Source: Oscillospiraceae bacterium
GTDB taxonomy: Bacteria > Bacillota > Clostridia > Oscillospirales > Oscillospiraceae
Assembly: GCA_022779345.1 (NCBI GenBank)
Contig: JALFTG010000023.1
Location: forward strand, 1 to 54,151
Direction of reading: 5' to 3'
DNA: 54,151 bases
This document shows, in pieces, positions 1-54,151 of this stretch. Position numbers and translations under genes: made by a program. The notes below the pieces were generated by a model. The model made no database searches and was not told the DNA's origin. It worked only from the letters and a program-made list of their open reading frames with translations. The number at the start of each line of letters is the position of its first letter. Within the stretch, counting starts at the first letter, position 1.

Positions 1-1977
1 CCCTTTTTTGTCCAGATATCTGGCCAGCTTCACCCGCTGGCGCTCGCCGCCGGACAGGGTGCTCAGGGGCTGGCCCAGAGACAGGTACGGCAGGCCCACC
101 TCCACCATGGCGTTCAGGGCCTTGCGGATCTTTCTGTTATCCCGGAAGAACTCCAGGGCCTCCCCGGCGGACATGGCCAGGATCTCCACGATGTTCTTCC
201 CGTGATACCGGTAGGACAGGGCTTCTTCGCTGTACCGGCTTCCCTCGCAGGCCTCGCACACGGTGGTGACCGGGTCCATGAACACCAGCTCCGTCACCAC
301 AGCGCCCCGGCCGTGGCACACCGGACAGCCGCCCTTGCTGTTGAAGGAAAACAGGGACGCATCCACTCCGTTCTCCGCCGCCATGACCTTGCGGATCTCA
401 TCGAAGAACCCCAGGAAGGTGGCGGGGGTGGACCGGCCCGTGGCCGTCACCGGGTACTGATCCACCAGCACCACCCGGTCGGCGTACTGCTTCGCGAACA
501 CATCCCGGATCAGGGAACTTTTCCCCGATCCCGCCACACCGGTGACCACGGTGAGCACATGCAGCGGGATGTCCGCGTCAGCGTGCTTCAGGTTGTGGAT
601 ACAGGCGTCCCGGACCGGGAGGAAGGCTTTCGGCGTCCGGGGATGGGATTTCAGGGGCACGATGTGCTTCATGGCCTCGCCGGTGCGGGTGCCGGAGGAG
701 AGCAGGGCCTCATAGCTACCCTGAAACAGAATCTCGCCCCCGTGCTTCCCGGCGCCGGGGCCTACATCGATCACCTCGTCGGCGATGGAGATCACATCCC
801 GGTCGTGCTCCACCACCAGCACCGTGTTGCCCTTGTCCCGGAGGTTGCGGAGCAGGTCCGTCATCCGGTGCACATCCCGGGGATGCATCCCGGTGCTGGG
901 CTCATCGAAGATGTAGGTCATGCCGGTGAGGGCGCTGCCCATATACCGCACCAGTTTCAGCCGCTGGGCCTCGCCCCCGGACAGGGTGGAGGATTCCCGG
1001 TCCATGGACAGGTAGGGCAGGCCGATGTCGATCATCCGGGTGAGCGTGGCGGTCAGGGAGGCGGTGATGGACTGCGCCCGGGGATCATCGATGGTCCGGA
1101 GGACTTCCCGCAGCTGCGTGAACTCCATGGCACTCATCTCGTCGATGGTGTACCCCGCCACCTTGCAGGACAGGGCCGCCTGGTTCAGCCGTTTGCCGCG
1201 GCACACCGGGCAGGGTTTCTCCTCCACCAGGTACATCAGCCGCTTCACGCTGGCCTCCTTCAGCTGGGAGGTGTCCCGGTTCAGGAGCATCCGGTGGAGA
1301 TAGTGGGAGATGCCGTCCACCTTTTTGTGCAGCCGCTTTCCGTCGGGGGTGTCGGCGCCGTACAGGACCCGGTTGCGCTCCTGCTCGGTGAAGTCCTTCC
1401 ACTTCTTGTCCAGGGGGAAGATGCCGGACTCGGCGTACTGCTTCCAGTACCAGTTGCCCACATGGAAGGCGGGCAGGTCGGCCATGCCCTCGTTCCAGGT
1501 CTTTTCCGGGTCGATGCGGCCCTCGATGTCGATGGTCATGACCTTGCCAATGCCGGAGCATTCCGGGCACATGCCGTTGGGGTCGTTGAAGGAGAAGAAG
1601 GACGCTGTACCCACATGGGGCTGGCCGATGCGGGCGTACAGAAGACGCACGGCGGCGTACAGGTCGCTGATGGTGCCCACGGTGGACCGGGCGTTGCCCC
1701 CCAGCCGGGACTGGTCCACGATGACAGAGGCAGAGAGATTGTCGATGCGCTCCGCTTTCGGTTTTTCGTACTTGGGGAGACGGCCCCGGATGAAGGCGGT
1801 ATAGGTCTCGTTCATCTGCCGCTGGCTCTCGGCGGCGATGGTGTCGAACACGATGCTGGACTTGCCGGAGCCGGACACGCCGGTGAACACCACGATCTTC
1901 CCTTTCGGGATGTCCAGGGAGACATTTTTCAGGTTGTTCTGCTGCAGCCCGCGGATAATGATATGATCCTGTGTCAT
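1..1977 (-). CDS. UvrA-paralogue ABC ATPase (excinuclease-like), 3' end cut by window
   Basis: Excinuclease ABC subunit A-like protein; 659 codons are visible and the C-terminus lies beyond base 1. It has tandem ABC ATPase halves. The first Walker A (GVSGSGKS) is near residue 30, then a CPEC zinc module and a second CPVC module, signature STLSGGEAQR, Walker B IFDEPSTGMHP, then a second Walker A (GVAGSGKS), a CPVC...CEAC zinc module and a second signature LSTLSGGERQR at the window edge. The order matches the compact UvrA paralogues (DrrC-like, linked to resistance to DNA-intercalating drugs) rather than the longer repair UvrA with its UvrB-binding insert. Start ATG 1977 has GAGGA upstream; an in-frame ATG at 1998 is the alternative. 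The gene follows a yjdF gene that is probably riboswitch-controlled. Role in repair versus drug tolerance is inferred. Confidence 0.9.
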   Translation of the reverse strand, partial: MTQDHIIIRGLQQNNLKNVSLDIPKGKIVVFTGVSGSGKSSIVFDTIAAESQRQMNETYTAFIRGRLPKYEKPKAERIDNLSASVIVDQSRLGGNARSTVGTISDLYAAVRLLYARIGQPHVGTASFFSFNDPNGMCPECSGIGKVMTIDIEGRIDPEKTWNEGMADLPAFHVGNWYWKQYAESGIFPLDKKWKDFTEQERNRVLYGADTPDGKRLHKKVDGISHYLHRMLLNRDTSQLKEASVKRLMYLVEEKPCPVCRGKRLNQAALSCKVAGYTIDEMSAMEFTQLREVLRTIDDPRAQSITASLTATLTRMIDIGLPYLSMDRESSTLSGGEAQRLKLVRYMGSALTGMTYIFDEPSTGMHPRDVHRMTDLLRNLRDKGNTVLVVEHDRDVISIADEVIDVGPGAGKHGGEILFQGSYEALLSSGTRTGEAMKHIVPLKSHPRTPKAFLPVRDACIHNLKHADADIPLHVLTVVTGVAGSGKSSLIRDVFAKQYADRVVLVDQYPVTATGRSTPATFLGFFDEIRKVMAAENGVDASLFSFNSKGGCPVCHGRGAVVTELVFMDPVTTVCEACEGSRYSEEALSYRYHGKNIVEILAMSAGEALEFFRDNRKIRKALNAMVEVGLPYLSLGQPLSTLSGGERQRVKLARYLDKKG

Positions 1978-2012
1978 CAGTTTTTCCTCGCTTTCCATGT
2001 GATCCTGTGTCT

Positions 2013-2041
2013 ATCTTACAGTAAACAATTTTTAATGTAAA
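2013..2041 (-). promoter_or_regulatory. promoter of UvrA-like gene with GTAAAC direct repeats
   Basis: Reading the minus strand, -35 TTTACA (2041-2036), a 17-base spacer and -10 TAAGAT (2018-2013) lie upstream of the UvrA-like start. On the plus strand GTAAAC occurs twice, at 2021-2026 and 2037-2042, across the spacer and -35. This spacing could be an operator, but no regulator is identified. Confidence 0.55.
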
Positions 2042-2087
2042 CAGCTGATTTTTCTCGATTTTTCTTGCTGTTTTCGGATTTTTTCTT

Positions 2088-2131
2088 TTAAAAACCGGGG
2101 AAGGCACCGGAACATGGCGTTCCGATGCCTT
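2088..2131 (-). terminator. rho-independent terminator after yjdF
   Basis: A 13-bp stem (2131-2119 with 2113-2101, including a G-U pair) starts six bases past the yjdF stop. On the minus strand it is followed by CCCCGG and TTTTT. It separates yjdF from the UvrA-like gene, which has its own promoter. Confidence 0.6.
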
Positions 2132-2136
2132 TCTTC

Positions 2137-2556
2137 TCAATGTCCCCGGTGCTTCTGTCTGCGTTTTTCCTGCCGCAGGGCATACTGCCGGTCCTTTTCC
2201 GCGTCCCTATGCTCCCGTCCCCGCTCCGTCCGCTCTGCTTTCCGCTGTTCCTGCTGGAGCTTCAGGGCCTGCCGGGCTTTTGTGCCCACGCCGGCAGGCC
2301 GGGTCGCCCGGCGGATCTCCCGCTGCAGGCGTTTGGGATTGACGGCGTGCTCCGCCATGGGTGCGGCCTTCACGGGCAGGCTGAATGGAAGGTGCTTCCA
2401 GTTTTTCAGCAGGAAGTCATAGACCTCATAATCTTTCGGTTCGGCGCCGAAGGTGATCTTGCACACCTCATAGCGCCCGTCCCATTCCCGCTCGTACACA
2501 CCGATCCAGAACGGGTCCTCAAACAGGACCGTCAGCACGGCTTTTCCGGTTTCCAT
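2137..2556 (-). CDS. yjdF: YjdF family RNA-binding-like protein (DUF2992)
   Basis: A 139-residue soluble protein. The N-terminal ~65 residues form the typical YjdF domain (VLFEDPFWIGVYER, KITFGAEPKDYEVYDFLL). The C-terminal ~60 residues are a highly charged Arg/Lys/Gln helix, as in family members annotated as RNA-binding. Start ATG 2556 has AAAAGGAGGG 7 bases upstream; upstream in-frame starts would lie inside the leader structure. In other Firmicutes the gene sits under the yjdF riboswitch, which binds azaaromatic compounds; the leader here fits that. The protein's biochemical role is not established. The next gene downstream is a UvrA paralogue, so both may serve defence against planar aromatic toxins (inference). 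Confidence 0.85.
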   Translation of the reverse strand: METGKAVLTVLFEDPFWIGVYEREWDGRYEVCKITFGAEPKDYEVYDFLLKNWKHLPFSLPVKAAPMAEHAVNPKRLQREIRRATRPAGVGTKARQALKLQQEQRKAERTERGREHRDAEKDRQYALRQEKRRQKHRGH

Positions 2557-2665
2557 AGGGGTCCCTCCTTTTCTTTGCTCTGGTGAATGCAGAGAACGGA
2601 CAACCAAAGGAGGCAGGTTACTGATCCCCCGCAGGGGACTCCCGGACTACCGGCCGGGATGTGTT
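2557..2665 (-). promoter_or_regulatory. probable yjdF (azaaromatic) riboswitch with anti-RBS
   Basis: In transcription order the leader has a hairpin CCCGG/CCGGG (2658-2641), a hairpin UCCCC/GGGGA (2638-2625), then CCUCCUUU (2613-2606), a hairpin CUCUG/CAGAG (2594-2578) and the RBS AAAGGAGG (2571-2564). CCUCCUUU is an exact complement of the RBS, so the RBS can be sequestered. This suggests translational control. Assignment to the yjdF class rests on this architecture plus the YjdF product; no covariance search was possible. Confidence 0.7.
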
Positions 2666-2690
2666 TTTATCTCTGCTGTGATGCATTTTG

Positions 2691-3626
2691 TCATGCCCTG
2701 CCGGACACTTCAAGGGTGCCGGAGGTGGTGCTGACTGTCCAGGTCTCCCCGCCACGGCCGGCGATGTAGGTCTTTTTGCCCTCCTGCCGCATGGGGATTC
2801 CGCTGCAGAAGCTGCCGGAAACCGTGCTGTACTCCAGCGTCAGGTCCCCGTCCTCCGGGACGGTCAGGTGCACGCTGCCGGACACGGTGCCGATCTCCCA
2901 GACACCCGCCGTGTCCGCCAGCGTCAGGTTCACGGTGCCACTGGTGCTGCCGATCTCCCCGCGCTCCGCCTGCCGGGCAGAGATGTTCACCGTGCCGGAG
3001 ACGGTCTCCACGGACAATTTCTCCACGGTGTCAACGGTCACCTCCAGTGAGCCGGAAGTGGAGGATACTTCCGCCCTGTCCAGCATGCCGGGAGCTTCCA
3101 GCGCCACAGCGCCGGACACAGTGCCAACAGACACCCGCTCCGCTCCGTACACACTGGCAGACACAGCTCCGCTGGTGGTGCCCCAGCCGATTTCCCGGGC
3201 GTGAAGCTCCGGGACATCGATGTCCCCGGAGACGGTGGTGATGTCCGCGCTCTCCAGGGTCAGGCCCGCCGGGAGGGTGACGATGAGGGTCTTTTCCAGA
3301 TTGCCAACAGTCACCTTGCCGGAGGCGCAGAACCGCAGGCGCAGGGTGTCCCCGTCCAGCCACCAGTGCATGGTGGTCTCCCTGGTCAGCGCCTTGCCGG
3401 ACTGTTCCGTGAAGGACAGCGCGTCCCCGGTGCCGTAGCGCAGTTCTACCTGTCCGTTGAGCCACTGGATGTCCAGGTGCTTCACGGTGTCCGTCACCCG
3501 GCCGGAGCCGACAGTGTACTTGTCCGGGTGGTCATAGGTAAAGGTCATATAGTTTCCGCCGCTTCTGCAGCCGGTGAGCACCAGGGCGCACACCGCCGCC
3601 GTGGCAAGCAGGATCAGTTTTTTCAC
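2691..3626 (-). CDS. DUF4097 family beta-repeat lipoprotein
   Basis: A 311-residue surface lipoprotein. The signal peptide has a hydrophobic core (LILLATAAVCALVL) and lipobox LTGC, with Cys19 the likely lipidated residue. The remainder is a series of ~20-residue beta repeats with recurring TVSGxV/STSGxL elements (about residues 130-305), typical of DUF4097 beta-solenoid/adhesin-like proteins. These often accompany PspC-type envelope stress proteins; a PspC gene lies upstream in the same operon. The start codon is GTG at 3626 with AAGGAG seven bases before it; it overlaps the stop of the preceding acetyltransferase remnant. It is the last gene of the long minus-strand operon. Ligand unknown. 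Confidence 0.8.
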   Translation of the reverse strand: MKKLILLATAAVCALVLTGCRSGGNYMTFTYDHPDKYTVGSGRVTDTVKHLDIQWLNGQVELRYGTGDALSFTEQSGKALTRETTMHWWLDGDTLRLRFCASGKVTVGNLEKTLIVTLPAGLTLESADITTVSGDIDVPELHAREIGWGTTSGAVSASVYGAERVSVGTVSGAVALEAPGMLDRAEVSSTSGSLEVTVDTVEKLSVETVSGTVNISARQAERGEIGSTSGTVNLTLADTAGVWEIGTVSGSVHLTVPEDGDLTLEYSTVSGSFCSGIPMRQEGKKTYIAGRGGETWTVSTTSGTLEVSGRA

Positions 3627-3763
3627 GGTTTCTCCTTTCCTTCACAACGCATGGGCGTGAAATGCAGGCCGTCCCGGAGATTGTCCAGCACATGGGGATT
3701 ATTCAGGGCCGCCGCCAGATCCGGGGCGTCGGAGATGCGCCAGGGGCGCAGTTCAAAGGTCAT
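3623..3763 (-). pseudogene. truncated GNAT (RimJ/RimL-like) acetyltransferase remnant
   Basis: A 46-codon reading frame too short for a working enzyme. Its first ~33 residues (MTFELRPWRISDAPDLAAAL, then NNPHVLDNLRDGL) match the N-terminal strand-helix of GNAT acetyltransferases of the RimJ/RimL type, normally ~170-180 residues. The acetyl-CoA-binding region is absent; after DGL the frame runs into 13 unrelated residues and stops at the start of the DUF4097 gene. It retains a good RBS (GGAG) and overlaps the upstream gene's stop, so the reading position in the operon is intact. An internal deletion joining the 5' end to the DUF4097 leader is the simplest explanation. It could also now act as a coupling peptide. 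Confidence 0.65.
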
Positions 3764-4208
3764 GGGAAGCTCCTTTCTCCAGAGCGTTTTTCACACTGAT
3801 GGTGATGTGGCAGGGTGCAAAGGCCACCGCTGCCGCCAGCAAGGGTAAATTCCGGGCCGCAGCGCCGCAGAACAGAAACAGCGCCGAGGGCAGAACGGAC
3901 AGGGCAATGGCCCGGAACAGGCCGTCCCGGTTCCACCAGACCAGCCATACCAGACAGTAGGCCGCTGTCAACAGCGCGCTCACCAGCAGATACACCGTCC
4001 TGCCGCACCACAGGCCCAGGTACAGGGGCGGGATACGGACAATCATGAACCCAAAGCAGCCGAACCGGCCGGTCTGCTCCAGCAGTTCCACCCACCGGTT
4101 CCGCCACAGGTTCTCAAATCCCTCCGGGTGTGCCCGGGCAAACAGCGCATTCGGCACCAGAATCACCGCCATCAGAGCAAGACCGTACCAGTCCATCCAG
4201 TTTGTCAT
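3753..4208 (-). CDS. small integral membrane protein, function unknown
   Basis: A 151-residue protein with about four to five hydrophobic segments (YGLALMAVILVPNALF; FGFMIVRIPPLYLGLW; YLLVSALLTAAYCLVWLVWW; AIALSVLPSALFLFC; LLAAAVAFAPCHI). I recognise no catalytic motif. Start ATG 4208 has GAGGGGG upstream. The end overlaps the start of the acetyltransferase remnant, consistent with coupled translation within the operon. Likely cytoplasmic membrane; role unknown. Confidence 0.7.
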   Translation of the reverse strand: MTNWMDWYGLALMAVILVPNALFARAHPEGFENLWRNRWVELLEQTGRFGCFGFMIVRIPPLYLGLWCGRTVYLLVSALLTAAYCLVWLVWWNRDGLFRAIALSVLPSALFLFCGAAARNLPLLAAAVAFAPCHITISVKNALEKGASHDL

Positions 4209-4225
4209 TGTTCCCCCTCTTCTCA

Positions 4226-4434
4226 TCAGACAACCGTCCGGACAAACAGTACGGTCTGCTCCTTGATGGAGACTTTTTCACCTGCCAGTCATATGCCGTC
4301 AGATCCTCTTTATACCTCAGGAACGAGTGGTCCACCGGCACGCCGCAGATCTCTCCGATCTGCTGGAATGTCAGCGTCAGACGCTCCTCCGGGCATTGGG
4401 CCACATGGGTCCAGAGAGAATCATATTTGCTCAT
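4226..4434 (-). pseudogene. small conserved winged-helix-like protein, single-base frameshift
   Basis: Residues 1-53 read as a conserved ~70-residue clostridial family (MSKYDSLWTHVAQC..., GVPVDHSFLRYKEDL). The frame then breaks at a run of five A on the minus strand (4278-4274). One more A restores the expected ending (VKKVSIKEQTVLFVRTVV) with a stop at 4228-4226, just before the next gene's RBS. Without it the frame runs on into the next gene and stops at 4114. The natural fit of the restored stop supports a real or sequencing-derived single-base loss. The start ATG overlaps the stop of the preceding gene. Function unknown; possibly a small regulator. Confidence 0.65.
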
Positions 4435-4948
4435 GCCCTGCCTCTTCCAGTTCCGCGCCGTAGCGGAAGATCAGAGACACCAGGATCAGCACACCGCCGG
4501 TGATCACACAGCCGCCGCTGCTGATGTCCACATCCGGCGTCAGGCCGAAACAGCCGTAGATCACCGCGGAGATGATCACCGCCACAAGAGGCAGCACGAT
4601 GATGCGGATGCCCAGTTTTTTCACCGTGTCCGCACCGGAGACGGTGAAGGGCGTGCCTGCCGCCTCCTCGGCTTTCAGATACTGCCAGGCAAACAGAAAC
4701 AGCACGCCGTCGGTGAGGGTCATCACAGCGGCGCTCAGCAGTGCGCAGATGCCGGCGTGCACCTCCGCCACGCCGGACACGGCGACAAAACGGCCGTCAA
4801 GATACAGCGCGGTGCCGTTTTTCCAGATCAGCAGGCACACGAGGGCCGCAACGGCCAGTCCTGCTGCTACAAAGCACAATATCATGGCCGCTTTGGCCAG
4901 AACCCGAAAAACATGAAAGATCTTTTGCAGTTTTTCCAATGCAGTCAT
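4421..4948 (-). CDS. DUF2975-like integral membrane protein
   Basis: A 175-residue protein with four predicted membrane spans (AAMILCFVAAGLAVAALVCLL; ICALLSAAVMTLTDGVLFLF; IIVLPLVAVIISAVIYGCFG; ITGGVLILVSLIFRYGAELE). The layout of an N-terminal amphipathic helix, two spans, a charged loop and two spans resembles DUF2975 proteins, though similarity is judged by eye. Start ATG 4948 overlaps the stop of the preceding frame (ATGA) with GGGAGG upstream. Probably an operon partner of the neighbouring membrane proteins; role unknown. Confidence 0.65.
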   Translation of the reverse strand: MTALEKLQKIFHVFRVLAKAAMILCFVAAGLAVAALVCLLIWKNGTALYLDGRFVAVSGVAEVHAGICALLSAAVMTLTDGVLFLFAWQYLKAEEAAGTPFTVSGADTVKKLGIRIIVLPLVAVIISAVIYGCFGLTPDVDISSGGCVITGGVLILVSLIFRYGAELEEAGHEQI

Positions 4949-5228
4949 GGGGGTTTCCTCCCTTTCCCAATATCATAGGCCAGCCCCGCCGCCAGCGCCG
5001 CGGCGGCCCAGCAGATGCCCGCAGCGGGCACTTTCCGGCACACCACGGCGAGGATGCCGCCCAGAAGGCCCAGCACCGCCAGGACCGCCAGCACAGTCAC
5101 CGGGGCTGTCCGGACCGGACGGCGTTCGCACCGGGGCAGCCGTTTTCCGCCGGCGTGATATGCCCGGCAGGCGGCGCAGTCCCCGCGGCGGGGCAGCTTT
5201 GCTTTCTGCAGGGGCAGGCATTGTTCAT
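4945..5228 (-). pseudogene. Cys-rich N-terminus plus two-TM small protein, single-base frameshift
   Basis: The gene begins at ATG 5228 (ATGA overlap with the preceding stop) and reads MNNACPCRKQSCP. After a run of four C on the minus strand (5193-5190) the conserved continuation (RRGDCAACRAYHAGGK, LPRCER) is in the +1 frame. One extra C joins both parts into a 94-residue protein. The N-terminus has six cysteines in a CPC...CP...CAAC pattern, probably metal-binding. The C-terminus has two hydrophobic spans (VTVLAVLAVLGLLGGILAVV; AAGICWAAAALAAGLAYDIG). The last codon overlaps the next gene's ATG. It is the second homopolymer-length break in this operon. Confidence 0.65.
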
Positions 5229-5686
5229 GGCGTCCTCCGTTTCCAGAGCAGCACCTCCGCATCCGCCCCCTCCGGGCCGAACGCGCATACCAGAAGATAC
5301 CGGTCATCGGCGGCGATGCCCAGGCACCGGGTGCCATCCTCCGGCTGGAACAGATTGCCCAGACAGATGTCATCATCCCGGAGCAGTTTCGCCTTCTGCC
5401 CGTTGGGCAGGGTGTATTCCAGATTCACGAAGGCCCCCCGGAGGGCGTTCAGGTCCGTGACCGGGGGCAGACCGGAGATGTGCAGGGCGTTGAACTCGGC
5501 GATAAGGGCCGCTTTCGTGGCACAGGCGCCGCCGCAGGCTCCGCAGTCCGTCTGGCCCCGGTCCCGGCAGCACTCCGCCAGTACACAGTTCCCGCCGAAG
5601 GGGTGCCCCCCGGTTTTCCGGCAGCCGCCGCAGGCTGCCTGCATGGGGCACAGGCCGCAGTCTGCGCCGCAGATGGTTTCGTTCAT
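5225..5686 (-). CDS. DUF3795 cysteine-rich protein
   Basis: A 153-residue soluble protein. The N-terminal half holds the DUF3795 cysteine pattern (CGADCGLCPMQAACGGCR, a second cluster CVLAECC, then CGACGGAC), probably binding zinc or an Fe-S cluster. The C-terminal half (~residues 85-153) looks like a small beta domain. Start ATG 5686 has GAGGGA upstream; an earlier in-frame start would overlap the permease gene. It sits between an ABC-2 permease and small membrane proteins in the operon. Function unknown. Confidence 0.75.
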   Translation of the reverse strand: MNETICGADCGLCPMQAACGGCRKTGGHPFGGNCVLAECCRDRGQTDCGACGGACATKAALIAEFNALHISGLPPVTDLNALRGAFVNLEYTLPNGQKAKLLRDDDICLGNLFQPEDGTRCLGIAADDRYLLVCAFGPEGADAEVLLWKRRTP

Positions 5687-5696
5687 ACACAATCCC

Positions 5697-6599
5697 TCAT
5701 TTCCGTTTCCGTCCCAGCAGGACATTCATGATAATATAAATTCCCACCACAATCACAATGGACGCGGCCAGTACGGCGTACATGGCGGGCACTTCCACCC
5801 GCCCGCCAAGAAAATACAGGTTGCAGTCCACGCTGTCCCGGATGGCCTCCACCACTTCCGCCGGGAAGCCCCGGGCCTCCATCTCGGTGAAAACACCCCG
5901 GAGGGCATGATTGCGCAGGAGGGATGTGCCGTATGTGCCGGGCAGGAAGGACAGCACCTTCTGCAGGCTCTCAGAAAACTGGGAGATGGGCATATAGGCC
6001 CCGCACAAAAAGCCGTAGCCCGCACTGACAATGGTGCCCACGGCGCTCATCTGCCCCTGGGTGGACAGGCAGCAGTTCACGATACTGGACAGCGCCGTGC
6101 CGAACAGCACCAGCAAAACCACATCCAGAATCAGCAATGCCGCATCCGCCCCAGTCAGATACCAGCCCACATACCGGAGATACAGCAGGCACACCGCCGT
6201 GGCAGTCAGGCAGACCAGCAAGGTGGACAGAAGCGTGGAGAGATAATACCCCATGGCCAGCGTTCCGCTTTTCACCGGGGTGATGGTCAGGTCCCGGCGG
6301 GCGCCGGTGATTTTGTCCTGAACCATCAGCAGGTTGGAACAGAAGGCCACGGTGACGCAGCACACCGCCAGCAGGGAGGACACCAGCTGTCCGCCCACAC
6401 AGCCGCCGATCAGGCTGTCCGGAACGGACACCCCCGCCGCTTCCAGCGCGGAGCGGAAAGAGTCCTCATACACATTGCTCAGGAAGGCGGCATACAGCAC
6501 CAGCAGGATCACCGGGGTGATCAGCGAGGTGAAGAACATCCCCCGATCCTTGAAAAACAGTCTGGTATTGCGCCTGACCAGTGCAGAAAGTCCCGTCAT
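5697..6599 (-). CDS. ABC-2 type transporter permease
   Basis: A 300-residue membrane permease of the ABC-2 family. There is one N-terminal span (SLITPVILLVLYAAFL), a large extracytoplasmic loop (~residues 43-75), four further spans to ~residue 195 and one C-terminal span (AVLAASIVIVVGIYIIMNVL). The LTITPVKSGTLAMGYYLSTL stretch is the typical ABC-2 membrane-entry region. It overlaps the preceding ATPase gene by 4 bases and surely pairs with it. Such exporters move drugs, peptides or lipids; the substrate cannot be read from sequence. The LytTR/DUF3021 neighbourhood hints at a peptide or bacteriocin-related role (inference). Confidence 0.9.
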   Translation of the reverse strand: MTGLSALVRRNTRLFFKDRGMFFTSLITPVILLVLYAAFLSNVYEDSFRSALEAAGVSVPDSLIGGCVGGQLVSSLLAVCCVTVAFCSNLLMVQDKITGARRDLTITPVKSGTLAMGYYLSTLLSTLLVCLTATAVCLLYLRYVGWYLTGADAALLILDVVLLVLFGTALSSIVNCCLSTQGQMSAVGTIVSAGYGFLCGAYMPISQFSESLQKVLSFLPGTYGTSLLRNHALRGVFTEMEARGFPAEVVEAIRDSVDCNLYFLGGRVEVPAMYAVLAASIVIVVGIYIIMNVLLGRKRK

Positions 6600-7510
6600 T
6601 GGCCCGCACCTCCCGGCAGTTTCTTCCCGGTGACCGCCAGGAACACATCGTCCATCCGGCCCTTCACGATCTCATAGTCCCGGAACAGTTCCGGGCGGGC
6701 CAGGATCAGGTCTGTGGCGGCGGCGGTGTCCGGCACGGCGATGCGCCAGCCGTCCCGCACCGGCTCACAGGGGCGGTCCAGGGACCGGGCCTGGGCCTCC
6801 GTCACGCCGTAGAGGGTGATGAAGTCCCCGGTATAGGTATTTTTCAGCGCCAGAGGTGTGCCCTCGGCGGCGATCTTTCCACTGTCCAGGATCACCACAT
6901 AATCCCCGTCTGCCGCCTCCTCCATGTAGTGGGTGGTGAGGAACACGGTCATGTCCCGCTCCCGGCGCAGACGCTCCACGGCGGCCCACAGCAGCTGCCG
7001 GGTCTGGGGGTCCAGCCCGGTGGTGGGCTCATCCAGGATCAGGATCCGGGGATTGTGGAGCAGCGCCCGGGCGATGTCGATCCGCCGGCGCTGGCCGCCG
7101 GACAGCTTTCCCACCGTGCGTTTCAGCAGTCCGCCCAGGTCCAGCAGATCCGTCAGTTCCTCCAGCCGGGACCGGAACGCCCGACCGGTGATGCCGTACA
7201 GGGCGGCCCGGCTTTCCAGATTATCCCGGACGGTGAGGGCCTGATCCAGCACGGAATTCTGGAACACCACGCCCAGACTGCGCCGGACGGCGTCCCCATC
7301 CCGGTCCGGGTCTTTCCCGCAGATACGCACAGTGCCGGCGTCCTTCTCCAGCTGGCCGCAAAGGATGGAAATCGTGGTGCTCTTCCCGGCGCCGTTGACG
7401 CCCAGGAAGGCAAACAGCTCCCCCTCCCGGACCTGAAAGCTCAGGTCCCGCACGGCCTGCACCTCTCCGAAGGATTTGGAGAGGTGCTCAATCTGAATCA
7501 CCGGTTCCAT
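6596..7510 (-). CDS. ABC transporter ATP-binding protein (DrrA/CcmA type)
   Basis: A 304-residue ATPase. Walker A GVNGAGKS is near residue 37, signature KLSGGQRRR near 133, Walker B ILILDEPTTGLDP, H-loop TTHYMEEA near residue 190, and a ~90-residue C-terminal domain as in DrrA-type exporters. It energises the permease directly downstream, which it overlaps by ATGA. Start ATG 7510 lies five bases past the pspC stop with GGGTGG upstream. Confidence 0.92.
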   Translation of the reverse strand: MEPVIQIEHLSKSFGEVQAVRDLSFQVREGELFAFLGVNGAGKSTTISILCGQLEKDAGTVRICGKDPDRDGDAVRRSLGVVFQNSVLDQALTVRDNLESRAALYGITGRAFRSRLEELTDLLDLGGLLKRTVGKLSGGQRRRIDIARALLHNPRILILDEPTTGLDPQTRQLLWAAVERLRRERDMTVFLTTHYMEEAADGDYVVILDSGKIAAEGTPLALKNTYTGDFITLYGVTEAQARSLDRPCEPVRDGWRIAVPDTAAATDLILARPELFRDYEIVKGRMDDVFLAVTGKKLPGGAGQ

Positions 7511-7514
7511 GGTC

Positions 7515-7709
7515 TTATGCCACCCCGCCCGCTTCCGGCATGATGATGGCGGCGATGACATAGGCCGGGATCCCGGCGCCGCCCATGGCGCAGAAGATTA
7601 CCCAGGCGATCCGGATCAGGGTGGGGTCCAGATTCAGATATTCCGCGATGCCGCCGCACACACCGGCCAGCATTTTGTCGTCCGCAGATTTGCAAAGTCT
7701 TTTTTTCAT
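7515..7709 (-). CDS. PspC domain protein
   Basis: A 64-residue PspC domain protein: KRLCKSADDKMLAGVCGGIA, EYLNLDPTLIRIAWVIF and one or two hydrophobic segments ending in IPAYVIAAIIMPE. PspC proteins take part in envelope-stress sensing at the inner membrane. Start ATG 7709 with AAGGAG ten bases upstream; a TTG two codons earlier is less likely. It follows an internal terminator, so its expression and that of the transporter may depend on readthrough. The distal DUF4097 lipoprotein is a usual companion. Confidence 0.88.
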   Translation of the reverse strand: MKKRLCKSADDKMLAGVCGGIAEYLNLDPTLIRIAWVIFCAMGGAGIPAYVIAAIIMPEAGGVA

Positions 7710-7750
7710 GATCAATCTTCTCCTTTTTATCCATTCATCAGGCCGGAGGC

Positions 7751-7795
7751 AAAAAACGCAGAGTACACCCGTTGTGTCAGCGGATGGCTCTGCGT
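7751..7795 (-). terminator. internal terminator/attenuator ahead of pspC-ABC genes
   Basis: The minus strand carries ACGCAGAG (7795-7788), a 24-base loop and CTCTGCGT (7763-7756) followed by a T run to 7751. It lies inside the LytTR operon, after the 27-residue peptide gene and before pspC. It could end a short upstream transcript or set the ratio of regulator to transporter. Confidence 0.65.
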
Positions 7796-7827
7796 CTATG
7801 CGTCTGGCCTGGTATTTTCAGTTTCTT

Positions 7828-7911
7828 TCAGTGCCGGTAAAGCAGCCACAGAGCGACAGCCAGCACGGCCAGCGCCGCGATCAGCAGGACAAAGACGCCG
7901 CTGAACATCAT
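7828..7911 (-). CDS. 27-residue single-span membrane peptide
   Basis: A short frame starting ATGATG at 7911 with GGAAGGGGGAACC upstream, one base past the KTR gene's stop. The product is nearly all one hydrophobic helix (residues 5-24, VFVLLIAALAVLAVALWLLY) with a basic tail YRH. Position, RBS and clean hydrophobic design favour a real small membrane protein. It precedes the internal terminator. Role unknown; it might modulate the DUF3021/LytTR pair or the transporter. Confidence 0.6.
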   Translation of the reverse strand: MMFSGVFVLLIAALAVLAVALWLLYRH

Positions 7912-7912
7912 T

Positions 7913-8095
7913 TCAGGTTCCCCCTTCCACCACCGACACCCGCAGATGGGCGGCGGATATGATGGTTTCCCGGCGGCACTTGGGGCAGAACAGGGGAAAG
8001 CATTTCAGCTCCGTCTCCTCCAGCAGCTTCAGCCGGGTCTTGCCCCCGCACACGGGGCACAGCACCCAATGGGTGTCCGTCCGGTCAGTCATCAT
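7913..8095 (-). CDS. cysteine-rich KTR domain protein (zinc ribbon)
   Basis: A 60-residue protein with two CxxC knuckles, CPVCGGKTR and CPKCRRETI, and the KTR signature that names the family. The fold should be a small zinc ribbon, cytoplasmic. Start ATG 8095 with AAAGGGGCGG upstream; it overlaps the end of the DUF3021 gene by 11 bases. Many clostridial operons carry such a gene beside small regulators; function is not established. Confidence 0.8.
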   Translation of the reverse strand: MMTDRTDTHWVLCPVCGGKTRLKLLEETELKCFPLFCPKCRRETIISAAHLRVSVVEGGT

Positions 8096-8531
8096 GGGTT
8101 CCGCCCCTTTCCTCCCGCCGCTGGCGCAGGCGCTCATTCACATCGCTGGCATCGGCATAATCCTGGCCGTAGCCCACCAGCTCTACACAGAAGCGCACTA
8201 CCAGCACAATCGCGAAAAACACGATGCCGCCGGTCAGGCCCCGCCACATACCGATATCATATCCGGCGGGCATGAGCACCAGTTCCAGCAGGACGCACTG
8301 GATTGCCGTACGGGTCCACCACTCCCGGCCGGACAGCTCATGGCGGGACAGATACACCAGACTGGTGGCGTCCGCCAGGGCGGAAAACAGGATGCACGCC
8401 CCGAAATAATCCACCACATTCACGGTCACCCCCGGGTTAAACACCAGACAGAAACCGTATGAGGCCAGCATGGTCAGTCCGTAAATGACCACGAACCGTT
8501 TCAGAAAATTGGCGATCTCATGGCGTACCAT
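8085..8531 (-). CDS. DUF3021 family membrane protein (probable LytTR partner)
   Basis: A 148-residue protein with four spans (FVVIYGLTMLASYGFCLVF; VDYFGACILFSALADATSLVYL; TAIQCVLLELVLMPAGYDIG; GGIVFFAIVLVVRFCVELVG) and a charged C-terminal tail. DUF3021 genes are typically adjacent to a LytTR-only regulator. In streptococcal HdrR/M and BrsR/M-type systems a membrane partner inhibits the LytTR protein. Here the LytTR gene is directly upstream. Start ATG 8531 has GAGG upstream. Confidence 0.82.
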   Translation of the reverse strand: MVRHEIANFLKRFVVIYGLTMLASYGFCLVFNPGVTVNVVDYFGACILFSALADATSLVYLSRHELSGREWWTRTAIQCVLLELVLMPAGYDIGMWRGLTGGIVFFAIVLVVRFCVELVGYGQDYADASDVNERLRQRREERGGTHDD

Positions 8532-8541
8532 CGCCAGCACC

Positions 8542-8979
8542 TCACAATCCCAGAATTTCCTTCAGCGCCCCCACATACCGGCGGGACACGGTGACCCGCT
8601 CCCCGTTCAGCAGCACGGCGATGAACCGGCCGGAGATGGACGGGATGATCCGGTCGATTTTGTCCGCGTTCACCACCATGGACTTGGACGCCCGGAAGAA
8701 CGATGTCCCCCGGCACTTTTCCTCAAATTCATACAGCTTCATCCGGCTCTCATACACCGTGTCCCGGTAGTAGATGAACGACTTCCGGTCCACCACCTCA
8801 AAGTAATATACCTCGCTGAGCTTCAGCCGGACAATCTCTCCGTTCAATTCCCCCGTCAGTCCCGGGTCCGTGTCCCGGACGCACTGTACATAGTCCACCC
8901 AGGCAGCGGAGGGCTCGTGACACCGCACGATCACCTCTTCCTCCCGGTCCGGAGGGATTGTCTCAATCCGCACCTTCAT
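8542..8979 (-). CDS. LytTR family DNA-binding regulator
   Basis: A 145-residue protein. Residues ~45-145 form a LytTR DNA-binding domain (LSEVYYFEVVDRKSFIYYRD, then FFRASKSMVVNADKIDRI and GERVTVSRRYVGALKEILG). There is no response-regulator receiver domain; the ~45-residue N-terminus is short. Start ATG 8979 with GGAGGATGGGAA upstream. Being first in an operon with DUF3021, it fits a LytTR regulatory system in which the membrane protein gates the regulator. Confidence 0.88.
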   Translation of the reverse strand: MKVRIETIPPDREEEVIVRCHEPSAAWVDYVQCVRDTDPGLTGELNGEIVRLKLSEVYYFEVVDRKSFIYYRDTVYESRMKLYEFEEKCRGTSFFRASKSMVVNADKIDRIIPSISGRFIAVLLNGERVTVSRRYVGALKEILGL

Positions 8980-9068
8980 TTCCCATCCTCCATGAATACC
9001 ATACGACAATTCCTCTTCCCTGTAAACCGCCGGATACGCAAGATGCGGATTCCGGCCATCAAGCGGTA

Positions 9069-9659
9069 TCAGGCCCAGTTCAGCAGGCCGTCCTCCCGCA
9101 GCAGATACATCTGTCCCCGGAAGTCCCGGGACAGCATGGCGCTGATCTCCTCATCGGTGAAGCGGCACACCCCCGTAGCGCACAGGGTCCCGATCCCGTA
9201 GGCGTGGAGCCACATATGCTGGAACAGGTCCTCTGCGTCCTGCCGGTCCAGCCGGTAATCCCGGCGGATCACCGCCACGCACTCCCTGGCCCAGTCGCCC
9301 AGCCGGTCGATGACTGCAGAAAAGCTGTCTGCCGGGTCTGTCTCCGTCATGAACAGCAGCTGGAACAGTTTCGGTTCCTCCCGGCCGAAGCGGATCATTT
9401 TCATACCGTACTGCTTGAAGGGAGGCATCTCCTCCCCGCCTTCTCCGGCACTGAAGGTCTCCAGCCGCTCCATGGCCGCCTGCCGGACGGCCTGCTGCAC
9501 CTCCTCCATATTTTTGAATACGGTGAAGATAGGCCGGGCGGAGCTGCCCAGCCGCACCCCCAGGTCCCGGGCGGTGAGGGCATCGATTCCCCGCTCGCTC
9601 ACCAGATCCAGCGCGGCGGCGGTGATCTCCTCTCTGGTAAATTTCGGTTTCGGCGGCAT
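9069..9659 (-). CDS. TetR/AcrR family regulator
   Basis: A 196-residue repressor-type protein. Residues 6-52 are the TetR helix-turn-helix (TREEITAAALDLVSERGIDA, LTARDLGVRLGSSARPIFTV); the rest is an all-helical ligand domain with a WxH-containing region (FQHMWLHAYGIGTL). It is transcribed from a consensus promoter overlapped downstream by three tandem repeats, so autoregulation is likely. It lies 90 bases upstream of the LytTR operon on the same strand and might control it. Ligand unknown. Confidence 0.9.
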   Translation of the reverse strand: MPPKPKFTREEITAAALDLVSERGIDALTARDLGVRLGSSARPIFTVFKNMEEVQQAVRQAAMERLETFSAGEGGEEMPPFKQYGMKMIRFGREEPKLFQLLFMTETDPADSFSAVIDRLGDWARECVAVIRRDYRLDRQDAEDLFQHMWLHAYGIGTLCATGVCRFTDEEISAMLSRDFRGQMYLLREDGLLNWA

Positions 9660-9682
9660 ATGGGTCCGTCCTTTCTTAAAAA

Positions 9683-9724
9683 CAGTTGTTTTGAATCAGT
9701 TGTTTTAAATCGTTCGTTTTCATT
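9683..9724. repeat. three tandem 14-base repeats, probable TetR operator
   Basis: Plus-strand units: CAGTTGTTTTGAAT (9683-9696), CAGTTGTTTTAAAT (9697-9710) and the divergent CGTTCGTTTTCATT (9711-9724). They cover the likely transcription start and 5' leader of the TetR gene, just downstream of its -10. The location suits autorepression. Confidence 0.6.
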
Positions 9725-9750
9725 ATATGCACACGATCGGTATTTGTCAA
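9722..9750 (-). promoter_or_regulatory. consensus sigma-A promoter of the TetR gene
   Basis: Minus-strand TTGACA (9750-9745), 17-base spacer, TATAAT (9727-9722): both hexamers match the housekeeping consensus exactly. A promoter this strong feeding a repressor suggests it is normally repressed through the adjoining repeats. Confidence 0.85.
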
Positions 9751-9752
9751 GC

Positions 9753-9790
9753 AAAAACAGAGGCCACCCGTTTTTTCGGATGACCTCTGT
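9753..9790 (-). terminator. terminator of malic enzyme gene
   Basis: Minus-strand stem ACAGAGGTCATCCG (9790-9777) and CGGGTGGCCTCTGT (9770-9757) with a six-base loop, followed by a T-rich tract. It begins 17 bases after the malic enzyme stop. Confidence 0.85.
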
Positions 9791-9806
9791 TCATTTACAA
9801 AAAGAG

Positions 9807-10982
9807 TCAGATGCGCGCCACGCCGGTGTCCCGTGCGGCCTGGGCCACGGCGGCGGCAATGGCCTGGGGAACCCGCTGGTCAAACACCGGGGGCAGGATG
9901 TACTCGGCGCACAGCTCTGCCGGGGAGACCATGTCCGCCAGGGCCTTGGCAGCGGCCAGTTTCATCTCCTGGTTGATCTCGCTGGCCCGGGCGTCGAAGG
10001 TGCCCCGGAACAGGCCCGGGAACACCAGGGCGTTGTTCAGCTGGTTGGGGAAATCGCTCCGGCCGGTGCCCACCACAGCGGCCCCGGCGGCTTTTGCCTC
10101 GTCCGGGAAGATCTCCGGCGTGGGGTTGGCGCAGGCGAAAATGGCAGCCTTGTCCGCCATGGTACGGACCATGTCCTGGGTGAGCACTCCGGGGGCGGAC
10201 ACTCCGATGAACACATCGGCTCCTTTGACGCCCTCAGCCAGTCCGCCCTTCACCATCCGGGGATTGGTGAAGGATGCCAGCTTGTCCTTGGCGGGGTTCA
10301 TGTGGTCCGGGCGCCCCTGCCAAATCAGGCCGGTGCGGTCGCACACCGTGATGTCCGGGATGCCGGCGTCATGGAGCAGGTAAGCGATGGCCGTGGCGGC
10401 GGCGCCGGCGCCGTTGATGATGACCCGGATGTCCTTCAGGTCCTTCCCCACCACCCGCATGGCATTGGTGATACCCGCCAGCATGGTGATGGCGGTGCCG
10501 TGCTGGTCATCGTGGAAGATGGGAATGTCGCATTTGGCCTTCAGCTTCTCCTCGATCTCAAAGCACCGGGGGGCGGCGATGTCCTCCAGATTCACGCCGC
10601 CGAAGGAGCCGGAGATGAGATAGACGGTGTTCACAAACTCGTCCACATCCTTGGTTTTCACGCACAGGGGGAAGGCGTCCACACCGCCCAGTTCCTTGAA
10701 CAGCACGCACTTGCCTTCCATAACGGGCATACCCGCCTCCGGGCCGATGTCCCCCAGACCCAGCACGGCGCTGCCGTCGGTGACCACCAGGCACAAATTT
10801 GCCCGGCGGGTCAGGTCATAGGACTTGTTCACATCCTTCTGGATCTCCAGACAGGGTGCGGCAACGCCCGGCGTATAGGCCATGGACAGATCGTGGGAGG
10901 TCTTTACCGGAACGGTGGACACCACTTCGATCTTTCCCTTTTTCTCATAGTGCATGGCAAGGCTTTCTTCTGCGATGGTCAT
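9807..10982 (-). CDS. NAD(P)-dependent malic enzyme
   Basis: A 391-residue short-form bacterial malic enzyme converting malate to pyruvate and CO2. Features: the Tyr-containing YTPGVAAPCLEI motif near residue 37, VTDGSAVLGLGDIGPEAGMP near 70, the metal-site IFHDDQHGTA near 155, the Rossmann glycine motif INGAGAAATA near 190 and the Asn/Pro motif FACANPTPEI near 285. Length is normal and there is no phosphotransacetylase extension. Start ATG 10982 with AAGGGGG upstream. It is divergent from fumarase, so the two flank one control region and link fumarate, malate and pyruvate. Confidence 0.93.
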   Translation of the reverse strand: MTIAEESLAMHYEKKGKIEVVSTVPVKTSHDLSMAYTPGVAAPCLEIQKDVNKSYDLTRRANLCLVVTDGSAVLGLGDIGPEAGMPVMEGKCVLFKELGGVDAFPLCVKTKDVDEFVNTVYLISGSFGGVNLEDIAAPRCFEIEEKLKAKCDIPIFHDDQHGTAITMLAGITNAMRVVGKDLKDIRVIINGAGAAATAIAYLLHDAGIPDITVCDRTGLIWQGRPDHMNPAKDKLASFTNPRMVKGGLAEGVKGADVFIGVSAPGVLTQDMVRTMADKAAIFACANPTPEIFPDEAKAAGAAVVGTGRSDFPNQLNNALVFPGLFRGTFDARASEINQEMKLAAAKALADMVSPAELCAEYILPPVFDQRVPQAIAAAVAQAARDTGVARI

Positions 10983-10997
10983 AGAAAAATCCCCCTT

Positions 10998-11021
10998 GAG
11001 AATTGATTCGAGAATTGATTT
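10998..11021. repeat. 12-base tandem direct repeat in divergent control region
   Basis: GAGAATTGATTC (10998-11009) and GAGAATTGATTT (11010-11021) abut exactly. They lie between the malic enzyme start and the shared -10 box, downstream of the malic enzyme transcription start and across the fumarase -35. Possible regulator site; no regulator identified. Confidence 0.5.
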
Positions 11022-11042
11022 TTTCGCAATATGTGATATTAT
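11015..11042 (+). promoter_or_regulatory. fumarase promoter (shares -10 with malic enzyme promoter)
   Basis: Plus strand: TTGATT (11015-11020), 16-base spacer, TATTAT (11037-11042). The -35 is moderate. It overlaps the opposite promoter's -10 almost completely. Confidence 0.5.
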
Positions 11043-11066
11043 ACGGTCAAACCGCGAACTTGTAAA
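11038..11066 (-). promoter_or_regulatory. malic enzyme promoter
   Basis: Minus strand: TTTACA (11066-11061), 17-base spacer, TATAAT (11043-11038). Near-consensus. The transcript would have a leader of about 50 bases containing the tandem repeats. Confidence 0.7.
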
Positions 11067-11085
11067 GTACGGGAGGAATCATTTT

Positions 11086-11922
11086 ATGCGTGAAATCCCT
11101 GCAAGCGCCATCACCGACACCGTGGCGGCTCTGTGCGTGAAGGCCTGCACTGACCTGCCGGAGGATGTCCGGGAGCGGATCCGGGACTGCCGCCAGGCGG
11201 AGACCTGGCCCACGGCACAGGATATTCTGGATGTGATCATTGAAAATTACGAGACCAACGGCACCATCCCCCTGTGCCAGGACACGGGCATGGCCTGCGT
11301 GTTCCTGGAAGTGGGACAGGAGGTGCATATCACCGGGGGCGGACTGTATGACGCTGTCCACGCGGGCGTGGCGAAAGGCTACACCGACGGTCTGCTCCGG
11401 AAAAGCGTGGTGGGCGATCCCCTGGAACGGGTGAACACCGGGGACAACACCCCCGCCGTCATCTATACCGACATCGTGCCCGGTGACAAGCTGACCATCA
11501 CCGTGGCCCCCAAGGGCTTCGGCAGCGAGAATATGAGCCGGGTGGCCATGCTGAAACCTGCCGACGGCGTGGAGGGCGTGAAGAAATTCGTGCTGGAGAC
11601 CGTGGAGGCCGCAGGCCCCAATGCCTGCCCGCCCATGACCATCGGCGTAGGCATCGGCGGCACCTTCGACAAGGCCGCCCTGCTGGCGAAAAAGGCCCTG
11701 CTCCGGGATATGGACCGGCACAACCCCAATCCCTATTACGCCGCTCTGGAAACGGAACTGCTGGATGCCGTGAACGCGCTGGGCATCGGGCCTCAGGGTC
11801 TGGGCGGCCGGACCACGGCCCTGTCCCTGGCCATTGAGACCATGGCCACCCACATCGCCGGGCTTCCCTGCGCCGTGAACATCAACTGCCACAGTGCCCG
11901 GCACGCAAAGGAGGTGCTGTGA
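11086..11922 (+). CDS. fumarate hydratase class I, alpha subunit
   Basis: A 278-residue alpha chain of two-subunit Fe-S fumarase (or the related tartrate dehydratase). Cluster and active-site regions are visible: PLCQDTGMACVF near 65, SENMSRVAMLKPADG near 148, and NACPPMTIGVGIGG near 178, whose Cys should be a cluster ligand; the end ALPCAVN-like NINCHSARHA is also typical. The downstream gene encodes the beta subunit. Start ATG 11086 with GGGAGGAATC upstream. Fumarate hydratase is favoured because malic enzyme is the divergent neighbour. Confidence 0.9.
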   Translation: MREIPASAITDTVAALCVKACTDLPEDVRERIRDCRQAETWPTAQDILDVIIENYETNGTIPLCQDTGMACVFLEVGQEVHITGGGLYDAVHAGVAKGYTDGLLRKSVVGDPLERVNTGDNTPAVIYTDIVPGDKLTITVAPKGFGSENMSRVAMLKPADGVEGVKKFVLETVEAAGPNACPPMTIGVGIGGTFDKAALLAKKALLRDMDRHNPNPYYAALETELLDAVNALGIGPQGLGGRTTALSLAIETMATHIAGLPCAVNINCHSARHAKEVL

Positions 11923-12482
11923 TGGCCGTTTCCGTTCAGCTGCCCATGACGAAAGAGGAGGCCGCCCGGCTCCGGGCCGGGGACAGCGTGCTCCTCACCG
12001 GTACGATCTACACCGCCCGGGACGCGGCCCACAAGCGCATTTATGAGATGATGCACGCCGGGGAGCCCCTCCCCTTCGATCTGGACGGCGCTTCTATTTA
12101 TTATGTAGGCCCCAGCCCTGCTCAGGCGGGGATGCCTGTGGGCTCCGCCGGTCCCACCACCAGCTCCCGGTGCGATAAATACACCCCGGAGATGCTGGAC
12201 GCCGGTCTGCGGGTCATGGTCGGTAAAGGCCGCCGGTCCGACGCCGTGAAAGAAGCGGTCGTCCGCAACGGGGCGGTCTACATGGCGTCCACCGGCGGCG
12301 CCGGCGCCATGCTGGCCCGGTGCATCAAGGAGGCGGAAGTCATCGCCTTCCCGGACCTGGGCACCGAGGCGGTGCGGAAGCTCACGGTTGAGAACTTCCC
12401 CGCCGTGGTGATCCTGGACACCGTGGGCGGCGACTACTACGAGACCGCCCGAAAAGCCTACCTCTCCTCTGTCATAAAATGA
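11922..12482 (+). CDS. fumarate hydratase class I, beta subunit
   Basis: A 186-residue beta chain (LRAGDSVLLTGTIYTARDAA, then YVGPSPAQAGMPVGSAGPTT, SSRCDKYTPEMLDAGLRVMV and YMASTGGAGAMLARCI), the usual C-terminal swivel domain that completes the fumarase active site. Start ATG 11922 shares its A with the alpha-subunit TGA and has AAAGGAGG upstream; a GTG one codon earlier is the alternative. Confidence 0.92.
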   Translation: MAVSVQLPMTKEEAARLRAGDSVLLTGTIYTARDAAHKRIYEMMHAGEPLPFDLDGASIYYVGPSPAQAGMPVGSAGPTTSSRCDKYTPEMLDAGLRVMVGKGRRSDAVKEAVVRNGAVYMASTGGAGAMLARCIKEAEVIAFPDLGTEAVRKLTVENFPAVVILDTVGGDYYETARKAYLSSVIK

Positions 12483-12493
12483 GCCTCGCAGAG

Positions 12494-12513
12494 TTTGTGC
12501 CCACAGGCACAAA
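12494..12513 (+). terminator. hairpin after fumarase operon
   Basis: Perfect 8-bp stem TTTGTGCC/GGCACAAA with CACA loop, 11 bases after the fumarase beta stop, followed by TTAATTT. A short U-poor tail makes termination uncertain; it may protect the transcript end. Confidence 0.45.
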
Positions 12514-12527
12514 TTAATTTCAATCTG

Positions 12528-12646
12528 TTTTTTCGGCAGCTTTGCCGTCGAAAAAACTCTTCCCGGCCAATGGAGTGTGCGAGTGCAGCGAGTGCGCGGA
12601 ATGGCCGCAACCTTCTCAAAAAAGTGGACAACCACTTTTTTGACTG
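12528..12646 (+). repeat. structured intergenic repeat, copy 1 (three hairpins)
   Basis: Order: hairpin A (12528-12556, six T paired with six A), then CCCGGCCAATGG, hairpin B bounded by GGCCA (12565-12569) and TGGCC (12602-12606), linker GCAACCTTCT, hairpin C (12617-12627 with 12632-12642, perfect 11 bp) and ACTG. The hairpin B core and linkers recur at 46423-46528 in the other copy, while hairpins A and C have different sequence but keep base pairing. It lies downstream of fumB in sense orientation. Hairpin C may also act as a bidirectional terminator. Confidence 0.7.
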
Positions 12647-12705
12647 TCATAAAATGACATATTCATCCCCCCTTGCGGATATACTGTCTCCAAGGGGGGA
12701 TTTTC

Positions 12706-12993
12706 ATGCGAATCGGCGATCTGCGGTACAGAGAAGTGATCAATGTTTCCACAGGCCAGCGGCTGGGGTATGTGGCGGACGCGGAATTTGACGAGCAGAA
12801 CGGGCGTATCCTGTCTTTTCTGGTTCCCGGTCCCCGGAAATTCTTCGGCCTGCTCCCCGGCGACACGGACTATGTGTTCCCCTGGGAAAGCATCGTGCGC
12901 ATGGGGGACGACACGATTCTGATCAATCTGGAGGGCTATGACCCCCGTCAGAAGCGGCAAACCAGAAAAAACTTTGAAAATTACCTGTATTAA
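12706..12993 (+). CDS. YlmC/YmxH family PRC-barrel protein
   Basis: A 95-residue PRC-barrel protein of the YlmC/YmxH family, annotated in Firmicutes as sporulation-associated. Motifs: MRIGDLRYREVINVSTGQRL near the start, LGYVADAEFDEQNGRI, then VPGPRKFFGLLPG and FPWESIVRMGDDTILI. Small soluble protein; molecular role unknown. Start ATG 12706 has AAGGGGGG upstream. It stands alone between the repeat and the rpsB promoter. Confidence 0.85.
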   Translation: MRIGDLRYREVINVSTGQRLGYVADAEFDEQNGRILSFLVPGPRKFFGLLPGDTDYVFPWESIVRMGDDTILINLEGYDPRQKRQTRKNFENYLY

Positions 12994-13006
12994 TGTAAAA
13001 AATCCC

Positions 13007-13035
13007 TTGCAATGTGGGAGAATTTCTGGTAATAT
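13007..13035 (+). promoter_or_regulatory. rpsB-tsf promoter
   Basis: TTGCAA (13007-13012), 17-base spacer, TAATAT (13030-13035), giving a leader of ~100 bases before rpsB. The only promoter-like pair in the gap after ylmC. Confidence 0.55.
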
Positions 13036-13047
13036 ATTTCAGCATTA

Positions 13048-13128
13048 CGCACGGAGACCTGATCTCACGCCGTGTGGCCCTCGGGCCGGGTACGGGATTT
13101 GAAGGTCCCGGAGGTTCAACAAATAAGG
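13048..13128 (+). promoter_or_regulatory. GC-rich structured leader of rpsB
   Basis: The leader holds CACGG/CCGTG (13050-13074), a GGCCC/GGGCC hairpin (13076-13086) and a GGGA/TCCC stem-loop (13093-13109) directly before the RBS. Leaders with stable hairpins often mediate ribosomal-protein autoregulation; whether S2 binds here is untested. Confidence 0.35.
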
Positions 13129-13140
13129 AGGAAAATCGTA

Positions 13141-13881
13141 ATGGCAGTCGTATCTATGAAACAGTTGCTGGAGGCCGGTGTTCACTTCGGTCACCAGACC
13201 CGCAGATGGAACCCCAAGATGGCCGAGTACATCTACTGCGAGCGTAACGGCATCTACATCATCGATCTGCAGAAGACCGTGGGCAAGCTGGAAGAAGCTT
13301 ACAACTTCGTCCGCGAGCTGTCCGAAAAGGGCGAGACCATGCTGTTCGTGGGCACCAAGAAGCAGGCCGCTGAAGCCATCCGTGAGGAGGCCGAGCGCTG
13401 CGGTATGTACTATGTGAACGCCCGCTGGCTGGGCGGTATGCTCACCAACTTCAAGACCATGCGTACCCGTATCGACCGTCTGACTCAGCTGAAGAAGATG
13501 CAGGAGGACGGCACCTTCGACATGCTGCCCAAGAAGGAAGTCATCAAGCTGATGGGCGAGATGGAGAAGCTGGAGAAGTACCTGGGCGGCGTGAAGAAGA
13601 TGAACAAGCTCCCCGGCGCTCTGTTCGTGGTCGATCCCCGCAAGGAGCACAATGCTATTTCCGAGGCCCGCAAGCTGGGTATTCCCATTGTCGCTATCGT
13701 GGACACCAACTGCGATCCCGATGAAGTGGACTATGTGATTCCCGCCAACGATGACGCCATCCGCGCCATCCGTCTGATCGCCTCCACCATGGCCAACGCC
13801 GTGATTGAGGGCCGTCAGGGTGTGGACGCCCAGGCCGCTGAAGAGGCTGCTGTGGCTGAGGAAGCCGCTGCTGAGGAATAA
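13141..13881 (+). CDS. rpsB: 30S ribosomal protein S2
   Basis: A 246-residue S2 of normal length: [20 protein letters not shown] at the start, [19 protein letters not shown] near 65, [12 protein letters not shown] near 95 and the [20 protein letters not shown] motif near 185. The C-terminus is an acidic Ala/Glu tail (residues 232-246). Start ATG 13141 with AAGGAGG upstream. Codon use is markedly more biased than in neighbouring genes, as expected for a highly expressed gene. Followed by tsf in the standard arrangement. Confidence 0.98.
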
Positions 13882-13924
13882 TCTCCCCACCAACCGTACG
13901 ATAACTGATTAGGAGGAAGCAAAA

Positions 13925-14863
13925 ATGGCATCTTTTACCGCTGCTGATATCAAGAATCTGCGCGAGATGACCGGCGTCGGCATGATGGACTGCAAAAAGG
14001 CCCTGACCGAGTCCGACGGCGATATGGACAAGGCTGTGGCATGGCTCCGTGAGAAGGGCCTGGCCGCCGCTCAGAAGAAGGCCGGCCGCATTGCCGCCGA
14101 AGGCATGAGCTACGCTGCCGTCATCGACGGCGTGGGCGTTGTTGTCGAAGTCAATGCCGAGTCCGACTTCGTGGCCAAGAACGAGCTGTTCGTCGCCTAT
14201 GTCAAGGGCATCGCCGAAGTGGTCGCCAAGGAGAACCCCGCTGATCTGGACGCCCTGATGGGCTGCCAGTTCCCCGGCACCGGCCGCACCGTCAAGGAAG
14301 AGCAGAACGACAAGGTTCTGGTCATCGGTGAGAACATCAATGTCCGCCGTTTCGCCCGCTATGCTGACGGCCTGAGCGTTCCCTATATCCACGCCGGCGG
14401 CAAGATCGGCGTGCTGGTGAACATGGAAGTGTCCGAGAACCTGGCCGGCAACGATGCGGTCGTTGAGCTGGGCAAGGATGTGGCCATGCAGATCGCCGCT
14501 ATGAACCCCTCTTTCCTGGACAAGGCCGATGTGGATCAGGCCACTCTGGACAAGGAGAAAGAAATCCTGATGGCCCAGGCCATCGAGGAGAACAAGAACG
14601 CCGCCAAGCCCAAGCCCGAAGCCATCATCGAGAAGATGGTCATGGGCCGTGTCGGCAAGTACTACGAGGAGAACTGCCTGCTGCAGCAGGCCTTCGTCAA
14701 GGAGAACAAGGTCTCCGTGGAGAAGCACATCGCCGAGGTTGCCAAGCAGGTCGGCGGCTCCATCAAGGTCACCGGCTTCATCCGTTTCGCCACCGGTGAG
14801 GGCATCGAGAAGCGTCAGGACGACCTGGCCGCTGAAGTTGAGAAGCTGGTCAACAACAAGTAA
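13925..14863 (+). CDS. tsf: elongation factor Ts
   Basis: A 312-residue EF-Ts, nucleotide exchange factor for EF-Tu. An N-terminal UBA domain (IKNLREMTGVGMMDCKKALT) with the TGVGMMDCKKAL signature is followed by the core beginning at the NAESDFVAKNE motif near residue 79. The usual coiled-coil region is around residues 190-235. RBS AGGAGG. It forms an operon with rpsB and ends at a strong bidirectional terminator. Confidence 0.97.
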   Translation: MASFTAADIKNLREMTGVGMMDCKKALTESDGDMDKAVAWLREKGLAAAQKKAGRIAAEGMSYAAVIDGVGVVVEVNAESDFVAKNELFVAYVKGIAEVVAKENPADLDALMGCQFPGTGRTVKEEQNDKVLVIGENINVRRFARYADGLSVPYIHAGGKIGVLVNMEVSENLAGNDAVVELGKDVAMQIAAMNPSFLDKADVDQATLDKEKEILMAQAIEENKNAAKPKPEAIIEKMVMGRVGKYYEENCLLQQAFVKENKVSVEKHIAEVAKQVGGSIKVTGFIRFATGEGIEKRQDDLAAEVEKLVNNK

Positions 14864-14883
14864 TCCCCTTTCCAAAACCAAAC

Positions 14884-14919
14884 AAAAAGCGATACCTGGT
14901 GACCAGGTATCGCTTTTTT
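14884..14919. terminator. bidirectional terminator between tsf and MBL operon
   Basis: Near-perfect stem AAAAAGCGATACCTGG (14884-14899) and CCAGGTATCGCTTTTT (14903-14918) with loop TGA. T runs on both strands allow it to end tsf and the convergent MBL gene that stops at 14925. Confidence 0.92.
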
Positions 14920-14924
14920 GCGTT

Positions 14925-15638
14925 TCAGCTCAAATCAACCGTCCGGATGATCCTGGCAAGAGGCAGTTTTTTCAGATTGGTCGCCTTTTCGTGGGAAAGC
15001 GTGGTTTTCCCCCAGTGGGAGGGGTAAATCTGATAGTCTCTTTCCAAGGCCCGCAGTGCCGTCAGAGACTTGAGCAGAGCAGCGGAACTGCTTACGGACA
15101 GGTCACAGGTTCCCACTGCCTGGTGGGCGATCAGATCGCCGGTGAACAGGCTGCTCCCCACCTCATAATATACGGAGCCTGGCGTGACGCCAGGGGCAGA
15201 ATGGACCTGAATCTCCAGGCCGTTCAGGCGCAACTGTGCGCCGTCCTCAACCGGATGAATGACTCCGGTATATTGTTCCGGGAGACGGAGATTGATCAGG
15301 CGGACTGTCTCTTCCCACAGGGCGGGGAGCAGCTCCCGGTCCACAGGATGAAGATACGCCCTGGCCCCAGTCGCACGCACGGTCTCCCCAAGGAAGAAAG
15401 TGTGCTCTGTCAGGGCGCTGGTGAGCAGGATATCGGTCAGGACCAGATGCTCCCGCTCCAGGACGGCCAGGATCTGTTCCGCAGGGGCGCCGGCGTTGAT
15501 CAGCACGGCTCTCCCCTCTGCCGCCACCAGGTAAGAGACCGTGGGCGGCAGGACAGCGTACAGTTCGTGGGTCAGCTCTTCCAGTTTTGTTCTGTCATAT
15601 TCGTAATCCCGGTAGCCGGGCAGTTCGATGATCTTCAT
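14925..15638 (-). CDS. MBL-fold protein lacking most metal ligands (pseudoenzyme twin)
   Basis: A 237-residue homologue of the MBL protein encoded immediately upstream, with the same fold landmarks but a damaged metal site. Where the twin has THAHCEH, this protein reads TSALTEH (residues 73-79), losing both first histidines; the later PGH histidine is Val151 (APGVTPGSV). The Asp of FTGDLI and the last His of YPSHW remain. It is therefore unlikely to bind a normal di-metal centre. The frame is full length, overlaps the twin by ATGA and ends at the operon terminator, so it is not a simple pseudogene. It could be a regulatory partner of the active twin or a gene under relaxed selection. Confidence 0.8.
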   Translation of the reverse strand: MKIIELPGYRDYEYDRTKLEELTHELYAVLPPTVSYLVAAEGRAVLINAGAPAEQILAVLEREHLVLTDILLTSALTEHTFFLGETVRATGARAYLHPVDRELLPALWEETVRLINLRLPEQYTGVIHPVEDGAQLRLNGLEIQVHSAPGVTPGSVYYEVGSSLFTGDLIAHQAVGTCDLSVSSSAALLKSLTALRALERDYQIYPSHWGKTTLSHEKATNLKKLPLARIIRTVDLS

Positions 15639-16336
15639 TCTGTTTCCCCCAAAACAATTGTTCCAGACAGGCGCACCACCGGAAGCTCCGCCAGATTGCC
15701 CTCCTGTTCTTCCCGCAGCTCTGTTTCCGTCCAGTGGGCCGGATAGACATGGCAGTCCGCTTTGATGCGCAGGATCTTCTGCACAGATTCCCGCATATCC
15801 TCCCGGCTGCCGCCGGGCATGTTATGGTGTCCGATGGCGTTGTGGGACAGCACATCGCCGGAGATCAGCGCGTTTCCGGCCTGATACATCACCGAGCCGC
15901 TGGAGTGCCCCGGCACATGGATGACCCGTATTTCCACCTCATCCAGATGGATGATATCCCCATCTTCAATGGAGGTCACCGGTCCGGTGTAGGGTTCATA
16001 GCCCTGAATGTTCATGTAATCGATGTAAAGGGCCTGGGTGTCCGTGAGCAGGCCGGCTTCACTGGCATGCATATAGACCTCTGCGCCGGTCCGATCCACC
16101 ATCTCTTTCAGCTTGTAGATATGTTCGCAATGGGCATGTGTGATCAGGATCTTGGTCAATGTCAGACCCTTGCTCTCCAAAAACGCCAGGATCTTATCCA
16201 CTTCCCCCGGTGCATCGCTGATGGCGGCATGGCCGCTTTCTGAGGCGATCACATAGCAGTTGGTGGGATCAAAGTAGAAGAGCGGTTCCGTGAAACCGTA
16301 GTCCTCCCCCAGATCCCGCAGGCTGTATACTTCCAT
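15635..16336 (-). CDS. MBL-fold metallo-hydrolase
   Basis: A 233-residue metallo-beta-lactamase-fold hydrolase. Metal-binding motif THAHCEH (66-72, with Glu in the usual Asp place), His144 in HVPGHSSGSV, Asp in LISGDVLSH and terminal His in YPAHW. Glyoxalase II/persulfide-dioxygenase-sized, but the substrate cannot be assigned. Encoded 12 bases downstream of the amino-acid ABC ATPase and overlapping its degenerate twin, so it may process the imported compound or a thioester of it (inference). RBS AAAGGAG before ATG 16336. Confidence 0.85.
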   Translation of the reverse strand: MEVYSLRDLGEDYGFTEPLFYFDPTNCYVIASESGHAAISDAPGEVDKILAFLESKGLTLTKILITHAHCEHIYKLKEMVDRTGAEVYMHASEAGLLTDTQALYIDYMNIQGYEPYTGPVTSIEDGDIIHLDEVEIRVIHVPGHSSGSVMYQAGNALISGDVLSHNAIGHHNMPGGSREDMRESVQKILRIKADCHVYPAHWTETELREEQEGNLAELPVVRLSGTIVLGETE

Positions 16337-16348
16337 AAAGGTCTCCTT

Positions 16349-17116
16349 TCAAATGTCCTGGGCATATGTGAGGAAAGCGTTTTCCGGCAGGATCCTGCGC
16401 AGGAATTGTTTGGTCCGCTCTTCCTTTGGATGACTGAAGATATCATCCGGTTTCCCTTCCTCCACGATCACGCCGCCATCCATAAACACCACATGATTTG
16501 CCACATCCCGGGCAAAAGACATCTCATGGGTGACGATTATCATGGTCACATTCCGTTCGGCCACTTTCTTGATGATGTTCAGGGTCTCCTGGATCAGCTC
16601 CGGGTCCAGTGCGGAGGTTGGCTCATCCATCAGGACCACATCCGGGTCCAGAACCACTGCCCGGGCGATGCCCACCCGCTGCTGCTGGCCGCCGGAGAGC
16701 TGACTGGGATAATAGTCGTAGTAATCGGAGAGTCCCACATAGTCCAGTGCTTCCTTCGCCTTGGCCTCCGCTTCGCTTTTCGGCACATTCCGGGCGGTGA
16801 TCAGCCCCTCCATCACATTCTGCAGGGCAGTCATGTTTTTGAACAGGCCGTAATTCTGGAACACAAAAGAGGTGCGCATACGGATCTCGTGGATCTCCTT
16901 TTTCCTGGCTTTTTTACAATCTACGGCCAGGTCTTTCATGATGATCTCCCCTGCATCCGCCTTTTCCAGGAAGTTGATGCACCGGAGAAAGGTCGTCTTT
17001 CCGGAACCGCTGGGTCCCAGAATCACTACTACATCCCCGGTCTCCACCCGCAGGGAGACATCTTTCAGCACCTGATGATTCCCAAAGGATTTTTTGATAT
17101 GTTTGATCTCGATCAT
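16349..17116 (-). CDS. polar amino acid ABC transporter ATP-binding protein
   Basis: A 255-residue GlnQ/TcyC-type ATPase. Walker A GPSGSGKT near 36, Q-loop [10 protein letters not shown], signature [15 protein letters not shown] near 141, Walker [15 protein letters not shown] and H-loop VTHEMSFAR. Overlaps the upstream permease by 4 bases. Residues are intact, unlike the operon's binding protein. Confidence 0.93.
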
Positions 17117-17832
17117 ACTGTTTTCCTCCCCGCGGTACGCTTTTCCACCCGAAAAATCTTTTCCAGTACAATGCCCAGCTGTTCGGCCACGAAGAAAATT
17201 ACATAGTAAATGACCGCAGCGGCGACATAGGCTTCAAAATATCCGTAAGTGAGATGCGCCGGCTCCAGGGCGCCGTTCCAGATGTCCACAACACCGATCA
17301 GGAACAGCAGAGCCGATGTTTTCAGAAGAATGATAAAATTGTTCACCAGAACCGGTACCGCCGCCGGGATCATCTGGGGCAGGATCACCCGCCGGAACAG
17401 CGGCCAGGGGGACAGGCCGATAGAATAACCCGCCTCATACTGGTCCCGGGTGACAGACAACAACGCCCCTCTTACCGACTCCGTGATGATGGGCAGAGCA
17501 AAGACGAACATACTGAAAATGCCCACATACATGATGTCGATATCCCGGATGGTAAACCCGAAATCGTGGGCCGCAATGAACCCTGCGAACACAGTGGAAT
17601 ACAGCAGGCGGATCACGATGAACAGCAGGGTCGGGGGAATTCCCCGCAAAACAGTGAACACAGCGGAGACAACTTTGCTGACCGCCGGGACCTCCCCATT
17701 GAGGAGCAGGGCAAACAGGGTCCCGAAGATCAGGCCCAGGAGCAGCGTGATCAGCACCGCGTACATGGTGTCCGGGACTCTGAGGGCGCCGGCCCGCAGA
17801 CAGTCCAGAAAATCCTGAAACCGAAAGACCAT
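17113..17832 (-). CDS. amino acid ABC transporter permease
   Basis: A 239-residue HisM/GlnP-type permease with about five spans and the ATPase-contact EAA loop ([20 protein letters not shown], then [10 protein letters not shown] near residue 140). The N-terminal [20 protein letters not shown] and [14 protein letters not shown] segments are typical. It abuts the other permease directly; the two probably form a heterodimer. Confidence 0.92.
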
Positions 17833-18525
17833 TTATACCCTCCTCTCCGTGTTCAGCCGTTTGTCCAGACAGCGGGAGGACAGTTCCAGCACCACACAGA
17901 TGGCCACGAACAGCACCATTACCACGCAGTACGCCTCCAGGCTGTGACCGGATTTGGAGCCGTATTTCCGGGCCGCCATCATCATGTCCGTGACGCCGAA
18001 CATATACGCCAGGGCCGTACTCTGGAGCAGCGAGATGAACTGCACCACCAGAGACGGCAGCGCCACCCGGAATGCCTGGGGAAATACGACCCGCCGGAAG
18101 GCCTGCATCCATGTGAGACCGATGGAAAAGCCGGCCTCCAGTTGGACAACGGACACCGACGCCAGGGCACTGCGGAAGATCTCCGCGAAAAAGGCGGCGT
18201 TGTTCAGTCCAATGGCCAGAATCACATAGAGCATTTTGCTCCACCGGTTGATGTCCACACCGAACAGCAGGTCCATAAAAAACGGCAGCCCATAATAGAC
18301 CAGATAGATCTGCACGATCATGGGGGTCCCCCGCATGAAAGAGTTGAATACAGCCACGATCTGTGCAGATACCGGAATCTTTCGGATGCGGATGACGGCC
18401 AGCAGGATCCCGGCCGCAAGAGCAATCAGGAACGAGAAGATCACGATCTCAAATGTAGCCCCCGCTCCGGACAGCACAGTGTCAATGGAATCCACCAGCC
18501 GGGTGAAAGTGAAATAGTCTCCCAT
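17833..18525 (-). CDS. amino acid ABC transporter permease
   Basis: A 230-residue second permease of the same family: FEIVIFSFLIALAAGILLAV span, FNSFMRGTPMIVQIYLVYYG motif, EAA loop QLEAGFSIGLTWMQAFRRVV near 130, with the partner sequence FPQAFRVALP following. Paired with the downstream permease. Spacing of 74 bases from the binding-protein gene contains a strong hairpin. Confidence 0.92.
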   Translation of the reverse strand: MGDYFTFTRLVDSIDTVLSGAGATFEIVIFSFLIALAAGILLAVIRIRKIPVSAQIVAVFNSFMRGTPMIVQIYLVYYGLPFFMDLLFGVDINRWSKMLYVILAIGLNNAAFFAEIFRSALASVSVVQLEAGFSIGLTWMQAFRRVVFPQAFRVALPSLVVQFISLLQSTALAYMFGVTDMMMAARKYGSKSGHSLEAYCVVMVLFVAICVVLELSSRCLDKRLNTERRV

Positions 18526-18553
18526 GAGAATCTCCCCTGTACAAATAAGTGTA

Positions 18554-18586
18554 AGATCACACCACCGCAGGGCAGCAGTGTGATCT
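18554..18586 (-). terminator. intercistronic hairpin after binding-protein gene
   Basis: Stem AGATCACAC (minus 18586-18578) with GTGTGATCT (18562-18554), 9 bp, no T run. Such hairpins between a solute-binding-protein gene and its permeases usually stabilise the upstream mRNA or partly attenuate readthrough. Confidence 0.5.
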
Positions 18587-18599
18587 CTGATTTCCGGTA

Positions 18600-19290
18600 T
18601 CAGTCGGCGTCGGTGATGCCTTCGCTCAAATCATAACCGATAAACTGCGTGGACAGCTTGGAGATAGTGCCGTCCGCACGAAGCTGGGACAGTGCACCGT
18701 TCACAGCGTCCAGCAGATCCGTCTCCTGCAGGTTGATGGGGGCGTCGGGATGGGCCTCGTTGTAGGCAGTCAGTGCATAATAGGCAGAGTTGCCATCGGG
18801 CACACGGACGGTCAGGCCTACCAGGTCATCGATGGTTTCGATGCTCTCAGCCACGGCGGTATTGGCGCTGTCCACCACGATGATCTGTTCGCTCTTCTGA
18901 TAGGCGTAGGTGAAATTGAACCGGTCAATGCGCTCGTCATTGGCCTGCCACTGGCAGGCACTGATATCCGCCTTGCCGTTTTCCCCAGCGATCAGCATAT
19001 CGCTGAAGTCTGAGAACTCAAAGGTAAAGGTATATTCCGGGAGCAGTTCATCAATTGCTTTCAGCAGTTCGATCTCAAAGCCGGTGAGTTCTCCGCTCTC
19101 ATCCTCAAACTGCCAGCCGGGGATCATGCCAATGACTGTTACAATGACTTCCCGGGGCTCAACGGTCTGCTGGGTCTCTTCTCCGTCATCCGTCTCCGCC
19201 GGTTCCTGTGTTTTCTGACTGCCGCAGCCCGCCAGGCTGTACAGGAGCAGCAGAGCAAACAAGTGCGATCAGCTTCGTATATCGTTTCAT
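18600..19290 (-). pseudogene. amino acid ABC transporter substrate-binding lipoprotein, damaged
   Basis: The family-typical start is ATG 19290 (MKRYTKLIAL, AGAGG upstream). The frame then shifts: the remaining signal peptide and lipobox (FALLLLYSLAGC) are read in another frame from about 19259. Dropping one base near 19260 joins them. The mature region is type-3 periplasmic binding-like (GFEIELLKAIDELLP; ADISACQWQANDERIDRF; VRVPDGNSAYYAL). It is ~230 residues instead of the usual 255-280: INLQETD jumps straight to LLDAVNGALSQLRADG, so a stretch of second-lobe sequence normally between these blocks is missing. Both defects suggest loss of function, though a TTG at 19262 could still start a protein with a shortened signal. 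Confidence 0.65.
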
Positions 19291-19542
19291 TTCATAAACC
19301 TCTTTCTAATCAAATTGGGTGGTAAAAAAATAAAAAACGGGAGCAAATACTCCCGGACAGCGGATCGACAAGCCTGTGCTGTTCACACACGGGACAGACA
19401 AAGGCATACCATGCCTCACAGTCGGTCGCAAAGTCCGGGAGGACAGCATTCGGCCACAGCGGAAATTATGTCTCAACATGCTGAGAGAGAAATAATACAT
19501 CCGCTTCGTTTCCTTTCCTACTTTTTTAGTTGGTTTGTAGGA
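19291..19542 (-). promoter_or_regulatory. attenuator leader of the ABC-MBL operon, unclassified
   Basis: A ~240-base untranslated leader runs from the promoter to the binding-protein ATG. In transcript order: hairpin CCUAC/GUAGG; a long nested stem with arms 19505-19482 and 19475-19458 (AGCGGA/UCCGCU, AUUAU/AUAAU, CUCA/UGAG); CUCCCGGAC (19441-19433); a GGCAU/AUGCC hairpin; then GUCCGGGAG (19358-19350) forming the 5' side of a terminator. CUCCCGGAC and GUCCGGGAG are exact 9-base complements, so an antiterminator can compete with the terminator. I see no T-box, SAM or lysine signature. A possible 64-codon frame (19500-19306) overlaps it. Confidence 0.65.
19332..19355 (-). terminator. leader terminator (attenuator) upstream of binding-protein gene
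   Basis: Minus strand CGGGAG (19355-19350), loop TATTTG, CTCCCG (19343-19338), then TTTTTT. It lies 41 bases before the binding-protein ATG and downstream of the promoter, so it must be conditionally bypassed. Confidence 0.8.
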
Positions 19543-19571
19543 ATTATAGCCGCATCCAATGTTTCGGTCAA
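19543..19571 (-). promoter_or_regulatory. promoter of the ABC-MBL operon
   Basis: Minus strand TTGACC (19571-19566), 17-base spacer, TATAAT (19548-19543). Near-consensus; transcription should start around 19536, giving the long leader. Confidence 0.78.
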
Positions 19572-19603
19572 GATGCTTTTTCATTTTTATCTTTTGAACG
19601 CTA

Positions 19604-19627
19604 TTCCGGACATTCCCATGTCCGGAA
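19604..19627. repeat. perfect inverted repeat upstream of promoter
   Basis: TTCCGGACAT (19604-19613), TCCC, ATGTCCGGAA (19618-19627). It lies about 33 bases upstream of the -35. It may be an operator for the ABC-MBL operon or, with the next hairpin, part of the trkH 3' end. Confidence 0.45.
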
Positions 19628-19646
19628 AAACAGGCCAATGACACAA

Positions 19647-19692
19647 ATTGCAAAGTGCCAGAGAGGCAGTTCCTCTCCGGCACTTTGCAAAA
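19647..19692 (-). terminator. long hairpin after trkH
   Basis: About 18 bp stem (19692-19674 with 19665-19647; core GCAAAGTGCC/GGCACTTTGC) 24 bases past the trkH stop. The T tract is short (TTT), so termination or 3'-end protection are both possible. Confidence 0.6.
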
Positions 19693-19716
19693 TATAAAAT
19701 TTTCAAATCCTCCGGT

Positions 19717-21159
19717 TCAGAAGCTGCGCTTCCACAGGGACGGGGCGCAGAGCATGAGGATGGGCAGGATCTCCAGCCGGCCCATGAGCATATCCGCCGA
19801 GAGCACCAGCTTGGACAGGTACGAATAGGACGCATAGCTGCCTGTGGCGCCGGCAATGCCGAAGGCGGGGCCCACATTGCTGACGCAGGCCACCACCGGG
19901 GTGAAAGTGGAGATAAAATCCTTGTTGTCCAGAGACACGATCAGGGTGCTGATAAAAATCAGCAGCATATACAGGGCCACGAACACCAGGGTCGTGTGCT
20001 GCACCTCCCGGGTGACCACGGAACCGCTCAGGCGCACCGTGTGGACTTCCCGGGGATTGATCTGGTGGATAATGTCGTTGCGGATGGTTTTGCCCATGAT
20101 GATCAGCCGGGATACCTTGATGCCGCCGCTGGTGCTGCCGGCGCAGCCGCCGATGAACATGAGCAGGAACAGTACGATCTTGGAATAGGTTGGCCACAGG
20201 TCAAAGTCCGCTGTCACATGGCCGGTGGTGGTCATGATGGACGCCACCTGGAAGCCCGCATACCGGAAGGCCGTCAGGGCGCTGCCGTAATAGCTTCGCA
20301 GGTTGAGCGTAATGGTGAGGATGGCGAACGCCACGATGCCCAGATAGTAGCGCAGCTCATCGTTGGTGAACACATCCCGGAACCGGCGGATCAGCAGGAA
20401 GAAATACAGGTTGAAGTTCACGCCGAACAGCAGGCAGAACACAGCAATCACCGCATCCACCGCAGCGCTGTCGAAATAGGCCACGCTGGTCCCGTGGCTG
20501 GAGAAACCGCCGGTGCCCGCGGTACTGAGTGCATGGATCACCGCGTCAAACCAGTTCACCCCGCACAGGCGGAGCAGGATGGTCAGAATCACCGTCAGCG
20601 CCGCGTAAATCACATATAGGATCATGGCCGTCTTGCGGATCCGGGGCACCAGTTTGCCCACGGTGGGACCGGGCATCTCCGCCCGCATGATGTGCATGGA
20701 GTGCTCTTCGGACAGGGGCACCACGAACATGACGAACACCAGCACGCCCATGCCGCCCACCCAGATGGTCAGACAGCGCCACAGCAGGATGCCGTGGGTC
20801 ATCGCCTCCACGCTGGGCACGATGCTGGCGCCGGTGGTGGTGAAGCCGGAGACGGTTTCAAACAATGCGTCGATATAGTTGGGGATCTCACCGCTGAATA
20901 CATAGGGCAGCGCCCCGATCAGCGACATGATGATCCAGGAGAAGGCCACGGTGACAAAGCCCTCCTTGGCAAAAAAGTCCCGGGTGCGGGGCTTGGGCTG
21001 CATGAGCACCAGCGCCAGCACCGTTGCGATCAGAATGGTCTTCACAAAATGGAAAAACGGCTCCCCGTATCCGATGGCAACGAACATGGGGATCAGCAGG
21101 AGCATCCCCTCCAGTGCCACGACCCGGCCCAGAACCTGAGAGATCATACGGTAATTCAT
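19717..21159 (-). CDS. trkH: TrkH family potassium uptake channel subunit
   Basis: A 480-residue K+ channel-forming membrane protein with four pore-loop repeats. Selectivity-filter-type segments: VSGFTTTGASI near 105, STAGTGGFSSHG near 217, IMTTTGHVTADF near 312 and SNVGPAFGIAG near 430. It works with the cytosolic TrkA encoded 3 bases upstream. The last gene of the mgtE-AEC-trkA-trkH run. Confidence 0.95.
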   Translation of the reverse strand: MNYRMISQVLGRVVALEGMLLLIPMFVAIGYGEPFFHFVKTILIATVLALVLMQPKPRTRDFFAKEGFVTVAFSWIIMSLIGALPYVFSGEIPNYIDALFETVSGFTTTGASIVPSVEAMTHGILLWRCLTIWVGGMGVLVFVMFVVPLSEEHSMHIMRAEMPGPTVGKLVPRIRKTAMILYVIYAALTVILTILLRLCGVNWFDAVIHALSTAGTGGFSSHGTSVAYFDSAAVDAVIAVFCLLFGVNFNLYFFLLIRRFRDVFTNDELRYYLGIVAFAILTITLNLRSYYGSALTAFRYAGFQVASIMTTTGHVTADFDLWPTYSKIVLFLLMFIGGCAGSTSGGIKVSRLIIMGKTIRNDIIHQINPREVHTVRLSGSVVTREVQHTTLVFVALYMLLIFISTLIVSLDNKDFISTFTPVVACVSNVGPAFGIAGATGSYASYSYLSKLVLSADMLMGRLEILPILMLCAPSLWKRSF

Positions 21160-21162
21160 GGC

Positions 21163-22521
21163 TTACCTCTCAAAAATGTCGCTGAGCTGGCCGATGTCAT
21201 GGAGGGTGGTCACCACAATCACATCATCCCGGTTCCGGATCTGGTCGTTGCCGCCGGGGATCAGGCACTTGCCCTCCCGGAGGATGGCGGAAATCTGCAC
21301 GCCCGGGCGCAGGGGCAGGTCCTTGATGGGCACGCCCAGGTGGGAGTCCCCGTTCACCTTGAACTGGATGGCCTCCACCTTGCCGTCATTGAGCAGATAC
21401 AGTGTCTCCATGGTGCTGCTCTTGGTATTCTCCATGGCCCGGACATAGTGGACGATGCGCTGGACTGTCACGCCGGCGGTCTGCACCGTCACATCGATGC
21501 CGGTTTTCTCCAGCACCGGGTCAAAATGGGACTCGTTCACCTTGGCGATGACCACCCCGCCGGAGACGGTCTTGGCGTACACGGCGATGATGATGTTGCT
21601 CTCGTCCATGCCGGTCAGGGCCACCACGGCGTCCGCCTGGGACAGGCCCTCCTCCATGAGGATGTCCGGCTTGGTGCCGTCGCCGCAGACGACCGTGGCC
21701 TTCTCCAGATGATTTTTGATCTGCAGGCACTTTTCCCGGTCCTGCTCGATGATCTTCACCCGCATCCCCATGTCCAGAAGCTGCCGGGCCAGATACACCG
21801 TCACTTTGCCCGCGCCGATGATCAGCACATTCCGGACCGCCTTGTCCTTTTTCATGCTCACCAGCTGGGAAAACCGGCTCTGTTCCCGGGGACTGCCCAC
21901 GATGCTGATCCGGTCTCCGGCCTTCAGGGCGAAATCGCCCCCGGGGATGATGGCCCGGCCGTTCCGCTCCACCACGCTGATCAGGACTTTGGCCTTGTAT
22001 TTCGGGTGAATGTCGCTGATGGTCATGCCGCACAGAGGGCTGCCATCGGGAATCCGAAGCTCCACCATTTCCGCCGCACCCTTGGCAAAGGGCTCCACCT
22101 TGGTGGCGGAGGGGAAGCGCAGCACACGGGAGATCTCCTCGGCAGTGGCCTGCTCGGGATTGATGGACATGGACAGGCCCAGCTCATCCCGGAGGAACAG
22201 CACCTGCTTGGTATAATCCGGGTTCCGCACCCGGGCGATGGTGTGGGGTACGCCCAGCTTCTTCGCCACGATGCAGCACAGAATGTTCACCTCGTCCATG
22301 CTGGTGGCGGCGATGAGCAGATGGGCATTCTCCACCCCGGCGGACTTCTGAATCTCAAAACTGGCGCCGTTGCCCAGAACAGCAAACACATCCAGATTGG
22401 ATGTCACATACTCAATGCGCTCAGGTTTGCAGTCGATAACGGTCACATCATGATTTTCTTTGGACAGCTGACGGGCCAGGGAGTATCCCACTTTGCCCGC
22501 GCCGGCAATAACAATGTTCAT
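21163..22521 (-). CDS. trkA: Trk system potassium transporter TrkA
   Basis: A 452-residue regulatory subunit with two RCK units. Nucleotide-binding glycine motifs are IVIAGAGKVGYSLARQL near 3 and VLIIGAGKVTVYLARQL near 228, each followed by a TrkA-C domain (~140-220 and ~370-450). It gates TrkH in response to NAD(H)/ATP-type ligands. Spaced 3 bases from trkH. Confidence 0.95.
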   Translation of the reverse strand: MNIVIAGAGKVGYSLARQLSKENHDVTVIDCKPERIEYVTSNLDVFAVLGNGASFEIQKSAGVENAHLLIAATSMDEVNILCCIVAKKLGVPHTIARVRNPDYTKQVLFLRDELGLSMSINPEQATAEEISRVLRFPSATKVEPFAKGAAEMVELRIPDGSPLCGMTISDIHPKYKAKVLISVVERNGRAIIPGGDFALKAGDRISIVGSPREQSRFSQLVSMKKDKAVRNVLIIGAGKVTVYLARQLLDMGMRVKIIEQDREKCLQIKNHLEKATVVCGDGTKPDILMEEGLSQADAVVALTGMDESNIIIAVYAKTVSGGVVIAKVNESHFDPVLEKTGIDVTVQTAGVTVQRIVHYVRAMENTKSSTMETLYLLNDGKVEAIQFKVNGDSHLGVPIKDLPLRPGVQISAILREGKCLIPGGNDQIRNRDDVIVVTTLHDIGQLSDIFER

Positions 22522-22534
22522 AGATACGGCCTCC

Positions 22535-23449
22535 TCACAACAGCAGCCAGATAATAAACGGAATCGTCACCATGGAAAGCACCGTGCTGATGAAAATGCC
22601 CTTGGACGCCAGACTGTCGTCCCGGTCATACTGCAGACACAGCACCGTCAGCACCATGGCGGCAGGGGTAGCGGCTTCAATGGTGATAATGCCCACAATC
22701 GTCGGATTGCTCATAAACAGGGACAACAAATAATAGACCACGATCGGGCATACGATCAGACGGATCAGGCTGATGACATAGATCCGCCAGTCTGTCACCG
22801 CGTCTTTGATGGACACGGCCCCCAGAGAAGTGCCGATGATGATCATGGACATGGGGATGGTAGCCCCCGCCAGGGTGTCGATGATATCCTCCACCACCTG
22901 GGGGAACGGGATGCGCAGAGTGAAAATCACGGCGCCGATCAATGTCACCACCAGCGGGACGGTGATCATCTTGCGGATGGATATCTTTTCCCCGGTTCCG
23001 TCACCGCACAGGGTGATCGTCCCCACAGAATAGAGCATGATGTTGAACGGGATGCCGGACAGCGATGCATAAAACACAGCCTCCTGACCGTACATCGTCT
23101 CCACAATGGGGAAACCGACAAAGGCCGTGTTCATATATGTAATCAGGCAGAGCATGACGCCCGCCTCTTCCCGGGGAATCCGCAACAGCCTTACAGCTGC
23201 CCAGGCAATCGCCCAAATTACTATCATCATGACAAAAAACAGGGCTACAATGGTGTAAATCTCCCGGTTGCTCATGGTGGGCTCCACATTCACCACAGAG
23301 CTGAGAATTGTGGCGGACAGGAACACATTCATCATCACGGAACTGGCATTCTTGTTGAAAGCCGGGCCGGTGACATGAATTTTGGAACAGAGGTACCCGA
23401 TGAACATGAGGCTGACCAGCATGATCATCTTCGTAATAACAGCAGACAT
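22535..23449 (-). CDS. AEC family transporter (auxin efflux carrier fold)
   Basis: A 304-residue ten-span permease. Typical AEC features: LMFIGYLCSKIHV at the start, MNTAFVGFPIVETMYGQEAV near 108 with the GFPI crossover, the second half repeat TIPMSMIIIGTSLGAV near 193, and EAATPAAMVLTVL near 258. Members transport malate, other organic acids or peptidoglycan-related anions; substrate not predictable. Lies 13 bases upstream of trkA, an unusual operon companion for a K+ uptake system. Confidence 0.87.
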   Translation of the reverse strand: MSAVITKMIMLVSLMFIGYLCSKIHVTGPAFNKNASSVMMNVFLSATILSSVVNVEPTMSNREIYTIVALFFVMMIVIWAIAWAAVRLLRIPREEAGVMLCLITYMNTAFVGFPIVETMYGQEAVFYASLSGIPFNIMLYSVGTITLCGDGTGEKISIRKMITVPLVVTLIGAVIFTLRIPFPQVVEDIIDTLAGATIPMSMIIIGTSLGAVSIKDAVTDWRIYVISLIRLIVCPIVVYYLLSLFMSNPTIVGIITIEAATPAAMVLTVLCLQYDRDDSLASKGIFISTVLSMVTIPFIIWLLL

Positions 23450-23501
23450 TGGTTGGTTTCCTTTTCTCTTTTTCTCAAATCTTTCAAAAACCGCTTCCCC
23501 A

Positions 23502-24896
23502 TCAGATCCGGAGGATCATCTGGGCAAAGCGGAAATAGATCAGCAGGGAGACCGTGTCGGTCAGCGTGGTGATCAGGGGGGCAGCCATGACCGCCGGGTC
23601 CAGGCCAATCTTCTCTGCCGCCATGGGGAGCGTACAGCCCACCACCTTGGCGAAGATGACAACGAACACCAGTGTCACACAGATGGTCAGGGCAACGGGG
23701 ATGGTGACCGCCGCATTATTCAGCAGCATTCTGTCCACCAGCAGCAGCTTCACAAAGTTCACGCACGCCAGCGTCACGCCGCACAGCACGGCCACCCGGA
23801 TCTCACGCCACAGAACCTTCAGCACATCTTTCGTCTCCGTCTCGCCCAGGGAGAGGCTTCGGATAACGGCGGTGGAGGCCTGACTGCCGGAGTTGCCGCC
23901 GGTGCCCATCAGCATGGGGATATAGGCCGTCAGTACCGCCTGAGCCGCCAGGGCGGTCTCGTAATGGGTCATGACCATCTGGGTCAGCGTGGCCGACAGC
24001 ATGAGAAACAGCAGCCACGGGATACGGTTTTTCCACAGTTCCACCACGGGGGACCGGGCGTAGGGCGTATCCGAGGGAAGAATACCGGCCATCTTGTCCA
24101 TATCTTCCGTGTTCTCTTCTTCGATGACATCGATGACATCATCGACGGTGATAATGCCCACCAGACGGTCTTCCTTGTCCACCACGGGCACGGCCAGCAG
24201 GTCGTAGTCGGAGATCAGATCCGCCACATCCTCCTGGTCATCGGTGGTGTGGGCAAAGATCACATTGGTGTCCATGATGCCGGAGATCTCATCGTCATCA
24301 TCGTGGAGCAGCAGGTCCTTGACGGTGACTACGCCCTCCAGCTTCCGGTCGCCGCTGGTCACATAGCAGACATAGATGGTCTCCTTGTCCTCGCCGATGC
24401 GCCGGATGCGGGCGATGGACTCCCGGACGCTCATGTATTTTTTCAGGTCGATGAACTCCGCCGTCATGATGCTGCCGGCGGAATTTTCCGGATATTTCAG
24501 ATATTGGTTGATCAGCTTCCGGGTCTCCGGCGTGGCGGCGCGCATGACGCGCTTGACCACATTGGCGGGCAGCTCCTCCATCAGGTCCACCGCGTCGTCC
24601 ACATACATCTCTTCAATGATGGAACCCAGCTGGGAGTCGGAAATGGAGTTGATGATCAGCTCCTGCTCCGGGGTGTCCAGTTCCGCGAAGGCCTCCGCCC
24701 CCTGTTCCTTGGACAGCAGCAGGAACGCCAGAACCATCAGGTTCTCGTTCTCTTCCCGCAGGTCCGTCAGGAATTCGGCGGTGTCAAAACTGTTCATTTT
24801 GCACAGTTCCTGACGGATCTCCGCCACATTGCGTTCCGCCAGCAATTCCCGCAGATGCTCGCACAGCTCTTCATACTCATAGGTCTGGTTCGACAT
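23502..24896 (-). CDS. mgtE: magnesium transporter MgtE
   Basis: A 464-residue Mg2+ channel. N-terminal superhelical domain (~1-130), two CBS domains (~135-255, including LVGIITVDDVIDVIEEE) and five C-terminal spans with the signature GTGGNSGSQASTAVIRSLS near 340. The cytosolic part acts as the Mg2+ sensor that closes the pore. Start ATG 24896 with AAGGAGCGG upstream. The upstream region does not look like an M-box riboswitch. Confidence 0.95.
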   Translation of the reverse strand: MSNQTYEYEELCEHLRELLAERNVAEIRQELCKMNSFDTAEFLTDLREENENLMVLAFLLLSKEQGAEAFAELDTPEQELIINSISDSQLGSIIEEMYVDDAVDLMEELPANVVKRVMRAATPETRKLINQYLKYPENSAGSIMTAEFIDLKKYMSVRESIARIRRIGEDKETIYVCYVTSGDRKLEGVVTVKDLLLHDDDDEISGIMDTNVIFAHTTDDQEDVADLISDYDLLAVPVVDKEDRLVGIITVDDVIDVIEEENTEDMDKMAGILPSDTPYARSPVVELWKNRIPWLLFLMLSATLTQMVMTHYETALAAQAVLTAYIPMLMGTGGNSGSQASTAVIRSLSLGETETKDVLKVLWREIRVAVLCGVTLACVNFVKLLLVDRMLLNNAAVTIPVALTICVTLVFVVIFAKVVGCTLPMAAEKIGLDPAVMAAPLITTLTDTVSLLIYFRFAQMILRI

Positions 24897-24958
24897 TTTT
24901 ATCCGCTCCTTCCCCGTTCCGCCGGTGTCGGAATCTGTCTGTGCCAATAGGCTGTTTT

Positions 24959-24988
24959 ATTTTACCACTTTTTGGCGGCATACACAAC
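24959..24988 (-). promoter_or_regulatory. candidate promoter of mgtE operon
   Basis: Minus strand -10 TAAAAT (24964-24959) with a poor -35 TTGTGT (24988-24983) at 18 bases. A TTTGGCGG/CCGCCAAA inverted repeat spans the -35. Weak call. Confidence 0.35.
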
Positions 24989-25030
24989 AACAAAACCGCC
25001 AAATCTGTAAAAATCCGGATAAACCGGCAA

Positions 25031-25066
25031 GGGCGCCCTTACGGGAGAGTTCCCGCAAAGGCGCCC
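25031..25066 (-). terminator. strong hairpin after spoIIE operon
   Basis: GGGCGCC/GGCGCCC ends with an inner CGGGA/TCCCG stem (minus 25066-25031), 20 bases past the stop of the TM-anchored gene. No good T tract follows, so rho-independent termination is uncertain. Confidence 0.5.
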
Positions 25067-25085
25067 GGAAAAGCGGCTTGATTGT

Positions 25086-25457
25086 TCATGTGCCCAGAAA
25101 GCGGAGCCACAGCCAGACCAGGGCCGCCAGACCCGCTCCCGCCGCCAGCAGCCATGGCCAGGTCCGCCGGGAGAACCGGTGCCAGCCGCTGGTGCTGTTC
25201 ACATATCCGTTGGCTGCCGCCCGGGCCTGCCGGAGCAGCTCCTTCTGCCCCACCCCCTGGGTGGACAGATAGTCGTCCCGGACAATAAAAATTGCCTGTT
25301 CAAAAATTTTCGGGTCCGGGGATTTGACAATAATCACTTTTCGTGAAAGGCCTTTGACCACATTCTCCGCCTCCTGCTTATTTGTGAAGTGATTCCAGTT
25401 TAACCGAAAGCGCAGGGTGTTATACAGGCCGCCCCGGCGCACCGTCGGGCGGCTCAT
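25086..25457 (-). CDS. hypothetical protein with C-terminal membrane anchor
   Basis: A 123-residue protein with a basic, soluble N-terminal part (~1-90; RGGLYNTLRFRLNWNHFTNK) and one C-terminal span (WLLAAGAGLAALVWLWLRFL), so tail-anchored. I do not recognise a catalytic domain. It overlaps the end of spoIIE by 4 bases; a conserved companion of spoIIE in clostridia would suggest a sporulation link (inference). Confidence 0.7.
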   Translation of the reverse strand: MSRPTVRRGGLYNTLRFRLNWNHFTNKQEAENVVKGLSRKVIIVKSPDPKIFEQAIFIVRDDYLSTQGVGQKELLRQARAAANGYVNSTSGWHRFSRRTWPWLLAAGAGLAALVWLWLRFLGT

Positions 25458-27793
25458 CGCCGTTCCTCCAGCCGCACGGCCAGCACCGTCATGTCATCGC
25501 TCTGGCCGTTGGCCGCCTGGGCCGCCATGAGTACCTGCCGGGCCAGGGTTTTCATATCGCAGGCCGCGTTGTCATCAATGAGCTGTTTCATCTCCTCGTC
25601 GCTCCGCCCGGCGGTGACGCCGTCGCTGGCTATGACGGCGATGTTCCCGGGACGCAGGAGCATCCGCACCACATCCGGCGCGTTCTGATCCGCTGTGCCC
25701 ATGCCTGCCGACAGGCTGGTGCCGCGGATCTTCCGGATACCTTTGGCGGTCTTGATGTACGACGGTGCGGCGCCGTATTTGTAAAAGCAGGTCTCCCCGG
25801 AAAACAGGTCCACGCACATGAGATCCACGGTGGCGTAGCCCCAGCTGTCCCGGTTTTTCAGGAGCATGACGGAGTTCAGGATCTTCATGGATGCCGCCGG
25901 AGATACCCCGCTGCGGAGGAATTTCTCCAGCAGGTCCACCACGGCCGCGCTCTCTTTCGCCGCGTCCGCCCCGGTGCCCAGACCGTCGGACAGGATCACG
26001 CACAGTTCCCCGCTGTCGGTCTTGAAATACCGGCCCCGGTCCCCGTTCACGCTCTCCCCTTTTTTCTTCATGGCCGCAATGCCAACGGTCACCGCCAGAG
26101 GCTCCGCCTCCAGCAGGGTCATGCGGCCGGTGGCCTGGGAGTCGTCCCGGGGACGGCACAGGCGCACCCCCAGCACCTCCGACAGCCGGTCCAGATAGTC
26201 CGGCAGGTCCGTGAGTTTTTTCAGCTGGCCGCTTTCAATGGTGATCCGCATCCGCCCCCCGGCATCCCGGAACACCGCCGCGTCTCCTTCGATTTCCAGG
26301 GAGTTCAGGAACCGGATCAGCCGCCGCTCCGCCAGCGGGTCCGCCCCGTGGGGGCTGCCGATTTCCTGGGAAACTTCGCTGAGAATGCCAGAAAAATCTG
26401 CGTACTGCTCCAGGACGGCTTTTGTGTTCTCGTCCAGCTTCATCTTCATCATCCGGCGAAAGGCGTTTCTGCGAAGTTCCTCGTTCACAGCGGCCACCAG
26501 TTCCTCATGGCGGGTGCATTCCTCCCGGAAATAGGCAGGCAGGTCCTCTGTCTCCATTTTCCCCCGGGCCAGCATCTTGGGCGTGGCGTCGTTGAAGATG
26601 TTCAGCGTGTCCAGATATTTCTCGTTCCAGCAGTTATTTTTCTTCCGGCACTTCACGCACACCGCGTCCGCCGCCCGGTCAAACACCGTGGAGATGTCGC
26701 TGTCGTTGGTGTTCTCCTCCGCTGCGCCCATCACCGTCTCACACAGCTCGGAAAATGCGGTGCTCATGCCGTAGACCCGTCCGGCGGTGTACCGCCGCAG
26801 ACCGCTCTCCCCGCAGCCGGAGGAGCCGGTGCGGGTGAGAAAGCCCAGACGGTTCAGGACACTGCCGGGGATCAGCAGGAACGCCACCGAGGCAATGAAC
26901 ACCTCATACAACGCCTCGATCCGGCTGCCGGAGGACCAGGCGCAGATCACCGCCAGGGTGTTGGCCCCGATGAAAGCCAGCAGGAACGCCAGTTTTCCGT
27001 GTTTGGCAAAGATGCCGGATACCAGGCCGCTCAGGGCATAGGCCATGGTGAAAAACGGGGACATGGTGATGGCCGCATCCATGGCCAGACCCATGACCGT
27101 GCCCACCGCGCAGCCCGGGAGCATCCCGGCGGTGAACGCCGCGGTCATCACAGCCAGGACGCACAGAATCCGTCCTGCGGAGAGATAGCCGAACAGGGTG
27201 ATCCTGGACAGGGCAAGGAGCACGCAGGCCAGCAGCACCGTCACAGACACGCTCCGCCGGTTCTCCGCCGTCTCCGTGAGACACTCCTCCCCGCTCAGCG
27301 CGTCCGTGAAGAAATACACCCCCGTCCCCGACAGGACCACCTCCAGAAACAGCCGGGCCGCCAGGGGGACATCCTGCCGGCTGACGGCGATGCTTCCCAG
27401 CGCCAGCGTCACCGCGGCGGCGGAGGCAGTCACTGCCGGGAGAAAGACCCGGTGGCGGCAGATGGTCAGGTCCTGGAACACGAAACTGGCGGTGTAAACC
27501 AGCACACAGCAGGCGATATAGCGGATGCCCCAGTCCAGCCCGCCGGTGAGGGCATAACCCAGGCAGGCACCCGCCAGGGCTGCCACACCGCCGATGCCCG
27601 GCCCGGCCGCCGCCACCATGGCGGCCCCGAAAGGCGCGGAATTCCCCACAATCCGGGCGGAGGCCATGACAAAGCCCAGGGCAAAGTACAGCGCCGCTCC
27701 GATCCCCTTTTTTCTGATTGATTCCTCCGCCGCACCCTGGGTCAGGGTCCGGACGGTCCGCCGCAGCGCAGCGTGTTTTGACTGTTCTGCCAT
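25454..27793 (-). CDS. spoIIE: stage II sporulation protein E
   Basis: A 779-residue SpoIIE. N-terminal ~10 membrane spans (about residues 30-330), a central region with a Cys cluster CVKCRKKNNCW near 405, and a C-terminal PP2C serine phosphatase (~560-779) with SDGLGTGADAAKESA and IASDGVTAGRSDEEM. It dephosphorylates SpoIIAA to switch on sigma-F in the forespore and localises to the asymmetric septum. Start ATG 27793 with CGGAGG upstream. No Spo0A box with correct placement could be identified. Confidence 0.95.
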   Translation of the reverse strand: MAEQSKHAALRRTVRTLTQGAAEESIRKKGIGAALYFALGFVMASARIVGNSAPFGAAMVAAAGPGIGGVAALAGACLGYALTGGLDWGIRYIACCVLVYTASFVFQDLTICRHRVFLPAVTASAAAVTLALGSIAVSRQDVPLAARLFLEVVLSGTGVYFFTDALSGEECLTETAENRRSVSVTVLLACVLLALSRITLFGYLSAGRILCVLAVMTAAFTAGMLPGCAVGTVMGLAMDAAITMSPFFTMAYALSGLVSGIFAKHGKLAFLLAFIGANTLAVICAWSSGSRIEALYEVFIASVAFLLIPGSVLNRLGFLTRTGSSGCGESGLRRYTAGRVYGMSTAFSELCETVMGAAEENTNDSDISTVFDRAADAVCVKCRKKNNCWNEKYLDTLNIFNDATPKMLARGKMETEDLPAYFREECTRHEELVAAVNEELRRNAFRRMMKMKLDENTKAVLEQYADFSGILSEVSQEIGSPHGADPLAERRLIRFLNSLEIEGDAAVFRDAGGRMRITIESGQLKKLTDLPDYLDRLSEVLGVRLCRPRDDSQATGRMTLLEAEPLAVTVGIAAMKKKGESVNGDRGRYFKTDSGELCVILSDGLGTGADAAKESAAVVDLLEKFLRSGVSPAASMKILNSVMLLKNRDSWGYATVDLMCVDLFSGETCFYKYGAAPSYIKTAKGIRKIRGTSLSAGMGTADQNAPDVVRMLLRPGNIAVIASDGVTAGRSDEEMKQLIDDNAACDMKTLARQVLMAAQAANGQSDDMTVLAVRLEERR

Positions 27794-27907
27794 TGCCGGT
27801 TCCTCCGAAAAGTTGTTAACATAAAGTATAATTTGGCAACCCGAAAAAGTCCGTCGGAACCCGCTGGCCGTTTTTGGGTTTTCCTTACAGGAAACCGGGC
27901 ATTCTGG

Positions 27908-27946
27908 AAAAAGAAAAACAGGGCTCGTCCCACTCGACAAACCCTG
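27908..27946 (-). terminator. terminator of hup
   Basis: Minus strand CAGGGTTTGTC (27946-27936) pairs with GACGAGCCCTG (27929-27919), including G-U pairs, followed by TTTTTCTTTT. It ends the HU gene 25 bases after its stop. Confidence 0.8.
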
Positions 27947-27970
27947 CAGTTTCTGATTTTGTTTTTCGGC

Positions 27971-28246
27971 TTATTCGGCCACGGCGTCCTTCAGACCCTT
28001 GCCGGCCTTGAAGGTGGGCACGCGGGTGGCGGCGATGGCAACGGGCTCGCCGGTACGGGGATTCTTGCCGGTACGCTCGGGGCGGTCCTTCACATCAAAG
28101 GTGCCGAAGCCCACCAGAGCGACCTTGTCGCCGGCCTTCAGGCTTTCGGTGATGGCGTCAAACACAGCGGCAACAGCCTTCTCGGAATCCTTCTTGGACA
28201 GTTCCGCCTTCTCTGCCACGGTGGCAATGAGTTCGGTTTTATTCAT
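27971..28246 (-). CDS. hup: HU family DNA-binding protein
   Basis: A 91-residue nucleoid protein with the full HU fold: N-terminal helices ([20 protein letters not shown]), [19 protein letters not shown], the DNA-intercalating arm [20 protein letters not shown] and the C-terminal helix. RBS AGGAGG before ATG 28246. A TATAAT box (minus, 28297-28292 region) lies upstream without a clear -35. Confidence 0.96.
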
Positions 28247-28327
28247 GCCTTAATCCTCCTGATATCCATAATAATTCTTTCTATTATAAACCGCTGCTTT
28301 CCCTGAGCGGATCAGAGCATCATCGGT

Positions 28328-29158
28328 TTATTTCTGTTCCAGTGCGCTGAAATACTCCAGCTTGTCGTACACGGGGGTCTTGCCTTCCAGATCGTGCCGG
28401 GCCTGCTGGTGCAGGGCCTCCATCTGGCTGAGGGTCAGATCCTCCAGCCGCTTGCCCTCCCGGGCGGCAGCCTGCTCCACATAGGTCATCCGGCGGATGG
28501 ACTTCTCGCAGGTCCGGTGGACTGCCTCCTCCGGGTCGATCCCGCACATCCGGGCGGCATCCACGGCGGCGAAGATCAGATCGCCCACTTCTTCTATCAT
28601 ATTGTCCCGATCCCCGGCATCTATACCTTCCCGCAGTTCCCGGGCCTCTTCCTCGATCTTGTCCAGGGCGTCGTGGACATCCGGCCAGTCAAAACCGGCG
28701 CGGGCGGCCTTCTTCTGGAGCTTCTCTGCCCGCCAAAGGGCCGGCAGCGTCCGGGCCACACTGTCCATGGAGGACGCGACGGTCTCCTCGCCCCGCTCTT
28801 CCCGCTTCAGCTGATCCCAGTCACGGTCGGTCTTTTCCCCGAACACATTGGGATGGCGGCTGACCAGCTTTTTGCAGGCCCGGTCCGCCACATCGTCCAG
28901 GGTGAAGTGGCCGGCCTGTGCCTCGATGCTGGTGTGAAACAGCACCTGCATCAGCACATCGCCCAGTTCCTCTTCCATGTGGCCGGTGTCCCCCTGGTCA
29001 ATGGTCTCGGCCAGTTCACAGGCCTCCTCCAGCAGGTTCCGCCGGATGCTCTCGTGGGTCTGCACCCGGTCCCAGGGGCAGCCGTTTTCCGAGCGCAGGA
29101 AGTCGATGAGCGCGATGAAGTCGGACAGGTCATATTGATCTTTGCATTCAAATTTCAT
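28328..29158 (-). CDS. mazG: nucleoside triphosphate pyrophosphohydrolase MazG
   Basis: A 276-residue two-domain MazG. Domain 1 has LRSENGCPWDRVQTHESIRR and the metal-binding EEACELAE...EEELGDVL pattern near 44-68; domain 2 repeats it with EEEAREL...MIEEVGDLIFA near 190-215. Hydrolyses noncanonical or excess NTPs to NMP plus PPi, a house-cleaning role. RBS GAGGG; own strong promoter. Confidence 0.93.
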   Translation of the reverse strand: MKFECKDQYDLSDFIALIDFLRSENGCPWDRVQTHESIRRNLLEEACELAETIDQGDTGHMEEELGDVLMQVLFHTSIEAQAGHFTLDDVADRACKKLVSRHPNVFGEKTDRDWDQLKREERGEETVASSMDSVARTLPALWRAEKLQKKAARAGFDWPDVHDALDKIEEEARELREGIDAGDRDNMIEEVGDLIFAAVDAARMCGIDPEEAVHRTCEKSIRRMTYVEQAAAREGKRLEDLTLSQMEALHQQARHDLEGKTPVYDKLEYFSALEQK

Positions 29159-29182
29159 AGCATTCCCTCAGAGACAGATATG

Positions 29183-29211
29183 TTTATAACATCTTGCACC
29201 TGAAAAGTCAA
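29183..29211 (-). promoter_or_regulatory. mazG promoter
   Basis: Minus strand TTGACT (29211-29206), 17-base spacer, TATAAA (29188-29183); both hexamers 5/6 to consensus. Confidence 0.75.
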
Positions 29212-29238
29212 TAAAATACGGTCAATTTCCCGGTCCTG

Positions 29239-30852
29239 TCAGGACATTTTCAGGAGTTTTGCGATTTTTTCCCCTTTGGGAATGAGCTTCAGGTCCTCTG
29301 CGGTGATGGACCGGGTCACAATGACCATGACGAAGTACACGATCACCGCCGCCAGAATGGCCACAGCCAGTTCCACCAGCATCATCAGCCGGCCCGGCTC
29401 CGTGCCCAGCACCAGGGAACACGCCTTGTAGGCTCCCACAGCGGCCACGCCCATCACGGCGGTGCTCACCAGAGGACGGCCCAGAATCCGGCCCAGGTGG
29501 GGATATTCCCCGAAGCAGCGCCTGATGAAGAACACATCCAGCACGCAGATGCTGGCAAAGCAGCACAGGGTGCTGATGGCAGCGCCGTACACATTCACGG
29601 TGGGGATGGCAATCAGGATCCGGTTCAGAAGGATCTTCACCACACCGCCGATCACCGCGGCAATCACCGGCAGACGCTCCTTGCCGCCGGCCTGGAGGAT
29701 GCCGGTCATGACCGTCACCATGCACAGGAAAAAGGAGGCAGCACCCAGCATCATCAGCAGCGTGCCGCCCTGGGCGGCGGCATCCCAGTAGATGACCTTC
29801 ATAATGGGCCTGCTGAGCACGGACAGGCCCACCGCCATGGGCAGGGCCAGAACCGCGGTGATCCGCAGGGCGGTCTCCGCAGTGCTCTTGGCACCCTCGA
29901 AGTTCTTCAGGGCGTACTGAGCCGCCACGGCGGGCACCACGCTCACGGACAGGGCGCTGATAATGGTCGCCGGCAGGTTGTACAGGGTCTGGGCCTTGCC
30001 GTACACGCCGTAGAGCACCTCCGCCGTCTCCTGGGCAAAGCCCGCAGCGCTCTGGAGCAGACCCATGACCTGCCAGGTGTCGATCAGGTTGATGACCGCC
30101 TGGACAGAGGCGCCGATGGAGATGGGGATGGCAATGACCAGCAGGGTCTTGACCGTCTTCCCGGTACTGTCGGGGATATCCGTCTCCTCTGCGGTCAGGG
30201 GCTTGTCGCTGTAGTTGCGGAATTTATAGAAAATCAGGTACGCAAGGGACATGAGGGAACCCACGGTGACGCCGGAGATGGCGGCGGCGCAGCGGACAGG
30301 CAGACTCTTGCCCATATTGGTCAGCACCATCACCAGACCCAGGCCGAACAGGACCTTGAACAGCACCTCCACCACCTGGGAAACCGCCGTGGGCACCATG
30401 TTGGAGTGGCCCTGCATATAGCCCCGGTACACCGCCAGCATACAGCACAGCAGCACGCTGGGGGACAATGCCCAGATGCTCTGGGCGGCCTTGGGCTGCT
30501 TGATCATGGCGGCCAGTTCCGTGGGGAACAGGAACATCACCAGAGAGCACACCAGGCCGATCAGGAAAAAGGCCCCCACAGCCACCCGGAAATACCGGCG
30601 GATCTGCATGGGCCGGTCATTGGCATCTGCCGCGGCGATCAGCCGGGACAGCGCCACCGGCACGCCGGCGGTGGACACGGTGTAAAACACGCTGTAGACA
30701 TTATACGCGGCCAGGAAAATGCCGTAGCCGTCGTCCCCCAGGATGTTGCCCAGAGGAATTTTATACACGGCGCCCAGGATCTTGATGATCACCAGACCTG
30801 CGGTGAGGATCACCGCACCGTGGAGAAAGTTCTGCTTTTTCGCTTCTGCCAA
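29239..30852 (-). CDS. MurJ/SpoVB-type MOP superfamily flippase
   Basis: A 537-residue polytopic protein with ~14 spans (HGAVILTAGLVIIKILGAVY at the start, then VYSVFYTVSTAGVPVALSRL). The SpoVB/MurJ clade of the MOP superfamily exports lipid-linked oligosaccharides such as lipid II; SpoVB is needed for spore cortex. Which of the two roles applies cannot be told here. The best start is a TTG at 30852 with GGAGGCGGTATC directly upstream; an ATG 19 codons earlier has no RBS. Confidence 0.87.
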   Translation of the reverse strand: MAEAKKQNFLHGAVILTAGLVIIKILGAVYKIPLGNILGDDGYGIFLAAYNVYSVFYTVSTAGVPVALSRLIAAADANDRPMQIRRYFRVAVGAFFLIGLVCSLVMFLFPTELAAMIKQPKAAQSIWALSPSVLLCCMLAVYRGYMQGHSNMVPTAVSQVVEVLFKVLFGLGLVMVLTNMGKSLPVRCAAAISGVTVGSLMSLAYLIFYKFRNYSDKPLTAEETDIPDSTGKTVKTLLVIAIPISIGASVQAVINLIDTWQVMGLLQSAAGFAQETAEVLYGVYGKAQTLYNLPATIISALSVSVVPAVAAQYALKNFEGAKSTAETALRITAVLALPMAVGLSVLSRPIMKVIYWDAAAQGGTLLMMLGAASFFLCMVTVMTGILQAGGKERLPVIAAVIGGVVKILLNRILIAIPTVNVYGAAISTLCCFASICVLDVFFIRRCFGEYPHLGRILGRPLVSTAVMGVAAVGAYKACSLVLGTEPGRLMMLVELAVAILAAVIVYFVMVIVTRSITAEDLKLIPKGEKIAKLLKMS

Positions 30853-30937
30853 GATACCGCCTCCGAAGGTTCCCCATGCCCGGCGGGCATGGTCTGTACA
30901 TTTTTCCAAATACCTGGCAATGATACACTATCCCGGG

Positions 30938-30977
30938 GAAAAAATCAAGCGGAGACGGTCATGCAGACCGTCTCCGC
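30938..30977 (-). terminator. gap terminator
   Basis: Minus strand GCGGAGACGGT (30977-30967) pairs with ACCGTCTCCGC (30959-30949), then TTGATTTTTT. Located ~29 bases past the gap stop. Confidence 0.88.
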
Positions 30978-31005
30978 CGGGAGATTTCATTGAATTTTCT
31001 GTGAA

Positions 31006-32079
<1,074 letters not shown>

Positions 32080-32162
32080 CTATGACCTTCCATTCCCTTC
32101 CAGAGATCATACCCACCGATCCGGTGCCCGGCAGCGGCGCGCGCCAAAATTCGACAAACGCA

Positions 32163-32191
32163 TTGCGATTTCCCGCTGCATGTACTATAAT
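32163..32191 (+). promoter_or_regulatory. promoter of kinase-like gene (shares -10 with gap promoter)
   Basis: TTGCGA (32163-32168), 17-base spacer, TATAAT (32186-32191). Transcription rightwards to the ATG at 32265. Confidence 0.7.
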
Positions 32192-32215
32192 AATACGAAA
32201 CTGCCCATTGTTCAA
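32187..32215 (-). promoter_or_regulatory. candidate gap promoter
   Basis: Minus strand TTGAAC (32215-32210), 17-base spacer, TATTAT (32192-32187). The -10 overlaps the opposite promoter's -10 by five bases. Confidence 0.55.
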
Positions 32216-32264
32216 GCAGATTTTGTCTTTTGTCTGTTTTCGTGCAATTTCTCTGGAGGTTTTT

Positions 32265-33338
32265 ATGCTTGGTGATACTTTTGGCATCGGTCAGCTGTTT
32301 GCTCTGTCCCGGGATCCGGTGATCTGCGTCCGGGGCGGTACCGTGCTGTCCATGAATCCGCCCGCGGTGAACCTGTTCGGCGGGGACCGGACCGGGTGCA
32401 ATGCCGCCCAGCTCCTGCCGGAAACGATTCTGTCCGCGGAGTCGGAGCGATTCATCGCCGGCACCGTGGTGAACGGACAGAATGTCACCGTCTCCTGCGG
32501 CACCTGGGAGGATGTCCGGATGTACAGCTTCATTATCCCCGCGCCTGCGGAAAATCAAACCGCCGACCGGGCAATTTCCTCCTCCCTCCGGGAACTGACC
32601 AATACCATCAAGGCCACCACGGATCAGATTCTGGTGCTGTCTGAACGGTATCAGGATGAGAAGCTCTCCCGGTACACCGCCATTCTCAAACACAGCTCCT
32701 GCAGGCTGAAGCGGCTGATCATGAACTATTCCCTGGTGGATGACTGTCTTCGGGGCATCCAGGCCTTCTCCCCCGTCACCGCCTCCGTGAACGCCGTGTG
32801 CCGGGATATGGCCGACATGGTGTCGGATCTGGCGGCCGAACGGAACATCCGGGTGGAATTCCGGGATACGGAGGAGATTTACGCGTCCATGGATGTGGTG
32901 CTGATCCAGCAGATGCTCCTGAACCTGCTGTGCAACAGCCTGCAGAATGCCCCGGAAAACAGCACCATCCGCCTGTCCCTGAGCGCCACGGACAAATTCG
33001 TGTCCATCATGGTGGCCGATGAGGGCGGCGGCATTGCCCCGGAAGTTCTGGCAGAACTGTTCCGGCAGTATGAGCTGCCCCCGGACCTGCACACCGGCCG
33101 GTTCTCCGCCGGGCTGGGTCTGGCCGTGGCCAACAGCATCGCCAGGCTCCACGACGGGGCCATCATCGTCAACAGCACGCCGGGCCACGGCTGCGTTATT
33201 GCCGCCCGCATCCGCCGGAGCACCGACAGGCGGATGATGTCTCCCCGGGAGGATTACCGCTCCGTTCTCACGGACGCGGTGCTGACCCAGCTGTCCCCCT
33301 GGCTCACCTGGAAAGACTACCTGCACACCGGCGACTGA
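32265..33338 (+). CDS. sensor histidine kinase-like protein, cytosolic
   Basis: A 357-residue soluble protein. Residues ~15-95 look PAS-like (LFALSRDPVICVRGGTVLSM, then NPPAVNLFG). Residues ~105-160 are helical in the DHp position. The C-terminal ~180-325 form a GHKL ATPase: N box LLNLLCNSLQNAP, G1 VADEGGGIAPE, G2 GLGLAVANSIARLHDG. The DHp helix lacks an obvious H-E phospho-acceptor (TDQILVLSERYQDEKLSRYT), so it may be a kinase with a divergent acceptor or a protein/Spo0A-type phosphorelay partner. No membrane span and no adjacent response regulator, as for orphan kinases feeding Spo0A in clostridia (inference). Confidence 0.8.
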   Translation: MLGDTFGIGQLFALSRDPVICVRGGTVLSMNPPAVNLFGGDRTGCNAAQLLPETILSAESERFIAGTVVNGQNVTVSCGTWEDVRMYSFIIPAPAENQTADRAISSSLRELTNTIKATTDQILVLSERYQDEKLSRYTAILKHSSCRLKRLIMNYSLVDDCLRGIQAFSPVTASVNAVCRDMADMVSDLAAERNIRVEFRDTEEIYASMDVVLIQQMLLNLLCNSLQNAPENSTIRLSLSATDKFVSIMVADEGGGIAPEVLAELFRQYELPPDLHTGRFSAGLGLAVANSIARLHDGAIIVNSTPGHGCVIAARIRRSTDRRMMSPREDYRSVLTDAVLTQLSPWLTWKDYLHTGD

Positions 33339-33363
33339 AAAATCCCAATCCCATCAAACACAA

Positions 33364-33390
33364 GCGCCCCGGTCATGCTGACCGGGGCGC
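33364..33390. terminator. bidirectional hairpin between convergent genes
   Basis: Perfect 12-bp stem GCGCCCCGGTCA/TGACCGGGGCGC with a TGC loop, between the kinase-like gene and the DMT transporter stop at 33395. T tracts are short on both sides. Confidence 0.75.
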
Positions 33391-33394
33391 TGAT

Positions 33395-34297
33395 TTATTG
33401 GTTCTGTTTTTCCCTGCGGGTTTTGACGCTCAGGAGAATGACGGCCCCCAGAACGCACAGAATACCGCAGATGTTCTGGGCAGTCATGGCCTCATGGAAG
33501 GCGAAAACGCCCACCAGTGTGGCCACCACGGGCTCCAGATTGGCGTAAATGGACGCCCGTCCGGTCTCCAGGCCGGTGAGGCCGTAGGTATACAGCAGAT
33601 AGGGCAGATAGCCCGTGATCAGGCCGGTGGCGATGCTCCAGCCCAGATGGGTGCCGCTGCTCACCAGCAGGGTCACGGGTGCTTTCAGCCCCCAGACGGC
33701 CGCCGCTCCCACAGCGGCGAACAGGCAGGCATAGAAGGTGACCGTGTTGCTGTGGTAGCCCCGCTCCAGAGCGCAGCGGGCAAAGATGCTGTACAGGGCA
33801 TATCCGAATCCGGCGCCCAGACCGTAGAGGATGCCCGTCCAGGACAGGCGGGTGTCGCCGCCCAGGCCGGACACCAGACAGCAGCCCAGGAAGGCCAGCA
33901 CCAATGCCAGCAGCTTACGCACTGTGAACGGTTCCCGGAACAGGACTGCCGACAGCACCACCACAATGGCCGGGGCCGTGTACAGCAGGATTGCCGCCAC
34001 GGACAGAGACATATAGTTCATGGACTGATAATAGCAGTAGGTGAAAAACAGCAGACCGGCCACGCCTGCCCCCAAAAAGCACCACAGGTCCCGCAGACGG
34101 ATGGCAATCCCGCTCCGGTCCCGGAGCAGGAGCGTCACCAGAAAGGCCAGGGCCGCAATGCCGCAGCGCAGGAACACAATGTCCCCGGCGGAAAAGCCCA
34201 GCGCCCCCATCTCCCGGCGGAACAGGCCCAGAAAGCCCCACAGGGCCGCGGCGATCAGGACGGAAAGCACATATTTCCCGGAAGTCTGTTCCCTCAT
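33395..34297 (-). CDS. EamA/DMT superfamily transporter
   Basis: A 300-residue ten-span permease with two EamA repeats: repeat 1 LIAALWGFLGLFRREMG near 16 and repeat 2 GILYGLGAGFGYALYSIFAR near 155, with YANLEPVVATLVGVFAFHEA near 250 as the conserved end helix pair. Exports or imports amino acids or metabolites; substrate unknown. Overlaps the peptidase U32 gene by 4 bases. Confidence 0.9.
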   Translation of the reverse strand: MREQTSGKYVLSVLIAAALWGFLGLFRREMGALGFSAGDIVFLRCGIAALAFLVTLLLRDRSGIAIRLRDLWCFLGAGVAGLLFFTYCYYQSMNYMSLSVAAILLYTAPAIVVVLSAVLFREPFTVRKLLALVLAFLGCCLVSGLGGDTRLSWTGILYGLGAGFGYALYSIFARCALERGYHSNTVTFYACLFAAVGAAAVWGLKAPVTLLVSSGTHLGWSIATGLITGYLPYLLYTYGLTGLETGRASIYANLEPVVATLVGVFAFHEAMTAQNICGILCVLGAVILLSVKTRREKQNQ

Positions 34298-35547
34298 GTG
34301 CGGCTCCTTTTCGGGTCTTCCTTCAGCCGGCGGAGAACGGACAGCGGTTCGCAGGACCGGGGCAGTTTCATGGTGAATTCCATCATGGCCCGGGGCGTGG
34401 CGTCAATGGGCGTGCCATCCGGCCCGGCCATTCCATCCGCCGTAAACGGGATGGGCGCACCGTCCCGGGTCAGCAGCTCGATGGCGTCCCCTTGGCAGAA
34501 TTTGTTCCGCTGGGTCAGCCGGGCGTTGCCTTCAGCGTCGCATTCCTCCACCACAGCGCAGATGTCCGCTCCGGCAAAGTAGGCGCTGTCAGCGGTGTAC
34601 TGGCCGGGCTGGCCGTAATAAAAGCCGGTGCTGTAGGGCCGGTGGCTGAGCTGTTCCGTCTCCCGGATCCACACCGGGTCCACTTCCCTGCCCGCCAGCA
34701 CATCGTCGATGGCGTGGCGGTAGGCATTGGTGACGGCCCCGGCGTAGTAGGCGGATTTCATCCGGCCCTCGATCTTCAGGCTGGAGATGCCTGCGTCCAG
34801 CAGTTCCGGCAGGTGCTCAATCATGCACATATCCCGGGAATTCAGGATAAAAGTGCCGTTGTCCTCCCCGATGGGGAAATACTCTCCCGGTCGCTTCTCC
34901 TCCATGAGGGCGTATTTCCACCGGCAGGGCTGGGCGCACTGGCCCCGGTTGGCATCCCGCCTCCCCGTCAGGTAATTGGACAGCAGGCACCGGCCGGAAA
35001 AGGATACGCACATGGCCCCGTGGACAAAGGCCTCAATCTCCAGCTCCGCCGGGATGTTCTGCCGGAAGGCACGGATTTCCTCCAGGCTCATCTCCCGGGC
35101 CAGCACCACACGGGTGGCTCCCAGATCATAGAGCATCTTTGCCGTCTCGCTGTTCACCACACCCAGCTGGGTGCTGATATGTACCGGCACTTTCGGAGCG
35201 TATTTCCGGGCCAGAGAGAACACTCCCAGGTCCGCAATGATCAGCCCGTCCGCCCCCGCGTCCTGGAGCTGTTCCAGATATGCAGGCAGCCGGGGCAGCT
35301 CGTCCTCCCGGGGCAGGGTGTTGCAGGTCACATAGACCTTCACGCCGCGGTCGTGGGCATAGGAGATCGCCCGGGGCAGTTCCTCCGGGCCGAAATTCCC
35401 GGCAGAGGCCCGCATACCGAACTCGGTGCCCGCCAGATATACCGCGTCCGCCCCGTAGTGGACGCACATTTTCAGCCGTTCAAAGTCCCCGGCCGGAGAC
35501 AGCAGCTCCGGCCGGGTGATTCGGGTTTCCATTCTCATATCAGCCAT
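34294..35547 (-). CDS. peptidase U32 family protein (TrhP/RlhA-like)
   Basis: A 417-residue U32 protein. PELLSPAGDFERLKMCVHYG and ADAVYLAG at the start, HISTQLGVVNSE near 123, the family motif EAFVHGAMCVSFSGRCLLSN near 168, then Cys-rich RGQCAQPCRWKY and the SLKIEGRMKSAYYAG region near 262. Relatives modify RNA (tRNA wobble uridine hydroxylation by TrhP) rather than act as proteases; the four conserved Cys fit an Fe-S site. It overlaps the mltG stop by 8 bases and has no clear RBS, so it probably depends on translational coupling. Confidence 0.9.
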   Translation of the reverse strand: MADMRMETRITRPELLSPAGDFERLKMCVHYGADAVYLAGTEFGMRASAGNFGPEELPRAISYAHDRGVKVYVTCNTLPREDELPRLPAYLEQLQDAGADGLIIADLGVFSLARKYAPKVPVHISTQLGVVNSETAKMLYDLGATRVVLAREMSLEEIRAFRQNIPAELEIEAFVHGAMCVSFSGRCLLSNYLTGRRDANRGQCAQPCRWKYALMEEKRPGEYFPIGEDNGTFILNSRDMCMIEHLPELLDAGISSLKIEGRMKSAYYAGAVTNAYRHAIDDVLAGREVDPVWIRETEQLSHRPYSTGFYYGQPGQYTADSAYFAGADICAVVEECDAEGNARLTQRNKFCQGDAIELLTRDGAPIPFTADGMAGPDGTPIDATPRAMMEFTMKLPRSCEPLSVLRRLKEDPKRSRT

Positions 35548-36880
35548 AGTTCTGGGTGCTCACAAACGCCTGATGAGAGGCATAGTCGGAGAAGAACTGG
35601 TGGGTGCCCGTGGCGGTATCCAGCGCATAGTAGTAATAGCTGGTACTCTCCGGGTTCAACGCCGCCTGGATGGAGGCCAGGCCCGGATTGCAGATGGGTC
35701 CGGCGGGCAGGCCGGAATAGAGATAGGTATTGTAGGGGCTGTCGATCTGCAGATCCGCCTCGGTCACTTCATTTTTCCCGGTGATATAGGTGATGGTGCA
35801 GTCCAGCTGCAGGGGCATACCCTCCCGGATGCGGTTATAGATGACGGAGGCGATCTTCGCACGCTCGCTGTCGTTGGCTGCTTCCTTCTCGATCATGGAG
35901 GCGATGGTGATGATCTGATCCATGGTATAACCCATGTCCGCCGCCTGCTGCTCCATCTCATCGGTGATCTTCCGGTTATAGTTGTCCAGGAACTTGCCAA
36001 TGGCGGAAGACGGCTCCATATACACGAAGAAGGTGTAGGTATCCGGGAACAGGTAGCCCTCCAGCCGGGAGGCGTCGCCGGACTCCTTGCCCGCCAGGAA
36101 GGAATAGTTGTAGGAGAAGTTCGCCGCGGCTTTCATCAGGTTCTCATAGGAGTTGACATTGTTCTCCTCCAGCCGCTGGAAAATCTGCTCCAGGGTAAAG
36201 CCCTCCGGGAAGGTGACATCCACTGTCACCGCCGCGCCGGAGCCCTGGTTCATTTTCTTCACCAGCGCCCGGTAGTCAAACTCCGTGGACAGGGTATAGG
36301 ACCCCTCGTCGATCTTGGTGGAGGCGTGGGAGAACATACAGTAGAACTTGAACAGGGATTTATACTCAATCAGTCCCGCCGCCTTCAGCTGTTCGGCCAC
36401 ATAGTCGATGTCCGCATAGGTGACGGTTTTGGTCTTTGGCTGGCCGTTCTCGTCCAGAACCGGATCACCGTTGTCATCCAGCACCGGCTCTTCCTCTTCG
36501 GTGAAAGCGCTCTCATCTAGGGTGATGACGGCCTCCACATCCGGCTTGTTCAGCGCCAGCACATCCGCCGCCGCCATCCAGGCCAGACACGCCAGAATCA
36601 CGCTGACGCTCAGGACGAATACAAAATACATCAGTCCCCCCAGACAGCCGATCCGCATATCCCGGCTCTTCCGGATGGGGCGGTAATCCCGCTCGTCCGG
36701 CTCCTCCGGAACCGGTTCGGGCTTCGGGGCTTTCTGCTTTTTCTCCCGGCGGGACTGCTTCTCCTCCCGGGCGGGCCGCTCGCTTTTCCGGGATTTCCCC
36801 GTGTCGGCGGCGGAATGTCCGGCAGGGCCGGGGGCGTTGGTGCCGAACATCTCTTCCAGCTTCTTATCGTTTTCAGCCAT
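35540..36880 (-). CDS. mltG: endolytic transglycosylase MltG
   Basis: A 446-residue YceG/MltG protein that cleaves nascent glycan strands at the membrane. A long charged cytosolic N-terminus (~1-85; Lys/Arg/Glu-rich), one span near 95 (YFVFVLSVSVILACLAWMAA), a LysM-like subdomain (ADIDYVAEQLKAAGLIEYKS) and the catalytic YceG region with LEGYLFPDTYTF (Glu in EGYLFPDTY) near 315 and TIASMIEKEAAN near 360. Start ATG 36880 with AAGGAG upstream. Confidence 0.93.
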   Translation of the reverse strand: MAENDKKLEEMFGTNAPGPAGHSAADTGKSRKSERPAREEKQSRREKKQKAPKPEPVPEEPDERDYRPIRKSRDMRIGCLGGLMYFVFVLSVSVILACLAWMAAADVLALNKPDVEAVITLDESAFTEEEEPVLDDNGDPVLDENGQPKTKTVTYADIDYVAEQLKAAGLIEYKSLFKFYCMFSHASTKIDEGSYTLSTEFDYRALVKKMNQGSGAAVTVDVTFPEGFTLEQIFQRLEENNVNSYENLMKAAANFSYNYSFLAGKESGDASRLEGYLFPDTYTFFVYMEPSSAIGKFLDNYNRKITDEMEQQAADMGYTMDQIITIASMIEKEAANDSERAKIASVIYNRIREGMPLQLDCTITYITGKNEVTEADLQIDSPYNTYLYSGLPAGPICNPGLASIQAALNPESTSYYYYALDTATGTHQFFSDYASHQAFVSTQNYG

Positions 36881-37060
36881 AGTGTTTTTTCTCCTTGATA
36901 AGCTGCCAATTTGTAACCCGGCGGGACCGTCGGGCATAGTATGTTGCGGGTGGAGGCTTCCTCCTCCCGGGATTCGCAGGATAAACGCCGCGTCGACTTC
37001 CCCAACCGCACGGGGTAACAGACTTTGCGTGCTACATGGTGCGGAGAAAGGGTCAATCAT

Positions 37061-37186
37061 ATGTTCTGCGGAAACGGTAATAACTGCCTCTGGATCATCA
37101 TCATTCTCATCGTCCTGTTCTGCTGCTGCGGCAATGGCTGGGGCGGCTGCGGCAATGACTGCGGCTGCAACAACGGCTGCTGCTGA
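37061..37186 (+). CDS. 41-residue cysteine-rich membrane peptide
   Basis: A short frame with ten cysteines in 41 residues: N-terminal MFCGNGNNC, one hydrophobic segment (LWIIIILIVLF, residues 10-20), then CCCGNGWGGC and a Cys/Gly/Asn tail ending GCC. GGAGAAAGGG lies upstream and a perfect terminator 11 bases downstream, so this is a free-standing gene. Similar tiny Gly/Cys-rich membrane peptides occur in spore formers; here a spore role is inference. A possible mother-cell sigma box lies far upstream (CATAGTAT, 36936-36943). Confidence 0.75.
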   Translation: MFCGNGNNCLWIIIILIVLFCCCGNGWGGCGNDCGCNNGCC

Positions 37187-37196
37187 TCCAACGCAC

Positions 37197-37230
37197 GGGG
37201 TCTCTTCGGAGACCCCGTATTTTTTATTTT
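37197..37230 (+). terminator. terminator of the Cys-rich peptide gene
   Basis: GGGGTCTC/GAGACCCC with a TTCG tetraloop, followed by a T-rich tract. The tail overlaps the end of the convergent folate gene (stop 37224). Confidence 0.92.
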
Positions 37231-37784
37231 ACCGGAAATGTCAGAATCTCATGCTCGGTAATGATATATCGCACCGGACGGTCGTTCCAGTCGCGGGGGA
37301 CCGCATCCCGGAGAAACCGGGCACGGCACACACCGGCGGTCACCGCGGGGTGGGCCGTCAGATACCGGTCATAGTAGCCCCCGCCCTGGCCCAGACGGTA
37401 TCCCATCCGGTCAAAGGACAGGCCCGGGACGATCATCAGATCCTCCGGGGACGGCTCCATGGGATCGGACGGCTTCGGCTCAGGAATGTTCCACAATCCC
37501 GGCCGCAGGGTGCCGGTATACCGGTAAAAGGTCATCTCCCCGCCGGGGGCGGACACGGGCAGGGCCACGGTCTTACCATCGGAAACGGCCCGGGCCAGCA
37601 GGGCATGGGTGTCCACCTCGCCGGGGCGGCTGTAATAGAGGAACAGCCGCTTCGCCTTCCCATAGACTTCGCTGCCCTGGATCTGAGCCAGAATCGCGGC
37701 GTCGGACCGGGCGGTCTCCTCCGGGGACAGCCCTCTCTGCGCCGCCCGCAGTTCCCGGCGCAGGCGGGATTTCTCCTCAGTCAA
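37224..37784 (-). CDS. 5-formyltetrahydrofolate cyclo-ligase
   Basis: A 186-residue enzyme converting 5-formyl-THF to 5,10-methenyl-THF with ATP. Motifs: KSRLRRELRAAQRGLSPEE at the N-terminus, FLYYSRPGEVDTHALL near 48, MIVPGLSFDRMGYRLGQGGG (substrate/ATP region) near 115, then YYDRYL. Overlaps the preceding kinase gene by 8 bases. Confidence 0.94.
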   Translation of the reverse strand: MTEEKSRLRRELRAAQRGLSPEETARSDAAILAQIQGSEVYGKAKRLFLYYSRPGEVDTHALLARAVSDGKTVALPVSAPGGEMTFYRYTGTLRPGLWNIPEPKPSDPMEPSPEDLMIVPGLSFDRMGYRLGQGGGYYDRYLTAHPAVTAGVCRARFLRDAVPRDWNDRPVRYIITEHEILTFPVK

Positions 37785-38460
37785 GGCCCAGCGCCTCTTT
37801 CACTGTGCGGTAGATCAGGTCGCTCTTGTCCTCAATGGACAGCAGTTCCCCGTCCCGCCTGAAATCGATCACCTGCCAGCCGTAATGGGCGGCGGCCCGG
37901 TGACCCAGCTCCAGACATTTTTCCAGATAGCCCGCATCCTTTTCATGGATGTCCGCCTGACTGCCGTCAGCAGCCCGGCGCTGGGCCATGCGCTCCAGGG
38001 AGGTGGGCACATCCACATCCAGATACAGCACCAGATCCGGCCGGGGCAGGCCCAGACGGTGATATTCTAAATCATACAGCCAGTCGAAAAACTCCGGAAG
38101 CTGTTCCTCCGGCAGTTTGCTGCCCTGATGCACCGCGTTGGAGGTGGTGTACCGGTCCATGAGGACCAGACCGCCGTTGTTGTAGTGGCGGCCCCAGTCA
38201 TCGGTCATATAGGATGCGTACCGGTCCACGGCATAAAAGGTGGAGGCGGCATAGGCATTCACGGCGGAGGGATCGTCCCCGAACTCCCCGCCCAGATACA
38301 TCTTCACCAGAGTGGCGGAGGGGTTGTCATACCGGGGGAACCGCACCCGGCGGAAGTCCCGGCCCGCGGCGGTCAGCCGGTCGCACAGGCGCTGATACTG
38401 CACGGATTTTCCGCAGCCGTCAATGCCTTCAAATACGATCAGTTTGCCTTTTTCACTCAT
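37777..38460 (-). CDS. thymidylate kinase family protein
   Basis: A 227-residue P-loop nucleoside-monophosphate kinase. P loop FEGIDGCGKSVQ near 10, DRYASYMTDDWG near 91, LMDRYTTSNAVHQGSK near 108, and the LVLYLDVDVP strand near 145. Longer mid-region than classical Tmk, but the DRY and P-loop features fit dTMP phosphorylation. Start ATG 38460 overlaps the preceding gene (ATGA). Confidence 0.87.
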   Translation of the reverse strand: MSEKGKLIVFEGIDGCGKSVQYQRLCDRLTAAGRDFRRVRFPRYDNPSATLVKMYLGGEFGDDPSAVNAYAASTFYAVDRYASYMTDDWGRHYNNGGLVLMDRYTTSNAVHQGSKLPEEQLPEFFDWLYDLEYHRLGLPRPDLVLYLDVDVPTSLERMAQRRAADGSQADIHEKDAGYLEKCLELGHRAAAHYGWQVIDFRRDGELLSIEDKSDLIYRTVKEALGLD

Positions 38461-39182
38461 TTTCCCGTCACTCTCTCTTTCACTGCACACAGGGCGAACT
38501 GGGGCAGCTTCATCATCCGGCCGATGCGCTTCGGCTCTTTCAGCAACCGGTACAGCCATTCCAGGCCCAGCTTCTGCCACCGCTCCGGGGCGCGCTGGAC
38601 CACGCCGGCAAATACATCCAGGCTGCCGCCCAGACCGGCCATCAGCCCGGCCTGTACCTGCCCCGCGTGCTGATGCATCCATAGCTCCTGCTTGGGGGAG
38701 CCCAGGCACACCAGCAGCAAATCCGGCTTCGCGGCGTTGATCTGTTCAATAATCGGCGTGTCATCGTCAAAATAACCGTCGGCAGTCCCGGCAATGACCA
38801 GACCGGGGAATTTCTCCCGCAGGTTCTCCCCTGCCTGCTCCGCCACGCCGGGTTTGGCGCCGAACAGGAACACGCTCCCCTGCCGGTCCGCCAGCCGTTC
38901 CATAACCCGGGCAGCAAAGTCAATGCCCGGGGTCTTTTCTTTCAAGGGCGTGCCCAGAATCTTTGCGCCGTAAATGACGCCGATGCCGTCGGGCAGCACC
39001 AGGGACGCGTCCCCCACCGCCCGGGCCAGGTCCGGGTTCTCCCGGGCGGCCATGACGATCTCCGGGTTGGGCGTCACCACATAACCACGCTTCCCTTCAG
39101 CGATGATGCCCATTGCGGCGGACACCGCCTCGTCCATGGTCACATTGTCGAAGGACACGCCCAGAATCTCAATTCTGCTCAT
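38457..39182 (-). CDS. WecG/TagA/CpsF family glycosyltransferase
   Basis: A 241-residue GT26 enzyme transferring ManNAc-type sugars to lipid-linked acceptors in wall teichoic acid or polysaccharide synthesis. VVTPNPEIVMAARENPDL near 35, LVLPDGIGVIYGAKILGTPL near 61 and LLVCLGSPKQELWMHQHAGQ near 155 are the family blocks. The basic C-terminal tail (RLLKEPKRIGRMMKLP) likely mediates membrane contact. Overlaps the sirtuin gene by 4 bases. Confidence 0.92.
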   Translation of the reverse strand: MSRIEILGVSFDNVTMDEAVSAAMGIIAEGKRGYVVTPNPEIVMAARENPDLARAVGDASLVLPDGIGVIYGAKILGTPLKEKTPGIDFAARVMERLADRQGSVFLFGAKPGVAEQAGENLREKFPGLVIAGTADGYFDDDTPIIEQINAAKPDLLLVCLGSPKQELWMHQHAGQVQAGLMAGLGGSLDVFAGVVQRAPERWQKLGLEWLYRLLKEPKRIGRMMKLPQFALCAVKERVTGK

Positions 39183-39895
39183 AACTGTGAAAATACCTCT
39201 CCGATCTTGCCGTGAATCACCAGGTCCGCCTGGCTGTCCGCCGGGGTCTCCGACAGATTGATGAGAACCAGTTTATTTCCCCGGTAATAATTGATGAGTC
39301 CCGCGGCAGGGTACACATTCAGGGAAGTGCCGCCGATGATGAGGATTTCCGCATCCCGGATCAGGCTCATGGACTCGGACATGATGTGATTGTCCAGCCC
39401 CTCTTCATACAGCACCACATCCGGCCGGACGATGCCGCCGCAGCTGCACCGGGGCACACCGGTGCCCTCGTTCACGAAGGACTCCAGGTAGATCTTCCGG
39501 CACCTCTCGCAGTAGCACCGGTGGACGCTGCCATGGAGTTCCAAGACCTTCCGGCTGCCGGCCATCTGGTGCAGGCCGTCGATGTTCTGGGTGATGACGG
39601 CTTTCAGTTTTCCCTCCTGCTCCCACTGGGCCAGCTTCAGATGGGCCGCATTGGGCCGGGCGTTGGGGGCGATGAGCTTGTCCCGGTAGAAAATATAAAA
39701 CTCCTCGGGATTTCTCCGGAAAAATGTGTTGCTCAGGATGGTCTCCGGGGGGAATTTATACTTCTGGTGGTACAGTCCGTCCACGCTGCGGAAATCCGGG
39801 ATGCCGCTTTCCGTGCTGACCCCTGCGCCGCCGAAGAAAACAATATTATTGCTGGAATCGATCCAGTTTTTCAGCGTTTTCAATGCCTGTTCCAT
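39179..39895 (-). CDS. NAD-dependent protein deacylase (sirtuin)
   Basis: A 238-residue sirtuin. GAGVSTESGIPDFRS near 24, catalytic NIDGLHQMAG and ELHGSVHRC (catalytic His) near 110-125, zinc Cys pairs CYCERC and CSCG, then FGGTSLNVYPAAGLI-like GGTSLNVYPAAGLI near 190. Removes acyl groups from lysines at the cost of NAD. Start ATG 39895 with GGAG upstream; own promoter. Confidence 0.94.
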   Translation of the reverse strand: MEQALKTLKNWIDSSNNIVFFGGAGVSTESGIPDFRSVDGLYHQKYKFPPETILSNTFFRRNPEEFYIFYRDKLIAPNARPNAAHLKLAQWEQEGKLKAVITQNIDGLHQMAGSRKVLELHGSVHRCYCERCRKIYLESFVNEGTGVPRCSCGGIVRPDVVLYEEGLDNHIMSESMSLIRDAEILIIGGTSLNVYPAAGLINYYRGNKLVLINLSETPADSQADLVIHGKIGEVFSQL

Positions 39896-39952
39896 GGTTT
39901 CACGCTCCTGTTCTTTCAAAAAATGGCTGAACCGCGCATAACAAATCAATTT

Positions 39953-39981
39953 ACTATAACACAGCCCGGTCAAAAAAACAA
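39953..39981 (-). promoter_or_regulatory. promoter of sirtuin operon
   Basis: Minus strand TTGTTT (39981-39976), 17-base spacer, TATAGT (39958-39953). The weak -35 lies inside the T tract of the preceding terminator. Confidence 0.5.
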
Positions 39982-39997
39982 CCGCCCTTGCGGGCGG
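39972..39997 (-). terminator. second of two tandem terminators after cstA
   Basis: Minus strand CCGCCC GCAA GGGCGG (39997-39982) followed by TTGTTTTTTT. A classic tetraloop intrinsic terminator, 30 bases beyond the first. Confidence 0.82.
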
Positions 39998-40026
39998 CGG
40001 AACAGAAATGCTGTGAACATTTTCCA

Positions 40027-40058
40027 AATAAAAAGGGCTGCCGCAGATGCGGCAGCCC
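40027..40058 (-). terminator. cstA terminator
   Basis: Minus strand GGGCTGCCGCA (40058-40048) with TGCGGCAGCCC (40045-40035), loop AT-poor, then TTTTTATTT. Backed up by a second terminator. Confidence 0.9.
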
Positions 40059-40129
40059 CGGGGACGCGGCAGAGACTGGCAAAACTCCGCCGCTTTCAGT
40101 TTTTCATGTAAGGAAGAATCTGATACTGA

Positions 40130-41851
40130 TTATTCAGCAGCAGCCTTCTTCTGCTTCAGCATGGTCTGGATGCTCTCAACCGCCAGAACAACGGCCAGGA
40201 TCACCAGCAGCACACCCAGGATGGCCTGGACATAGGGGCCCCAGTCGGCGCCGCCGGCAGCGATCAGGCCAATCTGAGTCTTGGTGTTGATGATCAGAGA
40301 GCAGATGGTGACGATCAGCATGAAGATCATGGGGATAATGAACATCTTGTTGTTCTTGCCCACATTGCCCAGCCAGGTAGCCACAGCCAGCAGGCCCAGA
40401 GCAGCCAGCAGCTGGTTGGCGGATCCGAACAGAGCCCAGATCTTGCCGTAGCCGTTCATGCCCAGGAACACGCCCAGAACCACGGTGATGATGGTGGCAA
40501 CATAGGGATTGCACAGGACCTTCTTGTAGCCGGTGACAGTCTCGGGAGTCTCGCCCTTGGTGCTGTCAACCCAGAATTCCTGGAACATGAAGCGGGCCAG
40601 ACGGGTAGCGGTATCCAGAGAGGTCAGGCAGAATGCGGAGTAGGTCAGCACCAGCAGGGTGTACAGAACATTGTACACAGAGCCGCGGCTGGGATCGATC
40701 ATACCGGCAATGCCGCCGCCGAAGATGGCGGTAGCGCCCTTCAGAGCGCTGTCGGGGTTGGCAGCGTTCCAGCTGTAGGCATAAGCAACAGCGCACAGGG
40801 TCAGGACTGCCAGCACGCACTCCAGCAGCATGCCGCCGTAAGCGATGGGCTTGGCGTCGGTCTCTTTATCCAGCTGCTTGGCAGTGGTGCCAGAGGAGAC
40901 CAGGGAGTGGAAGCCGGAAATGGCGCCGCAGGCGATGGTGGTGAACAGCACGGGGAACACGGGGCTGGAGGACTCAGCGGACTGGATCACAGGCAGAGAG
41001 TCCATGGAGGGACGGCCCATGATAACAGCGATGACAGCCAGAGCCAGCATTGCGTACAGCAGGAAAGAGCTCAGGTAGTCACGGGGCTGCAGCAGAATCC
41101 ACACAGGAGTGACGGATGCGACCAGAATGTACACACCGACGATCCACATCCAGGCCTTGGAGGACAGATAGATGGGATGGAAGTTCATGCCGATGGCAAT
41201 GATGGCGACGATGGCGATCACGCCGATCACGGAGGACACGCCCAGAGGAGCGTTGCGGCGGTAAACCAGGAAGCCGAAGATAATTGCGATGACGATGAAC
41301 AGGATGGACACCATTGCCACGCGGGCCTGGCTCAGAGAAGCTGCGTAGTCAACAGCGCCGCTCTCGTCGAAGGTAGCACCGAAGGTGCCGGCCACGATGG
41401 AGGCGAAAGCTGCCACGACCAGGATCAGGGTCAGGTAAGCGAAGATGATGAACAGGCGCTTTGCCCGGACACCCATGGTGTCAGCGATGATCTCGCCGAT
41501 GGATTTGCCTTCATGACGGACGGAAGCGAACAGGGCGCCAAAGTCATGGACGCCGCCGAAGAAGATACCGCCGATGACAATCCACAGCGCGCAGGCCAGC
41601 CAGCCGAAGCCCAGGCTTGCAGCGGTGATGGGGCCGGTAATGGGGCCGGCACCGGCGATAGAAGAAAAGTGGTGGCCCATCAGAACAGGGGCCTTGGCGG
41701 GCACATAGTCCACGCCGTCTTCCATTGTGTGCGCGGGAGTGGGTTTGTCGTTTTCACCAACGCCCCACTGTTTGCAGAGGTAACGGCCATAGAAGATATA
41801 GCCGCAGATCAACAATGCAACGCAAATAATGAGAAGTAGTAAGCCATTCAT
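40130..41851 (-). CDS. cstA: carbon starvation protein A (CstA) transporter
   Basis: A 573-residue transporter with ~16 spans. VDYVPAKAPVLMGHHFSSIA near 47 followed by GAGPITGPITA is the CstA signature; FHSLVSSGTTAKQLDKETDA near 317 is also conserved. CstA proteins take up peptides or pyruvate under carbon limitation. Codon use is unusually rich in preferred codons, suggesting high expression. Start overlaps the partner gene by ATGA. Confidence 0.95.
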   Translation of the reverse strand: MNGLLLLIICVALLICGYIFYGRYLCKQWGVGENDKPTPAHTMEDGVDYVPAKAPVLMGHHFSSIAGAGPITGPITAASLGFGWLACALWIVIGGIFFGGVHDFGALFASVRHEGKSIGEIIADTMGVRAKRLFIIFAYLTLILVVAAFASIVAGTFGATFDESGAVDYAASLSQARVAMVSILFIVIAIIFGFLVYRRNAPLGVSSVIGVIAIVAIIAIGMNFHPIYLSSKAWMWIVGVYILVASVTPVWILLQPRDYLSSFLLYAMLALAVIAVIMGRPSMDSLPVIQSAESSSPVFPVLFTTIACGAISGFHSLVSSGTTAKQLDKETDAKPIAYGGMLLECVLAVLTLCAVAYAYSWNAANPDSALKGATAIFGGGIAGMIDPSRGSVYNVLYTLLVLTYSAFCLTSLDTATRLARFMFQEFWVDSTKGETPETVTGYKKVLCNPYVATIITVVLGVFLGMNGYGKIWALFGSANQLLAALGLLAVATWLGNVGKNNKMFIIPMIFMLIVTICSLIINTKTQIGLIAAGGADWGPYVQAILGVLLVILAVVLAVESIQTMLKQKKAAAE

Positions 41852-42381
41852 TGTGATACTCTCCCTTTCTTAGTTTGCCTGGGGTTGAAATTCATCTCCA
41901 GGAGCTTTTTTGCTTCCTTACCGGCTGGATTACTCAGGAAGCTTTGCGTGGAAATCTCCATTGCCGCAATATGATACTCCATCCAGCCATGGAGTGCCAG
42001 CCGAAAGTTTTTGCGGAAGCGGGTCTTTTTGATGATGGCCTTTGCTTCCGGGTCAATGGTGTCCGCCAGGATCACCAGCGTCACAAAGGAGGACATATGC
42101 TCCTTGTCAGGCTTGATGTTGGTCATTCCGGCGGCGCGAGACACTTCAATCTGCTGCCGCAAAGTTTCGGCATCCAGATGATCTGTCAGATAAAAATAGA
42201 CATACTCGTGATTTTCCACCGCGTTCAGCACATGTTTTCTGCTGATCAGATAGTTCTCATCCCGCAGGAAGAAAATCGCCTCGGCAGGATAGCTCCCTCC
42301 TTCCACAGTTACATCCCGTACGATATCGTAATGATGGGAGTATGCGTTGAGCAGACGCTCAAGGCATTCTTCTTTGGTCAT
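41848..42381 (-). CDS. conserved cstA-partner protein, unknown function
   Basis: A 177-residue soluble protein (MTKEECLERLLNAYSHHYDI at start; VYFYLTDHLDAETLRQQIEV near 79; VILADTIDPEAKAIIKKTRF near 117; LALHGWMEYHIAAMEIST near 140). The same gene commonly precedes cstA in Clostridia, so a supporting or regulatory role in CstA transport is plausible, but no domain is known to me. The mapped promoter places transcription start near 42469, so starts upstream of that are excluded. ATG 42381 is chosen; GTG 42402 with AAGAAGGG close by is the alternative. Confidence 0.75.
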   Translation of the reverse strand: MTKEECLERLLNAYSHHYDIVRDVTVEGGSYPAEAIFFLRDENYLISRKHVLNAVENHEYVYFYLTDHLDAETLRQQIEVSRAAGMTNIKPDKEHMSSFVTLVILADTIDPEAKAIIKKTRFRKNFRLALHGWMEYHIAAMEISTQSFLSNPAGKEAKKLLEMNFNPRQTKKGRVSQ

Positions 42382-42416
42382 TTCTATTGAGATAACTATC
42401 ACACCCTTCTTCGCTG

Positions 42417-42475
42417 TCTTTCTGTGGAAAAAGACAACAGGAGCTTGCGCTCCCTCCACATTTTTATCTGTCTGT
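42417..42475 (-). promoter_or_regulatory. hairpin in cstA operon leader
   Basis: Minus strand GTGGA...TCCAC enclosing GGAGC GCAA GCTCC (42453-42440), followed by TGTTGTCTTTTT. It resembles a short attenuator between promoter and first gene. Confidence 0.45.
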
Positions 42476-42504
42476 ATCTTAACACTCTGTTCATAAAATT
42501 TCAA
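42476..42504 (-). promoter_or_regulatory. cstA operon promoter
   Basis: Minus strand TTGAAA (42504-42499), 17-base spacer, TAAGAT (42481-42476). A second palindrome (AGTTTTTTGATAAAAAACT, 42506-42524) lies directly upstream. Confidence 0.65.
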
Positions 42505-42680
42505 TAGTTTTTTGATAAAAAACTGTCATGCAGACGCATATATTTTCTGTTTTTCCCGTCAGATTTCACAAACATTCCATTTTTGCCAGAAATATAACGA
42601 ATTCAATGCGATCAATCGCAAGCGGTGAAACGGCTGTTTCCGGGAGAATTTTCCCTCCGGAGACTTCCTGCATCAACAGG
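42505..42680. other. gene-free stretch between cstA promoter and tRNA terminator
   Basis: Apart from the palindrome beside the cstA promoter and a TTCCTG/CAGGAA hairpin (42665-42683), I see no gene. A 35-codon minus-strand frame ending at 42566 lacks an RBS. Confidence 0.5.
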
Positions 42681-42716
42681 AAAGCCCCCGGCAGTTGTAT
42701 GACTGCCGGGGGCTTT
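42681..42716 (-). terminator. terminator of tRNA-Gly
   Basis: Perfect 15-bp stem AAAGCCCCCGGCAGT/ACTGCCGGGGGCTTT with a six-base loop, six bases beyond the tRNA CCA end. Symmetric A/T ends allow function on both strands. Confidence 0.85.
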
Positions 42717-42721
42717 GCCGC

Positions 42722-42795
42722 TGGAGCGGGTAAAGGGAGTCGAACCCTCCTATCAACCTTGGGAAGGTTGCGTTCTACCGATGAACTATACCCGC
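42722..42795 (-). tRNA. tRNA-Gly (anticodon CCC)
   Basis: 74 bases including an encoded CCA. Acceptor GCGGGTA/TACCCGC with discriminator U; anticodon arm CAACC-TTCCCAA-GGTTG, giving anticodon CCC; T arm GAGGGTTCGACTCCC. Reads GGG codons. Promoter and terminator are both close, so it is an autonomous unit. Confidence 0.96.
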
Positions 42796-42812
42796 ATATC
42801 CGGAATATGCAT

Positions 42813-42841
42813 ACTATATCACAAACCGGCGGGAAAGGCAA
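42813..42841 (-). promoter_or_regulatory. tRNA-Gly promoter
   Basis: Minus strand TTGCCT (42841-42836), 17-base spacer, TATAGT (42818-42813), ~10 bases before the likely primary transcript start. Confidence 0.7.
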
Positions 42842-42881
42842 GGCGAAATCCGCCGGAGGACGAAAAATTTTCCGCCTCCGG

Positions 42882-43403
42882 TCAGCCCTCCTCCAGCAGG
42901 GACATGATACGCATATACAGCTCTTCCGCGTTCCAGCGGAAATTGCGCTCCATGCGCTTTGCCTGATCCTCGTTTCCCACCACGGCGGACAGCTCCAGCA
43001 GCTCGCCCTTGCCGTCGGACAGGGACAGGTGCACCATGCAGCCGCTGTCCGTCTGCTCATGGTCCGCCCGGATCATGGCCTCCCGGCTCACCCGGTCCGC
43101 CACCGGCAGCATGGCCATGTCCGCCCGGGCCCGAACGGAGACCGGCAGGCTGCTCTCCATGACCGCCCCGTCGTCCCGGCCCAGAGGGGTGATCTCATAC
43201 CGGTCGTCATTGTCGGTGATATGGCCCGTGGCCACCAGCTCCGACAGGCACTCGGAGAAGCTGAAATAATCCACCGCGCCGTCACAGAACACCACATCCT
43301 CCAGTCCGTCCCGGTCCACCGGGCCGGGGAGCCGGGCCAGAATGTATAGAATCAGGATTTTGATATCCAGTTTTTCCCGGATGAAGCCGAAGCCCTCGTC
43401 CAT
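42882..43403 (-). CDS. DUF4364 family protein (winged-helix-like)
   Basis: A 173-residue soluble protein: IREKLDIKILILYILARLPG at the N-terminus, a winged-helix-like region to ~75 (YFSFSECLSELVATGHITDN) and a C-terminal domain. DUF4364 proteins are common in Clostridia and look like small transcription regulators; target unknown. Start ATG 43403 with GGAGGCGG upstream and a near-consensus promoter. Confidence 0.85.
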   Translation of the reverse strand: MDEGFGFIREKLDIKILILYILARLPGPVDRDGLEDVVFCDGAVDYFSFSECLSELVATGHITDNDDRYEITPLGRDDGAVMESSLPVSVRARADMAMLPVADRVSREAMIRADHEQTDSGCMVHLSLSDGKGELLELSAVVGNEDQAKRMERNFRWNAEELYMRIMSLLEEG

Positions 43404-43433
43404 GTTTCCGCCTCCAATCTGTTCACGGCTTCC

Positions 43434-43462
43434 ATTATACCCTATTTCCCGTGAATTGTCCA
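43434..43462 (-). promoter_or_regulatory. promoter of DUF4364 gene
   Basis: Minus strand TGGACA (43462-43457), 17-base spacer, TATAAT (43439-43434). Confidence 0.75.
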
Positions 43463-43474
43463 AAAATCTTTTTC

Positions 43475-43500
43475 ACGCCTGAAACTGCCGCGCATACACT
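43475..43500 (+). promoter_or_regulatory. mother-cell sigma (E/K)-like promoter
   Basis: CATACACT (43493-43500) matches the sigma-E -10 (CATACANT), with AC (43475-43476) 16 bases earlier as in sigma-K -35 elements. No housekeeping promoter is seen for the downstream gene on this strand. Confidence 0.45.
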
Positions 43501-43541
43501 GTTAGTGAAGTTCCTTCAAATCCCGATCAGGAGGTATGACT

Positions 43542-44333
43542 ATGGCAGACCGAGTTGTTCCCGGTCCGGTCGAAAGCAGCGCCCAGGTGCGTGAGGCCGT
43601 CTGCATTCAGACCAGAAAAATCTTCGACAGCTGCAGGGATAAGGATTGCATCGAAGACCTGCGGGTGTTTCCCACGGTTTCCTCTCAATCTTACATAGAA
43701 AGCGCCATCAGCGTCCGGCCCAAATGCGCCGAGCTGCTGTACGCCGATGTGAAGGTGGAGGGGATGAGCTTCAACCGGGGCTATTACACCGTGGATGTGA
43801 CCTATTTTTACCGCGTCACCGGCGAGACCTTCCCTGGCGGCAGTCCCGTGTCCGGGCTGGCGGTGTTCGACAAGCGGGTGATGCTGTTCGGCAGCGAGGG
43901 GGCCGTCAAGACCTTCACCTCCGCCGACAGCTGCTGCCACACGGACCCGTCCTCCCCCATCGGCGTGGTGGAGGTAGTGGACCCCATCGTCCTGTCCATG
44001 CGGATCGCCGACTCCGAGTGCCTGATTCCGCCGGATCTGGAAGCCCGGGACATTCCCGGCTGGATTCTGGAGCGGTTCCCGGAGGAGCTGGTGCTCACGG
44101 ACACGGCCAAGCGCCTGTTCGTCACCCTGGGGCAGTTCTCCATCATCCGGCTGGAGCGGGATACCCAGCTGCTCATCCCGGCGTACGATTACTGCCTGCC
44201 GGACAAAGAGTGCGAGGCATCCTCCCCGGGGGACGATCCCTGCGCCCTGTTCGGCAAGATCCGCTTCCCGGTGGAGGAGTTTTTCCCGCCCGACACCGTG
44301 GAATGCTCCGAGGAGTACAAAAATCTCATCTGA
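43542..44333 (+). CDS. conserved clostridial protein of unknown function, possibly spore-associated
   Basis: A 263-residue protein (IVxPGPVES-like VVPGPVESSAQVREAVCIQT at the start; IFDSCRDKDCIEDLRVFPT near 25; FNRGYYTVDVTYFYRVTGET near 76; FDKRVMLFGSEGAVKTF near 107). Members of this Clostridia family have a Cys-containing IFDSCRDKDC motif and beta-rich body. No signal peptide or membrane span. The promoter resembles mother-cell sigma sites, so a spore-coat role is possible but inferred. Start ATG 43542 is favoured over ATG 43536, which touches the AGGAGG RBS. Confidence 0.8.
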   Translation: MADRVVPGPVESSAQVREAVCIQTRKIFDSCRDKDCIEDLRVFPTVSSQSYIESAISVRPKCAELLYADVKVEGMSFNRGYYTVDVTYFYRVTGETFPGGSPVSGLAVFDKRVMLFGSEGAVKTFTSADSCCHTDPSSPIGVVEVVDPIVLSMRIADSECLIPPDLEARDIPGWILERFPEELVLTDTAKRLFVTLGQFSIIRLERDTQLLIPAYDYCLPDKECEASSPGDDPCALFGKIRFPVEEFFPPDTVECSEEYKNLI

Positions 44334-44344
44334 TTTCCCGTGCA

Positions 44345-44381
44345 AAAGACCCGCTGCCATTGAAACCGGCAGCGGGTCTTT
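44345..44381. terminator. bidirectional terminator
   Basis: AAAGACCCGCTGCC (44345-44358) with GGCAGCGGGTCTTT (44368-44381), a 14-bp stem between convergent genes. Confidence 0.9.
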
Positions 44382-44384
44382 CTG

Positions 44385-45050
44385 TCAGGTCTGTGGCACG
44401 ATGTGCTCTGCGTCCTTGTAAATGGCGTCAGCGGGGATCACGCCCCGGACGCTGGACACGGGATAGATGTGGCTGTTCCGGCCGATCACCGTGCCGGGGT
44501 TCAGCACGCTGTTGCAGCCCACTTCCACATGGTCGCCCAGAATGGCGCCGAACTTCTTCCGGCCGGTCTCGATCTGCTCGTCGCCCTTCACCACCACCAG
44601 AGTCTTGTCGCTTTTCACATTGGAGGTGATGGAGCCGGCGCCCATATGGGCCTTGTAGCCCAGGACAGAGTCGCCCACATAGTTGTAGTGGGGCACCTGC
44701 ACATTGTCGAACAGGACCACATTTTTCAGTTCCACGGAGTTGCCCACCACAGCGTTTTTGCCCACGATGGCGCTGCCCCGGATGAAGGCGCAGTGGCGTA
44801 CCTCGGCCCCGTGGTCGATGATGCAGGGGGCGCCGATATACGCAGAGGGGAACACTTTTGCGTCCTTTGCAATCCACACGCCCGCCTGGGGATGGTCAAA
44901 TTCCTCCGCGGGGAGGGTCTCACCCAGTTTCTCAATGAATGCGCTGATCTCCCCCAGCACTTCCCAGGGGTAGGTTTTCTCCCGGAACAGGTCCGCCGCG
45001 ATGGTGTGGGACAGGTCCAGGAGCTCTTCAATTTTCATTTGCTTTTCCAT
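44385..45050 (-). CDS. hexapeptide-repeat acyltransferase (GlmU C-terminal-like)
   Basis: A 221-residue left-handed beta-helix protein with hexapeptide repeats (~65-205; e.g. CIIDHGAEVRHCAFIRGSAI and VGKNAVVGNSVEL) resembling the acetyltransferase half of GlmU, with no nucleotidyltransferase domain. Directly downstream of glmM (2-base gap), so it probably acts in GlcNAc-1-P/UDP-GlcNAc synthesis with a separate uridylyltransferase elsewhere (inference). RBS for ATG 45050 is weak, consistent with coupling. Confidence 0.85.
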   Translation of the reverse strand: MEKQMKIEELLDLSHTIAADLFREKTYPWEVLGEISAFIEKLGETLPAEEFDHPQAGVWIAKDAKVFPSAYIGAPCIIDHGAEVRHCAFIRGSAIVGKNAVVGNSVELKNVVLFDNVQVPHYNYVGDSVLGYKAHMGAGSITSNVKSDKTLVVVKGDEQIETGRKKFGAILGDHVEVGCNSVLNPGTVIGRNSHIYPVSSVRGVIPADAIYKDAEHIVPQT

Positions 45051-45052
45051 GA

Positions 45053-46402
45053 TTATTTCACCCGGATGAGATGTCCGGTCTCCTTCATGACTTCGATTAC
45101 TTCGTTCACTTTTTCCTCGCACAGCTCATGGGTGGAGGCCTCCACCATGACCCGGAGCACCGGCTCCGTGCCGCTCTTGCGCAGGAGGATGCGGCCCTCG
45201 CCGTGGAGGTCAGCGGTGACCTTGTCGGCCGCGGCCTGGACTGCGGGGTCTGCCAGGGTGCCGTCCTTGTCGTCCACGATCACATTCTTCAGGAGCTGGG
45301 GATAGATGGTCAGGTCTGCCGTCAGAGCGGACAGGGGCTGTTTCTTGTCCAGCATCACCTGCATCACCTTGATGGCGGTGAGCAGGCCGTCGCCGGTGTT
45401 GGCGTACTTGGCGAAGATGATGTGGCCGGACTGTTCCCCGCCGATGAGATGGCCGTTGTCCCGCATATTTTCATACACAAACCGGTCGCCCACGGCGGTC
45501 TTTTCGTAGCCGATGCCAAGGGCGTCCAGGGCCTTGTACAGGCCGATGTTGGACATGACGGTGGTGACCACCTTGCTGCCGTCCAGCTCGCCACGCTCCA
45601 GCATATTCCGGGCGCAGATGTACATGATGGCGTCGCCGTCCACCACATTGCCCTTTTCGTCCACGGCCAGACACCGGTCCGCGTCGCCATCAAAGGCGAA
45701 TCCGATGTCCAGACCGTTGTCCACCACGAACTTCTGAAGATGCTCGATGTGGGTGGAGCCGGCCTCCCGGTTGATGTTCAGGCCGTCGGGGGTGTTGTTG
45801 ATCACATGGGTCTCGGCGCCCAGGGCATCGAAAATGCTCTTGCCCATCTGCCAGGTGCTGCCGTTGGCGCAGTCCAGACCCACCTTGATGTCCTTATAGG
45901 AGTGGGTGGCCAGGGAAATCAGGTAGCCGATGTACCGGTTCCGTCCGGAGGAATAGTCGATGGTGCGGCCGATGTGGTCGGCAGTGGCCAGGGGAATCTC
46001 CATATCCCCGTCCAGATAGTGCTCCACCTGGGCGATCATCTCGTCATCCATCTTCTCCCCGTGGCCATTCATCAGTTTGATACCGTTGTCGGTGTAGGGA
46101 TTATGGCTGGCGGAGATCATGACGCCGCAGTCAAAGCCGTCTGCACGGACCACATAGGACACGCTGGGAGTGGTGGTCACATGGAGCAGGTAGGCGTCGC
46201 CGCCCGCGGCGGTGATGCCGGCGGACAGGGCGCACTCGTACATATAGCTGGAGCGGCGGGTGTCCTTGCCGATGGCGATCTGCGCCCGGTGCTCCCGGCC
46301 GAAATACCAGCCCAGGAATTTGCCGATTTTAAAGGCGTGATCCACGGTCAGGTCCACATTGGCCTCACCCCGGAACCCGTCGGTCCCAAAATATTTGGAC
46401 AT
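45053..46402 (-). CDS. glmM: phosphoglucosamine mutase
   Basis: A 449-residue GlmM converting glucosamine-6-P to glucosamine-1-P. KYFGTDGFRGEANVDLT at the start, phosphoserine loop GVMISASHNPYTDNGIKLM near 95, metal loop FAFDGDADRCLAVDEKG near 238, sugar loop GGEQSGHIIF near 325 and the phosphate-binding RKSGTEPVLRVMVEA near 413. Start ATG 46402 with GGAGGTATAAACAAT upstream; earlier starts would read through the intergenic repeat. Confidence 0.96.
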   Translation of the reverse strand: MSKYFGTDGFRGEANVDLTVDHAFKIGKFLGWYFGREHRAQIAIGKDTRRSSYMYECALSAGITAAGGDAYLLHVTTTPSVSYVVRADGFDCGVMISASHNPYTDNGIKLMNGHGEKMDDEMIAQVEHYLDGDMEIPLATADHIGRTIDYSSGRNRYIGYLISLATHSYKDIKVGLDCANGSTWQMGKSIFDALGAETHVINNTPDGLNINREAGSTHIEHLQKFVVDNGLDIGFAFDGDADRCLAVDEKGNVVDGDAIMYICARNMLERGELDGSKVVTTVMSNIGLYKALDALGIGYEKTAVGDRFVYENMRDNGHLIGGEQSGHIIFAKYANTGDGLLTAIKVMQVMLDKKQPLSALTADLTIYPQLLKNVIVDDKDGTLADPAVQAAADKVTADLHGEGRILLRKSGTEPVLRVMVEASTHELCEEKVNEVIEVMKETGHLIRVK

Positions 46403-46422
46403 ATTGTTTATACCTCCAATAT

Positions 46423-46528
46423 CAGTCATTTGAATCTGTCGGTTCAAATGAGAATTTGCGGCCATTCCATGCACGGGCTGAAGCCCGCACACGCCATTGG
46501 CCGGGCAGTGTTTTTTACAAAATCGTAA
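46423..46528 (-). repeat. structured intergenic repeat, copy 2
   Basis: Minus-strand order: hairpin A TTAC/GTAA (46528-46515), AAAAAACACTG, CCCGGCCAATGG, hairpin B bounded by GGCCA (46502-46498) and TGGCC (46464-46460) with inner GCGGGC/GCCCGT, linker GCAAATTCT, hairpin C CATTTGAA/TTCAAATG (46450-46427), then ACTG (46426-46423). Starts right after the dapL stop and ends at the glmM RBS. Confidence 0.7.
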
Positions 46529-46529
46529 T

Positions 46530-47741
46530 TTACAGCATTCTGGTAATTCTGCGGATGGCTTCTTTGGTATTTTCCGGATCGCCGAAGCCGGTGAGACGGA
46601 TATAGCCTTCGCCGCTGGGACCGAAGCCGGCGCCGGGGGTGGTGACCACATTGCCCTCCTGGAGCAGGCGGTCAAAGAAGTCCCAGGAGCCCATGCCGTC
46701 CGGCGTGGCGGCCCAGACATAGGGGGAGTTCACGCCGCCGTACACCGTCAGGCCCGCTTTGGCCAGGCCCTCCCGGATGATGGCCGCATTGTTCAGGTAG
46801 TAGTCGATGGTCTCCCGCACTTCCTGCTGGCCCTCGGGGGTATAGATGGCCTCGGCACCCCGCTGGATCATGTAGGGGCAGCCGTTGTACTTGGTGGACT
46901 GGCGGCGCAGCCACAGCTCAGCCAGGGACACGCCGTTCACCTTCAGTTCTTTGGGGATGATGGTGTAGGCGCAGCGGGTGCCGGTGAAGCCGGCGGTCTT
47001 GGAATAGCTGCGGAACTCAATGGCGCAGGTCCGGGCGCCGGGCACTTCATAGATGCTGTGAGGAATTTCCGGGTCCCGGATGAAGGCCTCATAGGCGGAG
47101 TCGTACAGGATCACGCTGCCGTGCTCATTGGCATAGTCCACCCACAGCTTCAGCTGGTCTTTGGTGGCGGCCATGCCGGTGGGGTTGTTGGGGAAGCACA
47201 GATAGATCAGATCCGGCACCCGCTCCGGCAGGGCCGGGACAAACCCGTTTTCCGCCGTGCAGGGCATATAGACGATGTTGGTCCACTTCTCCCCGTCATA
47301 CTCCCCGGCCCGGCCGGCCATGGCGTTGGCGTCCACATACACCGGGTACACCGGGTCGCACACCGCCACCACATTGTTGACGGAGAAGATGTCCCCAATG
47401 TTCCCGCAGTCGCTTTTGGCGCCGTCGGACACGAAGATCTCCTCCCGGCTCATGGTCACACCCCGGGCGGCATAGTCGTGCTGCACAATGGCGTCCCGGA
47501 GGAAGTCATAGCCCTCATAGGGGCCGTAGCCCATGAAGGTATCGGCGCTGCCCATCTCGTCCACGGCCTTGTGCATGGCCCGGATCACGGAGGGCGCCAG
47601 GGGGCGGGTCACATCGCCGATGCCCATTTTAATCAGCTTTTTATCGGGGTTTGCCGCCTGATAAGCCGCGGTGCGCCGGGCGATCTCGGCGAACAGGTAG
47701 CTGCCGGGGAGCTTCTGAAAATTCTGATTGATCTCTGCCAT
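46530..47741 (-). CDS. dapL: LL-diaminopimelate aminotransferase
   Basis: A 403-residue class I/II PLP aminotransferase making LL-DAP from tetrahydrodipicolinate in one step. [20 protein letters not shown] near 37, [17 protein letters not shown] near 105, [14 protein letters not shown] near 187 and the PLP-lysine motif [20 protein letters not shown] near 245. Length is typical. With dapF, upstream by 34 bases, it forms the lysine/peptidoglycan DAP branch. Confidence 0.97.
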
Positions 47742-47775
47742 AGTCGTTCCTCTTTATCTGATGGTATGGTTTCTG

Positions 47776-48609
47776 TTATTCGTCAAAGGTGCCGTCGAAC
47801 ACTTTCACGGCGGGACCGGTCATGTAGATCAGGTTCTCCGCCCGGTTCCACTCGATCTCCAGTTCGCCGCCCCGGAGGAGCATCTTCACCCTGGCAGCGG
47901 ACTTGCCGCAGACCACGGCCGCCGCCAGAGAGGCGCTGGAGCCGGTGCCGCAGGCCAGCGTCTCGCCGCTGCCCCGCTCCCAGACCCGCATCTTCAGGGT
48001 GTGCTCATCCACCACCTGCACGAACTCCGTGTTCACCCGCTCGGGGAACATGGGGTGGTTTTCAAAGGCGGGGCCGATCTCTTCCAGATTCAGCCAGTCC
48101 ACATTGTCTACGAACACCACGGCGTGGGGGTTGCCCATGGACACGGCGGTCACATCCCAGCGCTTGCCGCAGACCTCAATGGGGCGCATGATGAAGTTCT
48201 CCCCCTCGGCCTTCATGGGGATCTGGGCGGGGCGGAACTCGGGAGAGCCCATGCACACCCGGACCGTGGAAACCTTGCCGTCTTCCACCTGCAGCTGCAG
48301 GGTCTTGACGCCGCTGCCGGTCTCCACCGTCAGCTCGGTCTTGTCGGTCATGCCGTTGTCATACACATATTTCGCCACGCAGCGGATGCCGTTGCCGCAC
48401 ATCTTGCCGTGGGAACCGTCGGCGTTGTACATATCCATTTTGAAATCCGCCACATCGGACCGGTCGATGCAGATCAGGCCGTCGCCGCCGATACCGAAGT
48501 GCCGGTCGGAAATCTTTCTGGCCAGCGCCGGACGGTCCTCCACATTCTCGGCAAAGCAGTTGACATAAATATAGTCGTTGCCGCAGCCCTGCATTTTGGT
48601 AAACTTCAT
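47776..48609 (-). CDS. dapF: diaminopimelate epimerase
   Basis: A 277-residue epimerase converting LL- to meso-DAP. Catalytic cysteine pair in MCGNGIRCVAKYV near 75 and ACGTGSSASLAAA near 223; start KFTKMQGCGNDYIYVNCF and GIGGDGLICID are typical. Start ATG 48609 with GGAGG upstream. Divergent from the YetF gene. Confidence 0.97.
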   Translation of the reverse strand: MKFTKMQGCGNDYIYVNCFAENVEDRPALARKISDRHFGIGGDGLICIDRSDVADFKMDMYNADGSHGKMCGNGIRCVAKYVYDNGMTDKTELTVETGSGVKTLQLQVEDGKVSTVRVCMGSPEFRPAQIPMKAEGENFIMRPIEVCGKRWDVTAVSMGNPHAVVFVDNVDWLNLEEIGPAFENHPMFPERVNTEFVQVVDEHTLKMRVWERGSGETLACGTGSSASLAAAVVCGKSAARVKMLLRGGELEIEWNRAENLIYMTGPAVKVFDGTFDE

Positions 48610-48699
48610 AATCTTACCTCCGTTGTTGGGTTTGTCTGTATTTTTATTCCGGTTTCCGGGAAAAATCATCTGTAAAATTTCTGCAAAAAGGAGCGCGCC

Positions 48700-49380
48700 A
48701 TGGCGATCATCATTTGCCGTACATTCATTATATATATCGCGCTGCTGGTGTCAATGCGTTTTATGGGGAAGCGGCAGCTGGGAGAACTGGAAGTTTCCGA
48801 GCTGGTGGTTGCCGTCATGGTGGCGGATGTGGCCGCCATGCCCCTGCAGGATATCGGCATCCCCATGCTCAACGGGCTCATCCCGGTGGTGCTGCTGTTC
48901 TGTTTTGAGATTCTGGTCACCGGGGCCGTGACGAAAAGCATCCGCTTCCGCACGCTGCTGTGTGGCAAGCCCAGCATTCTCGTGGCGGACGGGAAAATCG
49001 ATCAGGTCCAGATGCGGAAAAACCGCTTCACCCTGGACGAACTGTTTGAGGAGCTGCGCCAGCAGGGGGTGACGGATCTGTCCACCATCGAGCGGGCCGT
49101 GCTGGAGACCGGGGGAAATCTGAATGTGGTCCTCTTCCCTGCCCAGCAGCCGCCCACCTGCGCCCAGCTGGGAATCGAGGTGCCGCCTGCCGGATATCCC
49201 ACCATCCTCATCAACGACGGCCGGGTTCTGTCCCGGAACCTGCGGGTGATGGGGCTGGACGAGAGCTGGCTGGCCCAGACCCTCCGGGACCGGGGGATGG
49301 ACGATCCGGCGGATGTGTATCTCATGACCATTGATGGAGCCGGGACAGTGTGTCTGGCGGAAATGGAGCGGCAGGGATGA
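48700..49380 (+). CDS. DUF421 (YetF-like) membrane protein
   Basis: A 226-residue YetF-type protein: three N-terminal spans (to ~75), then cytosolic domains with MRKNRFTLDELFEELRQQGV near 106 and LETGGNLNVVLFP near 133. In spore formers YetF-like proteins affect spore membrane/germination properties; role here inferred only from family. Operon with the DUF4363 gene (ATGA overlap). Confidence 0.9.
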   Translation: MAIIICRTFIIYIALLVSMRFMGKRQLGELEVSELVVAVMVADVAAMPLQDIGIPMLNGLIPVVLLFCFEILVTGAVTKSIRFRTLLCGKPSILVADGKIDQVQMRKNRFTLDELFEELRQQGVTDLSTIERAVLETGGNLNVVLFPAQQPPTCAQLGIEVPPAGYPTILINDGRVLSRNLRVMGLDESWLAQTLRDRGMDDPADVYLMTIDGAGTVCLAEMERQG

Positions 49381-49757
49381 AAAAGGAAGTGTGCGCCGCC
49401 GGAATCATTCTGTGCCTGATCGCCGGGGCCGTGTGGAATGTGTATCATCTGGAGAACCTGGCCGGGCGGATGACAGAGCATATCCGGGCCGCTGAGACCG
49501 CCGAAGCGGAGGGCCGCTCCCTCCGGGCGGAGCAGGAACTGCGTCTGGCCCTGGAGATCTGGCTGGACGCGGACGGGTACACCCACATCTTCATCCGCCA
49601 TGCGGAGATCGACTCCACCTCCGACGCCTTTTATGAGGCCCTCACCGCCCTCTCCGACGGGGACATGGAGGAATTCCATGCCGCCTGCGAAAAGCTGCAG
49701 TATCACATTGACAGCATCGTCTCCATGGAGCACATCACGCCCCGGAGCGTGTTATGA
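49377..49757 (+). CDS. DUF4363 family protein
   Basis: A 126-residue protein with an N-terminal span or uncleaved signal ([20 protein letters not shown]) followed by an extracytoplasmic helical domain. DUF4363 commonly follows a YetF gene; function unknown. The end overlaps the convergent nrdR end by 6 bases. Confidence 0.85.
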
Positions 49758-50222
49758 CTGAGCGCCGTTGCGGTCGCTGAGGAGTTTGGTCAGCTCCTCC
49801 ATGAAGGTGTTGATGTCCTTGAACTGGCGGTAGACCGAGGCAAAACGCACATAGGCCACCTCATCCAGATCCTTCAGCCGGTCCATGACCATGTTGCCCA
49901 CAGCCTCGGAGCTGATCTCGTGGTCCAGTTTGCCCATGAGCTCCTGCTCGATGTCATCGGCGATGCGCTCGATCTCCTGCAGGCCCACGGGGCGCTTCTC
50001 ACAGGCCCGGAGCATACCGTTGATCAGTTTGATCTTGTCAAAGGTCTGGCGGCTTCCGTCCCGCTTCACCACCACCAGGGGCATACGCTCAACGGTCTCA
50101 TAGGTGGTGAACCGCTTCTGACAGCCCAGGCACTCTCTTCTTCTGCGGATGGACGCCCCTTCATCGGCGGGGCGGGAGTCAATGACTTTGCTTTCCGAAT
50201 AGCCGCAAAACGGGCACTTCAT
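49752..50222 (-). CDS. nrdR: transcriptional repressor NrdR
   Basis: A 156-residue repressor of ribonucleotide reductase genes. N-terminal zinc ribbon CPFCG...[12 protein letters not shown], then the ATP-cone domain (~48-138) with [20 protein letters not shown]. It senses ATP/dATP. RBS AAGGAGG before ATG 50222. Confidence 0.97.
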
Positions 50223-50277
50223 AAGCTTTGGCCTCCTTCAATGTCTGCAAAACGGGCTTTTCTTTTATAATCAGTTG

Positions 50278-50306
50278 ATTTTACCATACTTTCTCCGGCG
50301 GCACAA
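50278..50306 (-). promoter_or_regulatory. candidate nrdR promoter
   Basis: Minus strand TTGTGC (50306-50301), 17-base spacer, TAAAAT (50283-50278). The -35 is weak. Confidence 0.45.
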
Positions 50307-50324
50307 TATTCTGTGAAAAAAAAT

Positions 50325-50366
50325 CAGAAAATCGGGAACCCAGGGCATCCCTGTTTTCCCGATTCT
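50325..50366. terminator. hairpin between nrdR promoter and small membrane gene
   Basis: AATCGGGAA...TTTTCCCGATT enclosing CAGGGCATCCCTG. A GC-rich double stem with A/T flanks; which transcript it serves is unclear. Confidence 0.45.
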
Positions 50367-50372
50367 TTCCGG

Positions 50373-50401
50373 TTGTGTTCCGCCTCCCGGCAGGGTACAA
50401 T
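50373..50401 (+). promoter_or_regulatory. promoter of small membrane protein gene
   Basis: TTGTGT (50373-50378), 17-base spacer, TACAAT (50396-50401). The ATG is 20 bases downstream with GGAGG between. Confidence 0.5.
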
Positions 50402-50421
50402 GGCCCGGAGGTGGTTTTTTC

Positions 50422-50676
50422 ATGGTTGCATCCGCAAAGCGGCTGCTGGACAGGATCGTGTCCATGCAGCAGCTGCCCTGGGACATCTGGATGGGGTCGC
50501 TGATTCTGTCCTGCGTGCTGGTGTTCTGCGCGTTTCTCCTGATGCTGGAGGAGCCGTCCGGCCTGTCCGGAAAATACGATACATACCGGTGCGTGTGGGA
50601 ACTGGTGCGGCTGCCCCAGCTGGTATTGCTGCTGGGTATTCTGGCCAGCGTGTGCGCGGAGGATTACATACTCTGA
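50422..50676 (+). CDS. 84-residue two-span membrane protein, unknown
   Basis: Two hydrophobic segments (WMGSLILSCVLVFCAFLLML near 23 and LPQLVLLLGILASVCAEDYI near 64) with a short N-terminal amphipathic helix. GGAGG upstream of ATG 50422 and its own promoter. It converges on rnmV with a 13-base overlap. No family recognised. Confidence 0.6.
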   Translation: MVASAKRLLDRIVSMQQLPWDIWMGSLILSCVLVFCAFLLMLEEPSGLSGKYDTYRCVWELVRLPQLVLLLGILASVCAEDYIL

Positions 50677-51254
50677 CACAGCGCTTCCAGCGCTTCCCGG
50701 GTGGTCAGGATGTTGAGCACATCCAGCAGGGCGTTGGGGGACAGATGCTCCGGCAGATCCATGCGCCGGAGCAGTTCCTGCCGCTTTTCCGCGCTGCCCG
50801 GGCGGCCGGACAGGCCCAGGGCGTAGAGATCCGCCTTGGTGATGTCCCCGGCCCCGGCAGTGCTTTCCCCGTCCAGGGTGGCGCCGGAGCGGCGCAGGGC
50901 CTGGATCAGGACTTCCCGGTCCATGCCCTCCACGCCCAGCTTCCCCTCTTTGGATCGGGTGCGCTTGCGCCTTTCCTTGCCGGCCACATCCGGGATGTAG
51001 GCGTGCTTCACCAGAGCCGGGTCCAGACTGCTTTTCAGCTTGCTGCGGATCACGAAGCCCGCCCCGTCGGAGTCCGTCAGGATGACCACGCCCCGCTTCT
51101 GGGCCAGACGGCGGATCAGGTCCAGTTTTTCCGAATCGTTGAAGATTCCGAAGCCCTCCGTGGTAACGATGGTGGCGTCAAACACCTGCTTCAGGGTGTT
51201 CAGGTCATATCTGCCCTCCACCACCAGAACTTCCGATACTTTGATCTTTTCCAT
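50664..51254 (-). CDS. rnmV: ribonuclease M5
   Basis: A 196-residue Toprim-domain nuclease maturing 5S rRNA. Toprim motifs VLVVEGRYDLNTLKQVFDA near 9 (Glu) and VVILTDSDGAGFVIRSKL near 60 (DxD). Start ATG 51254 with GAGGACGG upstream. Downstream of holA in a conserved clostridial grouping. Confidence 0.9.
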   Translation of the reverse strand: MEKIKVSEVLVVEGRYDLNTLKQVFDATIVTTEGFGIFNDSEKLDLIRRLAQKRGVVILTDSDGAGFVIRSKLKSSLDPALVKHAYIPDVAGKERRKRTRSKEGKLGVEGMDREVLIQALRRSGATLDGESTAGAGDITKADLYALGLSGRPGSAEKRQELLRRMDLPEHLSPNALLDVLNILTTREALEALCQSM

Positions 51255-51262
51255 AACCGTCC

Positions 51263-52294
51263 TCATCCGTCGAAGGCCAGCTTCACCAGCAGCTCTTTCA
51301 GCAGGTCCTCATCCTCCGCGCCGCTGCTTTTCATGGCAAAGTCCGTCTCCGCACACAGCTCCACCGCCCGCTCCAGCCGGGAGATGGAGAATTTTTTTGC
51401 GTTGTTCTGGAGCTTTTTCACCAGAAAGTCAAGACGCACCCCGGTCACCGCCGTGATATATGCCCTGTCCCGGCGCTCCACCTCTGCCAGCTTGGCGGCA
51501 TAGATGTTCCTCATCTGGTTGCCGATCATGGCCAGGAGCATGATCGGCTCTGTATCCTTCCGGCCCAGCAGCTCCCCCATCACCCGGGCGGCGCCGTCAT
51601 AATTCCGGGCCGCCAGCTGGTCGGACAGCTCAAACACCGCCGTCTCCGCGGATTTGGAGGCCACGGCGTTGATGTCCGCTTTCGTAATGCTCTGGCCGGG
51701 GGCGTAGGCCGCCACCTTCTCGATCTCCGGAATCAGCTGCTGCATGAGGCGGCCGGAGTAGTTCACCAGATACTCCGCCGTGTCCGGGTCGATGGCCTTG
51801 TCGTGGGCGGCGAAGCGTTTTCGCACCCATTTCACGATGCTGGTCTGGGGCTGCTCGGTGAATTCCACATCCCGGCCGTATTTTCTGACGGCCTTGATCA
51901 GCTTTTTCCGGCCGTCCGGCTCATAGCCCGCGTCCTGCACGAACACCACCGTGCAGTAATCCGGGATGTCGGACAGCTGCTTCACCAGCTTGTCCGCCTC
52001 ACGCTCGTTCTGCCGGTTCAGATCCACCCCCCGGACCTCCACGAAGGTCCGCTCCGTGAGAAAAGGCAGGGCGTCCACCGCGTCCTCAAAGGCCCGGGCG
52101 CTGAAGCCGTCGGGGTTCAGCCGCTTGTAGCTGAAATCGTCCTCCCCGTCCGGCAGACAGGTCTTTTTCAGCAGGGTCACGAAGTCCTCCCGCAGATATT
52201 CCTCCGGTCCGTACAGGAGATAGACCCGCTGGGGACCGGCGTCCTTCAGTTCCTTTTTCAGTTTTCCGTAATCAAGTGTTTCCTTCTTCGCCAT
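51263..52294 (-). CDS. holA: DNA polymerase III delta subunit
   Basis: A 343-residue clamp-loader delta subunit. AAA-like N-terminal domain (RVYLLYGPEEYLREDFVTLL near 24, Walker A degenerate as expected for delta) and C-terminal collar (LERAVELCAETDFAMKSSGA near 310). Overlaps comEC by 23 bases; ATG 52294 or 52300 could both start translation. Confidence 0.93.
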   Translation of the reverse strand: MAKKETLDYGKLKKELKDAGPQRVYLLYGPEEYLREDFVTLLKKTCLPDGEDDFSYKRLNPDGFSARAFEDAVDALPFLTERTFVEVRGVDLNRQNEREADKLVKQLSDIPDYCTVVFVQDAGYEPDGRKKLIKAVRKYGRDVEFTEQPQTSIVKWVRKRFAAHDKAIDPDTAEYLVNYSGRLMQQLIPEIEKVAAYAPGQSITKADINAVASKSAETAVFELSDQLAARNYDGAARVMGELLGRKDTEPIMLLAMIGNQMRNIYAAKLAEVERRDRAYITAVTGVRLDFLVKKLQNNAKKFSISRLERAVELCAETDFAMKSSGAEDEDLLKELLVKLAFDG

Positions 52295-54151
52295 CGTCAT
52301 CCAGCCTCAGTTCAATATCGCCAAAGGTATCTGTCCGGTATACTACCACATTTTCCGCCGCGAGTCTATCCAGAGTTTCCGCCGCCGGGTGACCGTAGGG
52401 ATTATAGCCCACGGAGATCACCGCCTGCTCCGGGGAAAAGGTCTCCAGCAGGAGGCGGCTCGTGGAGGTACCGGCACCGTGGTGTCCCGCCACCAGAATG
52501 TCCCCGTCGGGGAGCACATAGGATCGCACCAGCCACTTCTCCGCCGTCTCGTCCGCGTCCCCGGTGATGAGCACCGAGGCATCTCCCAGCTCTGCCCGGA
52601 GGATCAGGCCCTGATTTTCCCCTTTGTAGGGCGGCACATATGCAGACAGGCTGATGTTTCCCACGGACACATCGCAGGTCTCGCTGACGGAATACACCTG
52701 CGTACCGTGGCGCTCCGCCGCGGCGAGGATATCCGCCAGGAACCCGTCCTCATCGTCGGCGCAGTCCGGCAGCAGGAGGCGGTCCACATCCACCCGGGTC
52801 ATAAGCCGGGTCACCCCGTTCACATGGTCGGCATGGAGATGGGTCAGCACCAGCAGGTCCACCTGCTCCCGCCGGCGGCCCAGAAGAAAGGCGGCGGTGT
52901 CATCCCCGGACCATGCACTGTCGCCGCCGCAGTCGATGACCACGGTGGTGCCCTCCCGGAGGAGCACGATGCTCTGTCCCTGCCCCACATCCACGGCGGC
53001 CAGTTCCGTGGTGTTGTCATAGCGCACATCCGTGCCGATCAGCAGCAGGCTCAGGACACTGACGGACAGGCACACCGGGAAGAACGGGCGGTAGGGCTGA
53101 TCGCCCCGGCGCAGGTATGTGATCAGAAACAGGACATAGCTCCCCGCCAGCCACCAGACCAGGTGGTTGCCGGACAGATACAGCGCACTATAGGGCAGGG
53201 CCGCAATCACTGCCGACACCCGGAGGATGATTTCCACGGGGACAGACAGGATCGTGCCCAAGGCCGGAGCGAGGGCCGGGAATACCGTGCCCAGCACGCA
53301 GGCCAGAAATCCGCCGATGAAGCACGCGGGCACCAGCCACAAGGTCAGAAGATTGGTCAGCACCCCGTACAGCGGCACATAGCCGAACCATGCCGCCGAC
53401 AATGGCAGGGAGAACACGGTGGCACCCACGCTGGCGGACACGGAGGCTGTGATGAGCCGGGCCAGCCGGGCCGGGAACCGGGGCAGTTTCCGGAAGTCCG
53501 ATGCCAGCCGCTCTGCCAGCCGTGGCGTGAGCAGGAGCAGTCCCGCCATGGCGGCGAAGCTGAGCTGGAGGCTGGCCGAACCGATGGAACAGGGGTTCCA
53601 GACCAGAAGCAGCAATAAGGCGAAGGACAGCGAGGTCACTCCATCCGCCTCCCGGCGCAGGGCCGGGGCCAGCAGGAACAGGCTCTCCATCAGCCCCGCC
53701 CGGAGCACCGACGGAGACAGGCCCGTCATCACCGCAAAGAAGGCAATCAGCAGGATACAAATCCACAGTCCCCGTCGGGTGCCAGTGAGCATGGTCACTG
53801 CCGTGACCAGAAAGGCCACATGCATACCGGACACGGCCATCACATGGAGAATGCCCGCCTGCGACAGGTCGGCATACACCTCCGGGTCGTCATATACATC
53901 CACCTTGTCCCCGGTGATCAGGGCCTTGACGAACAGGGCCGTCCGCTCCGGAAACAGGGTATCGCAGGCATTCTGCAGGAACCGGGACACATAGGCCGGG
54001 ACATACAGGTACCATCCGCTCCACTTCCCGGTGACGGTCACGGCGCCGGTGAAAGAGCCCCGGAGAGTGATGCCTTTGGACAGGAAGGTACTGGTGCTCT
54101 CCCCGCCGGCGGTGGCGGCGGAGATGAGGCGGACCTCACCGGTGATCTCGT
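52272..54151 (-). CDS. comEC: DNA internalization protein ComEC/Rec2 (5' end cut by window)
   Basis: At least 626 codons; the N-terminus lies beyond 54151. The visible part starts in the OB-like region, then the Competence membrane domain (~10 spans; GILHVMAVSGMHVAFLVTAV with the HxxxxSG-type motif) and a C-terminal metallo-beta-lactamase-like nuclease domain (AVDVGQGQSIVLL; LVLTHLHADHVNGV with intact HLHADH; LVAGHHGAGTSTS). Transports single-stranded DNA during natural transformation. Operon with holA and rnmV. Confidence 0.95.
   Translation of the reverse strand, partial: EITGEVRLISAATAGGESTSTFLSKGITLRGSFTGAVTVTGKWSGWYLYVPAYVSRFLQNACDTLFPERTALFVKALITGDKVDVYDDPEVYADLSQAGILHVMAVSGMHVAFLVTAVTMLTGTRRGLWICILLIAFFAVMTGLSPSVLRAGLMESLFLLAPALRREADGVTSLSFALLLLLVWNPCSIGSASLQLSFAAMAGLLLLTPRLAERLASDFRKLPRFPARLARLITASVSASVGATVFSLPLSAAWFGYVPLYGVLTNLLTLWLVPACFIGGFLACVLGTVFPALAPALGTILSVPVEIILRVSAVIAALPYSALYLSGNHLVWWLAGSYVLFLITYLRRGDQPYRPFFPVCLSVSVLSLLLIGTDVRYDNTTELAAVDVGQGQSIVLLREGTTVVIDCGGDSAWSGDDTAAFLLGRRREQVDLLVLTHLHADHVNGVTRLMTRVDVDRLLLPDCADDEDGFLADILAAAERHGTQVYSVSETCDVSVGNISLSAYVPPYKGENQGLILRAELGDASVLITGDADETAEKWLVRSYVLPDGDILVAGHHGAGTSTSRLLLETFSPEQAVISVGYNPYGHPAAETLDRLAAENVVVYRTDTFGDIELRLDDDGEEGNT

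Follow-up and report, generated by a model that had tools for sequence, protein, structure and literature searches.

IS1272, an insertion sequence of the IS1182 family, inserts at stem-loops, some of which are confirmed transcription terminators, and its targets have no consensus in the primary sequence. Upon its insertion, the target stem-loop is reported to be deleted or replaced and no target duplication to be formed (PMC4923244, PMC5678879). In the Bacillus cereus group, the repeat bcr1 is about 150-170 bp long; bcr1 to bcr3 have been called MITE-like and, within the set bcr1-bcr18, some families display a conserved RNA structure and about half of the copies are transcribed (PMC3446304, PMC2267715). 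REPs are 20-40 bp long and carry a conserved tag sequence (PMC3733652).

The repeat analyzed here was encountered in a window of 54,151 nt (the term designates the whole stretch of DNA that was analyzed) from an Oscillospiraceae bacterium. The full element measures about 165 nt and contains four hairpins. It is widespread in gut Oscillospirales, yet it is absent from Rfam, which returned no family at the element, neither at the gathering score nor at E values up to 10. Furthermore, no earlier description of the repeat was found in literature searches (open-licence papers). We consider it probable that this repeat is a non-autonomous, MITE-like, IS1182-type element whose multi-hairpin, RNA-like fold is conserved.

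From 5' to 3', the unit is made up of a conserved motif, GC(C/T)TCGCAGA(A/G)TT, followed by hairpin H1, a linker, the long hairpin A, whose outer arms are T-rich and A-rich, a two-stem core, another linker and hairpin C (Table 1). Copy 1 is the complete copy of the window. It is longer than the limits assigned to it in the preliminary description (12528-12646) and includes hairpin H1, which had been overlooked.

Table 1. Positions of the repeat, of its parts and of other RNA features in the window. Percentages are those of paired cells in the alignment.
Feature	Position	Strand	Support
Complete copy 1	12482..12644	+	covariance model R1 built without copy 1: 138.6 bits, E=3.5e-35
Copy 2, 5'-truncated	46425..46517 (5' limit approximate)	-	R1 74 bits, E=1.8e-17
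Direct repeat TGTCATAAAATG, left copy, candidate target-site duplication	12470..12481		identical to 12645-12656
Direct repeat TGTCATAAAATG, right copy	12645..12656		identical to 12470-12481
Hairpin H1 (TTTGTGCC/GGCACAAA)	12494..12513	+	98.7% paired, 72 own copies
Hairpin A (GTTTTTTCGGCAGC/GCCGTCGAAAAAAC)	12527..12557	+	95.7% paired
Core	12564..12607	+	outer stem 96.3%, inner stem 98.8% paired
Core outer stem, copy 1 (CGGCCA/TGGCCG)	12564-12569 / 12602-12607	+	
Core inner stem, copy 1 (GTGTGC/GTGCGC)	12575-12580 / 12592-12597	+	
Terminal hairpin C (TCAAAAAAGTGG/CCACTTTTTTGA)	12616..12643	+	97.5% paired
Core, copy 2	46459..46503	-	sequence and fold
Core outer stem, copy 2 (CGGCCA/TGGCCG)	46503-46498 / 46464-46459	-	
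Hairpin C, copy 2 (TCATTTGAA/TTCAAATGA)	46426..46451	-	sequence and fold
Azaaromatic riboswitch (yjdF RNA, RF01764)	2580-2680	-	86.8 bits; upstream of a - strand gene
tRNA gene	42725-42795	-	Rfam RF00005, 63 bits

A covariance model, R1 (165 positions, 45 pairs), was built from eight copies of the repeat, the window copies being excluded. Since this model finds both window copies, the repeat in the window is not due to chance. Copy 2, which is located between the LL-diaminopimelate aminotransferase gene and glmM (genes identified by NCBIfam), has neither H1 nor the 5' arm of hairpin A; it starts in the 3' arm of that hairpin, and its R1 match (46425-46558) overextends into the upstream gene. 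In its core, the outer stem encloses an inner stem with a GGGC/GCCC tip. The motifs reported earlier as common to the two segments, CCCGGCCAATGG, GGAATGGCCGCAA, TTCT and TGACTG, are indeed present in both. The two flanking hairpins had also been described as paired in both copies: this is correct for hairpin C, whose sequence in one copy is unrelated to that in the other, and incorrect for hairpin A, as its 5' arm is missing from copy 2.

Across 72 copies of the window's own genome, 97.1% of the stem cells were paired, a value which, like the percentages of Table 1, leans towards the model because the alignment was fitted to it. The same result for pairing and covariation was obtained with the eight-copy seed alignment, which had been made without structure. 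In the 72 copies, 31 of the 45 pairs were changed on both sides (all 8 pairs of H1 and all 10 pairs of hairpin C were changed in this way), and the covariation measures were reached by none of 500 shuffles, nor by slid controls. In addition, G-U cells were far more frequent than A-C cells, with 186 versus 0 in the inner core stem and 137 versus 26 in hairpin A. This excess indicates that the folded strand is the + strand as given; the complementary strand is not the folded one, since the G-U positions would be mismatches there. Together, the covariation and the strand-specific G-U pairs support the selection for RNA structure that had been proposed.

The preliminary description dealt with a two-copy repeat. 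In the genome from which the window comes (G000; 1.92 Mb, 188 contigs), a gapped core pattern recovered 8 and then 10 exact copies, both window copies included, and the whole-genome search with R1 found about 70 copies. Among the low-scoring R1 matches, some correspond to hairpin A, which is palindromic and was read on the opposite strand; a few others are fragments. Both further copies and pairing within them, on which the earlier reading had been staked, were thus found. Matches to R1 were present in all four genomes of the genus, in 131 of the 251 genomes of the family, covering 72 of 106 genera, and in 29 of 295 genomes of an order-wide sample with other families of the order. The named carriers are Oscillospiraceae and include Pseudoflavonifractor sp. 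524-17 and the cultured Flavonifractor sp. An82 and Flavonifractor plautii ATCC 29863, in which the model had 16 and 5 matches, respectively. An exact DNA pattern of the core of the own species had 0 matches in the contig database, and a search of this database with a 5'-end pattern gave 120 stretches; the sequence material analyzed consists of the stretches around the elements.

Some variants were observed during these searches. In genome G143 (L380-L387), the R1 matches mostly belong to a different structured repeat, in which a hairpin around GAATTCCGCAGAATTC is followed by CGCACGTTCCCC(T)TTGGCA and which is apparently another repeat family. In G092 (L373-L378), G116 (L404-L406) and G090 (L410), the element is extended: it has more sequence on its 5' side and one further hairpin, GCGTGTCGAA...TTCGACACGC, at its 3' terminus. 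At L211:4726-5035 (-), beside a full element, H1 units recur about every 71 nt and may form a partial tandem array.

Target duplications were examined by aligning the two flanks, 5' and 3', of every own copy with each other, the flanks of different copies being used as control. Direct repeats scoring 14-32 were obtained for 19 of the 72 own copies, the 99.9th percentile of the control being 12. These repeats are 24 to 40 bp long, mostly about 30 bp, and nearly all of them are complete terminator-like hairpins; that of L116 (32 bp) is a non-hairpin repeat. Target duplications were detected around 22 further copies in other genera, F. plautii included, and an exact 29-bp hairpin repeat surrounds the element in G090. 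Overall, the duplications are 21-40 bp long as a rule, and none was seen in the remaining copies. For copy 1, the 12-bp direct repeat (self-flank score 12, p ~0.0014 against the flanks of other copies), whose left copy shares bases with the stop codon of the hydro-lyase/fumarate hydratase beta-subunit gene located upstream, is only suggestive as a target duplication.

In sister species, the same gene pairs were found without the element at several sites, and the positions mostly differ between species. Empty sites were identified in relatives for L128:4001, L116, L125, L131, L108:7240 and window copy 2; for the latter, the aminotransferase-glmM gap is about 25 nt in the sister genome G002 (L188). 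The median identity to the nearest relative was 91% for copies with duplications versus 85% for those without, as expected of recent insertions. The hairpin-sized direct repeats and the empty sites show that the element is mobile.

Both window copies lie in sense orientation right after a gene, as had been remarked, but this arrangement is not general, the next downstream gene being on the opposite strand for 43 of the 63 scorable copies. For 22 of these 43 own copies, the 3' end of the element is situated -1 to 5 nt from the stop codon of that gene; such small distances carry some error, the genes having been called by a codon-usage script. The stop-flush copies have no visible target duplication, and at several of their empty sites there is no hairpin. 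By analogy with IS1272, the target stem-loop may have been replaced when these copies were inserted. Generally, no T-run follows hairpin C; given this and the inconsistent sense orientation, the function as a 3'-end element that had been suggested is not supported.

The element ends with CAGCTTGTCGAAAA on the 5' side and with TTTTCGACAGACTC, which is part of terminal hairpin C, on the 3' side. When the duplications are taken as borders, the own recent copies start with (C)AGCTTGTCGAAAA and finish with TTTTCGACAGACTC. In recent copies, CAGCTTGTCGAAAA and GAGTCTGTCGAAAA, the reverse complement of the 3' end, constitute an imperfect inverted repeat, which is degenerate or absent in many other copies. 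Transposases of the IS1182 family (NF033551, E<=1e-60) were present in 42 of 401 genomes of the family, the transposase identity of the IS1182 loci resting on NF033551 scores above its cut-off. Ends of the form CAG[N]CTGTCGAAAAA, or close variants, were found in the IS1182 elements L349, L356, L344, L345 and L353. The ends of L349, L350, L356 and L346 read CAG[N]CTGTC(G/A)AAAAA, and these elements are flanked on both sides by complete terminator hairpin copies. Furthermore, several intact IS1182 elements have a subterminal hairpin of variable sequence which overlaps the end. As ends and hairpin flanks are alike, the ends and the target behaviour of the element are those of the IS1182 group. 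The element is short, contains no transposase gene and has about 70 copies, inverted repeats, target duplications and empty sites; its description as MITE-like thus stands on copy number, target-site duplications, empty sites and termini resembling IS1182 inverted repeats.

Genome by genome, the comparison of element ends with resident IS ends gave no clear match in G014; it was limited in G143 by the mostly different repeat, and the copies of G092 and G116 are of the extended architecture. An IS1182-type transposase is present in other carriers, for example G092 and G014. In the four draft genomes of the genus, no NF033551, PF05598 or PF01609 transposase was found, though the own copies look recent. 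IS elements are often lost from draft assemblies, so that this absence is no proof; the missing partner transposase may have been lost in this way, or the partner may be another enzyme. When 31 IS1182 loci were searched with R1, no credible match to the element interior was obtained; an origin by internal deletion of IS1182 is unsupported, since this interior is absent from those loci. An autonomous, ORF-bearing version of the element was not found either, and isolated 5' ends that were considered as such a version with an internal ORF are deletion derivatives.

In the MITE-like reading, an IS1182-family DDE transposase acting in trans would recognise the ends CAGCTTGTCGAAAA and TTTTCGACAGACTC and would insert the element at stem-loops, chiefly intrinsic terminators. 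Staggered cuts at both feet of the target stem-loop would then leave a copy of the whole hairpin on each side. The fold would be used as RNA. This reading is weakened by the lack of a transposase in the genus and of the interior in IS1182 loci, by the published IS1272 insertions, which delete the hairpin instead of duplicating it, and by the stop-flush copies, which show no duplication and for several of which the empty site has no hairpin. The inverted-repeat ends, common to IS1182 DNA transposons that show the same hairpin duplication, count against a SINE-like retroelement, whose folded + strand RNA would be copied in trans by a reverse transcriptase and integrated with duplication of the target; the RNA-like fold on one strand, the variable length of the duplications and the failure to find a DDE_Tnp_1 transposase in the genus would fit such an element, which we nevertheless regard as very unlikely. 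Being intergenic, palindromic and present in high copy number, the repeat could also be taken for a REP/BIME-like sequence spread by a RAYT (Y1 HUH) transposase. This REP-like alternative, already raised in the preliminary description, is extremely unlikely: the length of the element, about 165 nt, greatly exceeds that of a REP, its stem sequences are not conserved, and it has DDE-type inverted repeats at its ends and target duplications of 24-40 bp. Such duplications are generally not expected of HUH transposition.

The strong covariation and the strand-specific G-U pairs would equally suit a resident functional RNA (3'-UTR or intercistronic), selected at each locus and only occasionally mobile. 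In G001 and G002, where no copy pair exceeds 79% identity and no target duplication was detected, the stems are 95% and 93.5% paired, respectively; in L148/L167, one vertically inherited pair, 7 differences are compensated and 1 is broken. These sequence comparisons give hints of selection on resident copies. Such selection is unproven, because most same-site pairs look like independent insertions and because the compensatory changes may have accumulated before insertion, in active source copies that persisted for long. Moreover, most positions are not shared between species, empty sites occur, and the orientation relative to genes is mixed. Six shared sites had been taken as indicating post-insertion selection, and this was dropped for five of them (L102, L108, L135, L144 and L155 versus L177, L163, L181, L194 and L191), whose copies are no closer than random ones; this suggests that these five sites are insertion hotspots occupied independently in sister species. 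On the whole, a resident functional RNA appears rather improbable.

For the MITE-like IS1182-type element that we favour, the fold could have a role in transposition, protect the element against transcription or function as an RNA; IS1182 elements likewise have variable end hairpins. More tentatively, and with limited credence, the repeats might be regarded as order-wide mobile structured RNAs, whose + strand fold would itself be required for mobility or would be of benefit to the host and which would be spread by an IS1182-type enzyme, or by an unknown one in view of the missing transposase, duplicating whole terminators. Insertion next to or within terminators can change the wiring of operon junctions and 3' ends at dozens of places in a genome. 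The repeat combines the traits of a transposon passenger with a covarying, RNA-like fold, two things usually kept apart, and it offers a concrete starting point for asking why this fold has been conserved.

Like REP/BIME sequences, the present repeat is an intergenic palindromic repeat found at gene ends, but it is about 165 nt long, with four hairpins and variable stem sequence. It shares with bcr1-bcr18 the character of a short, intergenic, high-copy repeat, and differs from them by its sequence and host group, its order-wide occurrence and its ends and target duplications, which point to IS1182. As in bacterial MITEs, the element is short, non-coding and of high copy number, with inverted-repeat ends and target duplications; in contrast to them, it possesses a covarying four-hairpin interior across many genera and unusually long, hairpin-sized duplications. 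Finally, IS1272/TnSha1 of Staphylococcus and the IS elements that have the ends of the repeat share a transposase family. IS1272/TnSha1 encodes its own transposase, whereas the repeat has none. Unlike IS1272, the recent repeat copies and intact Oscillospiraceae IS1182 elements sit between two complete hairpin copies; some IS1182 elements thus seem to duplicate the whole hairpin, where IS1272 replaces it.
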